Below are positions 1 to 64,000 of a stretch of 64,000 nt of DNA, piece after piece. The DNA comes from Chitinophagales bacterium (GTDB lineage: Bacteria; Bacteroidota; Bacteroidia; Chitinophagales; CAIOSU01). The position numbers and the translations under genes were made by a program. Each line of letters starts with the position of its first letter. Positions within the stretch are counted from its first letter, which is position 1. Under the pieces are notes generated by a model. It was not told where the DNA came from, did not search any database, and was given only the letters and a program-made list of their open reading frames with translations. The stretch spans positions 186,001-250,000 of the forward strand of contig JBBDNB010000039.1 of NCBI GenBank assembly GCA_040877935.1, read 5' to 3'.

Positions 1-170
1 TCCTTGCTGATACCTTTGGATGCATCACTGCAATTGATTTTTTTAGTTGAGATTTCAAAGTTTGAATTGCCTTGGGAAATTACCCAATCAGCACTGCTTT
101 CCTGAGCAGATATTGAATAATATATTCCAATAAAAATAATTGCTGTAAATAATCGGCTAAAAAATTTCAA
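1..170 (-). CDS. Secreted protein of unknown function, N-terminal part only
   Basis: The minus strand is open from a TTG codon at 170-168 to the window edge, about 56 codons. The translation begins with a hydrophobic signal peptide (LKFFSRLFTAIIFIGIYYSI) ending in SAQ, a likely signal peptidase I site, followed by a polar mature part. An in-frame stop lies six codons upstream and there is no ATG between, so TTG is the only reasonable start. The rest of the gene is outside the window. I do not recognise the family. Confidence 0.6.
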   Translation of the reverse strand, partial: MKFFSRLFTAIIFIGIYYSISAQESSADWVISQGNSNFEISTKKINCSDASKGISK

Positions 171-351
171 TGCTTTAAAATTTGTTTATGCACATAAAAA
201 TAAGGGATTTGAATTGGAATAGTAAGTGTTTATGCAACTTTATACAGAAAAGCTGTCTGCTTTGCTAAGCTGGAACTGAAGCTTTTGTCATCATCAATAA
301 AAAATTTTAACTTTTTTTTCGAATAGTTTTAAAATTCATGAATGCTTTTTA

Positions 352-359
352 TACATTTG
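352..359 (+). promoter_or_regulatory. Candidate promoter -7 box (TACATTTG)
   Basis: TACATTTG matches the Bacteroidota -7 consensus TAnnTTTG exactly and lies 45 bp before the ATG of the lipoprotein at 405. No clear TTTG -33 box is visible at the usual distance, so the call rests on one element. Confidence 0.4.
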
Positions 360-404
360 TGAAATCAAATTATTATTCATTCTTTAATTAAAACCAAACA
401 AACA

Positions 405-725
405 ATGAAAAAGCAACATTTTTTAAACCTGTTTATCGCAGTTTCTTTACTTTTTGTATTGCAATCCTGTTCAGAAGATTTTGACTGTAAAACTTGTAAC
501 TGCACCGTTACAGAGAGGGATACAGAATTAGATGGCGATGGTAACACGGTAGAAGTTACTACCACCCGAACTGAAACTTTCACAGCTTGCCCAGGTGGTG
601 ACAATAATACAAGCGGTGTTCGAAGCCTAGAGTATTATGAATCAAACCCTATTGAAAAAACTGAACAAACTATTGATGGCGATACATATGTAGACGAAAC
701 ATCATATAGCTGTAGCTGTAGCTAA
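405..725 (+). CDS. Small cysteine-rich lipoprotein, unknown function
   Basis: A 106-residue protein with a lipoprotein signal: lysines, a hydrophobic stretch and the lipobox LQSC with the lipidated Cys at 22. It should therefore be anchored in an envelope membrane. The mature part is short, acidic and has cysteines clustered at both ends (DCKTCNC near residue 27 and CSCS at the C terminus), which could form disulfides or bind metal. A strong terminator follows 27 bp after the stop, so it is probably a single-gene transcript. I do not recognise the family. Confidence 0.7.
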   Translation: MKKQHFLNLFIAVSLLFVLQSCSEDFDCKTCNCTVTERDTELDGDGNTVEVTTTRTETFTACPGGDNNTSGVRSLEYYESNPIEKTEQTIDGDTYVDETSYSCSCS

Positions 726-752
726 TCTATATTTTCTTTCAAATAATTTAAG

Positions 753-784
753 AGCGTCAGTAAATATTTACTGGCGCTTTTTTT
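753..784 (+). terminator. Rho-independent terminator after the small lipoprotein gene
   Basis: Arms 753-764 and 767-778 are complementary apart from one G-T wobble (AGCGTCAGTAAA against TTTACTGGCGCT), and a run of seven T follows directly. It ends the transcript of the gene at 405-725. Confidence 0.85.
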
Positions 785-828
785 ATGTTTTATAGATATT
801 AATTGCTGAATAAAGAATTTTAACCCGC

Positions 829-919
829 ATTATGCAATTGAAAAGCGATTGCATAATTTGACGAATGAAAATCAATAACTTATCATGAAATGGAGAATAC
901 CAAAATGGTGATTTTCATT
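829..919. promoter_or_regulatory. Two perfect inverted repeats upstream of the EEP lipoprotein gene
   Basis: ATTATGCAAT (829-838) is mirrored by ATTGCATAAT (848-857) with a 9-nt spacer. AATGAAAATCA (864-874) is mirrored by TGATTTTCATT (909-919) with a 34-nt spacer. Both lie within 135 bp of the start at 964. They could be operator sites or RNA hairpins; neither has a T-run, so they are not terminators. Confidence 0.35.
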
Positions 920-963
920 GTCAGGGTTTAATCGGGATTAAAAATTGCTGTATATTTAAGCCT

Positions 964-1923
964 ATGAAATCAAAGATATACGCAATCCGCATTTTAGTAT
1001 TGTTTTTTATTGTCAACCTTGTATTGTTAAGTGCCTGCAAGAAAGAACCGGTTGACGATAAGGATGATGATAAAGACAAAAACCCCAACGATACCACCCA
1101 GGTAGAGGAATACCGCGAAGTGGAATTTTCTATACTCTGCTACAATGTAGCAGGTTTACCCCAGGGAATATCTTCCTCAGATCCTGAAAAATACATGACT
1201 TCAATCAGTCCACTGATGAATGCCTATGATGTAGTGCATGTCCAGGAAGATTTTAATTATCACGATTCACTTTTGTTGTACAATTCTCATCCATATAAAA
1301 CACCCCCTTCGCCTCCTGTACCCAATGGCGATGGTTTGAATACCTTTTCAAATTTCCCGATTTCCAATGTAGAACGCATTCCATGGACGGAGTGTACCGA
1401 AGCAGATTGTTTAACCCCTAAAGGCTTTTACTATTCACAAATTGAAATACAGGGCAAAACCATTGATTTTTATAATTTGCACTGTAATGCCGGTGGTGAT
1501 GAAGCATCCATTACAGCTAGACGAGCCAATATTGCCCAGCTTACCGATTATATTGCAGAACATTCAGAAGGTAAGCCGGTATTGCTGTTTGGTGATTTCA
1601 ACTGTCGCTATGTTCGCCAGGGAGATTCAATCAGGGCTGTGCTGGATATGGGCTTTAAAGATGCCTGGATTGAGCTGATCAGGGAAGGTGATATTCCGGC
1701 TTTGGGCAGCCCGAGGCTGGATGATTGCGATCCAGACCGGAACAGTCCGGATTGTGAGGTGGTGGACAAGGTCTTTTACCGCGGAAATGATGAGGTGGAA
1801 ATTACAGCCCTTTCCTTCCAGACAGACGACCCTGCCTTTTATTTTGAAGGCGATCCCAACCAGGAACTTTCAGATCACTGGCCGCTTATTGCCGAGTTTA
1901 AATTGCGGTTTAAGGTGGAGTGA
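964..1923 (+). CDS. Endonuclease/exonuclease/phosphatase-family lipoprotein
   Basis: A 319-residue lipoprotein (lipobox LSAC, Cys at 25) with an acidic Asp/Lys-rich linker and then a DNase I-like fold. The family motifs occur in order: CYNVAG with the N-terminal Asn, QED with the metal-binding Glu, NLHCNAGG, LFGDFNC with the catalytic Asp/Asn pair, and the terminal SDHWPL containing the catalytic Asp-His. Members cleave phosphodiester or phosphomonoester bonds in nucleic acids, sphingomyelin or inositol phosphates. The lipid anchor and export signal argue for an extracellular substrate, but which one cannot be told. It stands alone, with divergent-looking palindromes upstream. Confidence 0.85.
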   Translation: MKSKIYAIRILVLFFIVNLVLLSACKKEPVDDKDDDKDKNPNDTTQVEEYREVEFSILCYNVAGLPQGISSSDPEKYMTSISPLMNAYDVVHVQEDFNYHDSLLLYNSHPYKTPPSPPVPNGDGLNTFSNFPISNVERIPWTECTEADCLTPKGFYYSQIEIQGKTIDFYNLHCNAGGDEASITARRANIAQLTDYIAEHSEGKPVLLFGDFNCRYVRQGDSIRAVLDMGFKDAWIELIREGDIPALGSPRLDDCDPDRNSPDCEVVDKVFYRGNDEVEITALSFQTDDPAFYFEGDPNQELSDHWPLIAEFKLRFKVE

Positions 1924-2019
1924 TACTTCTATTCCATATGTCTGTATAAATCCAATAAATGGATATACATGGCATTTGTCACAAACCATAGCAGTTTTAT
2001 TTTAAACCGATATTAGCAG

Positions 2020-2027
2020 TACTTTTG
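2020..2027 (+). promoter_or_regulatory. Candidate promoter -7 box (TACTTTTG) of the export operon
   Basis: TACTTTTG fits TAnnTTTG exactly, 16 bp before the ATG at 2044. A TTTT tract at 1995-1998, 21 bp upstream, could serve as a weak -33 element. It would drive the six-gene operon 2044-9847 with a very short leader. Confidence 0.5.
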
Positions 2028-2043
2028 TGGCAGAATCAAATTA

Positions 2044-2859
2044 ATGAAGCAGACTTTAATAACATCAGAACCGGTCGGCCTTTCCGGTTCGTTGAAAAAA
2101 ATCTGGGATTACAGGGCTCTGATATTAACCTTTGCACAAAGAGACTTGAAAGTAAAATATGCCCAAACAATCCTGGGTATTGGCTGGAGTATCTTACAGC
2201 CACTTACAGCACTTTTGATATTTGCTTTTTTTTTCGGCTATATTCTAAAATGGGATGCTGAGGGTTTGCCCTATTCACTGTATGTTTTATCGGGTTTGCT
2301 CGGTTGGAATTTTTTCTCATACATTGTTTATCAGGGCACAGCGAGCATACAGGAATCAGCTATGCTTATTAAAAAAATATATTTTCCAAAAGCGGTATTG
2401 CCCTTTTCAAAAATATACATTGCCCTGGTTGAATTGGTCATCAGCTTTCTATTGTTCATCCCATTATTGTTGTGGCATCAGCAGATTGTTTCGTGGAAAA
2501 TCGTATTTATACCGCTGGTATTGTTTTTCAATACACTGGCTGCTTTATTTTTGGTTTTTATCTCCACTGCTTTGGCTTACAGAAAAAGAGACATACTTCA
2601 TGTCGTGCCTTTTTTGATGTATTTTGGAATATGGGTGACCCCGGTTTTTTTTACCAAACAGACATTGTCCGGTACCTTGCAATTGATATGGTATCTAAAT
2701 CCAATGGCTGCTGTCACTGAAGCCTGGAGATGGTGTTTGTTTCCACAGTGGGAATTTGATTTGTATTTCCTTCCCGGATTGCTGGTACTAATCCCTTTGT
2801 TTTTATTCGGGTTTTGGTTGTTTATTAAAAATGAAAGAAAATTCAGTGATTATATATGA
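2044..2859 (+). CDS. ABC-2-type polysaccharide exporter, permease subunit (Wzm-like)
   Basis: A 271-residue integral membrane protein with about six hydrophobic segments. The early segment RDLKVKYAQTILGIGWSILQ is typical of ABC-2 permeases of the Wzm/TagG/KpsM class, which move lipid-linked polysaccharide across the inner membrane. Its stop overlaps the start of the matching ATPase by 4 nt (ATGA), so the two are translationally coupled. It is first in an operon of six genes ending at 9847. The substrate is unknown, but the partner's C-terminal domain points to a glycan rather than a small molecule. Confidence 0.88.
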   Translation: MKQTLITSEPVGLSGSLKKIWDYRALILTFAQRDLKVKYAQTILGIGWSILQPLTALLIFAFFFGYILKWDAEGLPYSLYVLSGLLGWNFFSYIVYQGTASIQESAMLIKKIYFPKAVLPFSKIYIALVELVISFLLFIPLLLWHQQIVSWKIVFIPLVLFFNTLAALFLVFISTALAYRKRDILHVVPFLMYFGIWVTPVFFTKQTLSGTLQLIWYLNPMAAVTEAWRWCLFPQWEFDLYFLPGLLVLIPLFLFGFWLFIKNERKFSDYI

Positions 2860-4037
2860 GCAATGATTTTGCCATTAAAGTTGAAAATGTTTCTAAAGTA
2901 TTTTCTGTAAGCAACACAGAGGATGCTGAAATGGGAAACGGTCAGGAATTGTGGGCGCTAAAGAATTTGTCCTTTGAGATCAAAAAGGGAGAAAGTGTAG
3001 GTATAATAGGCCCCAATGGAAGCGGAAAAAGTACATTGTTGAAAATCCTGGCGAATGTAACCTATCCAAGTACAGGGCAAGTTCGAATAAATGGCCGACT
3101 TGCAAGTATATTGGATATAGGAGCGGGTTTTCACCCGGAACTGAGCGGCAGGGAAAATATTTACCTAAACGGTCAGATTCTCGGGTTTAGCAAAAGGGAA
3201 ATAAGACAGAAATTTGACCAAATTGTTGAATTCAGCGGAATTGAAAGATTTATTGCCGAACCGGTAAAGAAATATTCCAATGGCATGTATCTGCGCCTGG
3301 CATTCAGCATTATGGCCCACCTGGATTTTGACATTTACCTGTTTGATGAGGTATTGTCGGTAGGTGATGCCGAATTCAGAAATAAGATAAAAAAGAAAAC
3401 GGAATCAATTATTGACAGTGAAAAGACCATTCTGTATGTAACACATAACCTGAACGACATTGTGGAAGACTATACCAAAGGAATTATTCTTAGAAAAGGT
3501 GAGATAGAATTCATGGGGAACAATAATGCAGCAGTAAAAAAATATATGAATGACCTTTATGCTCCAGAACAATCTGAAAAAGAAATAAAATTTGATGATG
3601 TACCGGAGGATTATAAAGTTAAGATCACCGGTGTGGAAATTTCTCCAAAGGAAAAAATTTATACAAGCTCAGCTATAAATATCGAACTGGACATAGAAAA
3701 AGCAGATAACATTAAAGAAGATGTAGTATTTGGAATAGTTTTGTATGATTCATTGGGAAATCCTGTTTTTACTGCCATGTCAAATTTCGCTGAAAATCAG
3801 GTGAAATTTGAGCTGGAAAAAGGACAGCACAAAATTTCATGTGAAATACCGGCTAATTTTCTTTCATCTGGTACCTTTGTAATTGATCTTTATTTTGCCT
3901 GTCCTGAATCGAAAAGCAAACTTGTTAGAAAAAAACGGGCCATGGTCTTTCAGGTAGAAGAAGAACCGGAGATATCAAATTTGTCGTATAGCATTGGTCC
4001 TTTAAGACCCAAGTTTAAATGGCATTTAAAGAATTAA
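2856..4037 (+). CDS. ABC exporter ATPase with C-terminal Wzt-type domain
   Basis: A 393-residue protein. Residues 1-240 are an ABC ATPase: Walker A GPNGSGKST, a signature region reading KYSNGMYLRLAF (the divergent form seen in Wzt, TagH and KpsT), Walker B IYLFDEVLSVGD and the H-loop VTHN. About 150 further residues form a beta-rich domain of the size and position of the carbohydrate-binding domain in O-antigen Wzt proteins, which recognises the modified end of the chain to be exported. That extension favours the O-antigen or glycoconjugate class. Which glycan it handles is not visible. Confidence 0.88.
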   Translation: MSNDFAIKVENVSKVFSVSNTEDAEMGNGQELWALKNLSFEIKKGESVGIIGPNGSGKSTLLKILANVTYPSTGQVRINGRLASILDIGAGFHPELSGRENIYLNGQILGFSKREIRQKFDQIVEFSGIERFIAEPVKKYSNGMYLRLAFSIMAHLDFDIYLFDEVLSVGDAEFRNKIKKKTESIIDSEKTILYVTHNLNDIVEDYTKGIILRKGEIEFMGNNNAAVKKYMNDLYAPEQSEKEIKFDDVPEDYKVKITGVEISPKEKIYTSSAINIELDIEKADNIKEDVVFGIVLYDSLGNPVFTAMSNFAENQVKFELEKGQHKISCEIPANFLSSGTFVIDLYFACPESKSKLVRKKRAMVFQVEEEPEISNLSYSIGPLRPKFKWHLKN

Positions 4038-4044
4038 AGTTGTT

Positions 4045-4920
4045 ATGGAAAGTGTTGTGTCAAAAAAAATAGAACTGCGTGATGAAGGTTTGAATACCAC
4101 TCTATTAAATAAAGGATATGCAGTAATCCCTTCTTTTCTGTCAGCTGGGCAAATCGACAATTTGTTGAAATTTTATTCAGATTGTAATCTTGACCAAGAT
4201 AAAACCCAGCCCAATTATCTGTATCTGAACCCAGAAAAAAGTTTTGAGATCAACAGATACATAAAGTCACAGATTGAAGCATCATTTGATGAGAATTTTA
4301 ATTCGGGCAATCTTTTGGGCGGTGTGTTTATGATAAAAAAACCAGGAGAAAACAGGGAAGTCGATTTTCATCAGGATTGGAGCCTGGTAGATGAAACCCA
4401 ACATATCTCCTATAATTTGTGGTGCCCACTTACCAATGTCACTAAAGATTCTGGTGCTCTTATGATTATTGATAAAAGCGATAAAGCCGGCCTTCCATAC
4501 AGAAGTTCAACTTTTCCACCACTGGAAATAGGGCAGCAGAAAAAATACACGAGATTTATCAAAAATTTCAATTTAAAAGCCGGTGATGCTATAGTCTACA
4601 AACACAGTTTGTTTCACGGCTCTGGGAATAATAATTCGCCCAAAGACAGAATAGCCATTGCATGTGGAATAATACCCGAAAATGCTGCATTCATTTACCA
4701 GCATTGGAATGAAAATACATCAACAATTGAAAGCTATGAAGTTGATCAATCTTTCTATATTAGGTGCATACATGATGTATTGTCCGGTAAGATTCCTGAA
4801 AAGTATAAGTGTATAAAAAAAGTGCCCATGACATCAAGACCTGAAATTTCGGAGGCTGTTTTTTACAAAAAACTCAGGAAGGTGCACGGTGTGAAGAGAT
4901 TTATTTTTTTTGATTTTTAG
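4045..4920 (+). CDS. Phytanoyl-CoA dioxygenase (PhyH)-family oxygenase
   Basis: A 291-residue protein with the Fe(II)/2-oxoglutarate dioxygenase facial triad: HQD at residues 109-111 and the distal His at 191 (LFHGSG). The spacing and the surrounding NLWCPLTNVTKDSGAL fit PhyH proteins, which hydroxylate lipids, amino acids or natural products in the cytoplasm. It starts 7 bp after the ABC ATPase, so it should be co-transcribed and may modify the exported molecule or its lipid carrier. The substrate cannot be inferred from sequence. Confidence 0.8.
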   Translation: MESVVSKKIELRDEGLNTTLLNKGYAVIPSFLSAGQIDNLLKFYSDCNLDQDKTQPNYLYLNPEKSFEINRYIKSQIEASFDENFNSGNLLGGVFMIKKPGENREVDFHQDWSLVDETQHISYNLWCPLTNVTKDSGALMIIDKSDKAGLPYRSSTFPPLEIGQQKKYTRFIKNFNLKAGDAIVYKHSLFHGSGNNNSPKDRIAIACGIIPENAAFIYQHWNENTSTIESYEVDQSFYIRCIHDVLSGKIPEKYKCIKKVPMTSRPEISEAVFYKKLRKVHGVKRFIFFDF

Positions 4921-4932
4921 CTTGGTTTGTCT

Positions 4933-5964
4933 ATGTTCAAAACACTATCTGAACTTGAAGAATATTGTCTTGATAAAGTCAAATCAGGTCAATGTGAAAA
5001 TGGGGAATTCAAGACATTTCTCTTTTTTCCTGGTAAAAAGGAAAATGGCTGGATATATTCAGGGCCTTCGGTTTTTCTCACCACATCTATAGCAATAGCA
5101 CTTTTATCATCTGATGATGAAAAGGTGAAATCCATTACAGGTAAAGCGGCCCAATTTGTAAGGTCACAGATGGAAGCAGGTGGCTTGTGGAGATTTTATC
5201 CGCACAATGGCCTGTTTAAGTTTAATACTCCGTTGGATGTTGATGATACAAGCCTTGCGTCTTTTTTGCTGACAAAGTGTGGGGTTGATTTCCCGGATAA
5301 TAAAAAATTATTGCTGAAACAAATTGACAAGAGGGGTAATTTTTATGTTTGGTTTTTACCACGGTTTAAATACCTGAGCATGCCTGGTTTCCTGCTGAGA
5401 TTGGTTGCTGATCTCAGGTATTCCTTACCCATTTTCTTTGCTATGAAAGGCAGAACCGATGCACCGTTGATCAATTACAATGATTTTGAACATTCGGTTT
5501 CCTCAAATGCTGTTTTATACTTGTCAAACACAAAAGAAACCCAAAAATCAATAAATCACATTACCGAAGACATACTATTTGGCAATGAGCACAACCTGTA
5601 TTTTTACCCATCCTTTTTATTTACACTATTTCATATATCAAGAGCTTATCGTCAGGGCATTTCGGACTTTTCAAATTTGAAAGAGAAAGTTGGCAATTAC
5701 TTTAAAAGCAACAGGGAGCAGGTCGAAAAAAATCTATTGAACAAAGCCATTGGCGCAATTACACTTTTGAATTTTGAAATTGAAAATCATATGGTCAGGG
5801 AATTGATGTATGATATTTTAAAGTCTTCTGAGAAAGAAATCAATACACCATATGGATATTTCTGCACCAAAGACAGGAATATGGAAGGGGGCAGCGTAGA
5901 GTTCAACTGTGCAATTATTTTTTATGCCATTCAACTTTATCGATCTTCTAATATTGAAAAATAA
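4933..5964 (+). CDS. Alpha/alpha-toroid protein with terpenoid-cyclase-like DVDDT motif
   Basis: A protein of about 343 residues, all helical, resembling the prenyltransferase/squalene-cyclase repeat fold. Near residue 100 it carries PLDVDDTSLA, which matches the DxDD(T) acid motif that starts protonation in class II terpenoid cyclases; GGLWRFYPH and GYFCTKDRNMEGG look like toroid inner-turn motifs. At this length it would be a single barrel, shorter than squalene-hopene cyclases (about 630 residues with two barrels), so it may be a binding or non-cyclase relative. I chose ATG at 4933; an in-frame TTG lies at 4927. No signal peptide is seen, so it should be cytoplasmic. Confidence 0.55.
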   Translation: MFKTLSELEEYCLDKVKSGQCENGEFKTFLFFPGKKENGWIYSGPSVFLTTSIAIALLSSDDEKVKSITGKAAQFVRSQMEAGGLWRFYPHNGLFKFNTPLDVDDTSLASFLLTKCGVDFPDNKKLLLKQIDKRGNFYVWFLPRFKYLSMPGFLLRLVADLRYSLPIFFAMKGRTDAPLINYNDFEHSVSSNAVLYLSNTKETQKSINHITEDILFGNEHNLYFYPSFLFTLFHISRAYRQGISDFSNLKEKVGNYFKSNREQVEKNLLNKAIGAITLLNFEIENHMVRELMYDILKSSEKEINTPYGYFCTKDRNMEGGSVEFNCAIIFYAIQLYRSSNIEK

Positions 5965-5971
5965 TTAAAGT

Positions 5972-7078
5972 TTGAAAATCAGTCTAACTGCTTTAAGCAT
6001 TGTTTTAATTATTAATTTTTCATGTGGAAACTTCTATATGGAAGATGAAACCGGAACCGTTGACCATGAGATTTTGATTTTGAAAAACCAGCAATTGCAA
6101 ATTGTAAATACTTCTAAAGGTGAATCCTGCTTTTTACTAAAGGCAGGAGGTGGCTATTTTTCTAATGATGAAATTACAGCGCATGTAAGAAGTATGCCCG
6201 ATGATATTCCCAGTGAGGCATTGGAAAGAAAGGCTTGGAGGTTTGTAATTGATAATATTGAATATTTACCTTCCATCACCGGAAGCAGAAAAATCCACCA
6301 CCCATTGACCCTAATAAATTCCATAGGTTTTGGCCAATGTGATGATTTGTCAGCAAGCCTTTATTTTATATGGAAATCACTTGGCTTTAAGGCCAGGGTA
6401 TGGGAATTGGGCGGACATGTGGTTCCTGAAGTCTATGCAGATGGAAAATGGCAAATGTATGATCCTTCTTTTCAGGCATATTATCTTAATAATAAAGGTG
6501 AAATTGCAAGTGTTGAGGAACTTGTCCAAAATCAGGAATATATTTTGGAACCCAGAGAAAAGATCAGTGCTTATACATTCCATTATTCTGTATCAGATAG
6601 TTTTAAAAGTGTATATGATAGTTTAAAATATTCAGATTTTATAAACAAATATTATGCAACAACAGGAAATAATAAGCCCAATGAATGGTATGAAAATACT
6701 TTTATCTACGATAGGATGAAATTTTGTTTGCCTTCCGGTGCCAGTTTGAAAGTCCCTGTTTATGCAGACAATATCATCAACTTTAAGGATTGGTTTGGAA
6801 ATGAAAGTGAAATAAATTATTTCATAAAGGTTGAGTTTCCTGCCAACAGCAATGATAACATAAACCTACCCCTAGTATTTGTTCAGCCTAAGAACATGAG
6901 CGCTGGTAGTGTGAACCAAAAAAACATGTTGTTAATTTCAGATAGTTTGCAAACAGGTAATCTAGATAGCCGTGAATTATTTGCATTGATCAATAACAAT
7001 TACATTGGTGATAGTATTCGTTTTTATTTTAGAGAACTGGATACCAATTCTGTAAGTATCAGGCTTTTGAATAATTGA
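5972..7078 (+). CDS. Transglutaminase-like lipoprotein
   Basis: A 368-residue protein starting at TTG, chosen because only this start gives a complete lipoprotein signal (lipobox INFSC, Cys at 18); the next in-frame Met is inside the mature part. Residues 110-170 hold the transglutaminase-core triad: Cys 123 in GFGQCDD, His 149 in GGHVVPEVY and Asp 164 in MYDPSF. In bacteria this papain-like fold is often a protease or amidase rather than a cross-linker. It would act on the periplasmic or surface side. It lies 7 bp downstream of the toroid gene and 6 bp before the TMTC-like gene. Confidence 0.78.
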   Translation: MKISLTALSIVLIINFSCGNFYMEDETGTVDHEILILKNQQLQIVNTSKGESCFLLKAGGGYFSNDEITAHVRSMPDDIPSEALERKAWRFVIDNIEYLPSITGSRKIHHPLTLINSIGFGQCDDLSASLYFIWKSLGFKARVWELGGHVVPEVYADGKWQMYDPSFQAYYLNNKGEIASVEELVQNQEYILEPREKISAYTFHYSVSDSFKSVYDSLKYSDFINKYYATTGNNKPNEWYENTFIYDRMKFCLPSGASLKVPVYADNIINFKDWFGNESEINYFIKVEFPANSNDNINLPLVFVQPKNMSAGSVNQKNMLLISDSLQTGNLDSRELFALINNNYIGDSIRFYFRELDTNSVSIRLLNN

Positions 7079-7084
7079 TATCTG

Positions 7085-9847
7085 ATGGGAAATGCTGTAT
7101 TTAGCTGGTTTAGTTTGTCATTGCCTTCATTTAGGGTAATGATGTTCCTATTGTTTGCTTTTGCTTTTTTGCTCTATGGTAATACAATTAACCACGAGTA
7201 TAATTTTGATGATGCTCTGGTCACACAAAATCACAGACATACTTCCAGGGGTGTTGAAGCAATTCCGGAAATTTTTACTTCACATTATTATCAGGATGAG
7301 GACGGGTATGCATATGAATACAGGCCGGTAACACTTGCAAGCTTTGCCATTGAACATCAATTTTTTGGGGAAAGCCCAACGATCAGTCATTTTATTAATG
7401 TACTGCTTTATGCTATTTCTGGAGTCTTGTTGTTTGTTTTATTATCAAGTTTGTTGCCTGGGCAGGGCATTCATTTTTGCTTTTTGGTTGCTTTTATATT
7501 TATTGCACATCCACTCCATACAGAAGTGGTAGCAAGTATAAAAAACAGGGATGAAATTCTTGCGCTGCTCTTTGCAATGCTTTCCTGGGTATTTGCCATA
7601 AAATTTATACATAGGGGGTATCTGTTTTTGTTGTTTCCATCACTAATATTTTTGGTCATGGGCATATTATCCAAAATGAGTGTGGTGGTATTTGTGGTAT
7701 TAATACCACTATCTGCGGTTTTCTTTGAAAATGTGAAATACAAAAGGGTATTTATTTTGAGCTTTCTCTTTGCAGTTGCTTCAGTCTTTTTTATTCCGGA
7801 AAATGCCAAGCATTTAAAATTTCTATTTTTTCTTGTAAGTGCCTTTGTTCCATTGACCATCACTTATCTTTTAAAGAGTGGTTTTGTCGAATCTGCTTAC
7901 CACCGCACGTATGATTTTTTATACACAAAGGATCGACCTGTAAATGATAGGTTAAAAGCATTTTGTGGCTGGTTTAAAAAGGTATTTGAAACAAATACTA
8001 TAGCAATAATTGCATTGCTGGCGATGCTTTATGTAACAGGCCTATTACTTAACAATGATATTGCTGTGCTAATAGCAGTGAATGCCTCTTTTATTTTTAT
8101 GGCATTGTCTGTTGCTGATCGAAAGAGATATTTCCTGGTTTTATTGAGTTTAATGTTAATCGTGACTTTTTGGTTTGCAGCTACTGATATAGTTGCCAAA
8201 TCCTCTGTATATGCCGTTGTTTTGTTGTTTGTTGCAGGCTACATACCCAAAGAGAAATTAAATATTGCTTCTATTATTGTTCTTACCATTGCTGCAGCTT
8301 TTTTTGTTCACTATTCCATTACACCGCTCATATTAATGCTTTTGGTGTCGGTTATAGCTAGCCGAAACAGGGCCTTGCTGTTCACTTCATTTTTGTATTT
8401 TATATATTTGGTATTCAGGTTTTTTCTTGGGAAATATGATAGTGCTATAGATTACATTTTCCTTGTTATAGCTTCTATCATTCCACTATTGCTAATGAGG
8501 GAAAAGTTGGGAAAAACCGGCCAGGTTTTATTGTTGTGTGCTTTTATAGGATTTACTGTTGCAGGTATTTATAATTACAGGCTTATACAGTCTGATGCCA
8601 ATTTATCTTTGTCTGAACCTTTGGCTGAGATGATTGAAATGACCACACCCGAGGTATTGGAATATACTGACAGACCTTTGGGATACCTGGAATCACCATT
8701 GGACAAAGATGCTTCATGGAATACAAAGATCGGCACTTCTGCGTATGTACTGGGAGAATATCTGAAAAAAATGTTAGTCCCAATTTCAATGGGCTTTTAC
8801 TATGGATATGCGCATATTGTCCCTGTTGGAACAGGTAATATGCAGTCACTGATATCGCTTGTTTTACATTTAGCATTAATGTTGGCTGCAATTATATTAT
8901 TGCGCAGGCATCTTGTTTTGAGTTATGGAATTGTCTTTTACCTGGTAAGTATTTTACTGTTTTCAAATTTGTTTTATCCTGTTGTGGGGATGATGGGGGA
9001 CAGGCTTACTTATGTAGCTTCGATTGGTTTTAGTATTTCACTGGTCTATTTGTTGACCTGGATATTTAAAATTAAACCAGGAAAGAATTCAAATATTAGA
9101 GTTCAATATGCTTTAGTATATATGTTTATATTAATTATAAGTGTGTATTCTGTGAAAACCGTTGCTCGCAACAACCTTTGGCAAGATCCATTAACCTTGA
9201 TGGAGCACGATATCAAATACCTTGATAAATCAGCACAGGCACATAACATGCTGGCAAGTTACTATTTGAGAGAATACAATGAAAACAAGAATTCACTGGA
9301 TAATCAACGCTATCTTGATCAGGCAATTAAACACTACAATAGTGCAATTGAAATTTACCCTGATTTCTTTAATGCACACTACGATCTTGGAAAAGCTTAT
9401 AATCACAAGAAAGAATACAAAAAGGCAGTTAAATCCTTTAAAAGAGTGATAGAACTGGATTCAACATATACCAATGCCATGATAAGCATAGCCAATATAT
9501 ATGAGGTCAATGATTTACTTAAGTACAGCATTCCATACTATGAAATGGCCATTAGCAATTCTTCTGATAATTTATTGTATTACAATTCCCTTGCTTATGC
9601 CTGGTATAGGCTTGGGGAATACAATAAAGCAATAGAAGTTGGGAAACAGGCAGTTAAGGCATATCCCAATGAATTTGATCCCTGGTCAAACCTCGGAAAA
9701 ATTTATATCAAGACAGGAAATAATGAACAGGCAATTATTTGCTTCGAAAAAGCGCTGCGTATAAGTAATCATAGCAAGGAAGTCTCTGACATCTTATCAG
9801 AGTTATACAGGGAACAGGAGGGTATTGAAAAAACGATTCATAATTAA
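7085..9847 (+). CDS. TMTC-like membrane glycosyltransferase with C-terminal TPR repeats
   Basis: A 920-residue protein. The first 680 residues have many membrane segments and the marks of GT-C enzymes of the TMTC/O-mannosyltransferase group: the first outer loop NHEYNFDDALVTQN with the acidic DD pair, YRPVTLASFAIEH, and AHPLHTEVVASIKNRDEIL. The last 220 residues are tetratricopeptide repeats (for example YNSAIEIYPDFFNAHYDLGK and AIEVGKQAVKAYPNE). Such enzymes transfer a sugar from a polyprenyl-phosphate donor to an outer substrate. As the last gene of the operon it links the exporter to protein or lipid glycosylation. Acceptor and sugar are unknown. Confidence 0.8.
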   Translation: MGNAVFSWFSLSLPSFRVMMFLLFAFAFLLYGNTINHEYNFDDALVTQNHRHTSRGVEAIPEIFTSHYYQDEDGYAYEYRPVTLASFAIEHQFFGESPTISHFINVLLYAISGVLLFVLLSSLLPGQGIHFCFLVAFIFIAHPLHTEVVASIKNRDEILALLFAMLSWVFAIKFIHRGYLFLLFPSLIFLVMGILSKMSVVVFVVLIPLSAVFFENVKYKRVFILSFLFAVASVFFIPENAKHLKFLFFLVSAFVPLTITYLLKSGFVESAYHRTYDFLYTKDRPVNDRLKAFCGWFKKVFETNTIAIIALLAMLYVTGLLLNNDIAVLIAVNASFIFMALSVADRKRYFLVLLSLMLIVTFWFAATDIVAKSSVYAVVLLFVAGYIPKEKLNIASIIVLTIAAAFFVHYSITPLILMLLVSVIASRNRALLFTSFLYFIYLVFRFFLGKYDSAIDYIFLVIASIIPLLLMREKLGKTGQVLLLCAFIGFTVAGIYNYRLIQSDANLSLSEPLAEMIEMTTPEVLEYTDRPLGYLESPLDKDASWNTKIGTSAYVLGEYLKKMLVPISMGFYYGYAHIVPVGTGNMQSLISLVLHLALMLAAIILLRRHLVLSYGIVFYLVSILLFSNLFYPVVGMMGDRLTYVASIGFSISLVYLLTWIFKIKPGKNSNIRVQYALVYMFILIISVYSVKTVARNNLWQDPLTLMEHDIKYLDKSAQAHNMLASYYLREYNENKNSLDNQRYLDQAIKHYNSAIEIYPDFFNAHYDLGKAYNHKKEYKKAVKSFKRVIELDSTYTNAMISIANIYEVNDLLKYSIPYYEMAISNSSDNLLYYNSLAYAWYRLGEYNKAIEVGKQAVKAYPNEFDPWSNLGKIYIKTGNNEQAIICFEKALRISNHSKEVSDILSELYREQEGIEKTIHN

Positions 9848-10329
9848 ATTTACAAGAAAAGACTTTTGTCTGTGCTTGTGATGCTCTATGTCCACAGATA
9901 TTTACCCCCTTGATCTGCCACCTGTTATTGGAGTTGGTCAGAAGAAAAACCTACATGGCTTAACATACCTCCAGCAAATTTGTCGAGAAAATAGGGGTTT
10001 GCCTGTGTTGCTATCACAGTCTGGGTTAAGCATATAAACCAATATACCAGGGGATCAAACGGGTAAGGATTGACATGCGTCCGGCTTATTTATTCAAAGC
10101 ATTAATCACACACAATACAACCAATGCTTTTCAATCGCTATTTTAGTTTGAAAAACAGTTTAGTCAAATGTGTTATTATAAACATAAGTATTGTAATTTA
10201 ATTATAAGGAAATATGCTGTTTGCCAGCAATATCTATTAGCAACATAAGCAAAGCGAAATATTATTTATTAATTCTTGCTTTTCAGTTGTTTTATAGTTA
10301 ATTTGCTTTTGCATAACCATCTTTGACAT
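9848..10329. other. Non-coding gap of 482 bp
   Basis: No convincing reading frame on either strand. A broken inverted repeat (ACAAG and AGAC at 9852-9864 against GTCT and CTTGT further on) lies just after the operon and may end transcription, but it has no T-run. I see no clear -7 box before the gene at 10330. Confidence 0.4.
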
Positions 10330-11871
10330 ATGAAGAAGCATCTACTCACATTTTTGTTTGCGTTTATTTGTCTGTCAGTTTTTCCTCAATCTGGGAATAT
10401 TGGCATCAATACCAGCACCCCTGATGAAAGTGCCTCTTTAGAAGTTGGCAGTACTGACCGGGGGCTGCTTATCCCTAATGTTTCGCTAACTGGTGCAACT
10501 GATGTTACCAGTGTAATTGGAGCTCCATACCCCGAGCGATTGTTGATCTATAATAGCGCAACAGCAGGTTCTGCGCCAAATAATGTAACACCGGGATATT
10601 ATTATTGGAATGGCAGCAAGTGGATCAGAATGAAAGTTGGTTCTGAAGGAGAAGACCATGACTGGTATGAGTCCGGAGGAACTGCCCCCGACAATATCAA
10701 TGACAATATTTATACCTATGGAAATGTAGGAATTGGTATGGCTTCACCAAGAGCAGGTACCACATTGGATGTCAATGGAGCAGTCGGCACCTCAAGAATG
10801 GGAATTGGAGGCACATATAATTCAAGCCAGGTTCAGGGTATATGGTCCATTGCCCCCAATTATAAAATCTCAACCGGCAACAATGATTTTGGCAACCAAT
10901 ATGGAATCACCTACGCACATACCAATGCAGGCACTTCAACATCAAAACATCCAATTTCAGGCTGGGGACATCAGATATTATTCACTAGTAATGGAAGCAG
11001 GAATGCCGTAATTGGCCTTACCAATGGACATGGATATTTTGCGGGAAATGTAGGAATTGGAACCACCAGTCCAAGCGAAAAACTACATGTGACTTCAAAT
11101 ATCAGGGCTGATGGTGTTGTTTACTGGGGCAATGGATTGGTGAGGACCGAAACCCGCAATGATGCAGGGTTACAGGGCAATGCAGGTGCACGCAGTGGCT
11201 TTTATGAAACTTCTTCTCCATCACCTGCAGCCAACTGGCCATCCGGAGCTTCAAACTGGTGGCACTTGCTGGATGTAAGGCACAGCAATAATTCCAATAA
11301 TTACGCTATGCAGATTGCCGGAAGTTTTTTCGATCAAAACCTCTATTACAGGAAAACAAATAACAATCCTGCCCAGCCCTGGACAAAAATTGTATCGGGC
11401 AATCAAGGAGCAACAGTATATTCCAATGCTTCTGAGATAAATTTGGTAAGCAACAATTCCGGATCATTCAGCTACAACCCCGGTGTTGGGTGGACACCGG
11501 GCACCTGGCAAAATGTGTCGGGTTTTTCTGTGACACGAAATATCACATCAGGAAGTTTTGTAAATATTACAGTATCAGCATTGGTTGAAGGAGATAATTA
11601 CAATTATTATGTGCCCAGTTGTGCGTATTTCAGATTGATGCGTGGTTCTACTGAATTGGCCCGCACAGCAGTTAAACTAACTACATCTAGTTATACATAT
11701 GATTACTTTTGGTTTTACAACAGCAATAATTTCTCATTTAATGTTGTGGACTCCGGTGTATCAGGAAACCAAAGCTATTCGATTCAATATTGGTTGCCTG
11801 ATGAATTTACTTATACCGAATATGTAAGAATAGGTTCACGAAATTTAAACGTAATAGAATTAGGCAATTAA
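10330..11871 (+). CDS. Secreted tail-fibre-like surface protein
   Basis: A 513-residue protein with a signal peptide ending near PQSG. It carries three copies of a GNxGIxxxxP unit: GNIGINTSTP just after the signal, GNVGIGMASP near residue 134 and GNVGIGTTSP near residue 240. These are typical of phage tail-fibre-like repeats reused in secreted Bacteroidota proteins. The middle is rich in Gly, Asn and Ser; the C-terminal 130 residues look beta-rich. There is no lysis or structural phage gene nearby, so this is probably a host surface protein. A similar signature continues in the small gene 14 bp downstream. Confidence 0.65.
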   Translation: MKKHLLTFLFAFICLSVFPQSGNIGINTSTPDESASLEVGSTDRGLLIPNVSLTGATDVTSVIGAPYPERLLIYNSATAGSAPNNVTPGYYYWNGSKWIRMKVGSEGEDHDWYESGGTAPDNINDNIYTYGNVGIGMASPRAGTTLDVNGAVGTSRMGIGGTYNSSQVQGIWSIAPNYKISTGNNDFGNQYGITYAHTNAGTSTSKHPISGWGHQILFTSNGSRNAVIGLTNGHGYFAGNVGIGTTSPSEKLHVTSNIRADGVVYWGNGLVRTETRNDAGLQGNAGARSGFYETSSPSPAANWPSGASNWWHLLDVRHSNNSNNYAMQIAGSFFDQNLYYRKTNNNPAQPWTKIVSGNQGATVYSNASEINLVSNNSGSFSYNPGVGWTPGTWQNVSGFSVTRNITSGSFVNITVSALVEGDNYNYYVPSCAYFRLMRGSTELARTAVKLTTSSYTYDYFWFYNSNNFSFNVVDSGVSGNQSYSIQYWLPDEFTYTEYVRIGSRNLNVIELGN

Positions 11872-11885
11872 GAAATCACAAAATC

Positions 11886-12317
11886 ATGAAGAACATCATT
11901 TTTATACCCATTATACTCTTTTTAATTCACCAATCTGTTTTTGCACAAGAACCTACCCGAAGACCACAGATTGAATTTGAACATGGTGATCTTGTTTCTT
12001 CCAATACGGGAAGGATTGCTGATGGGATCTTGTCTAAAGCATCCAAGGCATATTCAGAATTTTTTGCAGGAGTATATAATGAAGCGTCTGGAATCAGTAA
12101 TATTCCATCTATACTTACCAGTGGAATTGTTTACATCAAGTTTGACTCCAGTGAGGGACATGTTTCCTATGGAGATTATGTGACAACCTCGAACGAAAAA
12201 GGTTTTGGAATGAAAGCCTCTCGTTTAGGATTTATTATCGGAATTGCTTTAGAAGATTCCAATAACACTTCAGGATTGCTGAAGATAAGGTTAGAACCCT
12301 GCTGGGTGGAAAAATAA
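11886..12317 (+). CDS. Small secreted beta-rich protein resembling a fibre end domain
   Basis: A 143-residue protein with a signal peptide ending VFAQ. The C-terminal half (HVSYGDYVTTS, then GFGMKASRLGFIIGIALED) resembles the end-capping domain of fibre and peptidase G2/S74-type proteins, in which GDYxTTS and a final Gly-x-Ile-Gly-x-Ala-Leu are recurrent. It sits 14 bp after the 513-residue fibre-like gene and was probably once, or still is, part of the same assembly. It lacks a recognisable protease active site. Function is unknown; the resemblance is by eye. Confidence 0.55.
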   Translation: MKNIIFIPIILFLIHQSVFAQEPTRRPQIEFEHGDLVSSNTGRIADGILSKASKAYSEFFAGVYNEASGISNIPSILTSGIVYIKFDSSEGHVSYGDYVTTSNEKGFGMKASRLGFIIGIALEDSNNTSGLLKIRLEPCWVEK

Positions 12318-12333
12318 TAATCCAAATCATTTA

Positions 12334-12343
12334 CCCCCCCCCC
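12334..12343. repeat. Poly-C tract of ten bases
   Basis: Ten consecutive C lie 16 bp after the stop of the small secreted gene. In otherwise AT-rich DNA this is unusual, but being outside any frame it cannot switch a coding sequence. Confidence 0.8.
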
Positions 12344-12370
12344 AATTTTTATACGGGTTAAATAAAAAAA

Positions 12371-12397
12371 GGCTCAAAGTCCTAAAAACCTTGAGCC
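12371..12397 (-). terminator. Terminator of the tRNA-Asn transcript
   Basis: GGCTCAA (12371-12377) pairs with TTGAGCC (12391-12397). On the minus strand the stem is followed by a T-run (the A-run at 12364-12370 on the + strand), and it lies 9 bp after the tRNA 3' end. It could also end + strand transcription weakly. Confidence 0.8.
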
Positions 12398-12405
12398 TTC
12401 CTTTG

Positions 12406-12479
12406 CTCCCCCACCTGGACTCGAACCAGGGACCCTCTGATTAACAGTCAGATGCTCTAACCAGCTGAGCTATGGAGGA
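12406..12479 (-). tRNA. tRNA-Asn (anticodon GTT)
   Basis: On the minus strand the sequence folds as a standard cloverleaf: acceptor arms TCCTCCA and TGGGGGA, D-arm AGCTCAGCTGGTTAGAGC, anticodon stem TCTGA/TCAGA around loop CTGTTAA with anticodon GTT, and T-arm with GGTTCGAGTCC. The discriminator base is G at 12406. The 3' CCA is not encoded (GCA follows), so it must be added by the CCA enzyme. Confidence 0.95.
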
Positions 12480-12499
12480 CTGTATTTTCATTATTTTCA

Positions 12500-12617
12500 A
12501 TTCCATTCTTTACCAACGCGGGATCAGATGCTCCCCGCCCGAACGCCCGCCTGAATGACTTTAGTCGGGCAGGTTCCTTTTCGGGACTGGCGGGTAACCA
12601 GCTGAGCTATGAAGGAA
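12500..12617 (-). pseudogene. tRNA relic interrupted by a GC-rich palindromic element
   Basis: Reading the minus strand, 12617-12595 gives a good 5' half of a tRNA (TTCCTTC, then ATAGCTCAGCTGGTTA). In the D-loop it is broken by 61 bp of GC-rich sequence (12594-12534) whose ends are inverted (CCCGCC and GGCGGG). After that the tRNA resumes as GAGCATCTGA and then degrades. It is similar to the intact tRNA-Asn 55 bp away, so it is likely a decayed tandem tRNA copy hit by a mobile palindrome. No functional anticodon loop remains. Confidence 0.7.
12534..12594. repeat. GC-rich palindromic repeat inside the tRNA relic
   Basis: A 61-bp block beginning CCCGCC and ending GGCGGG, with an internal CCCGCCTGAATGAC / AGTCGGGCAGG near-palindrome. 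The core CGGGCAGG also occurs at 22780-22805, 60697-60738 and 20178-20190. Confidence 0.7.
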
Positions 12618-12691
12618 TTTGAGACCGCAAATCTATTATATCTCAACAAATAATCCAATCTTTACAGTTAAATTTTTAAAAAAAGAATAGC

Positions 12692-13627
12692 ATGAGTTTA
12701 TTGATTGTAGGTACAGTGGCATTTGATGCCCTTGAAACACCTTTTGGAAAATCAGACAAAATAGTTGGAGGATCAGCATTATACTTCAGCTGGGCTGCAG
12801 CTCAGTTCAAAAGTAATATTCAGCTTGTTTCAATTATTGGTGATGATTATGATTTCAATGAAATAAAAGCCTTAAATGAGCAAGGTGTAGATACTTCAGG
12901 ACTTCAGGTTATTGAAGGAGGAAAATCTTTCTTTTGGTCTGGGCGCTATCATATGGATATGAATACACGCGATACATTGGCTACAGAACTCAATGTACTG
13001 GCAGATTTTGATCCTGTTTTGCCCAAAACATACCGCAGCGCAGAATTTGTAATGCTCGGTAATCTTACACCCCAGGTGCAGTTGCGCGTTTTGGAACAAA
13101 TGGAAAAACGCCCCAAACTGGTAGCCATGGACACCATGAATTTCTGGATGGAGCCGCAATTTATTGATGATTTGAAAAAAGTAATGAAACAGGTGGATAT
13201 TATGATCATCAATGATGAAGAGGCACGTCAACTGGCCAATGAGCATGCACTTGTAAAAGCTGCCAAAGAAATTCTGGAGATGGGCCCAAAATACCTGGTA
13301 ATTAAAAAAGGAGAGCACGGTGCCCTGCTTTTTCATGATAACGATGTGTTTTTCGCCCCTGCCCTACCTCTTGAAGAAGTTTTTGACCCAACAGGTGCCG
13401 GAGATACTTTTGCAGGTGGTTTTGTTGGTTACCTTGCAAAAACCAAAGACATATCATTTGAAAACATGAAACGTGCCATAGTTTTTGGCTCAGCAATGGC
13501 TTCTTTCTGTGTGGAAAAATTCGGAAGTCAACGCCTGAAAGAAATTGATCATTACGATTTGGATGAAAGAGTAAAAGAATTTATTGACCTCGTTCAATTT
13601 GATATTACTTTGGTTGATGAAAAGTAA
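12692..13627 (+). CDS. PfkB-family sugar/nucleoside kinase
   Basis: A 311-residue ribokinase-fold protein. The N-terminal GGSALYFSWAAAQF region and the C-terminal signature DPTGAGDTFAGGF, containing the catalytic-base Asp and the anion hole, place it in the PfkB family. It phosphorylates a small alcohol-bearing substrate (sugar or nucleoside) with ATP in the cytoplasm; which one cannot be told. It lies 19 bp before glpK on the same strand, so the two are probably co-transcribed. Confidence 0.85.
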   Translation: MSLLIVGTVAFDALETPFGKSDKIVGGSALYFSWAAAQFKSNIQLVSIIGDDYDFNEIKALNEQGVDTSGLQVIEGGKSFFWSGRYHMDMNTRDTLATELNVLADFDPVLPKTYRSAEFVMLGNLTPQVQLRVLEQMEKRPKLVAMDTMNFWMEPQFIDDLKKVMKQVDIMIINDEEARQLANEHALVKAAKEILEMGPKYLVIKKGEHGALLFHDNDVFFAPALPLEEVFDPTGAGDTFAGGFVGYLAKTKDISFENMKRAIVFGSAMASFCVEKFGSQRLKEIDHYDLDERVKEFIDLVQFDITLVDEK

Positions 13628-13640
13628 TTTGCAAATTTAA

Positions 13641-15119
<1,479 letters not shown>

Positions 15120-15461
15120 GGGGATGACCGTTCAAATAAGCCTGAATTGAGATGTCTTTTCAGTTCCCTAACAGAAAGCTTCTCGACAATGGTTGTCAAT
15201 AGATAAAACTGCTTTTCCTGTTTTTTTGGAGAATCCTATATCGTTTATGGAGAATTGGAGGAGCTCTGGAAAACGCCTATTTACCTGAGCTCGAGATTTT
15301 TTTAGAGAATGAAATGCGAAATATGGGGAATTGGAAACCATATGGAATACAATGTTTTCATTTGGTTTCGTAATTATACATGGTTTCAGTTTGAACTTCT
15401 TTATTTAAAATTGTATTATTGTATTGGTCTTTACCTTAGGTAGGGAACTTGCAAAGGCTTC
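15120..15461. other. Non-coding stretch after glpK
   Basis: About 340 bp with no convincing start-to-stop frame. One 43-codon open stretch on the + strand around 15240-15375 has no start codon near its beginning, so it may be a remnant. The stretch separates glpK from the convergent toxin-like gene. Confidence 0.4.
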
Positions 15462-15495
15462 GAACACTGTGCCCGTAAACAGTGTTCTTTTTTTT
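15462..15495 (+). terminator. Rho-independent terminator between glpK and the convergent module
   Basis: GAACACTG (15462-15469) pairs perfectly with CAGTGTTC (15480-15487) around a 10-nt loop, followed by eight T. It acts on + strand transcription coming from glpK and lies right against the stop of the minus strand gene at 15494. Confidence 0.85.
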
Positions 15496-15949
15496 ATAGC
15501 CATTTATCCCCATTCCAATCTGGCCCATTTAAGAATTTTTCTAAGTTTTTATCATTGTCTATTTGAAATGCAGTAACAAACTTTGCTACTCTAACCTTTG
15601 TAAATCTTATAATAACAACATAATTATTCTTTACAAGCGCTACTCTTCTGTTATTTATGTATGTTTTAGTTTTATTATCAAAGCCTTGCTTTAATTTAGC
15701 TTCATTATCCTCAAGTGTATCTTTGATCCATAGCATCTTCTCGCAGCGATTCAATGAGAGGATTGATTTATCTCCTTCTTTCCAATTTTCGCTTTCATAA
15801 AAAGCATGATCAAACATGTCTTCATAAAATTTCACAGTTATTCCATCAAAAGTTTTAATTGGTTTTTCACGATTGCAATAAACATCTTTCCATAATAACC
15901 TGAGTTCTATTTCACTCATTTTGTATGACTTAATTTTTTTGTAAGCCAT
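15494..15949 (-). CDS. Probable PBECR-type nuclease (toxin-like)
   Basis: A 151-residue protein from ATG at 15949, whose A is shared with the stop TAA of the upstream DUF3800 gene; a GTG at 15955 is a less likely start. The arrangement FDHAFYES, LNRCEKMLWIKDTLED, YINNRRVALVKNNYVVIIRF and KFVTAFQID resembles the PBECR superfamily (phage-encoded relatives of barnase, EndoU, colicin E5/D and RelE), which are predicted RNases. The assignment is by eye. Convergent with glpK and translationally coupled to its neighbour, it looks like the effector of a two-gene module. Confidence 0.55.
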   Translation of the reverse strand: MAYKKIKSYKMSEIELRLLWKDVYCNREKPIKTFDGITVKFYEDMFDHAFYESENWKEGDKSILSLNRCEKMLWIKDTLEDNEAKLKQGFDNKTKTYINNRRVALVKNNYVVIIRFTKVRVAKFVTAFQIDNDKNLEKFLNGPDWNGDKWL

Positions 15950-16644
15950 TACCACCCTCCTTTAAGTGTGATTTTGAAAATATTGAACTTCTCTTCCCAC
16001 TTTGGAGTAGGTGAAATTTCTATTTTAATATATATATCCTCTATAAGAGTTGTTAATTCGCGTTTTGCATTACTGGTTGTTTTATTATTGAATTTTGCGG
16101 AAACCACTCCAGTTAAAATATCAGCTAACTGAATTCCAAGAGATTGTTCTGATGGAATTGCCTGAACATTATCTACAGAAGAGGATAAATTGGAGTTATT
16201 TAATACATTTTTTAATACTTGAAGTCGACTACTATCTCTATTGATCTTGTAGTCAAGAAATATTTGGTAATTGTTGAAGTCAAATATCCAATGGTGGATA
16301 AGCTGGTAATAAAATTTATAAAAACTCAATTCATTGTCACTGCTATTAAAGTGAAGATTGTTTACTTTTTTGGAATTGATAATTATAACTCTGAAACGGA
16401 GGGAGTTAGTTGAGAAAAAATATTCTACTATCTCTTTGTATAAATCCAGATAGGTAGGAGAAATTTTATTCCATTTTAACTCACCATAGATACTATGTTT
16501 TTTCTTTATGGCATTCATTTTGTTTTTGAATGTTTCACGATATTCAGACTTCATCCAAATACCGCCTATTGCCATGTATCTATGAGCGCTATTATCAGTT
16601 AAAACTTCTTGTCTGCTTTCATCACAGTAAATTTCGAAATTCAT
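15949..16644 (-). CDS. DUF3800-family protein (RNase H-like fold)
   Basis: A 231-residue protein with the hallmarks of DUF3800: IYCDES at the N terminus, MAIGGIW, the GELKW motif near residue 55 and the C-terminal SLGIQLADILTGVV. These acidic residues form an RNase H/transposase-like metal site in related proteins, so a nuclease role is possible. DUF3800 genes are frequent in phage-defence and mobile islands. It shares one base with the PBECR-like gene, giving a coupled pair. Whether it is antitoxin, co-effector or sensor is not known. Confidence 0.75.
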   Translation of the reverse strand: MNFEIYCDESRQEVLTDNSAHRYMAIGGIWMKSEYRETFKNKMNAIKKKHSIYGELKWNKISPTYLDLYKEIVEYFFSTNSLRFRVIIINSKKVNNLHFNSSDNELSFYKFYYQLIHHWIFDFNNYQIFLDYKINRDSSRLQVLKNVLNNSNLSSSVDNVQAIPSEQSLGIQLADILTGVVSAKFNNKTTSNAKRELTTLIEDIYIKIEISPTPKWEEKFNIFKITLKGGW

Positions 16645-16723
16645 AATCTGTGTTTAACCTTTAGATTTTCTTTGATCAATGCTTCTTGGATAGGTTGTTT
16701 CTTCTTGAAAGCTACCTTTTATT

Positions 16724-16855
16724 TTATGTTTTTTTAAAAAAACTGGAATCCAGTATGCTATTTTTGCTTTCTTTAATAGCTTCATTTTTAGTTGACTCTT
16801 TGAAAACTTTAGTTGCTCTTTGGGCATTTTCCTTTTTTAAGTGTCCAATTTCCAT
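16724..16855 (-). CDS. Possible small lysine-rich protein upstream of the DUF3800 gene
   Basis: An ATG-started frame of 43 codons on the minus strand, 79 bp before the DUF3800 start. It begins MEIGHLKKENAQRATK and is very rich in Lys, Glu, Ser and Asn, with a helix-forming N-terminal half. Composition and position would suit a small antitoxin or regulator, but there is no family match I recognise and the frame could be chance. Confidence 0.35.
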   Translation of the reverse strand: MEIGHLKKENAQRATKVFKESTKNEAIKESKNSILDSSFFKKT

Positions 16856-16934
16856 TGTTTCACGTTAAGCGATAATTATTCATAATTGTAGTTTTAATTT
16901 TTCCTAAATTCTTTCACCCTCACCTTCCCCGTAA

Positions 16935-17348
<414 letters not shown>

Positions 17349-17370
17349 TTGCTTTGTCTTAGCATGGGTT

Positions 17371-17964
17371 TTATTTAGTAAGTTTAATAAGGTCGAAATA
17401 AAGCAATCTTGTTTTGAGGCTGTCCTCTGTTTGCAGGCTCAAATATTCTTTTTCCTCTTCTTCACTTTTAAAGATGTTTTTGAATCCATTGTTTTTGTAG
17501 AAGGTCAGAGGTATTTTCTCATTGTAAGAATCTACAATAATGAAACGGCAGCCGGTTTTGTTTTCCTCATCAATAAACCATGCCTTAAGGGAATCCATAA
17601 GTTCTTTGCCTATTCCATTTCGTTTAAATGCTTTATTCACGCCCAGTCTTCCAATCAAAACTGCGGGGTAGTTGTGAAATCTTTTGGGATTGCTAATAGG
17701 CCTGGAGATTTTATTCCGAGTGCTTTTTTGCAATGACATGGCTTTAATGCTGTCATTGGCAAGGGTAAAAGCGCAAACAATTTTTTTTGGGTCTGAATCG
17801 AAAGTAAAGCAGTAAGTTTTTCCAAATAGGTCTTTGGTATAGTAAATACAATCTTTACTAAAGAATTCATTTAAATCTTTGTGTCCACAATCGAAAGCAT
17901 CACATTCATCAAGTATGCTTTGATTTAGCAACCTAAGGGAGCAGTTGTTTGCTAAAAAACTCAA
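17371..17964 (-). CDS. GNAT acetyltransferase, probable toxin of a TA pair
   Basis: A 197-residue protein with the GNAT acetyl-CoA loop RLGVNKAFKRNGIGKEL at about 110-127 and YKNNGFKNI near the end, as in acetyltransferases. The N-terminal FDCGHKDLNEFF and the stretch VCAFTLANDSIK are typical of the TacT/AtaT-like toxin subfamily, which acetylates aminoacyl-tRNA. The start appears to be TTG at 17964, 9 bp after a small upstream gene, as expected for a toxin preceded by its antitoxin. It ends 22 bp from the second glpK terminus, facing it. Confidence 0.7.
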   Translation of the reverse strand: MSFLANNCSLRLLNQSILDECDAFDCGHKDLNEFFSKDCIYYTKDLFGKTYCFTFDSDPKKIVCAFTLANDSIKAMSLQKSTRNKISRPISNPKRFHNYPAVLIGRLGVNKAFKRNGIGKELMDSLKAWFIDEENKTGCRFIIVDSYNEKIPLTFYKNNGFKNIFKSEEEEKEYLSLQTEDSLKTRLLYFDLIKLTK

Positions 17965-17973
17965 AATTTAAAG

Positions 17974-18138
17974 CTATTTATTACGCTCAAACTTTTTCAG
18001 GATAATTTTTGCGGACTTTACCTGTTTAGAAAAATCCACTTTATCCCTTTCGTTCTTTGCGTTATTTTTTGCTTTTGCTATGAATCTTTTAGCTGCACTT
18101 TCTTTTAGAGTGGGAACGCTATTGATTGTAATGGCCAT
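17974..18138 (-). CDS. Small protein upstream of the GNAT gene, probable antitoxin
   Basis: 54 residues from ATG at 18138 (a TTG start at 18177 would add 13). It starts MAITINSVPTLKESAAKRFI and is strongly basic, with FSKQVKSAKIILKK near the end. It is shorter than the ribbon-helix-helix DUF1778 antitoxins that usually pair with GNAT toxins and I do not recognise a DNA-binding motif. Its position directly before the GNAT gene, same strand, is the main argument for an antitoxin role. Confidence 0.55.
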   Translation of the reverse strand: MAITINSVPTLKESAAKRFIAKAKNNAKNERDKVDFSKQVKSAKIILKKFERNK

Positions 18139-18340
18139 GTGTCGAGATGTTTTTTTCCGAATCGAGTCGTTATACAAATTTATAAAGATTGCTGTTTTAA
18201 ATCAAAAATTCAGAATATTGGAACAGAATGTTAATTGCTATTTCGCTGCAATTATCAAAGGTAAAAGCAACGCTTATAGTTCAGTGATTTTTTCGTATTT
18301 AACTTTGTATTCTGTTTTTGCTAATCTAAAACCAAAATGT

Positions 18341-18379
18341 AAAAGCTTGAAAGAAGCGTTGCGGAAGACGATGGCATAA
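18341..18379 (+). repeat. Third copy of the glpK 3' terminus (39 bp)
   Basis: Matches the last 39 bp of glpK with five mismatches by my count, including the stop position, and encodes the tail KEALRKTMA in place of KEAVRKTMA. One mismatch (GCGGAAG) is shared with the second copy rather than with the intact gene. It marks the far edge of the island, 66 bp before the cysteine leader peptide. Confidence 0.85.
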
Positions 18380-18404
18380 TTTTTTAAAAATATTCCCCAA
18401 CCTA

Positions 18405-18435
18405 TTGCCCGCTAAAAAATAATGGCATATATTCA
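18405..18435 (+). promoter_or_regulatory. Candidate promoter of the cysteine operon
   Basis: TTG at 18405-18407 and TATATTCA at 18428-18435 are 20 bp apart, the spacing of Bacteroidota -33/-7 elements; the -7 box matches TAnnTTTG at the TA and two T positions. Transcription would start around 18440, a few bases before the leader peptide ATG. This is tentative. Confidence 0.35.
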
Positions 18436-18445
18436 CAACTTGAAA

Positions 18446-18535
18446 ATGAAAAGAAACGCATTCCATATTGAAAATTGTTGTTGCTGCTGTTGTAGTGCAT
18501 CCAATCGATGGAGTGCTGTTGCTTTTGCGTATTAG
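18446..18535 (+). CDS. Cysteine leader peptide (six consecutive Cys codons)
   Basis: A 29-codon frame from ATG at 18446 to TAG at 18533. It starts MKRNAFHIEN and then has six cysteine codons in a row (TGT TGT TGC TGC TGT TGT, 18476-18493), followed by 13 residues. It lies 76 bp before cysM, the first gene of a cysteine-biosynthesis operon, and is followed by alternative hairpins ending in a terminator. This is the architecture of an amino-acid leader peptide: ribosome stalling at the Cys run would report low charged tRNA-Cys. It is too short to be a stable enzyme. Confidence 0.8.
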   Translation: MKRNAFHIENCCCCCCSASNRWSAVAFAY

Positions 18536-18587
18536 TAAAGTTTAACAGGAAATATACAGCCCCATCGATCATTCGTTGGGGCTTTTT
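18497..18587 (+). terminator. Cysteine attenuator: protector, antiterminator and terminator hairpins
   Basis: Three mutually exclusive pairings can be drawn. Protector: 18497-18503 with 18509-18516 (one bulged G). Antiterminator: ATCGATGG (18504-18511) with CCATCGAT (18562-18569), 8 bp. Terminator: AGCCCCA (18558-18564) with TGGGGCT (18577-18583), extended by CGA/TCG, followed by five T. Stalling at the Cys codons (18476-18493) would open the protector, free 18504-18511 and block the terminator; full translation would let the terminator form. The terminator ends 24 bp before cysM. Confidence 0.75.
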
Positions 18588-18610
18588 GTTTATACTGGGT
18601 TAAATATCAG

Positions 18611-19549
18611 ATGGAAATGATAGCTGAATTAAAAAACAAGACATTGCAAGAAAAGATTAAAAAAATGGAAGCCTTCATTGGCAACACGCCTTTGTTTCCA
18701 ATTATTGGCCTACACAAAAATGAAAAAGTAAAAATCTTCGCCAAGCTCGAATGGCAGCAATGGGGCAATAGCGTAAAAGCGCGTCCGGCATTCAATATTA
18801 TCAAGCAGGCCATTTTAAATGGAGATCTGTCAGAGGGCAAACATTTATTGGATGCCAGCAGTGGCAATACCGGAGTGGCTTATGCTGGAGTTGCAGCGGC
18901 TTTAGGCATTCCCTTCACCTTATGTATTCCCGAAAATGCCTCCAGTACAAAAATTGCTGCGCTAAAGGCTTTTGGGGCCAATTTGATATTTACCTCTAAA
19001 TACGATTTAACGGATGGCGCCCAGGAAAAAGCTGTGGAATTGCAGGAAGCAGAGCCCGATAAGTACTTTTATGCCGATCAATATGCCAATGACAACAATT
19101 GGAAGGCACACTATAAATCAACAGGGCCTGAAATTTACAATCAAACAAAACAGGCAGTTACGCATTTTATAGCCGGGCTCGGCACAACGGGTACATTTAC
19201 CGGAACTGCTCGGGCTTTAAAGGATTTTGACAAAAACATAAAAGTCATTGCCCTGCATCCAGATTCTGCGCTGCATGGCCTGGAGGGTTGGAAGGATTTG
19301 GAAACGGCAAAAGTGCCTAAATTTTATGACCCTGAATTGGCCGATGAAAACAGAGTAGTTTCTACGGAAACGGCTTATAAATATGTGAAAATTGCAGGTG
19401 AAAAATTGGGCTTGATGCTGAGCCCTTCTTCTGCGGCTAATTTGTCAGGCGCATTGCAATTGGCAGACGAATTGGAAGAAGGTACGGTGGTGACTGTTTT
19501 CCCCGATCACGGGAGCAATTACCCCGAAGTGATGAAAGAAATTTTTTAA
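18611..19549 (+). CDS. cysM: Cysteine synthase-family PLP enzyme (CysM-like)
   Basis: A 312-residue fold-type II PLP enzyme. Lys 56 in NSVKARPAF should hold PLP; ASSGNTGVA binds the substrate carboxylate; GLGTTGTFTGTAR is the phosphate loop; SPSSAAN lies near the C terminus. With a JAMM protease, a ubiquitin-like carrier and an E1-like enzyme downstream, it fits CysM of the Mycobacterium CysO pathway, which adds a protein thiocarboxylate to an activated serine (O-phosphoserine there) instead of using free sulfide. ATG at 18611 or 18617. Likely controlled by the attenuator just upstream. Confidence 0.85.
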   Translation: MEMIAELKNKTLQEKIKKMEAFIGNTPLFPIIGLHKNEKVKIFAKLEWQQWGNSVKARPAFNIIKQAILNGDLSEGKHLLDASSGNTGVAYAGVAAALGIPFTLCIPENASSTKIAALKAFGANLIFTSKYDLTDGAQEKAVELQEAEPDKYFYADQYANDNNWKAHYKSTGPEIYNQTKQAVTHFIAGLGTTGTFTGTARALKDFDKNIKVIALHPDSALHGLEGWKDLETAKVPKFYDPELADENRVVSTETAYKYVKIAGEKLGLMLSPSSAANLSGALQLADELEEGTVVTVFPDHGSNYPEVMKEIF

Positions 19550-19701
19550 TGAAACATGGTCAAGTCAATAAATACAAAACCAAAGAATTTTTACTAAGAT
19601 GATCCATCAAAAATTACAATTGAAATAAATACAGTACACAGAAGCATGATGTTAACTTTGTGTCTTAGTGCCTTCGTAGCAAAACAAAATTTAAACAAAT
19701 T

Positions 19702-20151
19702 ATGAAAGTAATATTATCAGGAGAAGCAAAAGCCACAATGGTAGAGGATGCATTGAGCACCTACCCACACGAATGCTGTGGTTTTTTCTACGGAAATGAA
19801 AAAGACAATCGCGTAATCACCAAGTCTATTCCGGTGAATAACTCCAAGGAAGAAAACCGGGAGCGCAGGTTTGAGATTTCCGCCAAGGACTACATCAAAG
19901 CCGAGGAATATGCCGATGAAAACAATTTATTGCTATTGGGTGTCTATCATTCACATCCCGATCATCCGGCCATTCCATCGGAGCACGATTTGAGGCAGGC
20001 GGTTCCCTATTTTTCCTATATCATTATATCGGTGAAAAAAGGAAAACTGGCGAATATTCTGTCCTGGAGGCTGAATGATGAAGCGCGATTTGAAGAGGAA
20101 AATTTAGAAATCAAAAAAGAAGAAATAAACTTAGATCAATTTTTAAACTAA
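19702..20151 (+). CDS. JAMM/MPN metalloprotease (Mec-like)
   Basis: A 149-residue MPN-domain protein with the complete JAMM zinc site: Glu 24 (HECCG) and His 83, His 85, Ser 93 and Asp 96 in HSHPDHPAIPSEHD, which fits HxHx7SxxD. In the CysO pathway the homologue Mec+ releases cysteine from the CysO-Cys adduct. Here the carrier encoded next ends in Gly-Gly-Lys-Asn, so this protease may also trim that tail to expose Gly-Gly. The 152-bp gap to cysM contains part of a dispersed repeat and no gene. Confidence 0.85.
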   Translation: MKVILSGEAKATMVEDALSTYPHECCGFFYGNEKDNRVITKSIPVNNSKEENRERRFEISAKDYIKAEEYADENNLLLLGVYHSHPDHPAIPSEHDLRQAVPYFSYIIISVKKGKLANILSWRLNDEARFEEENLEIKKEEINLDQFLN

Positions 20152-20157
20152 TGATAG

Positions 20158-20270
20158 AACGCTCCCGCCCCTTATGGGTCGGGCAGGGATGACGCTGATC
20201 AAGCAGATTTTCCGCAGAAAATATCTGTGTGAAATCTTAAAAAACCTGCGGCATCTGCGTTCCAAAAAAA
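20158..20270. repeat. Dispersed repeat fragments between the JAMM and carrier genes
   Basis: GGGTCGGGCAGGGATGACG (about 20174-20192) carries the CGGGCAGG core seen elsewhere in the window. The following stretch, with repeated CTGTGTGAAATCTT / CCTGCGGCATCTGCG-type words, resembles low-complexity intergenic repeats seen in Bacteroidota. No gene is present. Confidence 0.5.
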
Positions 20271-20277
20271 TTAAACC

Positions 20278-20556
20278 ATGGCAAAAATTACGATTCCCAC
20301 TCCTTTGAGAAAATTTACCAATCAGGAGAAAACTTTTGAAAGCAATGCCGACAATGTAGATGCGGCCATTAAGGAACTGGTGGAAACCTATCCCGATATC
20401 AAAGGCCAATTGCTGGATGCGGAAGGCAATCTCCGCTCCTTTATTAAAGTATTTGTGGGCGATGAGGACATCAAGGATTTGGAACAGGGCAATACGGCTT
20501 TGAAAAGTGATACAACCGTAAGCATTGTTCCGGCCATTGCAGGAGGAAAAAACTAA
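20278..20556 (+). CDS. ThiS/MoaD-family sulfur carrier (CysO-like)
   Basis: A 92-residue beta-grasp protein. The N terminus reads ITIPTPLRKFTNQEK, as in CysO/MoaD proteins, and the C terminus ends IAGGKN. The carrier group is normally a C-terminal Gly-Gly that is adenylated and converted to thiocarboxylate; here two more residues follow, so proteolytic maturation by the neighbouring JAMM enzyme is likely. It supplies sulfur to CysM. It ends 6 bp before the E1-like gene. Confidence 0.85.
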   Translation: MAKITIPTPLRKFTNQEKTFESNADNVDAAIKELVETYPDIKGQLLDAEGNLRSFIKVFVGDEDIKDLEQGNTALKSDTTVSIVPAIAGGKN

Positions 20557-20562
20557 AATACA

Positions 20563-21738
20563 ATGTCAGAAAACAATCTATTTTCAAAAGCAGAGCTGGA
20601 AAGGTATAGCCGCCACTTGATCATCCCCGAATTCAATATCGAGGGACAGAAAAAACTGAAAAAGGCCAAGGTACTGATAGTGGGTACCGGTGGACTGGGC
20701 GCTCCTTTGTTGCAGTATTTAACGGCAGCCGGAGTAGGCACCATTGGCGTGGTAGATTTTGATGTGGTGGAAGACAGCAATTTGCAACGACAGGTTTTGT
20801 TCACTACCGATGATGTAGGCAAACCCAAAACAGAAGCGGCAGTAGCGCGCATGAAAGGCCTGAATCCGCATGTGAATTTCAAGATTTACAATACCCAATT
20901 GAACTCCTCCAATGCGCTGGAAATCATAAAGGATTACGATATTGTGGCCGATGGAACGGACAATTTCCCGACCCGCTATTTGGTAAATGATGCCTGTGTA
21001 TTGCTGGGCAAACCCAATGTATATGCATCTATTTTCCGCTTTGATGGGCAATTGACGGTTTTCAATTATCAGTTTGGCGATGGACAAACAGGGCCGAATT
21101 ACCGCGATTTGTATCCCGAGCCACCGCCCCCCGGATTGGTGCCAAGCTGTGCCGAAGGAGGTGTGATTGGCGTATTGCCGGGCATACTCGGTAGTTTGCA
21201 GGCCAATGAAGTGATAAAAGTAATCACAGGTGTGGGCGATCCACTTATTGGTAGAATGTTTAGTTTCGATGCGCTGGGTTTTGAGACCAGAATTTTCAAG
21301 TTCAAGAAAGACCCGAAAAACCCAATCAGCGGAGAAAACCCCACGCTTGACCATTTGATCGATTATGAACAATTTTGTGGCATTCCCCAACAGGAATCTG
21401 AAAATAAAAAACAAGAAAAAGTGAAAGAACTAACAGTAAAAGAACTCAAGGAATTACAGGACAGCAAAGAAGATTTTCAATTGATTGATGTCCGTGAAGA
21501 TTTTGAATACGAAATTGCCAATTTGAAAGGCGAACTGATTCCGCTCAACAATATTTTGGACGAGGCAGATAAAATTGCCAAAGACAAAAAAGTGGTGGTG
21601 CATTGCCGTAGCGGAGCGAGAAGTGCCAATGCCATCCAGGCTTTAGAACAAAAATTCGGTTATGACAATTTATACAATCTCAAGGGCGGTATTCTCGCTT
21701 ATGCAGATGAGATTGACAATAGTCTGGCGAAATATTAA
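20563..21738 (+). CDS. MoeZ-like E1 adenylyltransferase with rhodanese domain
   Basis: A 391-residue two-domain protein. Residues 1-255 are a ThiF/MoeB-type E1 (GTGGLGAPLLQYL, DGTDNFPTRYLVND, PSCAEGGVIG), which adenylates the Gly-Gly end of the carrier. From about 290 a rhodanese domain has its active Cys in HCRSGARSAN and would deliver sulfur. The usual zinc CxxC pairs of MoeB are missing: the CYRC position reads NYRD and the second pair is absent. It completes the cysM-JAMM-carrier-E1 set and is followed by a palindrome and a terminator. Confidence 0.88.
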   Translation: MSENNLFSKAELERYSRHLIIPEFNIEGQKKLKKAKVLIVGTGGLGAPLLQYLTAAGVGTIGVVDFDVVEDSNLQRQVLFTTDDVGKPKTEAAVARMKGLNPHVNFKIYNTQLNSSNALEIIKDYDIVADGTDNFPTRYLVNDACVLLGKPNVYASIFRFDGQLTVFNYQFGDGQTGPNYRDLYPEPPPPGLVPSCAEGGVIGVLPGILGSLQANEVIKVITGVGDPLIGRMFSFDALGFETRIFKFKKDPKNPISGENPTLDHLIDYEQFCGIPQQESENKKQEKVKELTVKELKELQDSKEDFQLIDVREDFEYEIANLKGELIPLNNILDEADKIAKDKKVVVHCRSGARSANAIQALEQKFGYDNLYNLKGGILAYADEIDNSLAKY

Positions 21739-21743
21739 ATGTG

Positions 21744-21773
21744 TGTAGGGGCGCACGGCCGTGCGCCCCTACA
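21744..21773. repeat. Perfect 30-bp GC-rich palindrome
   Basis: TGTAGGGGCGCACGG (21744-21758) is followed directly by its exact reverse complement (21759-21773). With no loop and no T-run it is not a classic terminator. It looks like a mobile palindromic unit of the kind spread in many bacterial genomes. Confidence 0.9.
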
Positions 21774-21811
21774 TTCGTACAAAACAACAAAACAACAATT
21801 TTTTTCAGAGA

Positions 21812-21839
21812 CCCAGAGCAGGAATGTTCTGGGTTTTTT
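21812..21839 (+). terminator. Terminator of the cysteine operon
   Basis: CCCAGA (21812-21817) pairs with TCTGGG (21828-21833) around a 10-nt loop, followed by six T. It ends transcription 74 bp after the MoeZ-like gene. Confidence 0.85.
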
Positions 21840-21950
21840 AATTGTTCCATTTAAAAGTAACAAAGGTCACCAAGTTTAAAATTGAGAAACGCTAAATTTA
21901 TTTTTGTAAATGATTTAATTTTCTATAATTATACCTAAAACCTTAGTACT

Positions 21951-22724
21951 ATGTTCAACATTCTTTTTTTAACAGATTTTTCTGAAAATGCTGATACAGC
22001 ACTCAAATATGCCTGTGATTTAGTTGAAGACAAGGACGGTAAAATTACCATGTTTACCAGTTATATCGCCAATAAAGAACAAGACAAAAAAAGTGTACTT
22101 GAGCGATTGAAAAAGTATCAGGCAAAATGCCCGGATATTGAATTGGAATTTTTGTTGGAGGAGGGCAATACCCTTGAAAATATTCAAAACTGTTGCGGAT
22201 CCAATTCTTTCAATCTAGTCGTGATGGGATTTAAGGGTGTAAGTGATGACAGTGAAAGCAATATAGGCGGTGTTACGAGCGAAGTCATCAGAAGAGTAAA
22301 ACATAATATTCTGGCTGTACCTGAAAATGCAGCATACAAGCCCATAAAAAAGATAGCCTATGCCTTGGATTATGTCGATTTTAAAAAAGAAACTTTAGAA
22401 GTCCTCAATACTTTTGCAGAAAAACTCAATGCTGAAATTATTTTGCTGCATGTAAGTGAAGTGGAGCATTATATTGAAGAGGAAAAATTGCAAAACTATC
22501 GACAGATTATGGATTCGGTTGTCAATTTTGATAATCTGAGTTTTGAGTTTATAACAGGGGCAGATGTTGGCAAGGCAATAGAAGAATACATCGATGAAAA
22601 CAATATGGATGTACTTGCTATGCTCACCCGCGATTATCATTTGATCGAAAAAGCTTATGAAAAGAGCCTTACCAGAAAAATTCTTTTCCATACCAAAAAA
22701 CCGCTTTTGGTTTTTCACGAATAA
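21951..22724 (+). CDS. Tandem universal stress protein (UspA family)
   Basis: A 257-residue protein with two Usp domains in tandem. The first starts FNILFLTDFSENADTALKYA and contains LVVMGFKGV followed by VTSEVIRRVKHNILAVPE; the second starts KKIAYALDYVDFKKETLEVL and ends TRKILFHTKKPLLVFHE. Usp proteins are cytoplasmic, often ATP-binding, and induced by starvation or stress. The first domain's GxxGG-like nucleotide loop is poorly kept, so nucleotide binding is uncertain. The stop codon coincides with the start of a dispersed repeat. Confidence 0.85.
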   Translation: MFNILFLTDFSENADTALKYACDLVEDKDGKITMFTSYIANKEQDKKSVLERLKKYQAKCPDIELEFLLEEGNTLENIQNCCGSNSFNLVVMGFKGVSDDSESNIGGVTSEVIRRVKHNILAVPENAAYKPIKKIAYALDYVDFKKETLEVLNTFAEKLNAEIILLHVSEVEHYIEEEKLQNYRQIMDSVVNFDNLSFEFITGADVGKAIEEYIDENNMDVLAMLTRDYHLIEKAYEKSLTRKILFHTKKPLLVFHE

Positions 22725-22858
22725 ACTACTTCGGGGCAAACCCACAAGGCATTTATTTGGAAAAATACTTTTGATTATGAGGCCTGCCCGACTAAGCAGG
22801 CGGGCAAGCCTCGGAGTCCCGATAACTATCGGGATAAATCTCGATTATCGAGTAAATT
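22722..22858 (+). repeat. Dispersed intergenic repeat, copy A
   Basis: About 137 bp that match 43244-43121 on the opposite strand. Shared blocks are TAAACTAC-TCGGGGCAAA, CCAC-AGG-ATTTAT and the end CTCGATTATCGAG. Between them lies a GC-rich cruciform with CCTGCCCG (about 22780) and the perfect inverted repeat TCCCGATA / TATCGGGA (22817-22834). The repeat begins at the stop codon of the universal stress protein gene. Confidence 0.75.
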
Positions 22859-22922
22859 TCTTTAGAACTTTCTAAAACAATGCCTTTGCAAGCCCGGTTT
22901 TATTTGTGAACCAAGGAAATCG

Positions 22923-22930
22923 TATTTTTG
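22923..22930 (+). promoter_or_regulatory. Candidate promoter -7 box (TATTTTTG)
   Basis: TATTTTTG fits TAnnTTTG exactly, only 4 bp before the DAHP synthase ATG, which would give a nearly leaderless mRNA. TTTG at 22903-22906 is a possible -33 box, but the 16-bp spacing is short. Confidence 0.4.
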
Positions 22931-22934
22931 ACAA

Positions 22935-24023
22935 ATGCCTGATGAACTCAACTTAGACAAATACTGGGCGAAATCCCTCAAGCGTCCTTTTTATATTGCC
23001 GGTCCCTGTAGTGCGGAATCTGAAGAGCAGGTATTTGATACTGCCAAATCCCTTAAAAGCATTGGTATAGATTTATTTCGTGCGGGAATTTGGAAGCCCC
23101 GAACCAGACCTAATTCCTTCGAGGGAATTGGAGCTGTAGGTTTGCCTTGGCTCAAGCGGGTAAAGGATGAATTGAATTTGCCAATAACCATTGAAGTGGC
23201 CAATCCCCGGCATGTGGAGTTGGCACTGGAATACGGCATAGATGTGCTTTGGATTGGCGCAAGAACTACGGTTAATCCCTTTCAGGTGCAGGAAATTGCA
23301 GAGGCTTTGAAAGGCGTGGATATTCCGGTAATTGTCAAAAACCCTGTGAATCCGGACATCAATTTGTGGATTGGTGCTTTCGAGCGATTGAATAATGTGG
23401 GCATTACCAAGCTGGCAGCCATGCACCGTGGTTTTTCTACTTATGAAAAATCTGTTTTTAGAAATGCACCACAATGGGAAATTCCAATTGATTTGAAAAG
23501 GAGATTGCCGCATCTGCCCATTTTTTGCGACCCAAGTCATATCATGGGTAAGCGAGAAGGTTTGGGAGAAGTAGCGCAAAAGGCATTGGATCTGAATTAC
23601 AACGGCATCATGTTGGAAACGCATCCCAATCCGGCAAAGGCATGGAGCGATCCCGAACAGCAAGTTACACCTCGGCAGTTGAATGAAATGTTGGGAAAAT
23701 TGGTCATTCGCCAGCAGGCTACGGATATTTCAGCAGCCAAAAATGAACTGGAAAAATTGCGCGCCAATATCGACCGCATTGATTACCTCACTTTGGATTT
23801 ACTGGCAGAAAGAATGGATGTAGCACGAAAAATAGGTGCTTACAAAAAGGAAAACAACATCACCATTTTGGCGCCCGAACGCTGGGATGAGATTATAAAA
23901 ACCCGATCTGCAAAATCTGAGGAGAAAAAACTGACCCTTGAATTTATTTTAAATTTGTTCAGGGACATTCACAATGAATCCATACACCAACAAACTTCTG
24001 TAATGCGAGATGGGGAGGATTGA
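22935..24023 (+). CDS. Bifunctional DAHP synthase / chorismate mutase
   Basis: A 362-residue fusion. Residues 10-260 are a KDO8P-type (AroF/AroG-like class I-beta) DAHP synthase: AGPCSAESEEQ, RAGIWKPRTRPNSFEG, VKNPVNPD, MHRGFSTYE and CDPSHIMGKRE. Residues 270-355 are an AroQ chorismate mutase (LEKLRANIDRIDYLTLDLLAERMDVARKIGAYKK, shown in parts: RIDYLTLDLL and RKIGAYKKEN). It joins phosphoenolpyruvate with erythrose-4-phosphate and rearranges chorismate to prephenate, so it opens and branches aromatic amino-acid synthesis. The mutase domain often gives feedback control by prephenate. Confidence 0.93.
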   Translation: MPDELNLDKYWAKSLKRPFYIAGPCSAESEEQVFDTAKSLKSIGIDLFRAGIWKPRTRPNSFEGIGAVGLPWLKRVKDELNLPITIEVANPRHVELALEYGIDVLWIGARTTVNPFQVQEIAEALKGVDIPVIVKNPVNPDINLWIGAFERLNNVGITKLAAMHRGFSTYEKSVFRNAPQWEIPIDLKRRLPHLPIFCDPSHIMGKREGLGEVAQKALDLNYNGIMLETHPNPAKAWSDPEQQVTPRQLNEMLGKLVIRQQATDISAAKNELEKLRANIDRIDYLTLDLLAERMDVARKIGAYKKENNITILAPERWDEIIKTRSAKSEEKKLTLEFILNLFRDIHNESIHQQTSVMRDGED

Positions 24024-24084
24024 TTTTTTCAATTCTTACTTTGCCTGAAAAATAGAACCGTTTTACTTTGAAATCAAAGAGTAC

Positions 24085-24260
24085 CGGCAGTCGTTTTCAT
24101 GGCACGAGATTCCTGTCCTTTATTCCTTCGGAGATAAAGGCCGGAATGACGTGATTATTTTGATTGTTTTCCATTGAAAGAACAAATTACAAAACCACAA
24201 TCATGGTCGTCATTTCGATAAAATCCAGATCCGCAAGGACTGGATTTTGAGAAATCTGGT
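24085..24260. repeat. Two hairpin-forming dispersed repeats
   Basis: CCTTTAT (24117-24123) pairs with ATAAAGG (24134-24140) within a GAGATTCC...CGGAATGACG unit. AAAATCCAG (24220-24228) pairs with CTGGATTTT (24240-24248) within a GTCATTTCGA...GAGAAATCT unit. Both word types recur between genes in Bacteroidota. The gap 24024-24354 holds no gene. Confidence 0.55.
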
Positions 24261-24354
24261 GGGACAAAATGAGAAAGCATAATTTTACTTTTTAAAATGA
24301 TTTTTCCTGTTGAATAAAAGGGGTTAAATTAGCCAAAGCCAAATTTTAAAGAAA

Positions 24355-24573
24355 ATGAAGTATGTATATCTGATTATTGCAACAGGATTGATAGGTTTAA
24401 TTTTTTCCTGCCATAAAAACGGGGATGGAGAATATCCCTACTGTGTGGAATGTCCCGATTCTGCTCCTGGAGATAGCGTGCAATGTTTTAGCACGGAGGA
24501 CTACGCCATGCAATATTTGGAAAGTAAATCCTATCTGCCGGATTCCAATTCCTGTAAATTGATTTCTGAGTGA
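24355..24573 (+). CDS. Small lipoprotein, unknown function
   Basis: 72 residues with a lipoprotein signal peptide (lipobox IFSC, Cys at 19) and a short mature part containing four more cysteines (YCVEC, VQC, NSC). It should be anchored on the outside of a membrane. There is no recognisable domain. It is flanked by repeats upstream and the hut gene downstream, with no sign of an operon partner. Confidence 0.6.
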   Translation: MKYVYLIIATGLIGLIFSCHKNGDGEYPYCVECPDSAPGDSVQCFSTEDYAMQYLESKSYLPDSNSCKLISE

Positions 24574-24621
24574 AATATAAATTTTTATCACATCGCTCAA
24601 ATTCAAATACTATAATTTGTC

Positions 24622-24647
24622 CCATTTTGTAGTGCGCACCAAAATGG
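24622..24647. promoter_or_regulatory. Inverted repeat upstream of hutU, possible operator
   Basis: CCATTTTG (24622-24629) is mirrored exactly by CAAAATGG (24640-24647) with a 10-nt spacer, 43 bp before the hutU start and just after a TATAATTTG sequence resembling a promoter. It may bind a repressor of histidine catabolism; no regulator gene is nearby. Confidence 0.4.
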
Positions 24648-24689
24648 TTGAATTAGGTAGAGGATATTAAAAAAATTAAAAACAAAACT

Positions 24690-26330
24690 ATGCCAACCAA
24701 AACCATAAAAGCCCCAACAGGAAACAAGCTCAATTGCAAAGGCTGGGTTCAGGAAGCTGCCTATAGAATGATCCAACACAATCTGGATCCGGAAGTAGCG
24801 GAAAAACCCGATGAGCTGATCGTATATGGCGGAACGGGTAAAGCTGCTCGCAATTGGGAGGCTTTTGATAAAATCCTGGAATCGCTGAAAAAGTTGGAGG
24901 ATGATGAAACGCTTTTGGTGCAATCGGGCAAACCGGTGGGCGTATTGCGCTCGCACAAAGATGCACCACGGGTTTTGATTGCCAATTCCAACCTGGTGGG
25001 CAATTGGGCCAATTGGGAGCATTTTCGTGAGTTGGAAAAAAAAGGCTTGATGATGTACGGTCAAATGACGGCCGGAAGCTGGATTTATATTGGCTCACAG
25101 GGAATTGTGCAAGGTACTTACGAGACTTTTCTTTCACTAGCGGATCAACATTTTGATGGATCGCTCAAAGGAAAATTGAATGTAACGGCCGGATTAGGCG
25201 GAATGGGCGGAGCGCAACCTTTGGCCATTACCATGAATGGCGGTGTTTGCCTTGCTGCCGAAGTAGAAGCTTCCAGAATTGAAAAGCGATTGACAACAAA
25301 ATATTTGGACAAAAGCAGCACCGATATAGACGAAGCTATTGATTGGGCATTGGAAGCAAAAGCCAATGGTGAAGCTATTTCCATAGGTGTGCTGGCAAAT
25401 GCCGTGGATTTGTTGGAAAGAATGATAGAGAGAAATATAGTGCCCGATACATTGACCGACCAAACCAGTGCGCACGATGAATTGGTAGGCTATATTCCAA
25501 AAGGATTTTCTGTGGAAGAAACCAATATTTTGAGGGAAAAAGATCCAAAGGAATACATCAAGCATTCGCTGGATACTATGGTAGAGCATGTGAAATTGAT
25601 GATTGCACTTCAGGAAAAAGGTTCAATTGTATTTGATTACGGAAATAATCTCAGGGGGCAGGCCAAGGCGCATGGCCTCGAAAATGCCTTTAGCTTTCCC
25701 GGATTTGTTCCGGCCTATATTCGCCCCTTGTTTTGCAAAGGCAGTGGACCATTCCGTTTTGTCGCGCTTTCGGGTGATCCACAGGATATTTATACCTGCG
25801 ATGAAAAACTGAAGGAATTGTTTCCAGAGAATGAAGGGCTGTTGCGTTGGCTGAAAATGGCCAAAGAAAAAATCAGTTTTCAGGGACTGCCTTCGCGTAT
25901 TTGCTGGCTGGAAATGGGCGCAAGGGAAAAAGCTGCTTTGGCCTTTAATCAACTGGTGAAGGAAGGAAAATTAAAAGCACCGATTGTAATCGGGCGAGAT
26001 CACTTGGATACGGGCTCTGTAGCTTCTCCCAACCGAGAAACTGAAGCCATGAAAGATGGCTCTGATGCCGTAGCAGATTGGCCTATTCTTAATGCGCTGA
26101 TCAATACGGCTGGTGGTGCAAGCTGGGTTTCTTTCCATCATGGTGGGGGAGTGGGCATGGGCTATTCGCTACATGCCGGAATGGTGATTGTCGCTGACGG
26201 AACGGATGATGCAGCAAAAAGATTGAGCCGGGTATTGCACAACGATCCCGCTTTGGGCGTAATCCGCCATGCAGATGCTGGCTACGAAATCGCCAAGGAA
26301 ACTGCAAGGAAATTTGGACTGGATCTTTAG
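24690..26330 (+). CDS. hutU: Urocanate hydratase
   Basis: A 546-residue protein of the usual family length. [14 protein letters not shown] near the N terminus, [10 protein letters not shown] and the C-terminal [17 protein letters not shown] are hutU motifs, and it binds NAD+ as cofactor. It hydrates urocanate to imidazolonepropionate, the second step of histidine breakdown. The other hut genes (hutH, hutI, hutG) are not in the window, so it is isolated here. An inverted repeat upstream may mediate its induction. Confidence 0.96.
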
Positions 26331-26464
26331 GGTTTCACGCAAAGTTCGCTAAGATTTTTCGCGAATCTCGCAAAGGAAGAAAAGATTAATACTCTGATCT
26401 TTGGATTTCAAATTACAGGGTGCGGCAAGGGAGCATGCTCCCTTGTTGTGTGCAAGGAAAAGCT
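26331..26464. repeat. Repeat-bearing gap with a perfect 20-bp palindrome
   Basis: CAAGGGAGCA/TGCTCCCTTG at 26426-26445 is a perfect loop-less palindrome lying between convergent hutU and bcp. Before it, 26337-26380 carries CGCAAAGTTCGCTAAG-type words like those at 28716-28750. Confidence 0.7.
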
Positions 26465-26935
26465 TTACACCTCCATTCCCAATAAATCCAATACTTGGGC
26501 GCTGGAGTTTTTGGTATCTACTTTTTTGATCACTTCCAGGATTTCTCCTTTTTCATCAATAACAAAAGTAGTGCGGTGCAGGCCATCGAATTCCCTGCCC
26601 ATAAATTTCTTAGGGCCCCAAACACCGTATTTATTGACCAATTCCTTGTCCTCATCTACCAAAAGAGTGAATGGCAAATTGTGTTTGTCAATGAATTTTT
26701 GGTGGGATTTCTCGCTGTCGGTACTCACTCCAATTACTTCAAAACCTTTGGACTGCAACATTTCGTAATTGTCCCTAAAATCACAGGCCTCTTTGGTACA
26801 TCCGGGTGTACTGTCTTTGGGGTAAAAATACAGGATGACCTTTTTGCCTTTCAGGTCGCTGAGTTTTACCGTGTTTCCATTTTGATCTTTAGCTGAAAAA
26901 TCGGGGGCTTTATCGCCTTGGTTTAAATGTGTCAT
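26465..26935 (-). CDS. bcp: Thiol peroxidase, BCP/PrxQ type
   Basis: A 156-residue peroxiredoxin. The active site is STPGCTKEACDF, with the peroxidatic Cys near 47 and the resolving Cys five residues later, the PrxQ arrangement. PDFSAKDQNG at the start and FVIDEKGEI near the end are family motifs. It reduces hydrogen and organic peroxides in the cytoplasm using thioredoxin. It follows the M23 peptidase gene by 4 bp on the same strand, so the two may be co-transcribed. Confidence 0.94.
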   Translation of the reverse strand: MTHLNQGDKAPDFSAKDQNGNTVKLSDLKGKKVILYFYPKDSTPGCTKEACDFRDNYEMLQSKGFEVIGVSTDSEKSHQKFIDKHNLPFTLLVDEDKELVNKYGVWGPKKFMGREFDGLHRTTFVIDEKGEILEVIKKVDTKNSSAQVLDLLGMEV

Positions 26936-26939
26936 AGTC

Positions 26940-28619
26940 TTAAAATTTTTCTTTTATTGATAAAATATTGCGTTTTTCATCGCTCAAATTCAGAACAAGC
27001 TCAGTCTCGCTTTGTTCGAAACAGGAGCGACATTCTATCTCAAATGCATCGTTTTTCGCATCGTAATAGCAGACGCTCCATTCTCCGTTAATATAAGCAT
27101 GATAATCCGTAATTCCACTTTGGCTGTCCTTGGCATAAAAAATCACTTTTTTCTCTTTGGCCACTTTTTCCATTTTTATAAATTTAGGAATTGTAGTGTC
27201 GCTCACCAGGTAATAAGTCCCAAATGATCGGCTTCTTGTACTCCAGGTCTTGTCTTTGTAATGGGTAGTGAGATAACTTCGATTGCCATTTTCTTCCCTT
27301 ACAATTACTGCTTTATCAGGCTGATCAATTTTTTGGTCGGGTGTTAAACTTATTGAAAATAAACGGTGGGTTTCTCTGTGTGGCGAAGCAATTTTTAATT
27401 TATTACATAGGTGTCCTTCTTCTGTACTATCGGATTCTTCAATAAAAATATAGGTATCGTAATAAAAAGCTTTAGCAGGAATATTGATTGTCCATTGTTT
27501 GCTTTCGTAATCAAATTTCTGAGCATGAGTAACAGGCATTTTTCCTTTTGCACTATCCTCAATTTCAGAAAAAAATGCAAGCGTATCATTTTTTTGAACC
27601 CACCATTCCCGGGTTGTTGTATTCTTATTGTAATCTTTTAGCTCAAGATTAAACTTATAAAGCTGCTGATTTTCCAGTGTGATTTTTCCGTAATTTTCAG
27701 CCACATTATAAATAGACAATGCATCGCCCGGCAGAATAAAGCAGCGATGTACGGATTCTCTGTGTTTTTCTTTTATCAATGGATCGGAATGTGCCTGAAT
27801 GTACCTGCTCTCTGAATAGGAAATCTTATCCATAGTCATTTCAAAAATCACTCTATCATTTAAAGACAGCTTTACAGAATACACGCCATTTTTGTTATAA
27901 TTGCCATCTTGCCTGTCAAATGCACTTACTGCCACGCCCAATATTGAGCTGTTGATTTGCAGTGTATCACCATCGCAATTGGGGATTCTTTTAGGAAACT
28001 CTATTCCGCTTGTATTTTCTAAATTGTACAAATACAGTGCATTAATCTGAGGAGCTTCTTTGTCTTCAATGGAGTAATTGAAATGCAGCGGATTGACAGG
28101 GATTTGCAAGGCACTTTCCCTTAATTCAAAATGCAAATGTGGGCCCATAGAACCTCCTGAATTTCCTGAGTAGCCTATGAGTTCTTGTGCTTTTAAAGGA
28201 AGCGCTCCGGCCTCAAAATAATGGTCGAGTTCATTGTTTTTGTTTTCACGCATAAGCTCATAGGCCGCTTTTTTTATGCGCGGAGATAAATCTGAAAGAT
28301 GTGCATATACACTTGTGAGTTTATTTGGATGGTCAATGTAAACAGCCTTCCCATATCCGTAGGGTGAAATTTTTATTCTCGACACGTAACCGGCTTCAAT
28401 ACTTTGCACGGGGAAGCCTTCCCGCCCCAATGTCTTGATGTCAATACCCATGTGAAAATGACTGCCGCGCAGTTCTCCAAATGTGCCCGATAAAATATAG
28501 GGCAGTTCCATTGGTTTGTAAAGACTCAGTGTTTTGGCAGCTTTGTAGTCAAAAGCCCAGAATGCAGCTATTATGGTAATTGCAGAGAATGTTTTCCAAA
28601 ACGGTGGGTGATTGGGCAT
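26940..28619 (-). CDS. M23-family peptidase, exported
   Basis: About 559 residues from ATG at 28619 (a TTG at 28649 would add ten). An N-terminal hydrophobic segment should export or anchor it. The M23 fold lies in the first 160 residues with the zinc ligands in place: HFHMGID (His and Asp) and the catalytic HLHFEL, separated by GYVSRIKIS and SNSGGSMGP-like loops. Such enzymes cut peptidoglycan cross-bridges or act as regulators of amidases. The remaining 400 residues are beta-rich and unassigned. Placement before bcp does not add to function. Confidence 0.85.
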   Translation of the reverse strand: MPNHPPFWKTFSAITIIAAFWAFDYKAAKTLSLYKPMELPYILSGTFGELRGSHFHMGIDIKTLGREGFPVQSIEAGYVSRIKISPYGYGKAVYIDHPNKLTSVYAHLSDLSPRIKKAAYELMRENKNNELDHYFEAGALPLKAQELIGYSGNSGGSMGPHLHFELRESALQIPVNPLHFNYSIEDKEAPQINALYLYNLENTSGIEFPKRIPNCDGDTLQINSSILGVAVSAFDRQDGNYNKNGVYSVKLSLNDRVIFEMTMDKISYSESRYIQAHSDPLIKEKHRESVHRCFILPGDALSIYNVAENYGKITLENQQLYKFNLELKDYNKNTTTREWWVQKNDTLAFFSEIEDSAKGKMPVTHAQKFDYESKQWTINIPAKAFYYDTYIFIEESDSTEEGHLCNKLKIASPHRETHRLFSISLTPDQKIDQPDKAVIVREENGNRSYLTTHYKDKTWSTRSRSFGTYYLVSDTTIPKFIKMEKVAKEKKVIFYAKDSQSGITDYHAYINGEWSVCYYDAKNDAFEIECRSCFEQSETELVLNLSDEKRNILSIKEKF

Positions 28620-28649
28620 ATGAGTTTTTGTTTTACGGCTAAAATACAA

Positions 28650-28914
28650 AACAAGAATAATAGCATTTTCTTGTATGAGATCAATAAGATAAAGAAGCTT
28701 AACTAATCAGTTTTTACCGCAAAGTTCTCAAAGTTTACCGCAAAGGACGCTATTAATCTGAACAATTTATCCAAACATATCTTCATTGATGCAGCTTACC
28801 TATCCTGGGTTTAAGTCATTTATTCTTTGGGTACTTTGCAGATTTTCTCTGTGCGCTCAGCAGTTAAAATAAATTATGCTGTCCAATTATAAAGAGCTAA
28901 AAACAATGTGATAA
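28650..28914. repeat. Gap with dispersed repeat words
   Basis: ACCGCAAAGTTCTCAAAG (28718-28735) and CCGCAAAGGACGC (28738-28750) resemble the CGCAAAGTTCGCTAAG words at 26337-26380. No reading frame or promoter stands out. Confidence 0.4.
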
Positions 28915-29604
28915 CTACAAATTCGGCCTCAATATATGATCTCTTGAATAGAACTCGTTGATGTATTCAATCACTTCATCTGCTGTATCTACCAGTTTAA
29001 ATAAGTCCAAATCTTCTTTGGAGATATAGCCACCGGTCAGCAATTGTTCTTTTATCCAGGTTACCAGACCGCTCCAGTAATCTTTGCCTACTAAAATAAT
29101 GGGGATATTGTCCACCTTATCAGTTTGTACCAGGGTGATGATTTCAAACATTTCATCCATGGTGCCAAAACCACCAGGCATCAGAACAAAGCCCTGCGCA
29201 TATTTTACAAACATCAGCTTTCTGATAAAGAAATAGCGGAATGTAATGAGCTTATCAGGATCGATGTATGGATTGGAATCCTGTTCGAAAGGTAGGTCAA
29301 TATTTAAGCCTACTGATTTTCCATCAGCTTGTTTTGCGCCTTTATTAGCAGCTTCCATCACTCCGGGGCCTCCACCGGATATCACCCCGAAGCCTTCTTT
29401 GCTCAATTTGCTGGCTACTTCTACAGTAAGCTGGTAATATTTTGAATCGGGCGTGACCCTGGCTGAACCAAATATGGAAATACAAGGCCCGATTTTATTT
29501 AATTTTTCAAATCCTTCTACCATTTCCGACATTACTTTAAAGACCTGCCAGGAAGATTCTGCTTTTAGATCAGTCCAGTTTTTTGTTAAATGTTTACTGC
29601 TCAT
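28915..29604 (-). CDS. LOG-family phosphoribohydrolase
   Basis: A 229-residue Rossmann-fold protein with the two LOG motifs: SGGGPGVMEAANKGA and MPGGFGTMDEMFE. Members were long called lysine decarboxylases but hydrolyse nucleoside 5'-monophosphates to base and ribose-5-phosphate (cytokinin activation in plants; nucleotide turnover in bacteria). It begins 11 nt inside the end of the symporter gene, so the two are translationally coupled, though no shared function is obvious. Confidence 0.88.
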   Translation of the reverse strand: MSSKHLTKNWTDLKAESSWQVFKVMSEMVEGFEKLNKIGPCISIFGSARVTPDSKYYQLTVEVASKLSKEGFGVISGGGPGVMEAANKGAKQADGKSVGLNIDLPFEQDSNPYIDPDKLITFRYFFIRKLMFVKYAQGFVLMPGGFGTMDEMFEIITLVQTDKVDNIPIILVGKDYWSGLVTWIKEQLLTGGYISKEDLDLFKLVDTADEVIEYINEFYSRDHILRPNL

Positions 29605-31072
29605 ATTCTTTTTTCTTAATTAACAATAATAAACCCGCAAATGTCAGTGCCCCATTGAGGATCAGTATTTCAAAACCAAATTGATACCCGTTGAACCAGT
29701 TTTCTGAATTTTCATTTACAATAAATGAAAGTACCGGTGATAGCAGGCAAATAATAGGCACCCATTTGTCGCGTATCTGCCAGCGTGTAAAAAGTCCGAA
29801 TGCATACAAGCCCAGCAAGGGGCCATAGGTGTAGCCCGCTGCTTTAAATAGTGAGCTGATTACATCTTCCTCTAATACATACCGGAATATAATGATAATA
29901 ATAAAGAGCAAGGCAGTGAAACCAATATGTACTTTATACCGGGTATTATAGAGTTTCTGTTTGCTTTCTTTGCTTTTTTCAAAATTCAGAATATCCACAC
30001 AAAAAGAGGTAGTCAGGGCTGTAAGTGCGGAATCGGCACTGGAATAGGCTGCTGCAATCAGTCCTAAAATAAACACTATGCCCGCCATTGCTGGAAAGTA
30101 CTCCAATGCCATTGTGGGAAATAAATAATCAGTTCGTTCCGGTACAGCTATGCCCTGAATATCGGCATATATATATAACAGCGCACCAAGGCTCACAAAA
30201 ATCAGATTCACTACTACCAATATCAGGCTAAAGCTAAACATATTGAGTTGTGCTTCCCTGATGTTTTTGCAGCTGTTGTTTTTCTGCATCATGTCCTGAT
30301 CCAGTCCGGTCATTACAATGGATATAAAAGCACCGCTGAGAAATTGCTTCCAGAAAAAATTGTCGTTTTTTACATCCCAGAAAAAGAGCTGACTGTATGC
30401 ACTGTTCTTGATATTTTCTGTCATCTCAATAAAACCCCAGTCCAACTTTTGTGCAATAAAGAAAATACTGATCAGCACTGCTGAAACCATAAAAAGTGTT
30501 TGCAGGGTATCTGTCCACACAATGGTCTTTATACCGCCTTTAAAAGTATAAATCCAGATGAGCATCAGGGTGAAAAGTACAGTGAGTGGAAAGGGAAAGC
30601 CCCAGGCATCAAATACAAATTTTTGCAAAACAATAGCCACCAAAAATAAACGGAAGGAAGCACCAATACTCCTTGAAAGCAGGAAGTAAGCGGCTCCCGT
30701 TTTGTAGGAGGCATTGCCAAAACGCTGTTCCAGATAACCGTAGATTGAAGTAAGCTGAAGGCGGTAATACAGGGGCATTAGCACGGTGCCGATAACCAGA
30801 TAGCCCAGAAGATAACCCAGCACCAATTGCATATAGGAAAACTGTCCGTTGGGGCTGCTGAAATTGCCCACCACGCCTGGTATTGATATGAAAGTTACGC
30901 CAGATAGCGAAGTTCCGATCATGCCGAAAGCTACCAGGTACCAAGGTGATTTTCGCTCACCGATGAAAAAGGAATCATTGTCCGCACCGCGCGAGGACCA
31001 CCAGGAAATGAGGAGCAGAACAGCAAAATAAAGGCCGATAAATAATAGAATCAGGGGTGGACTAAGACTCAT
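29594..31072 (-). CDS. Sodium:solute symporter (SSS family)
   Basis: A 492-residue inner-membrane transporter with about 13 hydrophobic segments. The N-terminal WWSSRGADNDSFFIGERKSP, then YLVAFGMIGTSLSGVTFISIPG in two adjoining parts, and the RSIGASFRLFL and GLIAAAYSSADSALTALTT segments are typical of SSS carriers; the last contains the Na+-binding Ser/Ala region of TM8. It imports an organic solute (sugar, amino acid, vitamin or sialic-acid type) with sodium. The substrate is not inferable. Confidence 0.9.
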   Translation of the reverse strand: MSLSPPLILLFIGLYFAVLLLISWWSSRGADNDSFFIGERKSPWYLVAFGMIGTSLSGVTFISIPGVVGNFSSPNGQFSYMQLVLGYLLGYLVIGTVLMPLYYRLQLTSIYGYLEQRFGNASYKTGAAYFLLSRSIGASFRLFLVAIVLQKFVFDAWGFPFPLTVLFTLMLIWIYTFKGGIKTIVWTDTLQTLFMVSAVLISIFFIAQKLDWGFIEMTENIKNSAYSQLFFWDVKNDNFFWKQFLSGAFISIVMTGLDQDMMQKNNSCKNIREAQLNMFSFSLILVVVNLIFVSLGALLYIYADIQGIAVPERTDYLFPTMALEYFPAMAGIVFILGLIAAAYSSADSALTALTTSFCVDILNFEKSKESKQKLYNTRYKVHIGFTALLFIIIIIFRYVLEEDVISSLFKAAGYTYGPLLGLYAFGLFTRWQIRDKWVPIICLLSPVLSFIVNENSENWFNGYQFGFEILILNGALTFAGLLLLIKKKEYEQ

Positions 31073-31160
31073 AATTGTGTTTTGCTCAAATCACTAAAAC
31101 TTTTTGTTAAGATAGAAAAGAAGCTAATAAATAATATGGTTAAGGCAAGATGGAGAAAAA

Positions 31161-32903
31161 TTATCCTGATAAGGCTTCTGTCAATTGCTTTAATTTCTCT
31201 TCTAATTTTGCTTCAATTTCTTCATACTCAGCAGTATTTTTTAAAACTGCTTTCGCACTGGAATAAAATTTGATTTTTGGTTCTGTACCAGAAGGACGGG
31301 CAGAGATAATACTGCTATCTTCAGTAACAAATTGCAATACATTGGATTTTGGCAAATCAATAGTTTTTGTTCTGCCACTTGCCATGTCTTTTTTAAAGCC
31401 TGCCTGGTAATCACTGATTTTTACAACAGGTGAACCTGCAATTTTAGCAGGTGGATTGTCCCGTAGCTCCTGCATCATTTTCTTGATTTCCTCTGCACCA
31501 CTTTTGCCTTTTTTTGTGATAGAGATCAATTTCTCTTTGTAAAAGCCGTATTGGCTGTAGATTTCAAGCAGAGCATCAAACAATGATTTCCCCTGGCTTT
31601 TGTAATAAGCGGTCATTTCTGCAATCATGGTGCAGGAAACAACAGCGTCTTTATCACGAACTAAATCACCCACCAAATAGCCGTAGCTTTCTTCACCTCC
31701 GGCAATGAAATTTTCTTTGCCTTCCAATTTTGTGATCAGTGCCCCAATGTGTTTAAAACCGGTAAGGGTTTCATAGCAATTGATGTGGTTTTTTTGTGCG
31801 ATTTCAGAGATTAAAGGACTGGTAACAATCGTTTTTACTACATAAGGATTATCCGGCAATTTGCCCAGTTCTTTCATGCTGCTGATTACATAATGTACCA
31901 GGAGGCTGCAAATCTGATTGCCATTGAGCAATTGAAATGTTCCAGTTCTGTTTTTCACGCCTACGCCAACTCTGTCTCCATCAGGATCGCAGGCCATAAC
32001 CAAATCCGCACCAATGGTTTTTGCCTTTTTCAGGGACAATTGCATGGCTTCCTCTTCTTCAGGGTTGGGGAAAATCACCGTGGGGAAATTCCCATCGGGC
32101 GTGGCTTGTTCTTCCACTACGTGCACATTTTCAAAACCCCATTTTTCAAGTGCTTGTGGCACCAGCATAATGGCTGTTCCGTGAATAGGAGAAAAGACGA
32201 TTTTCAGGTTTTTTTCTTTTTTTACAGCATCGGGGCGCAAACTCAGATCCATGATTTTGTTCAAGTAAATCCGATCTATTTCTTCACCTATCGTTTCTAT
32301 ATTTTCTTCCTTGGCTTCAAATTTCACCTGCGCTATATCGGTGATTTTGTTCACCTCGGCAATGACATTTTTATCGTGCGGAGCTACCAATTGCCCGCCA
32401 TCTTCCCAATAGGCTTTGTAGCCATTGTATTCTTTTGGATTGTGCGATGCAGTAAGCATTACCCCGCTTTTGCAGTCCAGTTCCTTTATGGCAAATGACA
32501 GTTCTGGAGTAGGGCGCAATCCGTTGAAAAAGTAAACTTTAATATCATTGGCGGAACAAACATCTGCTACGATTTTTGCAAAATAATCCGATTGGTTTCT
32601 ACAGTCGTGCGCTATTACAAATTTGATTTGTTCATTGGGAAATTGAGCTTTTAGGTAATTGCACAGACCTTGCGTGGCTTTGCCAACGGTGTATTTATTC
32701 ATCCTGTTGGAACCCACACCCATTATACCGCGCAGACCACCTGTTCCAAATTCCAGATCCTGGTAAAATGCATCCGTTAGTTCATCGTAGCGATTTTCCT
32801 CTAATAGCTTGCGAACTTTATTTTTTGTGTCTTCGTCAAATGAACCGTTCAGCCATTCGTCAATCTTCTTTTTCACATTGCTTTCTAATGTTGCAGCAGA
32901 CAT
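31161..32903 (-). CDS. Alpha-D-phosphohexomutase (phosphoglucomutase/phosphomannomutase)
   Basis: A 580-residue four-domain enzyme. The phosphoserine loop reads TASHNPKEYNGYK, the metal-binding loop DPDGDRVGVG, the sugar-binding loop GGEESYGY and the phosphate-binding loop RPSGTEPKIKFY. The length matches the PgcA-like branch that converts glucose-1-phosphate and glucose-6-phosphate for glycogen and envelope-sugar synthesis. Mannose or ribose phosphates cannot be excluded. It stands as its own minus strand unit. Confidence 0.93.
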   Translation of the reverse strand: MSAATLESNVKKKIDEWLNGSFDEDTKNKVRKLLEENRYDELTDAFYQDLEFGTGGLRGIMGVGSNRMNKYTVGKATQGLCNYLKAQFPNEQIKFVIAHDCRNQSDYFAKIVADVCSANDIKVYFFNGLRPTPELSFAIKELDCKSGVMLTASHNPKEYNGYKAYWEDGGQLVAPHDKNVIAEVNKITDIAQVKFEAKEENIETIGEEIDRIYLNKIMDLSLRPDAVKKEKNLKIVFSPIHGTAIMLVPQALEKWGFENVHVVEEQATPDGNFPTVIFPNPEEEEAMQLSLKKAKTIGADLVMACDPDGDRVGVGVKNRTGTFQLLNGNQICSLLVHYVISSMKELGKLPDNPYVVKTIVTSPLISEIAQKNHINCYETLTGFKHIGALITKLEGKENFIAGGEESYGYLVGDLVRDKDAVVSCTMIAEMTAYYKSQGKSLFDALLEIYSQYGFYKEKLISITKKGKSGAEEIKKMMQELRDNPPAKIAGSPVVKISDYQAGFKKDMASGRTKTIDLPKSNVLQFVTEDSSIISARPSGTEPKIKFYSSAKAVLKNTAEYEEIEAKLEEKLKQLTEALSG

Positions 32904-33126
32904 ATTTTTACTTATTAATTGTTGTTATAAATAGGCTTCAAAATTAGCTATTTCAGGTGGGAATACCTATTGGATGCGGTACAGCCACTGACAGCAATGG
33001 CGAGATAGGGAAAGATACCGGATTACAAATGAGAAAGCTAAGAAGTGTGCGAGACGGGCACTGTATCGTAAGGGATCTGTGATAATAAAAGTTTCACTTT
33101 AGAACAACTTTTTGTAAATTAGTGTT

Positions 33127-33477
33127 GTGAATAAAAATAAGAAATATAGAACTGTAATATTTTACAAGAACTATTTTCAGGATTTTTTTGAAAAACAAAG
33201 AGCTAAAGTTAAAGATAAGATTATTTGGACGCTCGATCTAATTGAAGAAATTCAACGGGTACCTGAAACTTATCTCAAACATATTGAAAACACAGATGGG
33301 CTTTTTGAAATACGTGTACAGCAAGGCAGCGATATTTTTCGGATTTTCTGTTTTTTTGATGAAGGTAAACTTGTAGTCTTAGCTAATGGATTTCAAAAAA
33401 AGTCCCAAAAGACACCAAAGCAAGAAATATTAAAAGCACTAAAAATAAAGGAAGAGTATGAAAAACAGGGAAAATAA
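33127..33477 (+). CDS. higB: HigB/RelE-type mRNA interferase toxin
   Basis: A 116-residue protein of the RelE/ParE superfamily, HigB (Gp49-like) branch: GLFEIRVQQGSDIFRIFCFFDEGKLVVLANGF, read in parts as FEIRVQ, DIFRIFCFF and LANGFQKKSQKTP, is the conserved core. HigB cleaves mRNA in translating ribosomes. The start is GTG at 33127; no ATG is available. The toxin gene precedes its antitoxin, as is usual for higBA, and they overlap by 20 nt. Confidence 0.88.
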   Translation: MNKNKKYRTVIFYKNYFQDFFEKQRAKVKDKIIWTLDLIEEIQRVPETYLKHIENTDGLFEIRVQQGSDIFRIFCFFDEGKLVVLANGFQKKSQKTPKQEILKALKIKEEYEKQGK

Positions 33478-33769
33478 TACAATGACGCTTGAACAGTTTA
33501 AGGATAAACATTATGGTCAACGTGGTACAGCCAGACGCGACAAACTTGAAGCAGGTTATGAAAATTTCAAAATTGGAGCAATGATCCATGAGGCGCGAAT
33601 TAAAAGAGGTTTAACTCAGGATCAGCTTGCTAAGAGAGCGGGAACAACCAAATCGTACATTTCAAAAATTGAAAATAATATTAAAGAAATACGTTTTTCA
33701 ACACTTAAAAAGATTGTTGAACTGGGCTTAGGTGGTCAAATAGAACTTTCTATAAAATTAAACCAATAA
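33458..33769 (+). CDS. higA: HigA-type antitoxin (Xre helix-turn-helix)
   Basis: A 103-residue protein. The helix-turn-helix is at about 46-95: IHEARIKRGLTQDQLAKRAG then TTKSYISKIENN. It should bind HigB and repress its own operon. The N-terminal TLEQFKDKHYGQRGTARRDK region is common in HigA proteins of Bacteroidota. It overlaps the toxin gene by 20 nt and its stop faces apaG across 7 bp. Confidence 0.88.
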   Translation: MKNRENNTMTLEQFKDKHYGQRGTARRDKLEAGYENFKIGAMIHEARIKRGLTQDQLAKRAGTTKSYISKIENNIKEIRFSTLKKIVELGLGGQIELSIKLNQ

Positions 33770-33776
33770 TAAAACC

Positions 33777-34169
33777 TCAATTCATCTTAAAAGGCACAAC
33801 AAGTTGAAATTCAGGAATATCAACTTTAAAGAGGCTGCCATCTTCCATATTTTGCATGGTATAAGTCCCCCACATTTTACCGATTTCAGATTTAAGATTA
33901 CAGCCAGAAATGTATTTGTGTATTTCACCGGGTTTTAATACCGGTTGTTTGCCCACAACTCCATCACCTTCCACTTCATTGGTTTCATTGTTGGAATCGA
34001 AAATATACCAGTGGCGGCTGAGCAGCTTAACGGTATATTCATTGCGGTTTTCAATAGTTATTCTGTAAGCAAACATGTAATCTCCGTGAGTAGGGTTGGA
34101 GTAGTTTTCCTGGTAAAAAGTTTCAACACTGATTTTTACTCCACGGGTGATTTGAGTTGACATAGGCAC
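33777..34169 (-). CDS. apaG: ApaG protein
   Basis: 130 residues matching the ApaG family throughout: ITRGVKISVETFYQ, YMFAYRITIENRNEYTVKL, WYIFDSNNETNEVEG, GVVGKQPVLKPGE and the end VDIPEFQLVVPF. It is a fibronectin-III-like beta sandwich linked genetically to Co2+/Mg2+ homeostasis and diadenosine-tetraphosphate metabolism in enterobacteria; its biochemical role is unsettled. It starts at ATG 34169 or two codons later, 11 bp after gmk, as the last gene of a yicC-gmk-apaG unit. Confidence 0.93.
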   Translation of the reverse strand: MPMSTQITRGVKISVETFYQENYSNPTHGDYMFAYRITIENRNEYTVKLLSRHWYIFDSNNETNEVEGDGVVGKQPVLKPGEIHKYISGCNLKSEIGKMWGTYTMQNMEDGSLFKVDIPEFQLVVPFKMN

Positions 34170-34180
34170 AACAAAATTGG

Positions 34181-34741
34181 TTAGATAAATTTCAGAACAA
34201 GCTGCTCTGCTTGCTCTAAAGCTAACGGAAGTTCGTCATTTAGCAGAATAAAATCAAACTTTTTTTCGCAACTCATCTCATACTTCATACGATCTACCCG
34301 TTTTTGAAAAGCGGTTTCATCTTCTGTCCCTCTCTTGCTAAGTCGCTCTATGAGTACTTCGAGCGAAGGTGGTTTTACAAAAATAGTGAATGCCTCATTG
34401 CCGTATTGCTGCTTAATATTTAACGCACCCTTTACATCAATATCAAATACCGCAATTTTTCCTTCCGAACTGATTCTCTCAATTTCCGAGTGTAGAGTTC
34501 CGTAAATAGAGCCTTTATAAACTTCTTCCCATTCCAAAAAGGCGTCTTGCTCTATTTTCTTTTTGAAATTTTCTTCGCTTAGAAAATAATAGTCTTTTCC
34601 ATCTGTTTCATGTGGTCTTTGTGCGCGGGTAGTGGCACTTACTGAAAATTCCAGCTTGCTGAATTTCTCCAATAAATGCCTCACAATAGTGGTTTTACCT
34701 GCGCCCGATGGCGCTGTAAATACAAGTAATTTCGGACTCAT
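34181..34741 (-). CDS. gmk: Guanylate kinase
   Basis: 186 residues with the P-loop APSGAGKTT near the N terminus, the GMP-binding VSATTRAQRPHE and DGKDYYFLSEE, and FDIDVKGALNIK. It phosphorylates GMP to GDP in the cytoplasm. Its start overlaps the end of yicC by 4 nt, a conserved order in many bacteria. Confidence 0.97.
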   Translation of the reverse strand: MSPKLLVFTAPSGAGKTTIVRHLLEKFSKLEFSVSATTRAQRPHETDGKDYYFLSEENFKKKIEQDAFLEWEEVYKGSIYGTLHSEIERISSEGKIAVFDIDVKGALNIKQQYGNEAFTIFVKPPSLEVLIERLSKRGTEDETAFQKRVDRMKYEMSCEKKFDFILLNDELPLALEQAEQLVLKFI

Positions 34742-35610
34742 AATGCGTTGTTCACCTGTTCTTTTATTTTTTCTAAATCCTCTTTCATCAATACCACAAA
34801 GCGCTGAATATCGGTGTCATTGGCCTTGGCACCCAGTGTATTGATCTCCCTGCCCAGCTCCTGCGACATAAAGCCCAATTTTTTTCCTTTGGAGCTATTG
34901 TCATTTTCAATTATTTCCCTAAAATATTCACAGTGCCCTTTCAAGCGAGACAATTCTTCATTGATATCTAATTTTTCGATATAATAGAGCAATTCCTGTT
35001 CTAGCCGGGTTTCGTCCAACTTGTTTTGATCCACTTCGCTCAGCAGTGCATCTAGTTTTTCCCGCTTTTTCACCCTTCTATTGGGAGCTATTTTTTCTAT
35101 TTCCAGCACGGCATTTTCAATATTGGACAAGCTATTGAGCAAATCATCCTTTAAGCTTCTTCCTTCTTGAATACGGTGCTGATTGAGTTTTCCGATACCG
35201 ATTTCGATTTTTTCAAAAATTTCCTTGCATTCATTCTCGCTCAATTCTGAAAAGGCACTCTCCAAAACCTGCGGCATTTTCAATACCTGATCGAGTAGAT
35301 TTTCTTCGACCAAATTCTGTTTTTTGCAAAATGCGCGCAATTGCGAGAGGTATTCTTCGGCCAGTTTTTCATTGATTTTTACTGCCTCAAAATTTTCCTG
35401 TCCTTCCAGTAAGATGCTGCAATCTATTTTTCCGCGCTGTAGTTTTTCCTGCAATAAATTGCGGATATCAAATTCTTTGTGCTTTAAAAAAGCGGGGATT
35501 TTCAGGTTGAGGTCAAAGTATTTGCTGTTGAGCGTTTTGATCTCAATCGTGAGTTGTTGTACCCTGAAATTGAGATTTACCCTACCGTAACCAGTCATGG
35601 AATGAAGCAT
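34738..35610 (-). CDS. YicC-family endoribonuclease
   Basis: 290 residues. The N terminus MLHSMTGYGR and the C-terminal GKKLGFMSQELGREINTLGAK, read in parts as KKLGFMSQELGREINT and LGAKANDTDI, are diagnostic for YicC. E. coli YicC is an endoribonuclease that influences small-RNA turnover. The acidic metal-binding residues of the C-terminal half are kept. It begins the unit that continues with gmk and apaG. Confidence 0.93.
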   Translation of the reverse strand: MLHSMTGYGRVNLNFRVQQLTIEIKTLNSKYFDLNLKIPAFLKHKEFDIRNLLQEKLQRGKIDCSILLEGQENFEAVKINEKLAEEYLSQLRAFCKKQNLVEENLLDQVLKMPQVLESAFSELSENECKEIFEKIEIGIGKLNQHRIQEGRSLKDDLLNSLSNIENAVLEIEKIAPNRRVKKREKLDALLSEVDQNKLDETRLEQELLYYIEKLDINEELSRLKGHCEYFREIIENDNSSKGKKLGFMSQELGREINTLGAKANDTDIQRFVVLMKEDLEKIKEQVNNAL

Positions 35611-35814
35611 GTCGTAAAAATTTTTACAAAGCTAAGGAATTGGGGGCTTAGAAATTTTATGTTAAAATGCTTTTGTGGTATCGGCCTGAATATGTTTTTC
35701 CAAAAAATAAGTGTGGATAAAATGATGAAAATTATTTTCGACTATAAATGAAAGGCGAATTGTGGAGTCGTAATTTCATACTTCTGCTTTTTTAAAGAAC
35801 TCATTAAATTATAG

Positions 35815-38800
35815 ATGTCTACAATAACGAAAAAAAATCTATCGAGTGAGCTTTTGGAGTATATTCAAAGGCATGCCAATTCTTCTAGTCTCTCCAGAGG
35901 GCAGGCATACATGAAGCAGCGCAAGTGTAAGCTTTTGAAGTACGATGAGGAAAAAGGGCAGGCCAAATATGAAGTTCGGGGTTCAAGCTTATACACCGTA
36001 AATATCAAAAACTTAAATACGGATGTTGAAACCTCCTGTAATTGTCCTTATGATTTTGGCGGAATATGCAAGCACCAGGTAGCCGCTGTCCTTGATTTTG
36101 TCAATAAAGCAAAAAACCTAGATGCTTTACTTGAAAAAAAGAAACAGACTGTTCCAAAAAGAAAATCAATAAATCCTATCCAGTATAAGGATTATAGTTC
36201 GCTGGAAAATATGCTGAAAGACCAATTTAGATACTTTGAGCCCACTGGGTCTATTTTTGTTGAGCATATTGAAGCGGGCAAAGCAGTATTTACTGTGGAG
36301 GAAAGGACGGGTAGCTGGTATAGCCCTATCAAAGAAGTTACAGTAGCATTTAGCTTTAATAAGAAAAACGAATTGCAAAGTGTTTGCAGTTGCGACACCT
36401 ATGTAAACACATATTGCAAGCATGAAAAAACAGTAATATATGCCTTGAAGGATTCTGCCAAAAATGACAATCTTTTTAAACTAGTCAAAGACCCAAAGCC
36501 ACTAAGGGAGAAAGTCAAAGAGCAGTATGGCGTGGATAATGACAAACAGATAGACATAGATTTTGAGCTGGAATTAGAGGATGGGTTATTACAGTACTCT
36601 CCTATAGATGACAGCATTTTAAAGCGCAGCAAATACATGGATTGGGAAGGTTTCCACATTCAAAGTTTTGTAAACCGAGCGGACAGCGATATTCTGAAAA
36701 CCTGTATTGTTCCTGAAAAGGAGGGGTCGAAGGCTCAAAAACAAACGGCATTTGGCTATGCCCTGGAGTTTTTTGATGAAAACAGCTTAATCCCACTCAA
36801 TATCCATCCTTTGGAAGGAAAGGTCTCCAAGAGTAATGACAAGCTCATTTCAGGCATCAAACACATCTATCATTTCCCAAAGACTGAGATTGCCTCGCTA
36901 CAAATCAAAGTGACAAATATACAAGAAACCACGCCTTATAATCACCACAATCCCGATACCAAGCAATGGTTTAAGTCAACCCTGGAGCTCTACCCCTTAC
37001 TTGAGGATGCTTTTGAGGTACTTGAAAATGAAATTTGTTATCAGCTTAAACCAAATCAGGAAATACGCAAAAGCAATTTAAGGCTAATGCGCATTCGCTC
37101 GGAAAAGCCGCGCCTGTGCTTTGAGCTAAGTGAAGATCAAAATTATTATATTTTTAAAGCATTTATTAAAATAGATAAAAGACTTGTTGATCTTGAAAAA
37201 GACTATGTAAACAAACCATTTCCAACAGTATTTTTCACCCAAAATCAAGAAATTTATTTATTTCCAAATGTTGAGATGGCACTTGCCTTTAATTATTTCA
37301 AGGAAAATGCTGTTTTTAAATTTCAAAAAGAGGATATAGCTGATTTTCTTCAAAATATGATCATTCCACTATCAGAGAATTATCCCATAAGATTTAATGT
37401 CAAAAGTGATTTGTTTGCAATGGAAACAGCCCAAAAATCAAGTAAAAGAATTTATTTAAGCGAATTGAGTGAATATATCCTTTTTAAACCCGTGCTGGAT
37501 TACGGACAAAAGGAAGTAGATGTATTTCATCAGGGAGATGCTTTTTTTAAGGATGAAAAGGACAAGCTTAAAAAGCTGGATCGTGATTTTGAGGAAGAAA
37601 ATTTCCTGATGGATTTTTTATTGGATGCGCACGAAAGCTTTAGGAAAAGGAAGCACAGGGATATATTTTATCTTTCAGTGGACGAGATGACGGAATCTGG
37701 TTGGTTTTTTAATTTCTTTAAACAGGCCAAGGAAAATGAAGTGGAGGTTTTTGGTTTCGATAAGCTTAAAAACTTCAAATACAATGTCAACAAAGCAAAG
37801 GTAAATGTTTCAGTAAAATCCAATATTGACTGGTTTGATACCAAAATTGATGTCAGTTTTGGCGATCAGGTAGTGGATTTGAGCAGCCTAAAAAAAGCAG
37901 TAGTCAACAAGCAAAACTATGTAAAATTGGGCGATGGAAGTATAGGCATATTGCCCGAAAAATGGTTGGATAAACTGGAACGCTATTTCCGCATTGGTCA
38001 AGTGAAAAAAGACGGAGTTCAGGTTTCAAAACTGCATTTTTCCGTTGTAGATGAATATTTTGACCAAATAGATGATATTTCCGTAAAGCAGGAAATAGAA
38101 GAAAAAAAGACGGCATTGCTCGATTTTGAAAAAGTGGAAAACCTGAAATTGCCCGTGGGTGTAAAAGCCCAACTGCGCGATTATCAGCAAAGCGGTTACA
38201 ATTGGTTGGGCTTTCTCCAAAAGTTTTCCTTCGGTGGTTGCTTGGCAGATGATATGGGACTTGGCAAAACCCTTCAGGTATTGACGCTCCTTATGCAGCA
38301 GAAAAATGAAAAGAAAACCTGTAGCCTGGTAGTGGTGCCCCGCTCCCTGATTTTCAACTGGCAGGCAGAAGCGGATAAATTCTGCCCTAAATTAAAATAT
38401 TTTGTACATCACGGAACCAAAAGGCAAAGCGATACAAAGAATTTTAAAAAGTATGATTTTATATTGACTACCTATGGTACTGCCGCGGGCGATATTGAGT
38501 TGCTAAAGGATTATCGGTTCAATTATATTGTATTGGATGAGTCCCAAGCCATTAAAAATCCCCGATCGAAAAGGTTTAAGGCCATGCGGCTTTTACAGGG
38601 AGCAAATAGGCTGGCATTGACCGGCACTCCGGTAGAAAATAACACATTCGATCTATATGCGCAAATGCAATTTCTCAATCCCGGGTTTTTGGGTTCTGAA
38701 AATGACTTTAAGAAAAACTATTCCGACCCCATAGACAAGGATAAAAATGAAAAGCGGGCAGTGGAATTGAGAAACTTGATCAATCCCTTTATTCTTAGGC

Positions 38801-39552
38801 GTACCAAAGAACAGGTAGCTACCGAGCTTCCCGAAAAAACGGAAAGTGTCATTTATTGTGATATGGATAAATCGCAGCGAAAAATCTATGATGCCATGCG
38901 CAATAAATACCGCAATTATGTAATGGGAAAAATTGAAGAGGACGGGCTGAACAAATCGCGCATGTACGTACTGGAAGGGCTTACAAAATTAAGGCAGGTT
39001 TGCAACAGTCCCGCCCTGATTTCCGGTGATGAGGTCTATGAAAATGTGTCGATAAAACTTGATACCTTAAAAGAGCATATCTTGGATAAAACCGGCAATC
39101 ACAAAGTGCTTGTGTTTTCCCAATTCGTAAAAATGCTGGGGCTTATCAAAAATACATTGGATGAGGCGGGCATTCAATATGCCTATCTCGATGGCGCAAC
39201 TCAAAAGCGAGAAGAGCAGGTAGATTATTTTCAAAATGACAGTGATTGCAGAGTGTTCTTAATCAGCTTAAAAGCCGGAGGTACAGGTCTAAACCTCACC
39301 GCTGCAGATTATGTCTATATTGTAGATCCCTGGTGGAATCCTGCCGTTGAAGCACAGGCCATAGACCGTTGCTATAGAATAGGTCAGGACAAACATGTTT
39401 TTTCGTACAAAATGATTTGCAAGGATACCGTAGAGGAAAAAATCCTAGATCTACAAAAGCACAAATTGAAACTTTCCTCTGACCTGATAAAAACAGATGA
39501 TGCCGTATTCAAAAAACTGGAGCAAAAGGATATTGCCGCACTTTTTGATTAG
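35815..39552 (+). CDS. SWIM zinc-finger SNF2/HepA-type helicase
   Basis: A 1245-residue protein. Near residue 75 a SWIM finger reads CNCPYDFGGICKH (CxCxnCxH). About 700 residues of poorly conserved sequence follow. The SNF2 motor occupies roughly the last 460 residues: DDMGLGKT (Walker A), LDESQAIKN (DEAH-like), GTPVENN, and in the second lobe GGTGLNLTAAD and IDRCYRIGQD. Such proteins translocate on double-stranded DNA and are thought to remodel protein-DNA complexes in bacteria. The gene stands alone between divergent and convergent neighbours. Confidence 0.92.
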   Translation: MSTITKKNLSSELLEYIQRHANSSSLSRGQAYMKQRKCKLLKYDEEKGQAKYEVRGSSLYTVNIKNLNTDVETSCNCPYDFGGICKHQVAAVLDFVNKAKNLDALLEKKKQTVPKRKSINPIQYKDYSSLENMLKDQFRYFEPTGSIFVEHIEAGKAVFTVEERTGSWYSPIKEVTVAFSFNKKNELQSVCSCDTYVNTYCKHEKTVIYALKDSAKNDNLFKLVKDPKPLREKVKEQYGVDNDKQIDIDFELELEDGLLQYSPIDDSILKRSKYMDWEGFHIQSFVNRADSDILKTCIVPEKEGSKAQKQTAFGYALEFFDENSLIPLNIHPLEGKVSKSNDKLISGIKHIYHFPKTEIASLQIKVTNIQETTPYNHHNPDTKQWFKSTLELYPLLEDAFEVLENEICYQLKPNQEIRKSNLRLMRIRSEKPRLCFELSEDQNYYIFKAFIKIDKRLVDLEKDYVNKPFPTVFFTQNQEIYLFPNVEMALAFNYFKENAVFKFQKEDIADFLQNMIIPLSENYPIRFNVKSDLFAMETAQKSSKRIYLSELSEYILFKPVLDYGQKEVDVFHQGDAFFKDEKDKLKKLDRDFEEENFLMDFLLDAHESFRKRKHRDIFYLSVDEMTESGWFFNFFKQAKENEVEVFGFDKLKNFKYNVNKAKVNVSVKSNIDWFDTKIDVSFGDQVVDLSSLKKAVVNKQNYVKLGDGSIGILPEKWLDKLERYFRIGQVKKDGVQVSKLHFSVVDEYFDQIDDISVKQEIEEKKTALLDFEKVENLKLPVGVKAQLRDYQQSGYNWLGFLQKFSFGGCLADDMGLGKTLQVLTLLMQQKNEKKTCSLVVVPRSLIFNWQAEADKFCPKLKYFVHHGTKRQSDTKNFKKYDFILTTYGTAAGDIELLKDYRFNYIVLDESQAIKNPRSKRFKAMRLLQGANRLALTGTPVENNTFDLYAQMQFLNPGFLGSENDFKKNYSDPIDKDKNEKRAVELRNLINPFILRRTKEQVATELPEKTESVIYCDMDKSQRKIYDAMRNKYRNYVMGKIEEDGLNKSRMYVLEGLTKLRQVCNSPALISGDEVYENVSIKLDTLKEHILDKTGNHKVLVFSQFVKMLGLIKNTLDEAGIQYAYLDGATQKREEQVDYFQNDSDCRVFLISLKAGGTGLNLTAADYVYIVDPWWNPAVEAQAIDRCYRIGQDKHVFSYKMICKDTVEEKILDLQKHKLKLSSDLIKTDDAVFKKLEQKDIAALFD

Positions 39553-39623
39553 GGATAAACAGTTGCAAATTCGGTAACGGGGTAGATCTTTTTGCCGACT
39601 TGGCATTTGAGTTAACAGTCTCC

Positions 39624-42600
39624 CTAAAAATCCAAATTCAAAGAAATATACAATCTGGGTTTTTCGGTTCTTTGGCCACTGTCATTGCCCCATGCAAGAT
39701 CGGCACGAATGAAATAACCGAAAAGTGAAGTCCTGAGCCCGAAACCATAGCCAAACACAACAGGATTTTTAAAATAATTGACCGTAACTACTGGTGAAGA
39801 TTCTCCAATAGTAGAAGTAAAAACCTGGTTTTCATCTTTGTAAGGATTTAGCCCTTCCCATGCAGAACCGATATCTGTGAAGCCAATGATCTGGAAATTA
39901 CGAATGAATTCAGAGCGAATAGGATTGTTGATCAGATAGGTAAAAATCGGCACCCTGATTTCTGAATTAAGCACAAAATAAGAATTGCCATTGCGCACAT
40001 TTTGAGGGAAACCGCGCATATTGGTTACAATGGTTTGAAAGGCATAGTTTTGATCGAGAGAAACCTCGGTATCATTATCGAATTCAGGAGAAGGGATAAG
40101 CCAACTGTCAACTCCACCGAGGTAATAGACCAGTTTTTTAGTACCGTAGGATGTTCCCAGGGCTACGCGATTGGCCCAGATAATTTCTTTATGAATGGGT
40201 TGGTAATAACGAAAATCAAACCCAAGTACACCGAAATAGCTGTTGTCAAAACTTGGCAAATTGAAATCTACATTATCGATAATGCCTTGTGGCTGCATCT
40301 GAAATTCTTTGTGAATTTCTGAGAAGAATTTAAAGCGCACTCCTTTTCTAAGGTTGAGTCCCAGGCCAATGGTATTGTCAAATACATATTCCAGGCGGAA
40401 AAAGAGCCAGTTTTCTTTATAGTTGTCCAGGTTGGCGGAAAATTCTTCTTGTTTTTGGAACACATAATTGTCGTGTCTGTAGGCCAGAAAAAACCGGAAA
40501 CTTCTGAGCACATCAATGGGGTAGGTAAAGCGCGATTCCACATAATTTGTCTTGATCTTGGCCTCCAGAGGAATTCCAGCATCGGTATTTACCGGCTCAT
40601 TTGTAAAAGGCACCCTGTCGGTATAGGTTTGTGGCATTACTCTGCGGTAATATTTTATTTGTTTGTCAAGGCGTTTTCTTAAATTCTCGTAGCCGATAAA
40701 ATATTCTGAGCCCTGGAAATTAAAAGGAAAGCGAAAACCTCCAAAAATCCGGTAATCTTCAAAAAGATCTGATACACCAAGATTGATGGTTCCGCTAAAT
40801 GGAGGATTTTGGAATACAGGAGCACCGGGAGCAAACTTCTGATAGCGCGTCATAATCAGGCTATTGTCGATTTGCGTGAGTACATAATCCGTAGAGAATT
40901 TTACTTTATAAGGCAAAACACGGGTTTGTTGAAAGACACCTTTAGACACCTCTGCTTCAGCACTTCCACTTATGGTCTTAGTGACATTTAGCTCGGGGAA
41001 TACGGTGTATTCAGATTGGTAAAAGAATTCATCAGGGCTGATGCTGTCAGAAATACCTTCTTCATCTTTCAGTGCTTCATCAAAAAGTTTATTTTCCTCA
41101 AACTGTTTGCGCATTCTTTCTTTTTCAAGTTTGTTTTCTATAAACTCCCTGTAGGGTGTTGGTCTTAGTTCAAGTTCTTGTGCTAAAGCCAGTTCTTTTG
41201 GAGCATCGTGGAGGTAAAACCAGTCAAGTTGATCACTTTCCACAATTTCCGCAATTTTCCCAGAGGGGCTGATGTCCTGTTCATTAATGCTGTATGGCTT
41301 GTCGCTGATTGGAACAGAATAAGTGGTGGTTTTATAAACAGGGCGCAATCGAACCGAGTCAATTGTGGCACTGCTGTTGATAAAATCCCATTTAGGATTG
41401 CGCACCACTGAATCCCGGAAAAAAACTACTGTATCTCGTTTTACAAATTCATCTTCAAAATAGGCGGCATAGCGATTTGAAATCCCGTTTTTGTCGGATA
41501 GATAGGTGAAATGTTTTTCATCCAACTGCTGTGGCATTTTTTCAATGGAGAAGGGGTCATTGGTAACGCGCGTGAGAATTTGTTTGCGGTCGTTGGTATT
41601 GTAAAAATAGAGGTCATAACTCTGTCCTACGCGATTGGTATCTGCATCTACAGTTTTCAATGTATCGTTCAGCCTGTTTGATCTGAAAATAATGCCTTCT
41701 TTTCCATCAATATTCACATAGGCAGGATCCAGGTCATCGTAATAATCATTGGTGATTTGTTCTGTTAAAGTGGTTGGTAAATAATAGCTGTATATATCCG
41801 AATGGCATCTTTTTACAGCCGACAGCACCAAATAGCGGGGGTCACCCATAAATCGGAAACTATTGACTTGCTGGAATTTAGTGATGTTTTTCTTTTCTTT
41901 TTTATTTTCTTCTACATCGTAAAGCAGCAGCTTGAGCTTATCGCGCTTTTCATAGATCACAGCCAGGGTTTTCATATCCGGTGACCAGTCTAAAATCGGA
42001 TTGCTATAATCTGTAACTAGTTTTACAGTTTTTACACCACCTCTCAGTACTCTGCGGATTTTACCGCTTTCAAGATTTTGTACATAGACCCGATATTTGC
42101 CCTGTATATTATTTGCATATGCAATGTATTTGCCATCATCGCTGATCTTGAGTTGGTAGTGGTGCCTTTTCTTCCATTTTCTGCGATCAATGATATTTTC
42201 TGTTTGCAGGGAATCTCTCAATTCCATATCAGCAGTAAATTCTACCAGGTAATATTTGTACCAGTCTTCCAGTGATTTTTTAATGCCCTCGCCCAGCACA
42301 AAAAGAAAACCGCTTTCCATACTGCGGTTGATGCGTGTAAGATAAAGCAAGTTGGAAACAGCTGATTTCCCGTATTTTTCTTCTACATAATGCCATACTG
42401 CACTGCCGGCAAATGTGGATTCTTCATCTCTTAGCCGGTTGAATTTTTCAAATTTTCCTGAAAGGATGCCTTCCCGCAATCTATTGTCTTTTTCAGTGTT
42501 CCAGCTTTCGCCAATATATTCTACCAGTCCGTTGGTAAACCATTCGGGCAAATTGAGTAAAACGGCATTTTGCAGTACTTCCTGAAAATTACTTCCAAAA

Positions 42601-43058
42601 AGTATATGGTTCATCATTACACGTGCTATGCCCTGGCGAATTTGTTTTTCCAGATTACCGTGGTCTCCATTGAAATAGACGAATATCTTATTGCCAATAA
42701 TTTTCGTGACTCCACCGGTATTGTTCAGTTCCAGTCCGTGTCCGATATTGGTTTGGTTGAGGTCAGAAAGGTCATTGTAAACCAGAATATGGGTTTTTCT
42801 GTTGAGCTTCCATTCCAATTGGTCTTCTATTTCGGGCAGTACTTTTTCAGCATATTGCAGGGCGTATTTTCCAAGATCCTGACCTCCGAGGTAAAACAGC
42901 GTTCTGAAATTTTCAGAATCAAAATATTGCCATTCAAATTCTTTGTACTGAACGGCATTTTGTCCAAAGGTTTCATTGGTGCCTTGCGCAATAAGTTTAT
43001 TTTGCCAAATTGAGAGTAAGGCAAAGCAAAAGAAAATGAAAAAGCGGAAATTTCTCAA
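39624..43058 (-). CDS. Large TolB-like outer-membrane protein with C-terminal barrel
   Basis: 1144 residues from TTG at 43058, the only start that keeps the signal peptide (ending LIAQ). Residues 30-290 resemble a peptidase MA-like domain (LPEWFTNGLVEYIG), but the HExxH zinc site is missing: the equivalent helix reads VMMNHILF. Residues 300-600 hold WD40/TolB-like propeller blades (KISDDGKYIAYANN, DWSPDMKTLAVIYE). The final 400 residues look like a BamA/Omp85-type barrel ending in RLYISLNLDF with a terminal Phe. It should sit in the outer membrane. Role unknown. Confidence 0.78.
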   Translation of the reverse strand: MRNFRFFIFFCFALLSIWQNKLIAQGTNETFGQNAVQYKEFEWQYFDSENFRTLFYLGGQDLGKYALQYAEKVLPEIEDQLEWKLNRKTHILVYNDLSDLNQTNIGHGLELNNTGGVTKIIGNKIFVYFNGDHGNLEKQIRQGIARVMMNHILFGSNFQEVLQNAVLLNLPEWFTNGLVEYIGESWNTEKDNRLREGILSGKFEKFNRLRDEESTFAGSAVWHYVEEKYGKSAVSNLLYLTRINRSMESGFLFVLGEGIKKSLEDWYKYYLVEFTADMELRDSLQTENIIDRRKWKKRHHYQLKISDDGKYIAYANNIQGKYRVYVQNLESGKIRRVLRGGVKTVKLVTDYSNPILDWSPDMKTLAVIYEKRDKLKLLLYDVEENKKEKKNITKFQQVNSFRFMGDPRYLVLSAVKRCHSDIYSYYLPTTLTEQITNDYYDDLDPAYVNIDGKEGIIFRSNRLNDTLKTVDADTNRVGQSYDLYFYNTNDRKQILTRVTNDPFSIEKMPQQLDEKHFTYLSDKNGISNRYAAYFEDEFVKRDTVVFFRDSVVRNPKWDFINSSATIDSVRLRPVYKTTTYSVPISDKPYSINEQDISPSGKIAEIVESDQLDWFYLHDAPKELALAQELELRPTPYREFIENKLEKERMRKQFEENKLFDEALKDEEGISDSISPDEFFYQSEYTVFPELNVTKTISGSAEAEVSKGVFQQTRVLPYKVKFSTDYVLTQIDNSLIMTRYQKFAPGAPVFQNPPFSGTINLGVSDLFEDYRIFGGFRFPFNFQGSEYFIGYENLRKRLDKQIKYYRRVMPQTYTDRVPFTNEPVNTDAGIPLEAKIKTNYVESRFTYPIDVLRSFRFFLAYRHDNYVFQKQEEFSANLDNYKENWLFFRLEYVFDNTIGLGLNLRKGVRFKFFSEIHKEFQMQPQGIIDNVDFNLPSFDNSYFGVLGFDFRYYQPIHKEIIWANRVALGTSYGTKKLVYYLGGVDSWLIPSPEFDNDTEVSLDQNYAFQTIVTNMRGFPQNVRNGNSYFVLNSEIRVPIFTYLINNPIRSEFIRNFQIIGFTDIGSAWEGLNPYKDENQVFTSTIGESSPVVTVNYFKNPVVFGYGFGLRTSLFGYFIRADLAWGNDSGQRTEKPRLYISLNLDF

Positions 43059-43120
43059 GATATCAATACGGTATTAAGAAGTTCAGTACAATAATAATAC
43101 TGCTCGCTGATAAAAGCTTA

Positions 43121-43244
43121 ATTTTGCTCGATAATCGAGATTTAAATATTCCGAGGCCTGTCTGCCGACAAAGGCAGACCTATATCGAAATTAAAAAATA
43201 TTTTATTTCATAAATACCTCGTGGATTTGCCCCGAGGTAGTTTA
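43121..43244 (-). repeat. Dispersed intergenic repeat, copy B
   Basis: The minus strand from 43244 to 43121 matches 22722-22858 at both ends. Here the first hairpin is perfect: CTACCTCG with CGAGGTA around GGGCAAATCCA. The middle differs, with the inverted repeat GTCTGCC/GGCAGAC. It ends with the palindrome CTCGATTATCGAG (43127-43139). It lies between the divergent TolB-like and MBL-fold genes. Confidence 0.75.
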
Positions 43245-43289
43245 CAGTATTTTGTATGCCGATGAAGATAAAAAAATAAACGAAAAAAG

Positions 43290-43931
43290 ATGAGTAAGAT
43301 AGCAAAATTCACCTTCAATCCTTTTCAGGAAAACACTTATGTGCTGTATGATGAGAGCAATGAGTGCATCATTATTGACCCGGGGTGTTCCAATGCGCGG
43401 GAAAATGCAGAGCTCAGTGATTTTATTGATCAAAATAATTTAAAACCAGTAAAGCTGATCAATACCCACTGCCATGTAGATCATGTTTTGGGCAATTTGT
43501 TTGTAGCTGAAAAATATGGCCTCGAATTGGGCATTCACAAAGATGAATTGCAAGTGTTGCAGGCTGTGCCGGAATATGGCAAAATGTTGGGTTTGAATAT
43601 TACTGCACAAAAGGAAGCCGATTATTTTATTGCGCCCGGAGAAAAAATTGTGTTCGGAAAAGGTACTGAGTTGGATGTGCTATACACGCCCGGACATACA
43701 CCCGGAGAAATATCTTTTTACAACAAAAAAGACGGCTATGTAATTGCCGGGGATGTGCTGTTTTTCCAAAGCATAGGCCGCACTGACCTTCCGGGCGGTG
43801 ATTACAATACTTTGATCGAAAGCATTAAAAGGGAATTGCTTCCTTTACCGGATACCACGGTTGTGTATTGCGGACATGGGCCGGATACCACTATTGGCCA
43901 GGAGAGGATGAGCAACCCGTTTTTGAATTAA
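43290..43931 (+). CDS. Metallo-beta-lactamase-fold hydrolase (glyoxalase II-like)
   Basis: 213 residues with the complete metal site of the fold: THCHVDH (HxHxDH), GHTPGEIS, GDVLFFQSIGRTDLPGGD and the final CGHGPDTT. The form is close to YcbL/glyoxalase II-like thioesterases. It hydrolyses a thioester or lactone in the cytoplasm; the substrate is not evident. Its stop codon overlaps that of the convergent DUF5615 gene. Confidence 0.9.
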   Translation: MSKIAKFTFNPFQENTYVLYDESNECIIIDPGCSNARENAELSDFIDQNNLKPVKLINTHCHVDHVLGNLFVAEKYGLELGIHKDELQVLQAVPEYGKMLGLNITAQKEADYFIAPGEKIVFGKGTELDVLYTPGHTPGEISFYNKKDGYVIAGDVLFFQSIGRTDLPGGDYNTLIESIKRELLPLPDTTVVYCGHGPDTTIGQERMSNPFLN

Positions 43932-44281
43932 GAAATCACCGTAATTCCATCCGCCCATAATTCAACTAAACTTCCCTGTTTCAATGCTTTTATAAGTGTT
44001 TGGATGTTGCTGTTTAAATATCCATTTGCAGATTTAATCCTCATATTCCCAAGCTTTACAAAAACCAATTTATTGGGTTTGCCAGTGGTGATATGTGAAT
44101 AATAAAAATCTGAATCTTTGGTGACAATGATCCAGTTGTTTCTTTCAGAGAGTTCAATTATTATTTGGTCTGAGCTTAGATTTCCTTTTTCCAAATCACG
44201 GGTATGTATGGCTTTAAAACCATGGGATTGAAAAATTTTCACCCAGGAAGGTGGAAGTTGTGCATCAATTAAAAATTGCAT
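43928..44281 (-). CDS. DUF5615 PIN-like protein, putative toxin
   Basis: 117 residues. The start MQFLIDAQLPPSWVKIF, the HTRDLEKGN loop, ELSERNNWIIVTKDSDFY and LGNMR fit the DUF5615 family of PIN-like nucleases; acidic residues Asp 6 and the Asp pair in KDSDF would hold metal. Proteins of this family are found as putative RNase toxins beside DUF433 antitoxins. It begins on the last base of the DUF433 stop, so the two are coupled. Confidence 0.85.
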   Translation of the reverse strand: MQFLIDAQLPPSWVKIFQSHGFKAIHTRDLEKGNLSSDQIIIELSERNNWIIVTKDSDFYYSHITTGKPNKLVFVKLGNMRIKSANGYLNSNIQTLIKALKQGSLVELWADGITVIS

Positions 44282-44517
44282 TAAGCTACTTTAAAGGAGG
44301 TACTCTTGAATTTAAGTATATTATTGGCATAAGAGATACATGCCAAAACATCCTCTCTTTCAAGATCAGGGAATTCTTCAAGAATATCATCAATAGTATC
44401 TCCTCCGGCAAGATACTCCAAAATACTTTCTACCATTATCCTTGTATTGCGGATACATGGCTTTCCATGACATATTTTAGGATTGACAGTAATTCGGTTA
44501 AAAAGGGCTTTGCTCAT
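44281..44517 (-). CDS. DUF433 protein, putative antitoxin
   Basis: 78 residues: ITVNPKICHGKPCIRNTRI, then VESILEYLAGGDTIDDIL and EEFPDLEREDVLACISYAN, read as separate segments, are the DUF433 pattern, a winged helix-turn-helix thought to bind DNA. It precedes the PIN-like DUF5615 gene by overlap, the usual antitoxin-toxin order. Autoregulation by binding upstream of 44517 is likely but I see no clear operator there. Confidence 0.87.
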   Translation of the reverse strand: MSKALFNRITVNPKICHGKPCIRNTRIMVESILEYLAGGDTIDDILEEFPDLEREDVLACISYANNILKFKSTSFKVA

Positions 44518-44748
44518 TGTTTCTATCTATTTGTGTAAGGGTTTGTTGCAAAAACTGCCTTACTTCTGTAGACCTTATTTTGCATCAAACCCTAAGCAAT
44601 TTAAAACTTAATTTACTAAAAAAGTTTCTTGATGTCTATTTCCTTTTTTCGGCATCTAAGAATTTTTAAAATTTAAGATAAGTAGCAGCGATTTTATATT
44701 TAAACCACTAATTACTGAAAGCCCCCATTATTCTGTAATTTGCAACGC

Positions 44749-45735
44749 ATGGGTGTTTTGAAATACATCAAGGGAATATCAATACTTATTTTCGTTCTGT
44801 TAATGTGTTTGGAAATCCAGGCACAAGATCGCAAATCTGCTCAGTTTTTCAAACCCGACACCACGCTGAATAAAATGAAAGTGGGGGTAGTAACAGGTTC
44901 CATTTTAACAATTTATGGTGGTGCTTTAATTGGTTTGAACCAATATTGGTACAAGGATATTCCGCGCTCGCGATTTCATTTTCACAACGATGGTCGCGAT
45001 TGGATGCAGATTGACAAAGCCGGCCACATTTACAGTGCATATTTTCAAAGCCGCTGGGCTGTGGGCATGTATCGCTGGACGGGCATGGAAGATAAAAAGG
45101 CAATCTGGGTGGGAGGAATGACCGGTACTTTTTTGCAATCTTCCATAGAAATTCTGGATGCCTTTTCAGCAGACTGGGGCTTTTCGGCCTGGGACTTTGG
45201 TGCCAATGTATTGGGCTCGGCCATTGTGATTTCGCAGGAATTGGCCTGGAAAGAGCAGCGTATCAGCCTTAAAATTTCTACTATCCCTCAGAAATATCCC
45301 GAAGGTGAATTGAAGAATCGCGCCAGTGATCTTTACGGCACATCTTTACCGGAGCTGTTTTTAAAAGATTACAATGCCGTTACAACCTGGGCATCGGTAA
45401 ATATTGCTTCATTCATCAAGCGCGATACCCGTTTTCCCGATTGGATTAATATAGCAGTGGGATATGGCGCGCGAAATATGTATGGCGGCAGTGAAAATAT
45501 ATGGTGTACAGAGGAAGGTACTAAAGCCGGTGATTGCCCTCCGGGCATGATCGTTGACCGCACAGATGTGCAGCGCAACCGGCAATTCTATATTTCACCG
45601 GATATTGATTTCACCCGGATTCCGGTTCGCAGAAAGGGCTTTAAAATATTGCTAAATATGCTGAATATGGTTAAAGTACCCTTTCCTTCATTGGAGATCA
45701 ATACACAGGGAAAAGTGCGGGTGCAGCCTTATTGA
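44749..45735 (+). CDS. DUF2279 (YfiM-like) envelope protein
   Basis: About 328 residues from ATG at 44749; a TTG at 44740 would add three. A signal peptide ends IQAQ. The region IDKAGHIYSAYFQSRWAVG, then GMTGTFLQSSIEILDAFS and GFSAWDFGANVLGS, is the DUF2279 signature with conserved His, Asp and Trp. It should be periplasmic or attached to the outer membrane. No enzymatic activity is known to me for the family. Confidence 0.78.
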   Translation: MGVLKYIKGISILIFVLLMCLEIQAQDRKSAQFFKPDTTLNKMKVGVVTGSILTIYGGALIGLNQYWYKDIPRSRFHFHNDGRDWMQIDKAGHIYSAYFQSRWAVGMYRWTGMEDKKAIWVGGMTGTFLQSSIEILDAFSADWGFSAWDFGANVLGSAIVISQELAWKEQRISLKISTIPQKYPEGELKNRASDLYGTSLPELFLKDYNAVTTWASVNIASFIKRDTRFPDWINIAVGYGARNMYGGSENIWCTEEGTKAGDCPPGMIVDRTDVQRNRQFYISPDIDFTRIPVRRKGFKILLNMLNMVKVPFPSLEINTQGKVRVQPY

Positions 45736-45773
45736 TTTGTTGGATACATTCAGAAATTATAGTTTTTTCAATA

Positions 45774-45999
45774 TCAGCCTTGTAGGTATAGGCCAATAAT
45801 AGCAGCCATTTGAGCAATCCAAAAGCCGACCATCCATTTGATAAGGTCAACTTTGTCGTCTTTTGTTAAAAAAGATGTCTTTCTTTTCATTGATTTTTTC
45901 CTTGGCTTTTTGATCAAAATATTCAATCACAAGAGAAGCTTCTTCATTACCAAGCTTTGTTTTTAATATTTCGTAAACTTTTAATTCTAATCCACTCAT
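45774..45999 (-). pseudogene. Frameshifted small coiled-coil membrane protein
   Basis: From ATG at 45999 the minus strand encodes MSGLELKVYEILKTKLGNEE and continues as a coiled coil to a stop at 45847. The +1 frame then continues as TSFLTKDDKVDLIKWMVGFW and a hydrophobic tail to the stop at 45774. Together they make one protein of about 75 residues: helix, coiled coil, one C-terminal membrane segment. Such proteins are common in Bacteroidota. One base inserted around the A-rich stretch near 45880-45895 would explain the break, either a true mutation or a sequencing error. Confidence 0.65.
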
Positions 46000-46073
46000 A
46001 ATAGATATAGTTTGATGAAATTGCCCCAGGGTGCATGAAAAATTAATGTTAATTAAATTAATAACAAGATCAG

Positions 46074-46088
46074 GTTAACTAAGTTAAC
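46074..46088. promoter_or_regulatory. Short perfect inverted repeat GTTAACT-A-AGTTAAC
   Basis: A 7-1-7 perfect inverted repeat, 75 bp upstream of the frameshifted small gene and 70 bp downstream of gltD. It could be an operator for the small gene. There is no T-run. Confidence 0.3.
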
Positions 46089-46157
46089 GAAATTATTTCT
46101 TTATCGTTTGAATTTATTTAATCTAGGTAAGAAAATCTATCCTGCTATCTTCAAAAA

Positions 46158-47606
46158 TCACATAGCATAATAAGAAGCATCCTTGCTAGGCAATTCACTT
46201 TTCTCCATCAAAAATTCATCAACAGCTCTTGCGGCTTCCCTGCCTTCACTCATCGCCCAAACTACAAGCGATTGACCTCTGCGCATGTCTCCGGCAGCAA
46301 AGACTTTGTCAATATTGGTCTGATAGTTTTTATCGGCAACATTGCCCCTGTCTGTTAATTCTACGCCAAGTTGATTCAGTAGTCCTTCGTGCTGAGGATG
46401 TAAATATCCGATTGCAAGTAATGCCAACTGACAAGGAATGATTCTTTCACTGCCTTCAATTTCTTCAAAACCATTGTTTTTCCATTCCAAATCGACAACT
46501 TTTACACCTTTAAGTTTCCCCTGTTTATCACCAATAAATTCCTTGGTTAACAAAGACCAGGCTCTTTCACAGCCTTCTGCATGCGAACTTGTTACCTGAA
46601 AAACATGGGCATATTCCGGCCACGGATTGTCTTCACTTCTTTTAAGCGGGGGCTTATTTAATAGTTCTATTTGGAATATGCTGTTGGCGCCCTGACGATT
46701 TGAAGTCCCAATACAATCAGAACCAGTATCACCACCACCAATTACAATTACATCTTTGCCTTTTGCAGTAATTTCCGGTAAATTATTTTCGCTATCCCCT
46801 GCTACTATTTTATTCTGCCGGGTTAGAAAATCCATAGCAAAATGAATACCCTCAAAACTGCGACCGGGGATTTTAAGGTCACGTGGGATGGTTGAGCCAA
46901 TGGAAAGTATAACTGCATCGTATTGATCAAGTAACTCGTTGCCTTCTATATCTTCACCAATATTTGTATTTGGATGCATTACAACACCTTCCTGTTCCAT
47001 TAAACTGATGCGTCTTTCAACGACCCATTTTTCCAGCTTAAAGTCAGGGATCCCGTAACGTAAAAGTCCGCCCATTCTGTCGGCTCTTTCATATAAGTGC
47101 ACTGTATGTCCGGCTTTATTGAGCTGATCAGCTGCGGCAAGACCTGCAGGGCCAGAACCTACAACAGCTACAGTTTTATCACTGCGTTTTTTAGGTGGTC
47201 GTGGTTTAACCCAGCTATTTTTAAAAGCCATTTCTATAATGCTTTTTTCTATCATCTCTATGGTAATGGCCGGCTTATTGATAGCAAGTACACAGGCAGA
47301 CTCACAGGGAGCAGGGCATATCCTTCCGGTAAACTCCGGGAAATTATTTGTTGTGTCAAGAATGTCGTAAGCCTTTTTCCATTCTTTGCGGTAAACAGCA
47401 TCATTGAATTCGGGTATATTATTGCCCAAGGGGCAGCCCATATGGCAGAAAGGCACACCACAATCCATGCAGCGAGAGGCTTGCTCTTCTGTGAATTCGG
47501 CAGTATGTGCTTTATATACTTCTTTAAAATCTTTTATTCTTTCTTTCGGATTGCGCTTTTCAGGCAATTTACGTCCTACTTCCAGAAAACCTGTTGCTTT
47601 TCCCAT
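46158..47606 (-). CDS. gltD: Glutamate synthase small subunit
   Basis: 482 residues. The N-terminal domain has the iron-sulfur cysteines (CMDCGVPFC and GCPLGNNIPE, then CPAPCESAC). The FAD fold begins at GSGPAGLAAAD and the NADPH fold at GGGDTGSDC. It passes electrons from NADPH to the large subunit, which makes two glutamates from glutamine and 2-oxoglutarate. It starts 1 bp after the gltB stop. Confidence 0.96.
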   Translation of the reverse strand: MGKATGFLEVGRKLPEKRNPKERIKDFKEVYKAHTAEFTEEQASRCMDCGVPFCHMGCPLGNNIPEFNDAVYRKEWKKAYDILDTTNNFPEFTGRICPAPCESACVLAINKPAITIEMIEKSIIEMAFKNSWVKPRPPKKRSDKTVAVVGSGPAGLAAADQLNKAGHTVHLYERADRMGGLLRYGIPDFKLEKWVVERRISLMEQEGVVMHPNTNIGEDIEGNELLDQYDAVILSIGSTIPRDLKIPGRSFEGIHFAMDFLTRQNKIVAGDSENNLPEITAKGKDVIVIGGGDTGSDCIGTSNRQGANSIFQIELLNKPPLKRSEDNPWPEYAHVFQVTSSHAEGCERAWSLLTKEFIGDKQGKLKGVKVVDLEWKNNGFEEIEGSERIIPCQLALLAIGYLHPQHEGLLNQLGVELTDRGNVADKNYQTNIDKVFAAGDMRRGQSLVVWAMSEGREAARAVDEFLMEKSELPSKDASYYAM

Positions 47607-47607
47607 A

Positions 47608-50600
47608 TTATCCTATTTTTCTAATGACTGCAGATTCTGTATTTCTTTCTTCCAAAATAGCTTTGTAAGCTGCAGGTATCACTTTTACAAATTGATTGAG
47701 GTAGTCTTTCCAGTAAATCAATATTTGCTGTGCAATTGTACTACCGGTACGCTCGTAATGTTCTTTAATTAAGCTGTTCAGAACTCTTTTGTCTTTGGCA
47801 TCCATATTGTCAAAAATTAAATCGGGGTTGCCACTTTTAGTTTCCAATTGCTTTTTATTGTCCAAAACAAAAGCCGTTCCTCCACTCATGCCCGCTCCAA
47901 AATTTCTACCGACTTCACCCAATATAACCACAGCTCCTCCTGTCATGTATTCACAGCCATGATCGCCTACGCCCTCAACAACAGCTTGAACTCCTGAATT
48001 TCTGACAGCAAATCTTTCGCCTGCCTGGCCACGAACGAATAATTTTCCTGAAGTGGCTCCATACAGGGCGACATTACCAATGATAATTTGTTCTTCGGGA
48101 ACAAATGGTGCTTGTTTATTAGGATAGGCTACCAATGTAGCTCCGGATAATCCCTTCCCAAAATAGTCATTTCCTTCGCCTTCTAACTCCAGCAATAAGC
48201 CTTTAGCAGCAAAAGCACCAAAGCTCTGTCCGGCTGAACCTTTAAAAGAATAATGCAATACTTCTGCTTTAATTCCTTCAGAACCGTATTTTTTAGAAAT
48301 TTCATTGGAAAGCAATGTGCCAACAGCACGGTCTGTATTGAGAATGGGCAGTTCTAAATGCACTGTTTTTTGGGATTTGAAATAGTCCATTGCAGCATCC
48401 AACATTTTCCAGTCGATTACTTCACTAATAAGATGTGCCTGTTCTTCGGTTTTAAAGCTGGTGATTCCCTTTGGAATTGACACTTGTTTTAAAACAGGGC
48501 TTAAATCCAGTTTCTTCAATTTCCAGTGCTCCACATCTTTTCTTACCTGTAGCAAGTCGGATCGGCCTACCAATTCATTTACGGTTTTGATGCCCAAACC
48601 GGCCATAATCTCTCTGAGGTCTTCTGCCAGAAAGCGGAAGAAATTGACAACATGATCGGGGTCTCCGGTGAATAATTCACGGAGTTCGTCTTTTTGGGTA
48701 GCAACGCCTACAGGGCAAGTGTTGAGATGACATTTACGCATCATAATACAGCCCATTACAACAAGAGCTGCTGAGGAAATTCCCCATTCTTCAGCGCCCA
48801 GCATTGTAGCTATGGCAATATCTCTTCCTGTACGCAATTGTCCGTCAGTTTGCAGAGTGACTCTGTTGCGCAATTTATTGGTGATGAGTGTTTGGTGGGC
48901 TTCGGCCAGTCCCAGTTCCCAGGGTAAACCTGCATGTTGAATAGAACTGAGCGGTGAAGCTCCTGTTCCTCCATCATGACCGGAGATCAATATTACATCA
49001 GCTTTGGCTTTTACTACTCCGGCAGCTATAGTGCCCACTCCAGCTTCTGAAACCAGTTTCACATTGATTCTTGCAGCACGGTTGCTATTTTTCAGGTCAA
49101 AAATCAATTGCGCCAAATCCTCTATGGAGTATATATCATGGTGTGGTGGAGGCGAAATTAAATCCACACCTGGAGTAGAGTGTCTTACTCTGCCTATCCA
49201 ATCGTTGACTTTATGGCCGGGCAACTGACCACCTTCTCCGGGTTTGGCTCCCTGGGCCATTTTAATTTGCAGCTCATTTGCATTTGCAAGGTAATTGCTG
49301 GTTACACCAAATCGCCCTGAGGCAACTTGCTTGATGGCCGATCTTTCCCAGTCTCCATTTTCCTTGCGTTTGAATCGGATTTCATCTTCGCCACCTTCAC
49401 CACTGTTGCTTTTTCCGCCAATTCTGTTCATGGCAATGGCCAGGGTGGAATGCGCTTCATGAGAAATTGAACCAAAAGACATGGCACCTGTGGCAAAGCG
49501 CTTGAAAATTTCCTCAGCCGGTTCCACTTCATTTATAGGAATGGATTTTTTACTCTTTTTAATTTCCAGTAAGCCTCTTAGTGTAAGTGTATCCTTACTT
49601 TGATCGTTGATGCTTTCAGCATATTTACGATAAAGCTCATTTTTATTTGTTTTACAAGCTTGTTGAAGATGAAATACAGTATCGGGGTTGAACAGATGTT
49701 TTTCCCCTTGTCTTTTCCACTGATAAATTCCCCCAACCGGCAGTATTTCTGTTAGGTTTTGTTCAGGGTAGGCTACTTTGTAGCGCAGCAATTGCTCTTT
49801 AGCCAAATCATCAAAATCCAAGCCTTCAATACGGCTTACAGTTCCAGTAAAACTGTAATCAATCATCTTTTTGCTCAATCCTATGGCTTCAAATATTTGG
49901 GCACCCATATAAGATTGGAGTGTTGAAATACCCATTTTGGACATAATCTTAAAAAGCCCCTTATTTAAGGCTGAGCGGTATTTTTGTAGATAAGTTTCAA
50001 TTTCGGTTTGGCCAGCATTTTTTTTGAGCAATATTTCTGTAATACTGTTATCTGCTAAATAGGGATATACGGCAGATGCCCCATACCCAATTAGAGTAGC
50101 AAAATGATGGGTTTCCCATGCATCACCAGCTTCAACAATGAGGGCGGCTTTTCCGCGCAATTTTCTGTTTAAGAGATGGTGGTGCACAGTTGAAAGCGCC
50201 AACAAAGAAGGGATGGGCATGCGTTTATCATCCTTTAGCTTATTGCTGATTATTAAGATGTTAGTGCCTTTTTCAATTGCTTTCTCAGCTCTGACACAGA
50301 GTTGGTGAAGCGCTTGTTTGAGTTCTCCTTTTTGATAGGGCAGATTATAAGCTGCTTTAATAGTTGCCGTTCTGAAAAATTTGTGATCAATTTCTTTTAT
50401 TACCCTGAATTCTGTTTTGCTTAAAATAGGCTGATCAATATGTATTTGCCGGCAATGTGAAGGTTTTTCATGCAAAAAGTTGCGCAATTGCCCCAGTCGC
50501 ATATACAGCGACATTACCAGTCTTTCCCGAATTGGGTCAATGGGTGGATTGCTGACCTGTGCAAAAAGCTGTTTGAAATAATGGGAAATGTGTCGGCTTT

Positions 50601-52143
50601 GTTTAGAAAGCGCAGCAAGCGGTATATCACTGCCCATAGAACCAATAGGCTCTTTTCCGAATTGCATCATGGGTTCTACGATCACACGTAAATCTTCAGA
50701 AGTCATCCCCTGTATGATTTGCTCCCTGCGTAATTTTTTAGAATCTGGTTTTTGGATTTCCAGACTGACATTTTTTTGAACCAGGTCTTCCATTCTTAGC
50801 AGGCCATTGTCAAGCCATTCCTGATAGGGCTGCTGTGCACAAATTTCCTTCTTTAATTCCTCATCGCTTATAATTCTTCCTTGTTCAATGTCAGCAACGA
50901 ACATTTTGCCCGGCTGTACGCGCCCTTTTTTTACTATCTTTTTTTCATCTAAAATAAGTGCTCCTGCCTCAGAGGACATCACAAGATAATCATCATCGGT
51001 GAGTGCGTAGCGCGAAGGGCGCAACCCGTTTCTATCCAAAGTAGCGCCTACAATACGCCCATCTGTAAAGCAAATAGAAGCAGGGCCATCCCAGGGTTCC
51101 ATAAATGAAGCATGGTATTCGTAAAAGGCGCGTTTGAGCGGATCCATATCTTTATCTTCTTGCCAGGCTTCAGGAATCAGCATCATCATAGCATGTGGCA
51201 ATGAACGGCCTCCAAACAGAAGCATCTCAATAATACTGTCCAAATTAGAAGAGTCTGACCTGTTGTGATTGCAAATAGGAAGCATCATTTCAAATTCTTC
51301 ATTTGTAAACAGTGCCGAGTTCATCAACACTTCTTTGGCACGCATCCAGTTTACATTTCCTTTAATTGTATTGATTTCTCCATTATGGGCAATAAAATCA
51401 AATGGCTGAGCCAGTTTCCATTTCGGAAAAGTATTGGTGGAAAAGCGCGAATGAATTAATGCAATAGCAGATTTTAAATGTGCATCTTCCAGATCGGGGT
51501 AGTAGGTGCGCAGTTGCCTGGTGGTTAGTTGCCCTTTATATACAATGGTTTTATATGACATCGAAGACAAATAAAAATCATCTTCAGTATCGGGGATGCG
51601 CTCTCTTATTATATTGGTAGTAAATTTCCTTAAAACAAATACTCTTCTTTCTAAAACACCGGGTGCATAAAGATTGAATTTTAGGCGAACAAATAATTGC
51701 TCGATTACAGGTGCTGAATCTAATGCCATTTGACCGATTCCTTCTGAATTGACAGGTACTTTTCTGTAGCCCAGCAATTCAAGCCCGGATTTTTCAATGG
51801 CTTCATTTAATATTTTTCGGCAATTCTCCCTGCGTTTTTTATCCTTTGGAAAGAATATCATTCCTACAGCATATCCTCCGAATTGGGGTAGTTTGAATCC
51901 GAGGTTTTTACACTGTATTACAAAAAACTCATGGGGAATCTGAATCAGAATTCCCGCGCCATCACCGGTATTGATATCGTATCCGGTACCGCCTCTGTGC
52001 TCCATATTTTCGAGCATAGTCAGGGCATCATTCACGGTTTTGTGTGTTTTGTATCCTTTTAGGTTGGCTATAAATCCAATTCCACAATTGTCGTGTTCCA
52101 TTTCAGGGACGTAAAGTCCTTGCTGCGATGCGTTTTTCTGCAT
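47608..52143 (-). CDS. gltB: Glutamate synthase large subunit
   Basis: 1511 residues, full length. Cys 20 in NCGIGF is the glutaminase nucleophile exposed after removal of a 19-residue propeptide. The class II amidotransferase covers the first 400 residues. The FMN synthase domain contains SGEGGEDEIRF, HDGGTGASPLSS and the 3Fe-4S cysteines CIMMRKCHLNTCPVG. The C-terminal GXGXG helix follows (GASGAKLFV-type repeats). Together with GltD it assimilates ammonia as glutamate. A perfect -7 box lies upstream. Confidence 0.97.
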   Translation of the reverse strand: MQKNASQQGLYVPEMEHDNCGIGFIANLKGYKTHKTVNDALTMLENMEHRGGTGYDINTGDGAGILIQIPHEFFVIQCKNLGFKLPQFGGYAVGMIFFPKDKKRRENCRKILNEAIEKSGLELLGYRKVPVNSEGIGQMALDSAPVIEQLFVRLKFNLYAPGVLERRVFVLRKFTTNIIRERIPDTEDDFYLSSMSYKTIVYKGQLTTRQLRTYYPDLEDAHLKSAIALIHSRFSTNTFPKWKLAQPFDFIAHNGEINTIKGNVNWMRAKEVLMNSALFTNEEFEMMLPICNHNRSDSSNLDSIIEMLLFGGRSLPHAMMMLIPEAWQEDKDMDPLKRAFYEYHASFMEPWDGPASICFTDGRIVGATLDRNGLRPSRYALTDDDYLVMSSEAGALILDEKKIVKKGRVQPGKMFVADIEQGRIISDEELKKEICAQQPYQEWLDNGLLRMEDLVQKNVSLEIQKPDSKKLRREQIIQGMTSEDLRVIVEPMMQFGKEPIGSMGSDIPLAALSKQSRHISHYFKQLFAQVSNPPIDPIRERLVMSLYMRLGQLRNFLHEKPSHCRQIHIDQPILSKTEFRVIKEIDHKFFRTATIKAAYNLPYQKGELKQALHQLCVRAEKAIEKGTNILIISNKLKDDKRMPIPSLLALSTVHHHLLNRKLRGKAALIVEAGDAWETHHFATLIGYGASAVYPYLADNSITEILLKKNAGQTEIETYLQKYRSALNKGLFKIMSKMGISTLQSYMGAQIFEAIGLSKKMIDYSFTGTVSRIEGLDFDDLAKEQLLRYKVAYPEQNLTEILPVGGIYQWKRQGEKHLFNPDTVFHLQQACKTNKNELYRKYAESINDQSKDTLTLRGLLEIKKSKKSIPINEVEPAEEIFKRFATGAMSFGSISHEAHSTLAIAMNRIGGKSNSGEGGEDEIRFKRKENGDWERSAIKQVASGRFGVTSNYLANANELQIKMAQGAKPGEGGQLPGHKVNDWIGRVRHSTPGVDLISPPPHHDIYSIEDLAQLIFDLKNSNRAARINVKLVSEAGVGTIAAGVVKAKADVILISGHDGGTGASPLSSIQHAGLPWELGLAEAHQTLITNKLRNRVTLQTDGQLRTGRDIAIATMLGAEEWGISSAALVVMGCIMMRKCHLNTCPVGVATQKDELRELFTGDPDHVVNFFRFLAEDLREIMAGLGIKTVNELVGRSDLLQVRKDVEHWKLKKLDLSPVLKQVSIPKGITSFKTEEQAHLISEVIDWKMLDAAMDYFKSQKTVHLELPILNTDRAVGTLLSNEISKKYGSEGIKAEVLHYSFKGSAGQSFGAFAAKGLLLELEGEGNDYFGKGLSGATLVAYPNKQAPFVPEEQIIIGNVALYGATSGKLFVRGQAGERFAVRNSGVQAVVEGVGDHGCEYMTGGAVVILGEVGRNFGAGMSGGTAFVLDNKKQLETKSGNPDLIFDNMDAKDKRVLNSLIKEHYERTGSTIAQQILIYWKDYLNQFVKVIPAAYKAILEERNTESAVIRKIG

Positions 52144-52180
52144 AGTATTCTATAATTCTATTAAGTGATAGGGAGAATTG

Positions 52181-52188
52181 CAAAGATA
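52181..52188 (-). promoter_or_regulatory. Candidate gltB promoter -7 box (TATCTTTG)
   Basis: On the minus strand TATCTTTG fits TAnnTTTG exactly, 38 bp before the gltB ATG. TTTG at 52215-52212 could be the -33 box, at 23 bp slightly far. Confidence 0.55.
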
Positions 52189-52331
52189 ATAAAAAAAAAG
52201 GGCTGGAAATTCAAAGCCTTTTTCAATCAGGTTTTTAGTTTGCTTAAGCGATTAAGAATCGGGTTGATAATGAAATTTGAACAAACACAGAGTAATGTGG
52301 TACTTTGCAATTCAAACCATTAACCAATTAG

Positions 52332-53483
52332 GTGCAAAAACAATTCACACTAATAGCCAAAACAATGGCAGGGCTGGAAAATATTCTGGCAGAAGAGCTC
52401 AGGGCTATAGGGGCGGAAAACATTGAAATTCTAAGTCGTGCAGTCAAGTTTCAGGGCGATAAGGTTTTGTTGTATTTGAGTAATCTCAAATGCGCTACTG
52501 CACTTAGGGTTTTACTTCCTGTTTTGGAATTCCCCATCAATTCGCAGGATGATTTTTATAATTTTTTACTGCGTCAGGATTGGCAGCAATGGCTGGATGT
52601 AGATGATACTTTTGCCATAGACAGTGCTGTGAAATCCCGGCATTTTCCACATTCGCATTTTCCTGCGCTAAGGATGAAAGATGCCATTGCGGATCATTTC
52701 ATGAATAAATTTGCCAAGCGCCCAAGTGTAGATTTAGAAAAACCCAATTTGCGTTTTAACCTTTTTATTTCGGGCGATAAGGTAAGTGTGAGTTTGGATA
52801 GTTCGGGTTATTCATTGCACAAGCGGGGTTTTCGTTTGCAGAAGAGCCGGGCACCTATTAATGAAGTACTGGCAGCGGGGATTCTTAGAATTGCAGGATG
52901 GGACGGTAGTGTGCCTTTGCTTGATCCGATGTGTGGTACGGCTACTTTTTTACAGGAAGCTGCATTACTCTACACAGGAATGCCTCCGGGCTGGAAAAAA
53001 ACTTATTTCGGCTTTTTCTCCTGGAAAGATTTTGATGAAAAATTATGGGAAAACGTAAGGAAAATTGCTGCTGAAAACATGCGTCCACTGCCTGATAATT
53101 TGCTCTATGGTACCGATGCCGACAAAGAACAGATTGAGATAGCCGCTGAGAATATAAAAGCCATGGGATTTGAAAAGCAAATCCAATTGAAGCAAATTAG
53201 TTTTGCAGATGTAAAAAAACCTACTGAGCAAGGCGTGATAATTATGAATCCACCATACGGAGAGCGCCTTAGACCCAAAGCTATATTGGATATGTACAAA
53301 GAAATGGGCGATAAGCTCAAACAGGATTTTGGCAATTGGGAAGCGTGGATACTCAGTTCTAATATTGAGGCATTGAAAAATATTGGTTTGAAAACCGACA
53401 AGCGTGTTCCGCTATACAATGGCCCTTTGCTCTGTAGCTTGCGCAAATACAACCTTTACAAGGGTAGTAAAAGGGTGAAATGA
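52332..53483 (+). CDS. 23S rRNA guanine-N2 methyltransferase (RlmL/YpsC-like)
   Basis: 383 residues from GTG at 52332. A THUMP RNA-binding domain occupies about 50-160. The methyltransferase domain has DPMCGTATFLQEA (SAM site) and MNPPYGERL, the NPPY motif of enzymes that methylate exocyclic amines. The length equals the RlmL half of E. coli RlmKL. It acts on 23S rRNA in the cytoplasm; the exact position (G2445 in E. coli) is inferred by family. Confidence 0.88.
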   Translation: MQKQFTLIAKTMAGLENILAEELRAIGAENIEILSRAVKFQGDKVLLYLSNLKCATALRVLLPVLEFPINSQDDFYNFLLRQDWQQWLDVDDTFAIDSAVKSRHFPHSHFPALRMKDAIADHFMNKFAKRPSVDLEKPNLRFNLFISGDKVSVSLDSSGYSLHKRGFRLQKSRAPINEVLAAGILRIAGWDGSVPLLDPMCGTATFLQEAALLYTGMPPGWKKTYFGFFSWKDFDEKLWENVRKIAAENMRPLPDNLLYGTDADKEQIEIAAENIKAMGFEKQIQLKQISFADVKKPTEQGVIIMNPPYGERLRPKAILDMYKEMGDKLKQDFGNWEAWILSSNIEALKNIGLKTDKRVPLYNGPLLCSLRKYNLYKGSKRVK

Positions 53484-53545
53484 TTTTTATGGATATTTGG
53501 CAAATGAATCCTTAATTGTGAATTCATCTTCCCGCAAAATACCCC

Positions 53546-53553
53546 TACCTTTG
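53546..53553 (+). promoter_or_regulatory. Candidate promoter -7 box (TACCTTTG)
   Basis: TACCTTTG fits TAnnTTTG exactly, 7 bp before the ABC-F ATG at 53561. I see no -33 box at standard spacing. Transcript leader would be very short. Confidence 0.45.
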
Positions 53554-53560
53554 CAGGCTT

Positions 53561-55519
53561 ATGATCAGTATTAGTAACATATCTGTCTCCTTTAGCGGTA
53601 TTGACCTGTTTAAGCAACTTTCATTTGTGGTAAACCCACGAGATAGAATTGGCCTAATCGGCAAAAATGGAGTGGGAAAATCTACATTGCTTAAAATCAT
53701 TGCCGGCACTCAAGCTGCCGACAGTGGCAGTGTGGATGTTCCTGAATCAAATTCAATAGGATATTTGCCTCAGGAGCTGAAAATGACTTCCACTAAAAGC
53801 ATTTTAGAAGAAACAAAGACCGCTTTTCAGGATGTGCTGGATATGGAGGCTGAAATTGCCAAGATTACAAGTGCCATAGAGGAACGCACCGATTATGAAT
53901 CGGATGAATATGGCGATCTAATCAACCGCCTTTCAGAATTACACCACCAACTGGAACTTAAGGGCGGTTCTAAAATGGACAGTGAAATTGAGAAAATATT
54001 AAAAGGCCTGGGTTTTAAAGAGTCGGAATTTTTAAAACCAATACAGGAGTTTAGCGGTGGCTGGCAAATGCGAGTAGAACTGGCGAAATTGCTTTTAAGA
54101 ACTCCTGATCTGTTGCTGCTGGATGAGCCCACCAACCATTTGGATATTGAATCTATTTTATGGTTGGAGGAGTTTTTTATCAATTATCAGGGCGCCATTA
54201 TTATGGTTTCGCACGACAGGATGTTTCTCGATAATGTTACAAACAGAACAATAGAACTGGTTTTTGGAAGTATGTACGATTTTAAAGTGCCCTATTCCAA
54301 ATACATGGAATTGCGCGAGGAACGCTACGAACAGCAAATAGCCACTTATCGCAATCAGCAAAAATACATTGAACAGCAGCAAAAATTCATAGACCGTTTC
54401 CGGGCACAGGCTACCAAAGCCAAGCAAGTACAATCCAAAGTAAAGCTTTTGGAAAAAATGGATCAGGTGAATATTGATGAACTCGATGAGCAGCAAATAG
54501 ATTTCCGTTTTCCACCGGCTCCCCGTTCTGGTGATATCAGTCTGGAAGTGAAAAAGCTGGTAAAAAGCTATGGCGAAAAAAAGGTTTTCAGCGATGCAAA
54601 CTTCATATTAGAGCGTGGCGATAAAGTAGCTTTTGTAGGTAAAAACGGTATGGGCAAATCCACTATGGTTCGGCTTATCAATCAACTGGAAAAGCCTGAT
54701 AGCGGAAGCATAAAAATCGGACACAATATCAAGATTGGCTATTACGCACAAGTTCAGGAAAATGTGCTGAATGAAGAAAAATCCGTATTGGCCACAATTG
54801 AGGATGAAGCTACCGGAGATTGGTCAAATATTTCGCGAATTCGTGCACTGCTCGGTGCATTTCTATTTGATGAAAATGATGTAGAGAAAAAGGTGAAAGT
54901 CTTGAGTGGGGGTGAAAAATCCCGATTGGCACTCGCGCGTTTGCTGCTCACACCTGTTAATATGCTTATTCTGGATGAGCCGACCAATCACCTGGATATT
55001 TCTGCCAAGGACATGCTCAAACAAGCCGTTAATAAATTTGAAGGCACCTTGATTGTCGTTTCCCACGATAGGGATTTTTTAGATGGCCTGACAGATAAAA
55101 CCTATGAATTTGTTGATGGCAGAGTAAAGGAGCATCTTGGCCCGGTTCAGGATTTCTTGAATGCACATCAGGCGGAACATTTTCGCGCATTTGAACAAAC
55201 TGACAATAAAAAGGCAGCAGGTCATAAACCCAATGCCAATAAAAATCCAAAAGCAAACAATAACAGAAAAGAAATAGAAAGAACTATTAAGCAAATCAGC
55301 CATAAAGTTGAAAAGACTGAACTCAAGATAGAGAGTCAAGAATCCGAACTTAAAGTACTTGAGAAAAAAATGGCAGATCCTGAAGTTTATTCAGATGTAG
55401 CACGGTTAGAAGAGCTAAATACTGAATATCAGAAGAAAAAGAGCAGTTTGGAAGCATTGATGCAGGAATGGGAATCTCTGCAAAAACAACAAGAAAAAGC
55501 CGAAGCGGAAATGCAGTAA
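53561..55519 (+). CDS. ABC-F family ATPase (Uup/EttA-like ribosome factor)
   Basis: 652 residues with two ABC domains and no membrane segments. Walker A motifs are GKNGVGKST and GKNGMGKST; signatures FSGGWQMR and LSGGEKSR; Walker B DLLLLDEPTNHLD and MLILDEPTNHLD. The inter-domain linker (about 235-310) is rich in Arg and Gln, and a coiled-coil tail runs from about 550 to the end. ABC-F proteins bind the ribosomal E site and assist translation or resist antibiotics. The C-terminal coiled coil is most like Uup. Confidence 0.92.
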   Translation: MISISNISVSFSGIDLFKQLSFVVNPRDRIGLIGKNGVGKSTLLKIIAGTQAADSGSVDVPESNSIGYLPQELKMTSTKSILEETKTAFQDVLDMEAEIAKITSAIEERTDYESDEYGDLINRLSELHHQLELKGGSKMDSEIEKILKGLGFKESEFLKPIQEFSGGWQMRVELAKLLLRTPDLLLLDEPTNHLDIESILWLEEFFINYQGAIIMVSHDRMFLDNVTNRTIELVFGSMYDFKVPYSKYMELREERYEQQIATYRNQQKYIEQQQKFIDRFRAQATKAKQVQSKVKLLEKMDQVNIDELDEQQIDFRFPPAPRSGDISLEVKKLVKSYGEKKVFSDANFILERGDKVAFVGKNGMGKSTMVRLINQLEKPDSGSIKIGHNIKIGYYAQVQENVLNEEKSVLATIEDEATGDWSNISRIRALLGAFLFDENDVEKKVKVLSGGEKSRLALARLLLTPVNMLILDEPTNHLDISAKDMLKQAVNKFEGTLIVVSHDRDFLDGLTDKTYEFVDGRVKEHLGPVQDFLNAHQAEHFRAFEQTDNKKAAGHKPNANKNPKANNNRKEIERTIKQISHKVEKTELKIESQESELKVLEKKMADPEVYSDVARLEELNTEYQKKKSSLEALMQEWESLQKQQEKAEAEMQ

Positions 55520-55698
55520 TCATCCAATTCAGATTTTTAGTTTGATTTAATGCTTATAAAGCTGTAGTTTTCAGCACCTTTTGTAATTAATTTTTTTAAT
55601 TAAATTAGGAATTTAGAAAAAAAAGCAGCAACTTAACGTTCGGTTTTTTGAATAATCAAAAAATTTAGCTGCTTAACAAGAGCACTCAAAAACTGTTT
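55520..55698. other. Non-coding gap with a nested inverted repeat
   Basis: AAGCAGC near 55624 pairs with GCTGCTT near 55670, enclosing TTTTTTGA / TCAAAAAA around ATAA. It could form a cruciform or a bulged hairpin, but lacks a proper T-run after it. It may end the ABC-F transcript. Confidence 0.4.
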
Positions 55699-55845
55699 AT
55701 GATGCAATTTATACTCCAAAAATTGGCTGAGAAAGTGCCATATCTACTCGGGTCGGTAATTGTACTCTGTTGCTTTAGCTTAGCAGTATGGATATTTATT
55801 TACTTCCTGAGATTTGATGTGAGTTTACAAGCCTTAATCCGTTAA
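55699..55845 (+). CDS. Small membrane protein, 48 residues
   Basis: ATG at 55699 (a second at 55702) to TAA at 55843. It begins MMQFILQKLAEKVPYLLGS and contains one strongly hydrophobic segment (VIVLCCFSLAVWIFIYFL) followed by a short polar tail. It is too short to assign, and a chance frame is possible in AT-rich DNA, but the clean amphipathic-plus-membrane layout favours a real single-pass protein. Confidence 0.4.
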   Translation: MMQFILQKLAEKVPYLLGSVIVLCCFSLAVWIFIYFLRFDVSLQALIR

Positions 55846-55941
55846 ATCCGATATTTTACATTATTGCCCTTTGCAACATTATTTTGGTTTGCCCGTATGT
55901 TTTAACACTAATTAAACTTTAGCAAACCAAACCTAACAAAC

Positions 55942-56040
55942 ATGCTTATTCAATTTATTACACACGAAAAGAAACTGCGTTTTTTGATTGTTATTCTATT
56001 TTTAATCCTAATGCTTCAGCTACAGCTTTTTTTCATTTAG
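55942..56040 (+). CDS. Very small membrane protein, 32 residues
   Basis: ATG at 55942 to TAG at 56038. MLIQFITHEKKLRF is followed by one hydrophobic helix of 18 residues (IVILFLILMLQLQLFFI). It lies 96 bp after another small membrane ORF. No family is recognisable; the evidence is only start, stop and composition. Confidence 0.35.
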   Translation: MLIQFITHEKKLRFLIVILFLILMLQLQLFFI

Positions 56041-56048
56041 TGTAGCAC

Positions 56049-56639
56049 CTACACATACCGCTGATCTACACTGAATTTTTCGGGATGTTTTGGTGGGATA
56101 TCCTTATAAAACCTGGCAATCTTACGCATGTCAGCTTCCATATCATCAGATGGGTAAACCATTTGGTCAATTCCGCCTTCGCATTTGCCATAATCCAGAT
56201 AACCTAAACCAATAGGTACTCCTGCAATTTTAGCCACATGATAAAACCCGCTTTTCCATTCGGTGCGAAGTGATCGGGTACCTTCGGGAGTTACAACAGT
56301 GATCAGTCTTTCTTTTCCCTCAAAAAGTTCTGCCATAGCTTCCGTAGTGCTGATGCGCTCATCTCCCGGTTTTTTGGGGCTCCGGTCTATCCATATTGCA
56401 CCAAAGCTTTCGAGGATTTGTTTTGATGGAAATTTGGCCAGTTCTTTTTTTACGGTAAAGCGAAATTTAATGCCCAAAATATGAAAGGCTGCAGCCATAT
56501 AGACAAAATCCCAATTGCTGGTGTGTGGTGCCGCAATCATTACACATTTGTGTACACCATCGGGCAAATTTTTATTTACAGTCCACCCGTGTTTCCAGAA
56601 GAAGAAGCGAAAGATGTAGGTAAATATTGTCAGCAGCAT
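56049..56639 (-). CDS. PlsC-like 1-acyl-glycerol-3-phosphate acyltransferase
   Basis: 196 residues. The acyltransferase box HTSNWD (HX4D) follows APHTSNWD at about 36; FGAIWIDRSPK and VVTPEGTRSL (the EGT motif) complete the pattern. Hydrophobic N terminus suggests peripheral or single-pass attachment to the inner membrane. It moves an acyl chain onto a lysophospholipid or related acceptor. It follows typA by 1 bp, a chance or conserved coupling. Confidence 0.85.
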   Translation of the reverse strand: MLLTIFTYIFRFFFWKHGWTVNKNLPDGVHKCVMIAAPHTSNWDFVYMAAAFHILGIKFRFTVKKELAKFPSKQILESFGAIWIDRSPKKPGDERISTTEAMAELFEGKERLITVVTPEGTRSLRTEWKSGFYHVAKIAGVPIGLGYLDYGKCEGGIDQMVYPSDDMEADMRKIARFYKDIPPKHPEKFSVDQRYV

Positions 56640-56640
56640 A

Positions 56641-58437
56641 TCAGGATTTTTTGCGCTTGCGTTGGTTTTCGTCCAGAATGATTTTGCGCAAACGTATGGA
56701 TTTTGGTGTCAATTCAACGTATTCATCAGCTTGAATATACTCCAAAGATTCTTCTAATGAAAATCGAATGGGCGGTGCAAGCTTGGCTTTGTCATCAGAA
56801 CCAGAGGCACGCACATTGCTCAGTTTTTTGGCTTTGGTCACATTCACTACCAGGTCGTCAGCTCTGCTGTGTTCTCCAACTACCTGGCCGGCATATATTT
56901 CTTCCTGTGGGCCGATAAAAAACGAACCGCGGTCTTGTAATTTATCCATTCCATAAGCAATAGAGGTGCCTGTTTCCATTGCAATAAGTGAGCCTTTGGT
57001 TCTTCCTTCAATCGGCCCTTTGTAGGGCTGAAATTCTTTAAAACGATGCGACATAATGGCCTCACCGGCAGTGGCGGTTAAAAGTCTATTTCTCAATCCA
57101 ATAATTCCGCGCGATGGAATTTCAAACTCTAAAATAGTGCGGTCACCTTTTGGCACCATACTCAGCATTTCGCCTTTTCTTTTGGTTACCAGCTCAATGG
57201 CTTTTCCCGATATTTCATCCGGTATATCTATTGTTAATTCTTCTACAGGCTCGCATTTTACACCATCAATTTCTTTTACGATAACCTGTGGTTGTCCTAC
57301 TTGTAATTCATAGCCTTCTCTGCGCATGGTCTCAATCAATATTGACAAATGCAGGACTCCTCTTCCATAAACGGTAAATGAATCAGCAGAATCAGTTTCT
57401 TCTACCTGTAGTGCTAAATTTCTTTCGAGCTCTTTGTCCAGGCGCTCTTTGATATGGCGGGAAGTTACATATTTGCCTTCCTTGCCAAAAAATGGTGAAT
57501 CATTGATGGTGAAAACCATACTCATTGTAGGCTCATCTATTGAAATACTTGGCAGTGCTTCAGGTTCTTCAAAATCTGCAATTGTATCGCCAATTTCAAA
57601 TTGATCAATTCCTGTAATGGCACAGATATCACCGGGATGTACTTCAGAAACTTTAGCTTTTCCGAGGCCTTCAAAAATAAATAGTTCTTTGATCCTGACT
57701 TTTTGGATAGTTCCGTCTCTTTTAATCAAAGAAACAGGCATATTGTCTTTTAAAATTCCTCGTGTCAATCGGCCTACTGCAATTCGACCGGTATATGCTG
57801 AAAAATCCAGAGAGGTGATTTGAATTTGCAGATTTCCTTCTTTTACTTTTGGCGCTGGAATTTGCTCTACTATTACATCCATCAGATAATGAATGTTTTC
57901 TTCAGGTTTTTGCCAATCAGATGACATCCAACCATTTTTGGCTGAGCCGTAAACCACTTCAAAGTTTAGCTGATCTTCACTGGCACCGAGGGTGTACATC
58001 AGGTCGAATACCAATTCGTAAACATCTTCAGGTTTGCAGTTTTCTTTATCTACTTTATTGATAACTACAACCGGTTTTAAGCCCAGTTGAATGGCCTTGC
58101 TCAATACAAAACGCGTTTGAGGCATAGGTCCTTCAAAAGCATCAACAAGCAACACTACACCATCGGCCATATTGAGTACTCTTTCAACCTCTCCGCCAAA
58201 ATCTGCGTGACCCGGGGTGTCGATAATATTTATTTTGTGATCTTTGTATGTAATTGAGACATTTTTGGATAAAATGGTAATGCCGCGTTCTTTTTCCAAA
58301 TCATTGTTATCCATGATCAATTCACCCGGATTTTCATGCGTTTGGAATTGAGCTGTTTGGATAAGCATTTTGTCCACAAGCGTTGTTTTGCCGTGATCAA
58401 CGTGTGCAATAATTGCGATGTTTCTAATGGAAGTCAT
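56641..58437 (-). CDS. typA: Translational GTPase TypA/BipA
   Basis: 598 residues from ATG at 58437; an upstream TTG-started extension of 24 residues is discarded because it has no homology to the family start. G1 is AHVDHGKTTLVDKML, G3 DTPGHADFGGEV and G4 NKVDK, as in EF-G-like factors. BipA binds the ribosome and aids assembly and stress adaptation. A perfect -7 box lies 23 bp upstream. Confidence 0.96.
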   Translation of the reverse strand: MTSIRNIAIIAHVDHGKTTLVDKMLIQTAQFQTHENPGELIMDNNDLEKERGITILSKNVSITYKDHKINIIDTPGHADFGGEVERVLNMADGVVLLVDAFEGPMPQTRFVLSKAIQLGLKPVVVINKVDKENCKPEDVYELVFDLMYTLGASEDQLNFEVVYGSAKNGWMSSDWQKPEENIHYLMDVIVEQIPAPKVKEGNLQIQITSLDFSAYTGRIAVGRLTRGILKDNMPVSLIKRDGTIQKVRIKELFIFEGLGKAKVSEVHPGDICAITGIDQFEIGDTIADFEEPEALPSISIDEPTMSMVFTINDSPFFGKEGKYVTSRHIKERLDKELERNLALQVEETDSADSFTVYGRGVLHLSILIETMRREGYELQVGQPQVIVKEIDGVKCEPVEELTIDIPDEISGKAIELVTKRKGEMLSMVPKGDRTILEFEIPSRGIIGLRNRLLTATAGEAIMSHRFKEFQPYKGPIEGRTKGSLIAMETGTSIAYGMDKLQDRGSFFIGPQEEIYAGQVVGEHSRADDLVVNVTKAKKLSNVRASGSDDKAKLAPPIRFSLEESLEYIQADEYVELTPKSIRLRKIILDENQRKRKKS

Positions 58438-58459
58438 GTATAAATTTAATTTGAGGCTG

Positions 58460-58467
58460 CAAAGGTA
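58460..58467 (-). promoter_or_regulatory. Candidate typA promoter -7 box (TACCTTTG)
   Basis: On the minus strand TACCTTTG fits TAnnTTTG exactly, 22 bp before the typA ATG. No convincing -33 box is seen. Confidence 0.5.
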
Positions 58468-58526
58468 CTTCTTATTTATGTGAATAGAATTAAAAATTGC
58501 ATTTTGCAAAGCAAAATTTCATAGCA

Positions 58527-58862
58527 ATGGGGTTGTCAACTACTGAAAGAGCAAAAATCAAGGCCGAAATTGAGCGCCTGATCAAAACCTGTGAAGCTGA
58601 TATTGTTGATTTAAAAGAACAGTGTAAGCCAATTGCTCCTGAAAATTCAATTGGCCGGGTCAGCAGAATGGAGGCCATTAATAGCAAGAGTGTGGCCGAA
58701 GCTGCATTGCGCAGGACACAAAACAAACTGAACACGTTAAAAGTTGCTGTAGAAAAAATAAAAGACCCCAATTTTGGAACATGCAAGCGATGTGGGGAAA
58801 CCATTCAGGCAGGAAGGCTCATGCTTATGCCGGATAGTCCTTATTGTATTAAGTGTGCTTGA
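58527..58862 (+). CDS. DksA/TraR-type zinc-finger protein
   Basis: 111 residues from ATG at 58527; a TTG at 58497 would add ten. The helical coiled-coil N-terminal part ends in a C4 zinc finger: CKRCG and, after 17 residues, YCIKCA. DksA proteins enter the secondary channel of RNA polymerase with ppGpp; the acidic coiled-coil tip needed for that is not clear here, so a shorter TraR-like role is possible. Confidence 0.82.
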   Translation: MGLSTTERAKIKAEIERLIKTCEADIVDLKEQCKPIAPENSIGRVSRMEAINSKSVAEAALRRTQNKLNTLKVAVEKIKDPNFGTCKRCGETIQAGRLMLMPDSPYCIKCA

Positions 58863-59008
58863 AAGGGGTTGTAGAAAGGTTAGAGATAAGAAATTAGAAG
58901 GATGTACTTCACCAATTTCCCGCTTTTTACCCTTGTGCCTTGTATTGCCTGTCCATAAATTTATTGCTTTTACAATGATATGAGATTATATTTTGCGGCC
59001 TGTAATAT

Positions 59009-59110
59009 TTTATATCTAAAAGCATATAATTCAACTGAAATTAAGAAAATTATATTCAATTGCATATAATTTACTAACTTAGATCATTATTATATCTAAA
59101 AGCATATAAT
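59009..59110 (+). promoter_or_regulatory. Three HipB-type operators at 40-bp spacing
   Basis: Sites 59049-59070 and 59089-59110 read ATTATAT-N8-ATATAAT exactly; 59009-59030 reads TTTATAT-N8-ATATAAT. The 20-bp core TATATCTAAAAGCATATAAT is identical at 59011 and 59091. The starts are exactly 40 bp apart. The 8-bp spacer equals that of the E. coli HipB operator (TATCC-N8-GGATA). The third site covers the hipB start codon, so bound HipB would block transcription and initiation. Confidence 0.75.
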
Positions 59111-59318
59111 GGAGCAGTTAGCATCATTTGTAAAAGCACGTAGGAAAGAAGTCAATTTAACCCAAGAAGAATTTGCAGAAAGAGCTGGAGTGGCACTTAC
59201 AGTACTTAGAAAGATAGAACAGGGAAAAACGAATCTAAACATGGACAAGGTAAACCTGATACTACGTATGTTCGGACACGAATTGGCTCCTGTTAAAAGT
59301 AAAGAGCTTAAACAATGA
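59109..59318 (+). CDS. hipB: HipB-like Xre antitoxin/repressor
   Basis: 69 residues, almost entirely a helix-turn-helix: FVKARRKEVNLTQEEFAERA and ALTVLRKIEQGKTNLNMDKV. It is the DNA-binding partner of a HipBST operon and should repress from the three upstream operators. The ATG lies inside the third operator. Its stop overlaps the start of hipS by 4 nt (ATGA). Confidence 0.9.
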   Translation: MEQLASFVKARRKEVNLTQEEFAERAGVALTVLRKIEQGKTNLNMDKVNLILRMFGHELAPVKSKELKQ

Positions 59319-59650
59319 GACAGGGCAAAGTATTTTACAAAAATTATCTGGCAGGAATCATCACTGAAACCAACGGAGGAGAGTATATATTTCAATACGA
59401 TGATCAGTATGTGAAAAAACATCCAAAAGAATTCATCACTTTCACCATGCCAGTTACAAATGAAGCGTATCACGACAAAAGACTTTTTCCATTTTTCGAG
59501 GGCTTGATACCTGAAGGCTGGCTGCTCGATATTGCTTCAGAAAACTGGAAAATTAATAAAAACGACCGTATGGGTTTGCTGTTGGCCTGTTGCCAAAATT
59601 GTATTGGAGCAGTTAGTGTTGAACCAATAATTCAAGCAGATGAAGCATAA
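59315..59650 (+). CDS. hipS: HipS-like protein (HipA N-terminal subdomain)
   Basis: 111 residues equal to the N-subdomain 1 of HipA: GKVFYKNYLAGIITETNGGE, FTMPVTNEAYHDKRLFPFFE, GLIPEGWLLDIASENWKI and LLACCQNCIGAVSVEP, in order. In single-chain HipA this part is fused to the kinase; as a separate protein it corresponds to HipS, which in E. coli O127 is the actual antitoxin of HipT. It overlaps hipT by 11 nt. Confidence 0.9.
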   Translation: MRQGKVFYKNYLAGIITETNGGEYIFQYDDQYVKKHPKEFITFTMPVTNEAYHDKRLFPFFEGLIPEGWLLDIASENWKINKNDRMGLLLACCQNCIGAVSVEPIIQADEA

Positions 59651-60584
59651 GTGTTTATACTGTTATAGACAAATTGAATCAGGTCAAGACTTTCATGAAA
59701 AGTGTGCCCAAGCGTTTTTTGGTGATTCAAAAGCCCCTTCTATTGAATATTCACTGGATGAAATGGATGAGCTGGCGAAGCGTGTAGTTGAGCGCAGTAT
59801 TGCTGTTCCAGGTGTTCAGCCTAAATTATCTATGTCATTAGTAAGAAAAACCAAAGAAAGTGAAGATACACGATTAACTGTAATTGGTGCATTGGGAGGT
59901 CAATATATTTTCAAACCACCATCTGCTCATTTTCCCGAAATGCCACAGAACGAACACCTAACAATGTGCATAGCAAAAGACTTTGGTATTAGGACCGTTC
60001 CATCATCATTGATTCGCTTGGCCTCAGGGGAACTTTCTTATATCACCAAAAGAGTTGATAGAACCCCATCGAATGAGAAAATACACATGATCGACATGTT
60101 TCAAATCACCGAAGCATTTGATAAGTACAAGAGTTCTTTGGAAAAAATCGGAAAAGCACTCGATTCTCATTCCGACAATACTTTATTGGATAAGGTATTT
60201 TATTTTGAGCTTGTACTTTTCTGTTTTCTTACAGGAAATAATGATATGCATTTAAAAAACTTCTCGATGATAGAAAGTCCTTCTGGTTGGGTGCTCGCTC
60301 CTGCATATGATTTGCTGAATGTAGCAATTATAATACCTGATGACAAAGAGGAACTTGCATTGACATTGGCAGGAAAGAAACGAAAATTGAAGCGAGCGCA
60401 CTTTGAAGAACTTGGAAATAATTTAGGTCTTACTCAAAAGCAAACACAAGCAACATTCAAAAGAATGATTAAGAGCAAAGCAAAAGCATTTAGTTGGATT
60501 AATCGATCATTTTTATCCAGTGAAATGCAAACTGCCTATAAAGAAGTGCTTGAATCAAGATATAAGCAATTGGATTTAAAATAA
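59640..60584 (+). CDS. hipT: HipT-like Ser/Thr kinase toxin
   Basis: 314 residues. The N terminus has a CxxC-HxxxC cluster (CLYCYR, FHEKCAQAF) that may bind zinc. GVQPKLSMS is the Gly-rich loop with candidate autophosphorylated serines; FLTGNNDMHLKNFS holds the catalytic Asp and metal Asn; LAPAYDLLN is the DFG-like element. HipT of E. coli phosphorylates tryptophanyl-tRNA synthetase. The lack of the HipA N-subdomain, supplied by the separate upstream gene, supports HipBST rather than HipBA. Confidence 0.9.
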   Translation: MKHKCLYCYRQIESGQDFHEKCAQAFFGDSKAPSIEYSLDEMDELAKRVVERSIAVPGVQPKLSMSLVRKTKESEDTRLTVIGALGGQYIFKPPSAHFPEMPQNEHLTMCIAKDFGIRTVPSSLIRLASGELSYITKRVDRTPSNEKIHMIDMFQITEAFDKYKSSLEKIGKALDSHSDNTLLDKVFYFELVLFCFLTGNNDMHLKNFSMIESPSGWVLAPAYDLLNVAIIIPDDKEELALTLAGKKRKLKRAHFEELGNNLGLTQKQTQATFKRMIKSKAKAFSWINRSFLSSEMQTAYKEVLESRYKQLDLK

Positions 60585-60954
60585 TTTAGCTTTAAAGACA
60601 TTGGGACATCACGACCATTCAGGCAAAAACCGGATTGAACCCTTGAATTTGAGAGAAGATTCCACCCCTCTGGTGTGTATTTGCAGCCCAGCTCCACCGC
60701 CTGCCCGACTGTGAATGAAATTCATTTCGGGCAGGCGGGACAAGCGGGCATTCGGACGGTCGTGCCTGGACAGTTTTCATAAGGAATGATAAATACATCA
60801 TAACAAAAAAAACACAATATCACTATGTTTAGTCGGTATAGTTTAATCTTCACATTTACTTTAAAATGCTTAACAATACTTAACTTGAAGCCCTCATATG
60901 AATTGATAAATTTGCCATTGCTTTATTATTGTGCAAATATGAAACATGTAAAAT
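60585..60954. other. Non-coding gap before the MoxR operon
   Basis: 370 bp without a gene. It contains the long GC-rich palindrome at 60697-60738 and, from 60800 on, AT-rich sequence that may hold the promoter of the moxR unit, though no TAnnTTTG box stands out. Confidence 0.4.
60697..60738. repeat. GC-rich palindrome CCGCCTGCCCGA ... TCGGGCAGGCGG
   Basis: Twelve-base arms (60697-60708 and 60727-60738) are exact reverse complements around an 18-nt centre that itself contains ATGAAATTCAT. The core matches the palindromes at 12534-12594 and 22780-22805. A GGACAAGCGGGCATTCGG tail follows. Confidence 0.85.
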
Positions 60955-61962
60955 ATGGAAGAACAACAAAATGCCACGGTTGATATTCAGGCTTTAAATG
61001 AAAAAATAGAAAAGGAGAGTGCTTTTATAGAATTGATCCGAACAGAAGTAGGTAAGACTATTATTGGTCAGAAATATATGCTCGATCGTTTGTTGCTTGC
61101 ACTTTTGGCAAAAGGGCACATTCTGCTTGAAGGTGTTCCGGGACTTGCAAAAACGCTGGCCATTAAATCTCTCGCGGCAGCTATTGACGGTAAATTCAGT
61201 CGTGTGCAGTTCACCCCCGATCTGCTTCCTGCCGATTTAGTCGGCACAATGATTTACAACCCCAAGAAAAATGAGTTCTCTGTAAAAAAAGGGCCTGTAT
61301 TCGGTAATTTTATATTGGCAGATGAAATCAACCGTGCACCGGCAAAAGTGCAAAGTGCCTTGCTTGAGGCTATGGCAGAAAGGCAAATTACCATAGGCGA
61401 AGAAACTTTCCCACTGGAAGAGCCTTTCCTGGTGCTGGCTACCCAAAACCCCATTGAGCAAGAAGGAACTTACCCACTGCCCGAAGCTCAGGTTGACCGT
61501 TTTATGCTCAAAGTGGTGATCACCTACCCTGAAAAGGAAGAAGAGCGCCTGATTATTCGCAGTAATGTTAATTTGATAGCTCAAGAAATAAACAAAGTTG
61601 CCAGTATTGAGCAAATACTAAAAGCAAGGCAAGTGGTGCGCGAAGTATATATGGACGAAAAAATTGAGCAGTACATTCTCGATATCGTCTTTGCTTCAAG
61701 AAATCCCGAAAAATATGGCCTTGAAAAACTAAAACCACTGATTGCTTTTGGTGGATCGCCACGTGCAAGTATCAACCTGGCATTGGCAGCAAAAGGCTAT
61801 GCATTTATCAAAAGAAGAGGCTATGTAATACCTGAAGATGTGCGTGCCATTTGTAAAGATGTAATGCGCCACAGAATTGGACTTACATATGAAGCAGAAG
61901 CTGAAAATGTAAGCAGTGAAGACATTATCAATGAAATATTGAACAGCGTAGAAGTACCATAA
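60955..61962 (+). CDS. MoxR-type AAA+ ATPase
   Basis: 335 residues. Walker A GVPGLAKT, Walker B ADEINRAPAK with the typical ALLEAMAERQITI after it, sensor 1 ATQNPIEQEGTYPLPEAQ and an arginine finger region DRFMLK. MoxR proteins act as chaperones with a VWA partner. It is followed by DUF58 and Bat genes, the standard arrangement in Bacteroidota, linked to oxygen tolerance in Bacteroides. Confidence 0.95.
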   Translation: MEEQQNATVDIQALNEKIEKESAFIELIRTEVGKTIIGQKYMLDRLLLALLAKGHILLEGVPGLAKTLAIKSLAAAIDGKFSRVQFTPDLLPADLVGTMIYNPKKNEFSVKKGPVFGNFILADEINRAPAKVQSALLEAMAERQITIGEETFPLEEPFLVLATQNPIEQEGTYPLPEAQVDRFMLKVVITYPEKEEERLIIRSNVNLIAQEINKVASIEQILKARQVVREVYMDEKIEQYILDIVFASRNPEKYGLEKLKPLIAFGGSPRASINLALAAKGYAFIKRRGYVIPEDVRAICKDVMRHRIGLTYEAEAENVSSEDIINEILNSVEVP

Positions 61963-61979
61963 ATTAGGGAAAGTAGAGC

Positions 61980-62846
61980 ATGGATACACAGGAGCTGATC
62001 AAAAAAGTCAGGCGGATTGAGATTAAAACCAAGGGGCTCTCCAATCACATTTTCTCAGGAGAGTACCACACTGCGTTTAAGGGCAGGGGTATGTCTTTTA
62101 GCGAAGTGCGCGCCTATCAGTATGGCGATGATGTGAGAAGCATAGACTGGAATGTGACAGCAAGACTTGACGAGCCGCATGTCAAGGTTTTTGAAGAAGA
62201 AAGGGAGCTCACCATGATGCTGATGGTGGACATCAGTCGATCAGCATTTTTTGGAAGTACCGAAGCTTTTAAAAATCAAATTATTACCGAAGTATCTGCT
62301 GTACTCTCTTTTTCTGCTGTGCAGAACAATGATAAAGTGGGCATTATTTTTTTTAGCGACAAGGTTGAAAAATTCATTCCGCCCAAAAAAGGAAAGTCAC
62401 ATATTCTCAGAATAATTCGCGAATTGATAGAAACCAAACCTGAAAGCAAAGGCACTAATATTTCCGAAGCACTTCAGTTTTTTAACAATATTCAAAAAAA
62501 GCGCAGCATTGTATTTCTATTGTCAGATTTTTTCGACAAAGATTTTCAGGATCCACTAAAACTCGTTAAGAAAAAACACGATTTAGTAGCCATGCAAATT
62601 TACGATCCAATGGAAGAGCAGCTTCCGAATATTGGCCTGGTCAATGCTTATGATGCAGAAACAGGCCAATACAAATGGCTGGATACTTCCAGTAAAAAGG
62701 TGAGAGCACAGCACAGGCAGTGGTTTGAAGAAAAAAGAGCACACACCAAAGCAGTGATGATGCGTGCAGGTGTTGATTTTATTTCCCTGCGCAGCGATGA
62801 ATCCTATGTGAATGCATTGTTGAAATTTTTTAAGAAAAGAATTTAA
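61980..62846 (+). CDS. DUF58 protein with VWA-like fold
   Basis: 288 residues. DVRSIDWNVTAR is the diagnostic DUF58 motif. DISRSAFFG resembles a degenerate MIDAS (DxSxS) metal site of a VWA fold, and LSDFFD lies later. It starts 17 bp after moxR, its usual partner; the pair is thought to assemble or protect envelope or metal-bound complexes. No membrane segment is seen. Confidence 0.93.
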   Translation: MDTQELIKKVRRIEIKTKGLSNHIFSGEYHTAFKGRGMSFSEVRAYQYGDDVRSIDWNVTARLDEPHVKVFEEERELTMMLMVDISRSAFFGSTEAFKNQIITEVSAVLSFSAVQNNDKVGIIFFSDKVEKFIPPKKGKSHILRIIRELIETKPESKGTNISEALQFFNNIQKKRSIVFLLSDFFDKDFQDPLKLVKKKHDLVAMQIYDPMEEQLPNIGLVNAYDAETGQYKWLDTSSKKVRAQHRQWFEEKRAHTKAVMMRAGVDFISLRSDESYVNALLKFFKKRI

Positions 62847-63833
62847 GTGAAAGACTTATTCAGATACAATATATTATGGGCATGCGGATTGCTACTTTTC
62901 ATTGGTGGAATGCTTTCACCTTTAGAAGCTATGGCTCAATTGCGTTTGAAAGCAGAGCTTGAGCGCGATTCAATTCTTATAGGTGAGCAGATTCGTTTAA
63001 AATACACCGCACTTAGAAGTGATAAAGAGGAAATAGAATGGCCGGCTTTTGTAAAGAAAATCAAAACAGCTGATGGCAGTGAAATAGAGATTATTGACCA
63101 AAGCGAACTTAAAATAATCAATGAAGATGGCGGTCAGGTTCGCGAAGAGCAGGAGTTTATAATTACTGCATTTGATTCCGGCTATTATGTGATTCCACCC
63201 GCAGTATTTTCCTGGAAAAAAGAAACCGACACAAGTTGGAGAAAAGAAGACAGTGAAGCCTTGCTATTAAGTGTTTATACTGTGGATACAGATGCTGAAA
63301 GCGGGCCAAAGGCATTGAAAGACCCTTTGGATATGCCCTTCAAAATTGCTGAAATAAAATATCAACTGATGATTGCTGCATTGGTACTTTTGCTTTTAAT
63401 AGCGGCATACATCTGGTGGAAAAAACGACCTAAAAAAGAACCCGTAGTACCTGAGCCTGAACCCGAACCGGAAATTCCACCCTACCAGAAAGCCATGCAA
63501 AGAATGAAATTGCTGGAAGAAAAGAAATTGTGGCAATCGGGCGAGATCAAGGCCTTTTACTCTGAGCTTTCAGAAATATTAAGAGGCTACATGGAGGAAC
63601 GCTATGATTTCCCTGCACTTGAAAGTACTACTGATGAAATAACCGAACGACTTTACCGCAAAGACATTGATCGCCAACTTAAGATCAGCGTGAAAGAATT
63701 TCTTGTACTTTCTGACTTGGTAAAATTTGCTAAATCAATGCCACAGGAGGATGAACACCGTCAGAGTTTTAAAGTGGTGCTGGAATTTTTAAGATCAACC
63801 AAACCCCAAGAGAAGGAGGATAACAATGCTTAG
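62847..63833 (+). CDS. Bat-operon membrane protein with BatD-like N-terminal part
   Basis: 328 residues from GTG at 62847, immediately after the DUF58 stop. A signal peptide ends AMAQ. A beta-rich periplasmic domain follows (ERDSILIGEQIRLKYTAL), then one membrane segment (MIAALVLLLLIAAYIWW), a Pro/Glu-rich hinge and a cytoplasmic helical domain (FYSELSEILRGYMEERY and following). The layout matches the DUF4381-type protein often found between DUF58 and batA. It overlaps the next gene by 8 nt. Confidence 0.8.
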   Translation: MKDLFRYNILWACGLLLFIGGMLSPLEAMAQLRLKAELERDSILIGEQIRLKYTALRSDKEEIEWPAFVKKIKTADGSEIEIIDQSELKIINEDGGQVREEQEFIITAFDSGYYVIPPAVFSWKKETDTSWRKEDSEALLLSVYTVDTDAESGPKALKDPLDMPFKIAEIKYQLMIAALVLLLLIAAYIWWKKRPKKEPVVPEPEPEPEIPPYQKAMQRMKLLEEKKLWQSGEIKAFYSELSEILRGYMEERYDFPALESTTDEITERLYRKDIDRQLKISVKEFLVLSDLVKFAKSMPQEDEHRQSFKVVLEFLRSTKPQEKEDNNA

Positions 63834-64000
63834 TTGGTGGAACAATGTCAGCTTTGCCAATCCAGAAGCTTTTTGGCTTTTGCTTATTCCTCTTTTTATT
63901 TTGCTCAGATGGGGATTTGGGCATCGCAATCAGTTTGCGCGAATGCGTTTTTCCACTTTGGAAAGCAGCGAAAGAATGCCTTTTAATTTTAAGGGATTTG
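63826..64000 (+). CDS. BatA-like VWA protein, N-terminal part only
   Basis: 58 residues visible before the window ends. The start MLSWWNNVSFANPEAFWLLL with a membrane segment, then FARMRFSTLESSE, is the BatA N-terminal domain that precedes a VWA domain. ATG at 63826 overlaps the end of the upstream gene. The VWA domain itself lies outside. Confidence 0.85.
   Translation, partial: MLSWWNNVSFANPEAFWLLLIPLFILLRWGFGHRNQFARMRFSTLESSERMPFNFKGF

Follow-up and report, generated by a model that had tools for sequence, protein, structure and literature searches.

The cysM-like cysteine synthase gene in the window, by which we mean the whole 64,000-nucleotide stretch of DNA analysed here, is preceded by a short open reading frame carrying six Cys codons in a row, raising the question of whether this leader regulates the genes behind it and, if so, what it senses. 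We propose that it acts by cysteine-sensing, charged-tRNA-Cys-dependent, ribosome-mediated transcription attenuation, a reading to which we assign a probability of roughly 0.88. The anatomy of the element, its conservation, the matched pairing of its arms and its association with cysteine and sulfur genes were established here, whereas the transcription start, translation of the leader, ribosome stalling and the response to cysteine are inferred in the absence of expression, transcription-start or ribosome data.

The leader ORF spans positions 18446–18535 of the forward strand, with an ATG at 18446 and a TAG at 18533–18535, and encodes the 29-codon peptide MKRNAFHIENCCCCCCSASNRWSAVAFAY. Its putative sensor is an uninterrupted run of six Cys codons (TGT TGT TGC TGC TGT TGT) at 18476–18493. 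Both the frame and the run had been described in the initial annotation and were confirmed from the sequence, as was the placement of the leader directly upstream of cysM, the ATG of which (18611) lies 75 nt past the leader stop. The antiterminator proposed there also proved to be an exact 8-bp match, pairing 18504–18511 (ATCGATGG) with 18562–18569 (CCATCGAT). These are the cores of longer arms, termed here segment 2 (18504–18519) and segment 3 (18555–18569), with the pairing extending to about 18504–18519:18555–18569 at a duplex energy of −19.3 kcal/mol (RNAduplex; −21.7 kcal/mol with longer flanks), compared to −8.6 ± 2.4 kcal/mol for dinucleotide shuffles (p = 0.007). Segment 3 overlaps the 5′ arm of an intrinsic terminator at 18558–18587, rendering the two pairings mutually exclusive as originally claimed. 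The terminator consists of the stem AGCCCCA (18558–18564):TGGGGCT (18577–18583), an inner helix, with which it reaches −16.6 kcal/mol, and a U-tract at 18583–18587; the annotated stem thus stands, although the first of the five T residues assigned to its tail already lies inside it. The protector, in contrast, had to be relocated: the pairing originally suggested (18497–18503:18509–18516) amounts to no more than a bulged local hairpin (−7.0), retained only as a weaker alternative, whereas a 9-bp helix of −15.5 kcal/mol can form between segment 1 (18458–18466, leader codons 5–7; GCATTCCAT) and 18508–18516. Taken as a whole, the region 18494–18592 folds better than 200 out of 200 shuffles (z = −3.65), and comparison of the element with the Rfam covariance models for T-box, riboswitch and leader families yielded only sub-threshold chance matches.

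The start of cysM lies about 24 nt past the U-tract, outside the attenuator structures. The gene (18611–19549) encodes a PF00291 protein, for which the best NCBIfam match was TIGR01138 cysM (1.2e-80, below the cutoff of that model). It is followed on the same strand by genes for a Mec-like JAMM/Prok-JAB protease (19702–20151; PF14464, 1.2e-23), probably part of the cysM operon, a CysO-like sulfur carrier of the ThiS/MoaD type (20278–20556; PF02597, 6e-10) and a MoeZ-like ThiF adenylyltransferase with a rhodanese domain (20563–21738; PF00899, PF00581). This cysM–JAMM–CysO–MoeZ arrangement is a CysO-type cysteine operon.

Conservation of the module was assessed at cysM loci of relatives, where an intrinsic terminator was required of every module counted. 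A poly-Cys leader with terminator was present at all 28 loci of the same order with enough upstream sequence, five of them tandem, and at 22 of the 28 named Bacteroidota loci (seven tandem), the carriers including Flexithrix, Reichenbachiella, Agaribacillus and an uncultured Microscilla. Outside the phylum, five out of six Neomarinimicrobiota loci carried the module, and all 17 cysM-like loci in the remaining phyla lacked it. Within the window's own family it was found in all five genomes having a cysM of the window type; the remaining four carry it some 1 kb ahead of cysM or, at the locus inspected (L011), before a peroxiredoxin gene leading into cysM. The check that the initial annotation had proposed, namely a search of Bacteroidota for short poly-Cys ORFs with conserved pairing before cysM operons, was therefore met by these loci together with the matched pairing described below, including its repetition on held-out modules.

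We also searched at the DNA level with a strict pattern of four Cys codons, a gap and a terminator, which matched in 25 of the 199 order genomes and in 19 of 396 from a phylum sample; reversing the pattern gave zero matches in both sets. Searching the phylum for nothing more than six Cys codons proved uninformative on account of repeats and coding sequence. The module candidate L147 (MECCCFC...), L098 and the pattern matches L131 and L166–L168 were judged spurious, owing to an overlapping frame, other contexts or coding sequence. The longest run encountered comprises ten consecutive Cys codons, in a leader before sulfite reductase at locus L128 (1501 region). The Neomarinimicrobiota leaders (L068, L069, L071, L072 and L076) form a distinct subtype, in which a short Cys run is followed by a conserved tail (CCC..GGGELPA-like) with a GGAGGAGG segment and the antiterminator matching is weaker.

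Since the terminator pairing had served as a selection criterion, it provides no independent evidence, in contrast to the antiterminator pairing, which was not selected for. We measured the latter as the best duplex of the stretch following the Cys run with the terminator 5′ arm plus loop, comparing the modules' own pairs with pairs swapped between modules. For 63 modules, own pairs averaged −15.0 and swapped pairs −10.4 (z = −14.1). The same preference was seen for 33 held-out modules found later by the DNA pattern (z = −9.8; 0/50000) and for a non-redundant set of 72 modules (z = −15.7; 0/20000 permutations), with 97% of modules pairing better than their own median swap. The matching persisted after removal of row and column means and of GC-rich modules as a correction for composition, and the control pairing of segment 2 with the terminator 3′ arm (segment 4) showed no matching (z = −0.93). 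Judged by this comparison, the antiterminator is evolutionarily maintained and mutually exclusive with the terminator. The protector pairing was significant across the set (z = −4.45) but only weakly conserved, with 61% of modules beating their median swap, and is therefore treated as optional.

The promoter evidence distinguishes single or first modules from second modules of tandems. In the window, a consensus scan returned candidate Bacteroidota-type elements on the forward strand, a −33 element TTG (18405–18407) located 20 nt before a −7 element TATATTCA (18428–18435), which would place the start of transcription at about 18440–18443, just 5′ of the leader ATG. For the window alone this evidence is weak, as its −7 element matches the consensus TAnnTTTG at only 4 of 6 positions. 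An exact match no more than 60 nt before the leader was seen in 22 of 50 modules that stand alone or come first in a tandem, compared to 3.5% in shuffles. None of the 13 second modules of tandems had an exact TAnnTTTG within that distance. With the element preceding first but never second modules, tandems would seem to be read as a single transcript that meets two checkpoints in succession.

The region upstream of the attenuator contains further features. The 3′ end of the glycerol kinase gene (13647–15119) is duplicated about 2.2 kb downstream, with a 300-nt copy (14720–15019 versus 16949–17248) of 94% identity, and a third short piece (18341–18378; compare 15081–15118 and 17310–17347) lies just upstream of the attenuator promoter. 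On the minus strand, 17371–17964 encodes what appears by eye to be a GNAT-like acetyltransferase, preceded by a short ORF (17974–18177, minus strand), a layout like that of a GNAT toxin–antitoxin pair; the larger protein had no NCBIfam match.

The genes behind the modules are mostly cysteine or sulfur genes. Five consecutive Cys codons occur at nine places in the 4.0-Mb source genome, so poly-Cys by itself is not rare; a short poly-Cys ORF followed by a terminator was found there only before cysM and, as two modules in tandem, before a sulfite reductase operon. This tandem, located outside the window (L091; G000:C2, 4012–4341), comprises two leaders, which begin at 4012 and 4165 and each have their own terminator, and precedes genes for sulfite reductase, uroporphyrinogen-III methyltransferase, a siroheme synthase domain protein and PAPS reductase. 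Elsewhere, the downstream genes comprise cysM, sulfite reductase, cysD, cysK, metY–metX, peroxiredoxin, RimK-like ATP-grasp and DUF4395 genes, and also taurine-type transporter genes. At two loci (L123, L133) the gene immediately after the module encodes a RimK-like ATP-grasp ligase that has no Pfam match and is possibly a thiol or cysteine-conjugate ligase. In Chlorobium, an assignment based on the FMO protein, modules precede metY, taurine/SaoA-type ABC transporters, a 2-hydroxyacyl-CoA dehydratase system, radical SAM enzymes and porin-like proteins (L187, L188 and L153–L161 for the porin-like, taurine-type, radical SAM and dehydratase genes), suggesting a cysteine-controlled route for taking up organosulfur compounds.

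To delineate what the leader reads, we compared 95 modules, the Cys runs of which range from 3 to 10 codons (351 TGT, 127 TGC). Cys itself is retained even though either of its codons, TGT or TGC, may be used, the other residues vary, and pairing of the Cys run with the antiterminator arm is no stronger than expected by chance (z = −1.3), pointing, as far as comparison of sequences allows, to a sensor that acts by codon reading and not through RNA structure or a conserved peptide. The antiterminator arm starts at a median of 27 nt (MAD 2) past the first Cys codon, 28 nt in the window, whereas its distances from the start and stop codons are loose (MAD 11 and 10, respectively), as expected if the position relative to a Cys-stalled ribosome matters. 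With the first Cys codon in its A site, a ribosome extends roughly 12–15 nt further, so that the arm would be just free at the stall and covered once the ribosome moves on. As swapped pairings give a similar median, we dropped the arm position as independent proof of the pairing; it is partly a property of the G-rich segment and supports the leader geometry only.

Conservation of Cys is also what would be expected if the nascent peptide were itself the sensor, its thiols binding metal or becoming oxidised and the ribosome stalling in consequence, in which case the leader would report on redox or metal status and not on tRNA-Cys charging. The peroxiredoxin genes downstream in some family members and in one other genome would suit such a role. 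We nevertheless consider it unlikely, given that the length of the run varies from 3 to 10 with unconserved flanking residues, that most of the controlled genes make cysteine or supply its sulfur, and that stalling at the codon level has the simpler precedent.

Under ribosome-mediated transcription attenuation, transcription would start just 5′ of the leader ORF with a ribosome trailing the polymerase. If charged Cys-tRNA is available, the ribosome would pass the six Cys codons and cover 18504–18519, or this arm would be held by the leader codons 18458–18466, and the terminator at 18558–18587 would form, stopping transcription before cysM. If charged tRNA-Cys is scarce, the ribosome would stall within the Cys run, covering 18458–18466 and ending just short of segment 2, which would then be free to pair with the terminator 5′ arm, preventing termination and allowing transcription of cysM–mec–cysO–moeZ. 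Without a ribosome, segment 2 would remain sequestered, leading again to termination. Predicted folds of the window element agree in part: with the RNA masked up to 18489, the antiterminator forms before the terminator 3′ arm is made, and in the absence of a ribosome 18458–18466 pairs with 18508–18516, sequestering the antiterminator arm. The leader stop, however, lies about 22 nt past the core of segment 2, so that a ribosome waiting there leaves most of the arm uncovered, and the equilibrium fold before synthesis of the 3′ arm still predicts the antiterminator. In the window module, termination must hence be secured either by timing or by the protector helix. By the same mechanism, single or tandem modules may control the wider sulfur-assimilation regulon of the source organism and related bacteria.

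Whether control is exerted on transcription at all could be questioned in view of the mycobacterial poly-Cys uORFs, the class of elements with which a purely translational attenuation of cysM would align. Canestrari et al. are said to have treated these uORFs in 2020, and they are reportedly leaderless and cited as translational attenuation. For mycobacterial cys operons, poly-Cys leader peptides without conserved terminators have been predicted (PMC1262725), and later work on them is cited as translation attenuation in a further source (PMC13236596). The window element shares with them a short ORF with a Cys run before cysteine or sulfur operons, but departs from this translational type by having an intrinsic terminator together with a matched antiterminator. 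All 28 same-order cysM loci meet the terminator requirement, the antiterminator is matched to the terminator 5′ arm, and the cysM start lies beyond the structures, leaving translational control very improbable. Even less credit is due to a genuine gene for a small Cys-rich protein with an ordinary terminator of its own and a separate promoter for cysM: the ORF is open and a terminator does follow it, but only Cys is conserved among products of 9–41 aa, and the matching of the antiterminator would be left without a role. A chance ORF with chance pairings, for all that short ORFs and terminators are common and five Cys codons in a row recur at nine places in the source genome, is already refuted at the family level by the 28/28 conservation, by pairing matched in discovery and held-out sets and by the empty backward-pattern control.

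Ribosome-mediated transcription attenuators of the trp/his/leu type are known from Proteobacteria and have also been predicted for ilvB in Actinobacteria. Ribosome-mediated transcription attenuation at cysM would share with them a short ORF containing a series of regulatory codons, an antiterminator and a terminator that exclude each other and a biosynthetic operon for the amino acid concerned, and in the window also a predicted protector helix. It differs in using Cys, in its Bacteroidota host, in a leader that apparently starts almost at the transcript 5′ end, in the frequent tandem arrangement and in serving as one device for a whole sulfur regulon. The closest prior art, besides the mycobacterial uORFs, is the uORFC-8-2 motif before cysS in Rhodobacterales, a predicted cysteine-specific transcription attenuator with an intrinsic terminator (PMC8632094). 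This alphaproteobacterial motif has two Cys codons inside a stem and precedes cysteinyl-tRNA synthetase, whereas the present modules have 3–10 Cys codons, whose pairing with the antiterminator arm does not exceed chance, and precede cysteine or sulfur genes; the window element accordingly falls outside that motif, with cysM and not cysS downstream. For Flavobacterium psychrophilum, which shares the phylum and leader peptides before amino-acid operons, leader-peptide attenuation is mentioned, though the main text does not name cysteine among the cases (PMC9723704). In the searchable literature, with subscription papers and supplements outside its scope, we found neither a cysteine attenuator in Bacteroidota nor a description of cysteine sensing in these bacteria, and a limited literature search returned no precedent for leader-peptide attenuators in series. 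The modules thus look like a widespread, previously unreported cysteine-sensing system, its response to cysteine being inferred, and within ribosome-mediated attenuation the sensor residue for this lineage, the taxa, the regulon and the tandem use appear to be new.

The finding provides a testable mechanism of cysteine sensing and a regulon identifiable from sequence, with Flexithrix dorotheae, Reichenbachiella agariperforans and Agaribacillus aureus as named isolates in which it could be tested. The RimK-like ATP-grasp and DUF4395 proteins and the Chlorobium porins and transporters, the role of which is unclear, are marked by their modules as probably tied to sulfur nutrition. More broadly, and only as a tentative proposal to which we give slightly less than even odds, Bacteroidota, Chlorobium and Neomarinimicrobiota may run their sulfur-assimilation regulon largely via one reusable cysteine-tRNA attenuator that takes the place of protein regulators of the CysB or CymR kind, often with two in series, which would yield a steeper or graded response.
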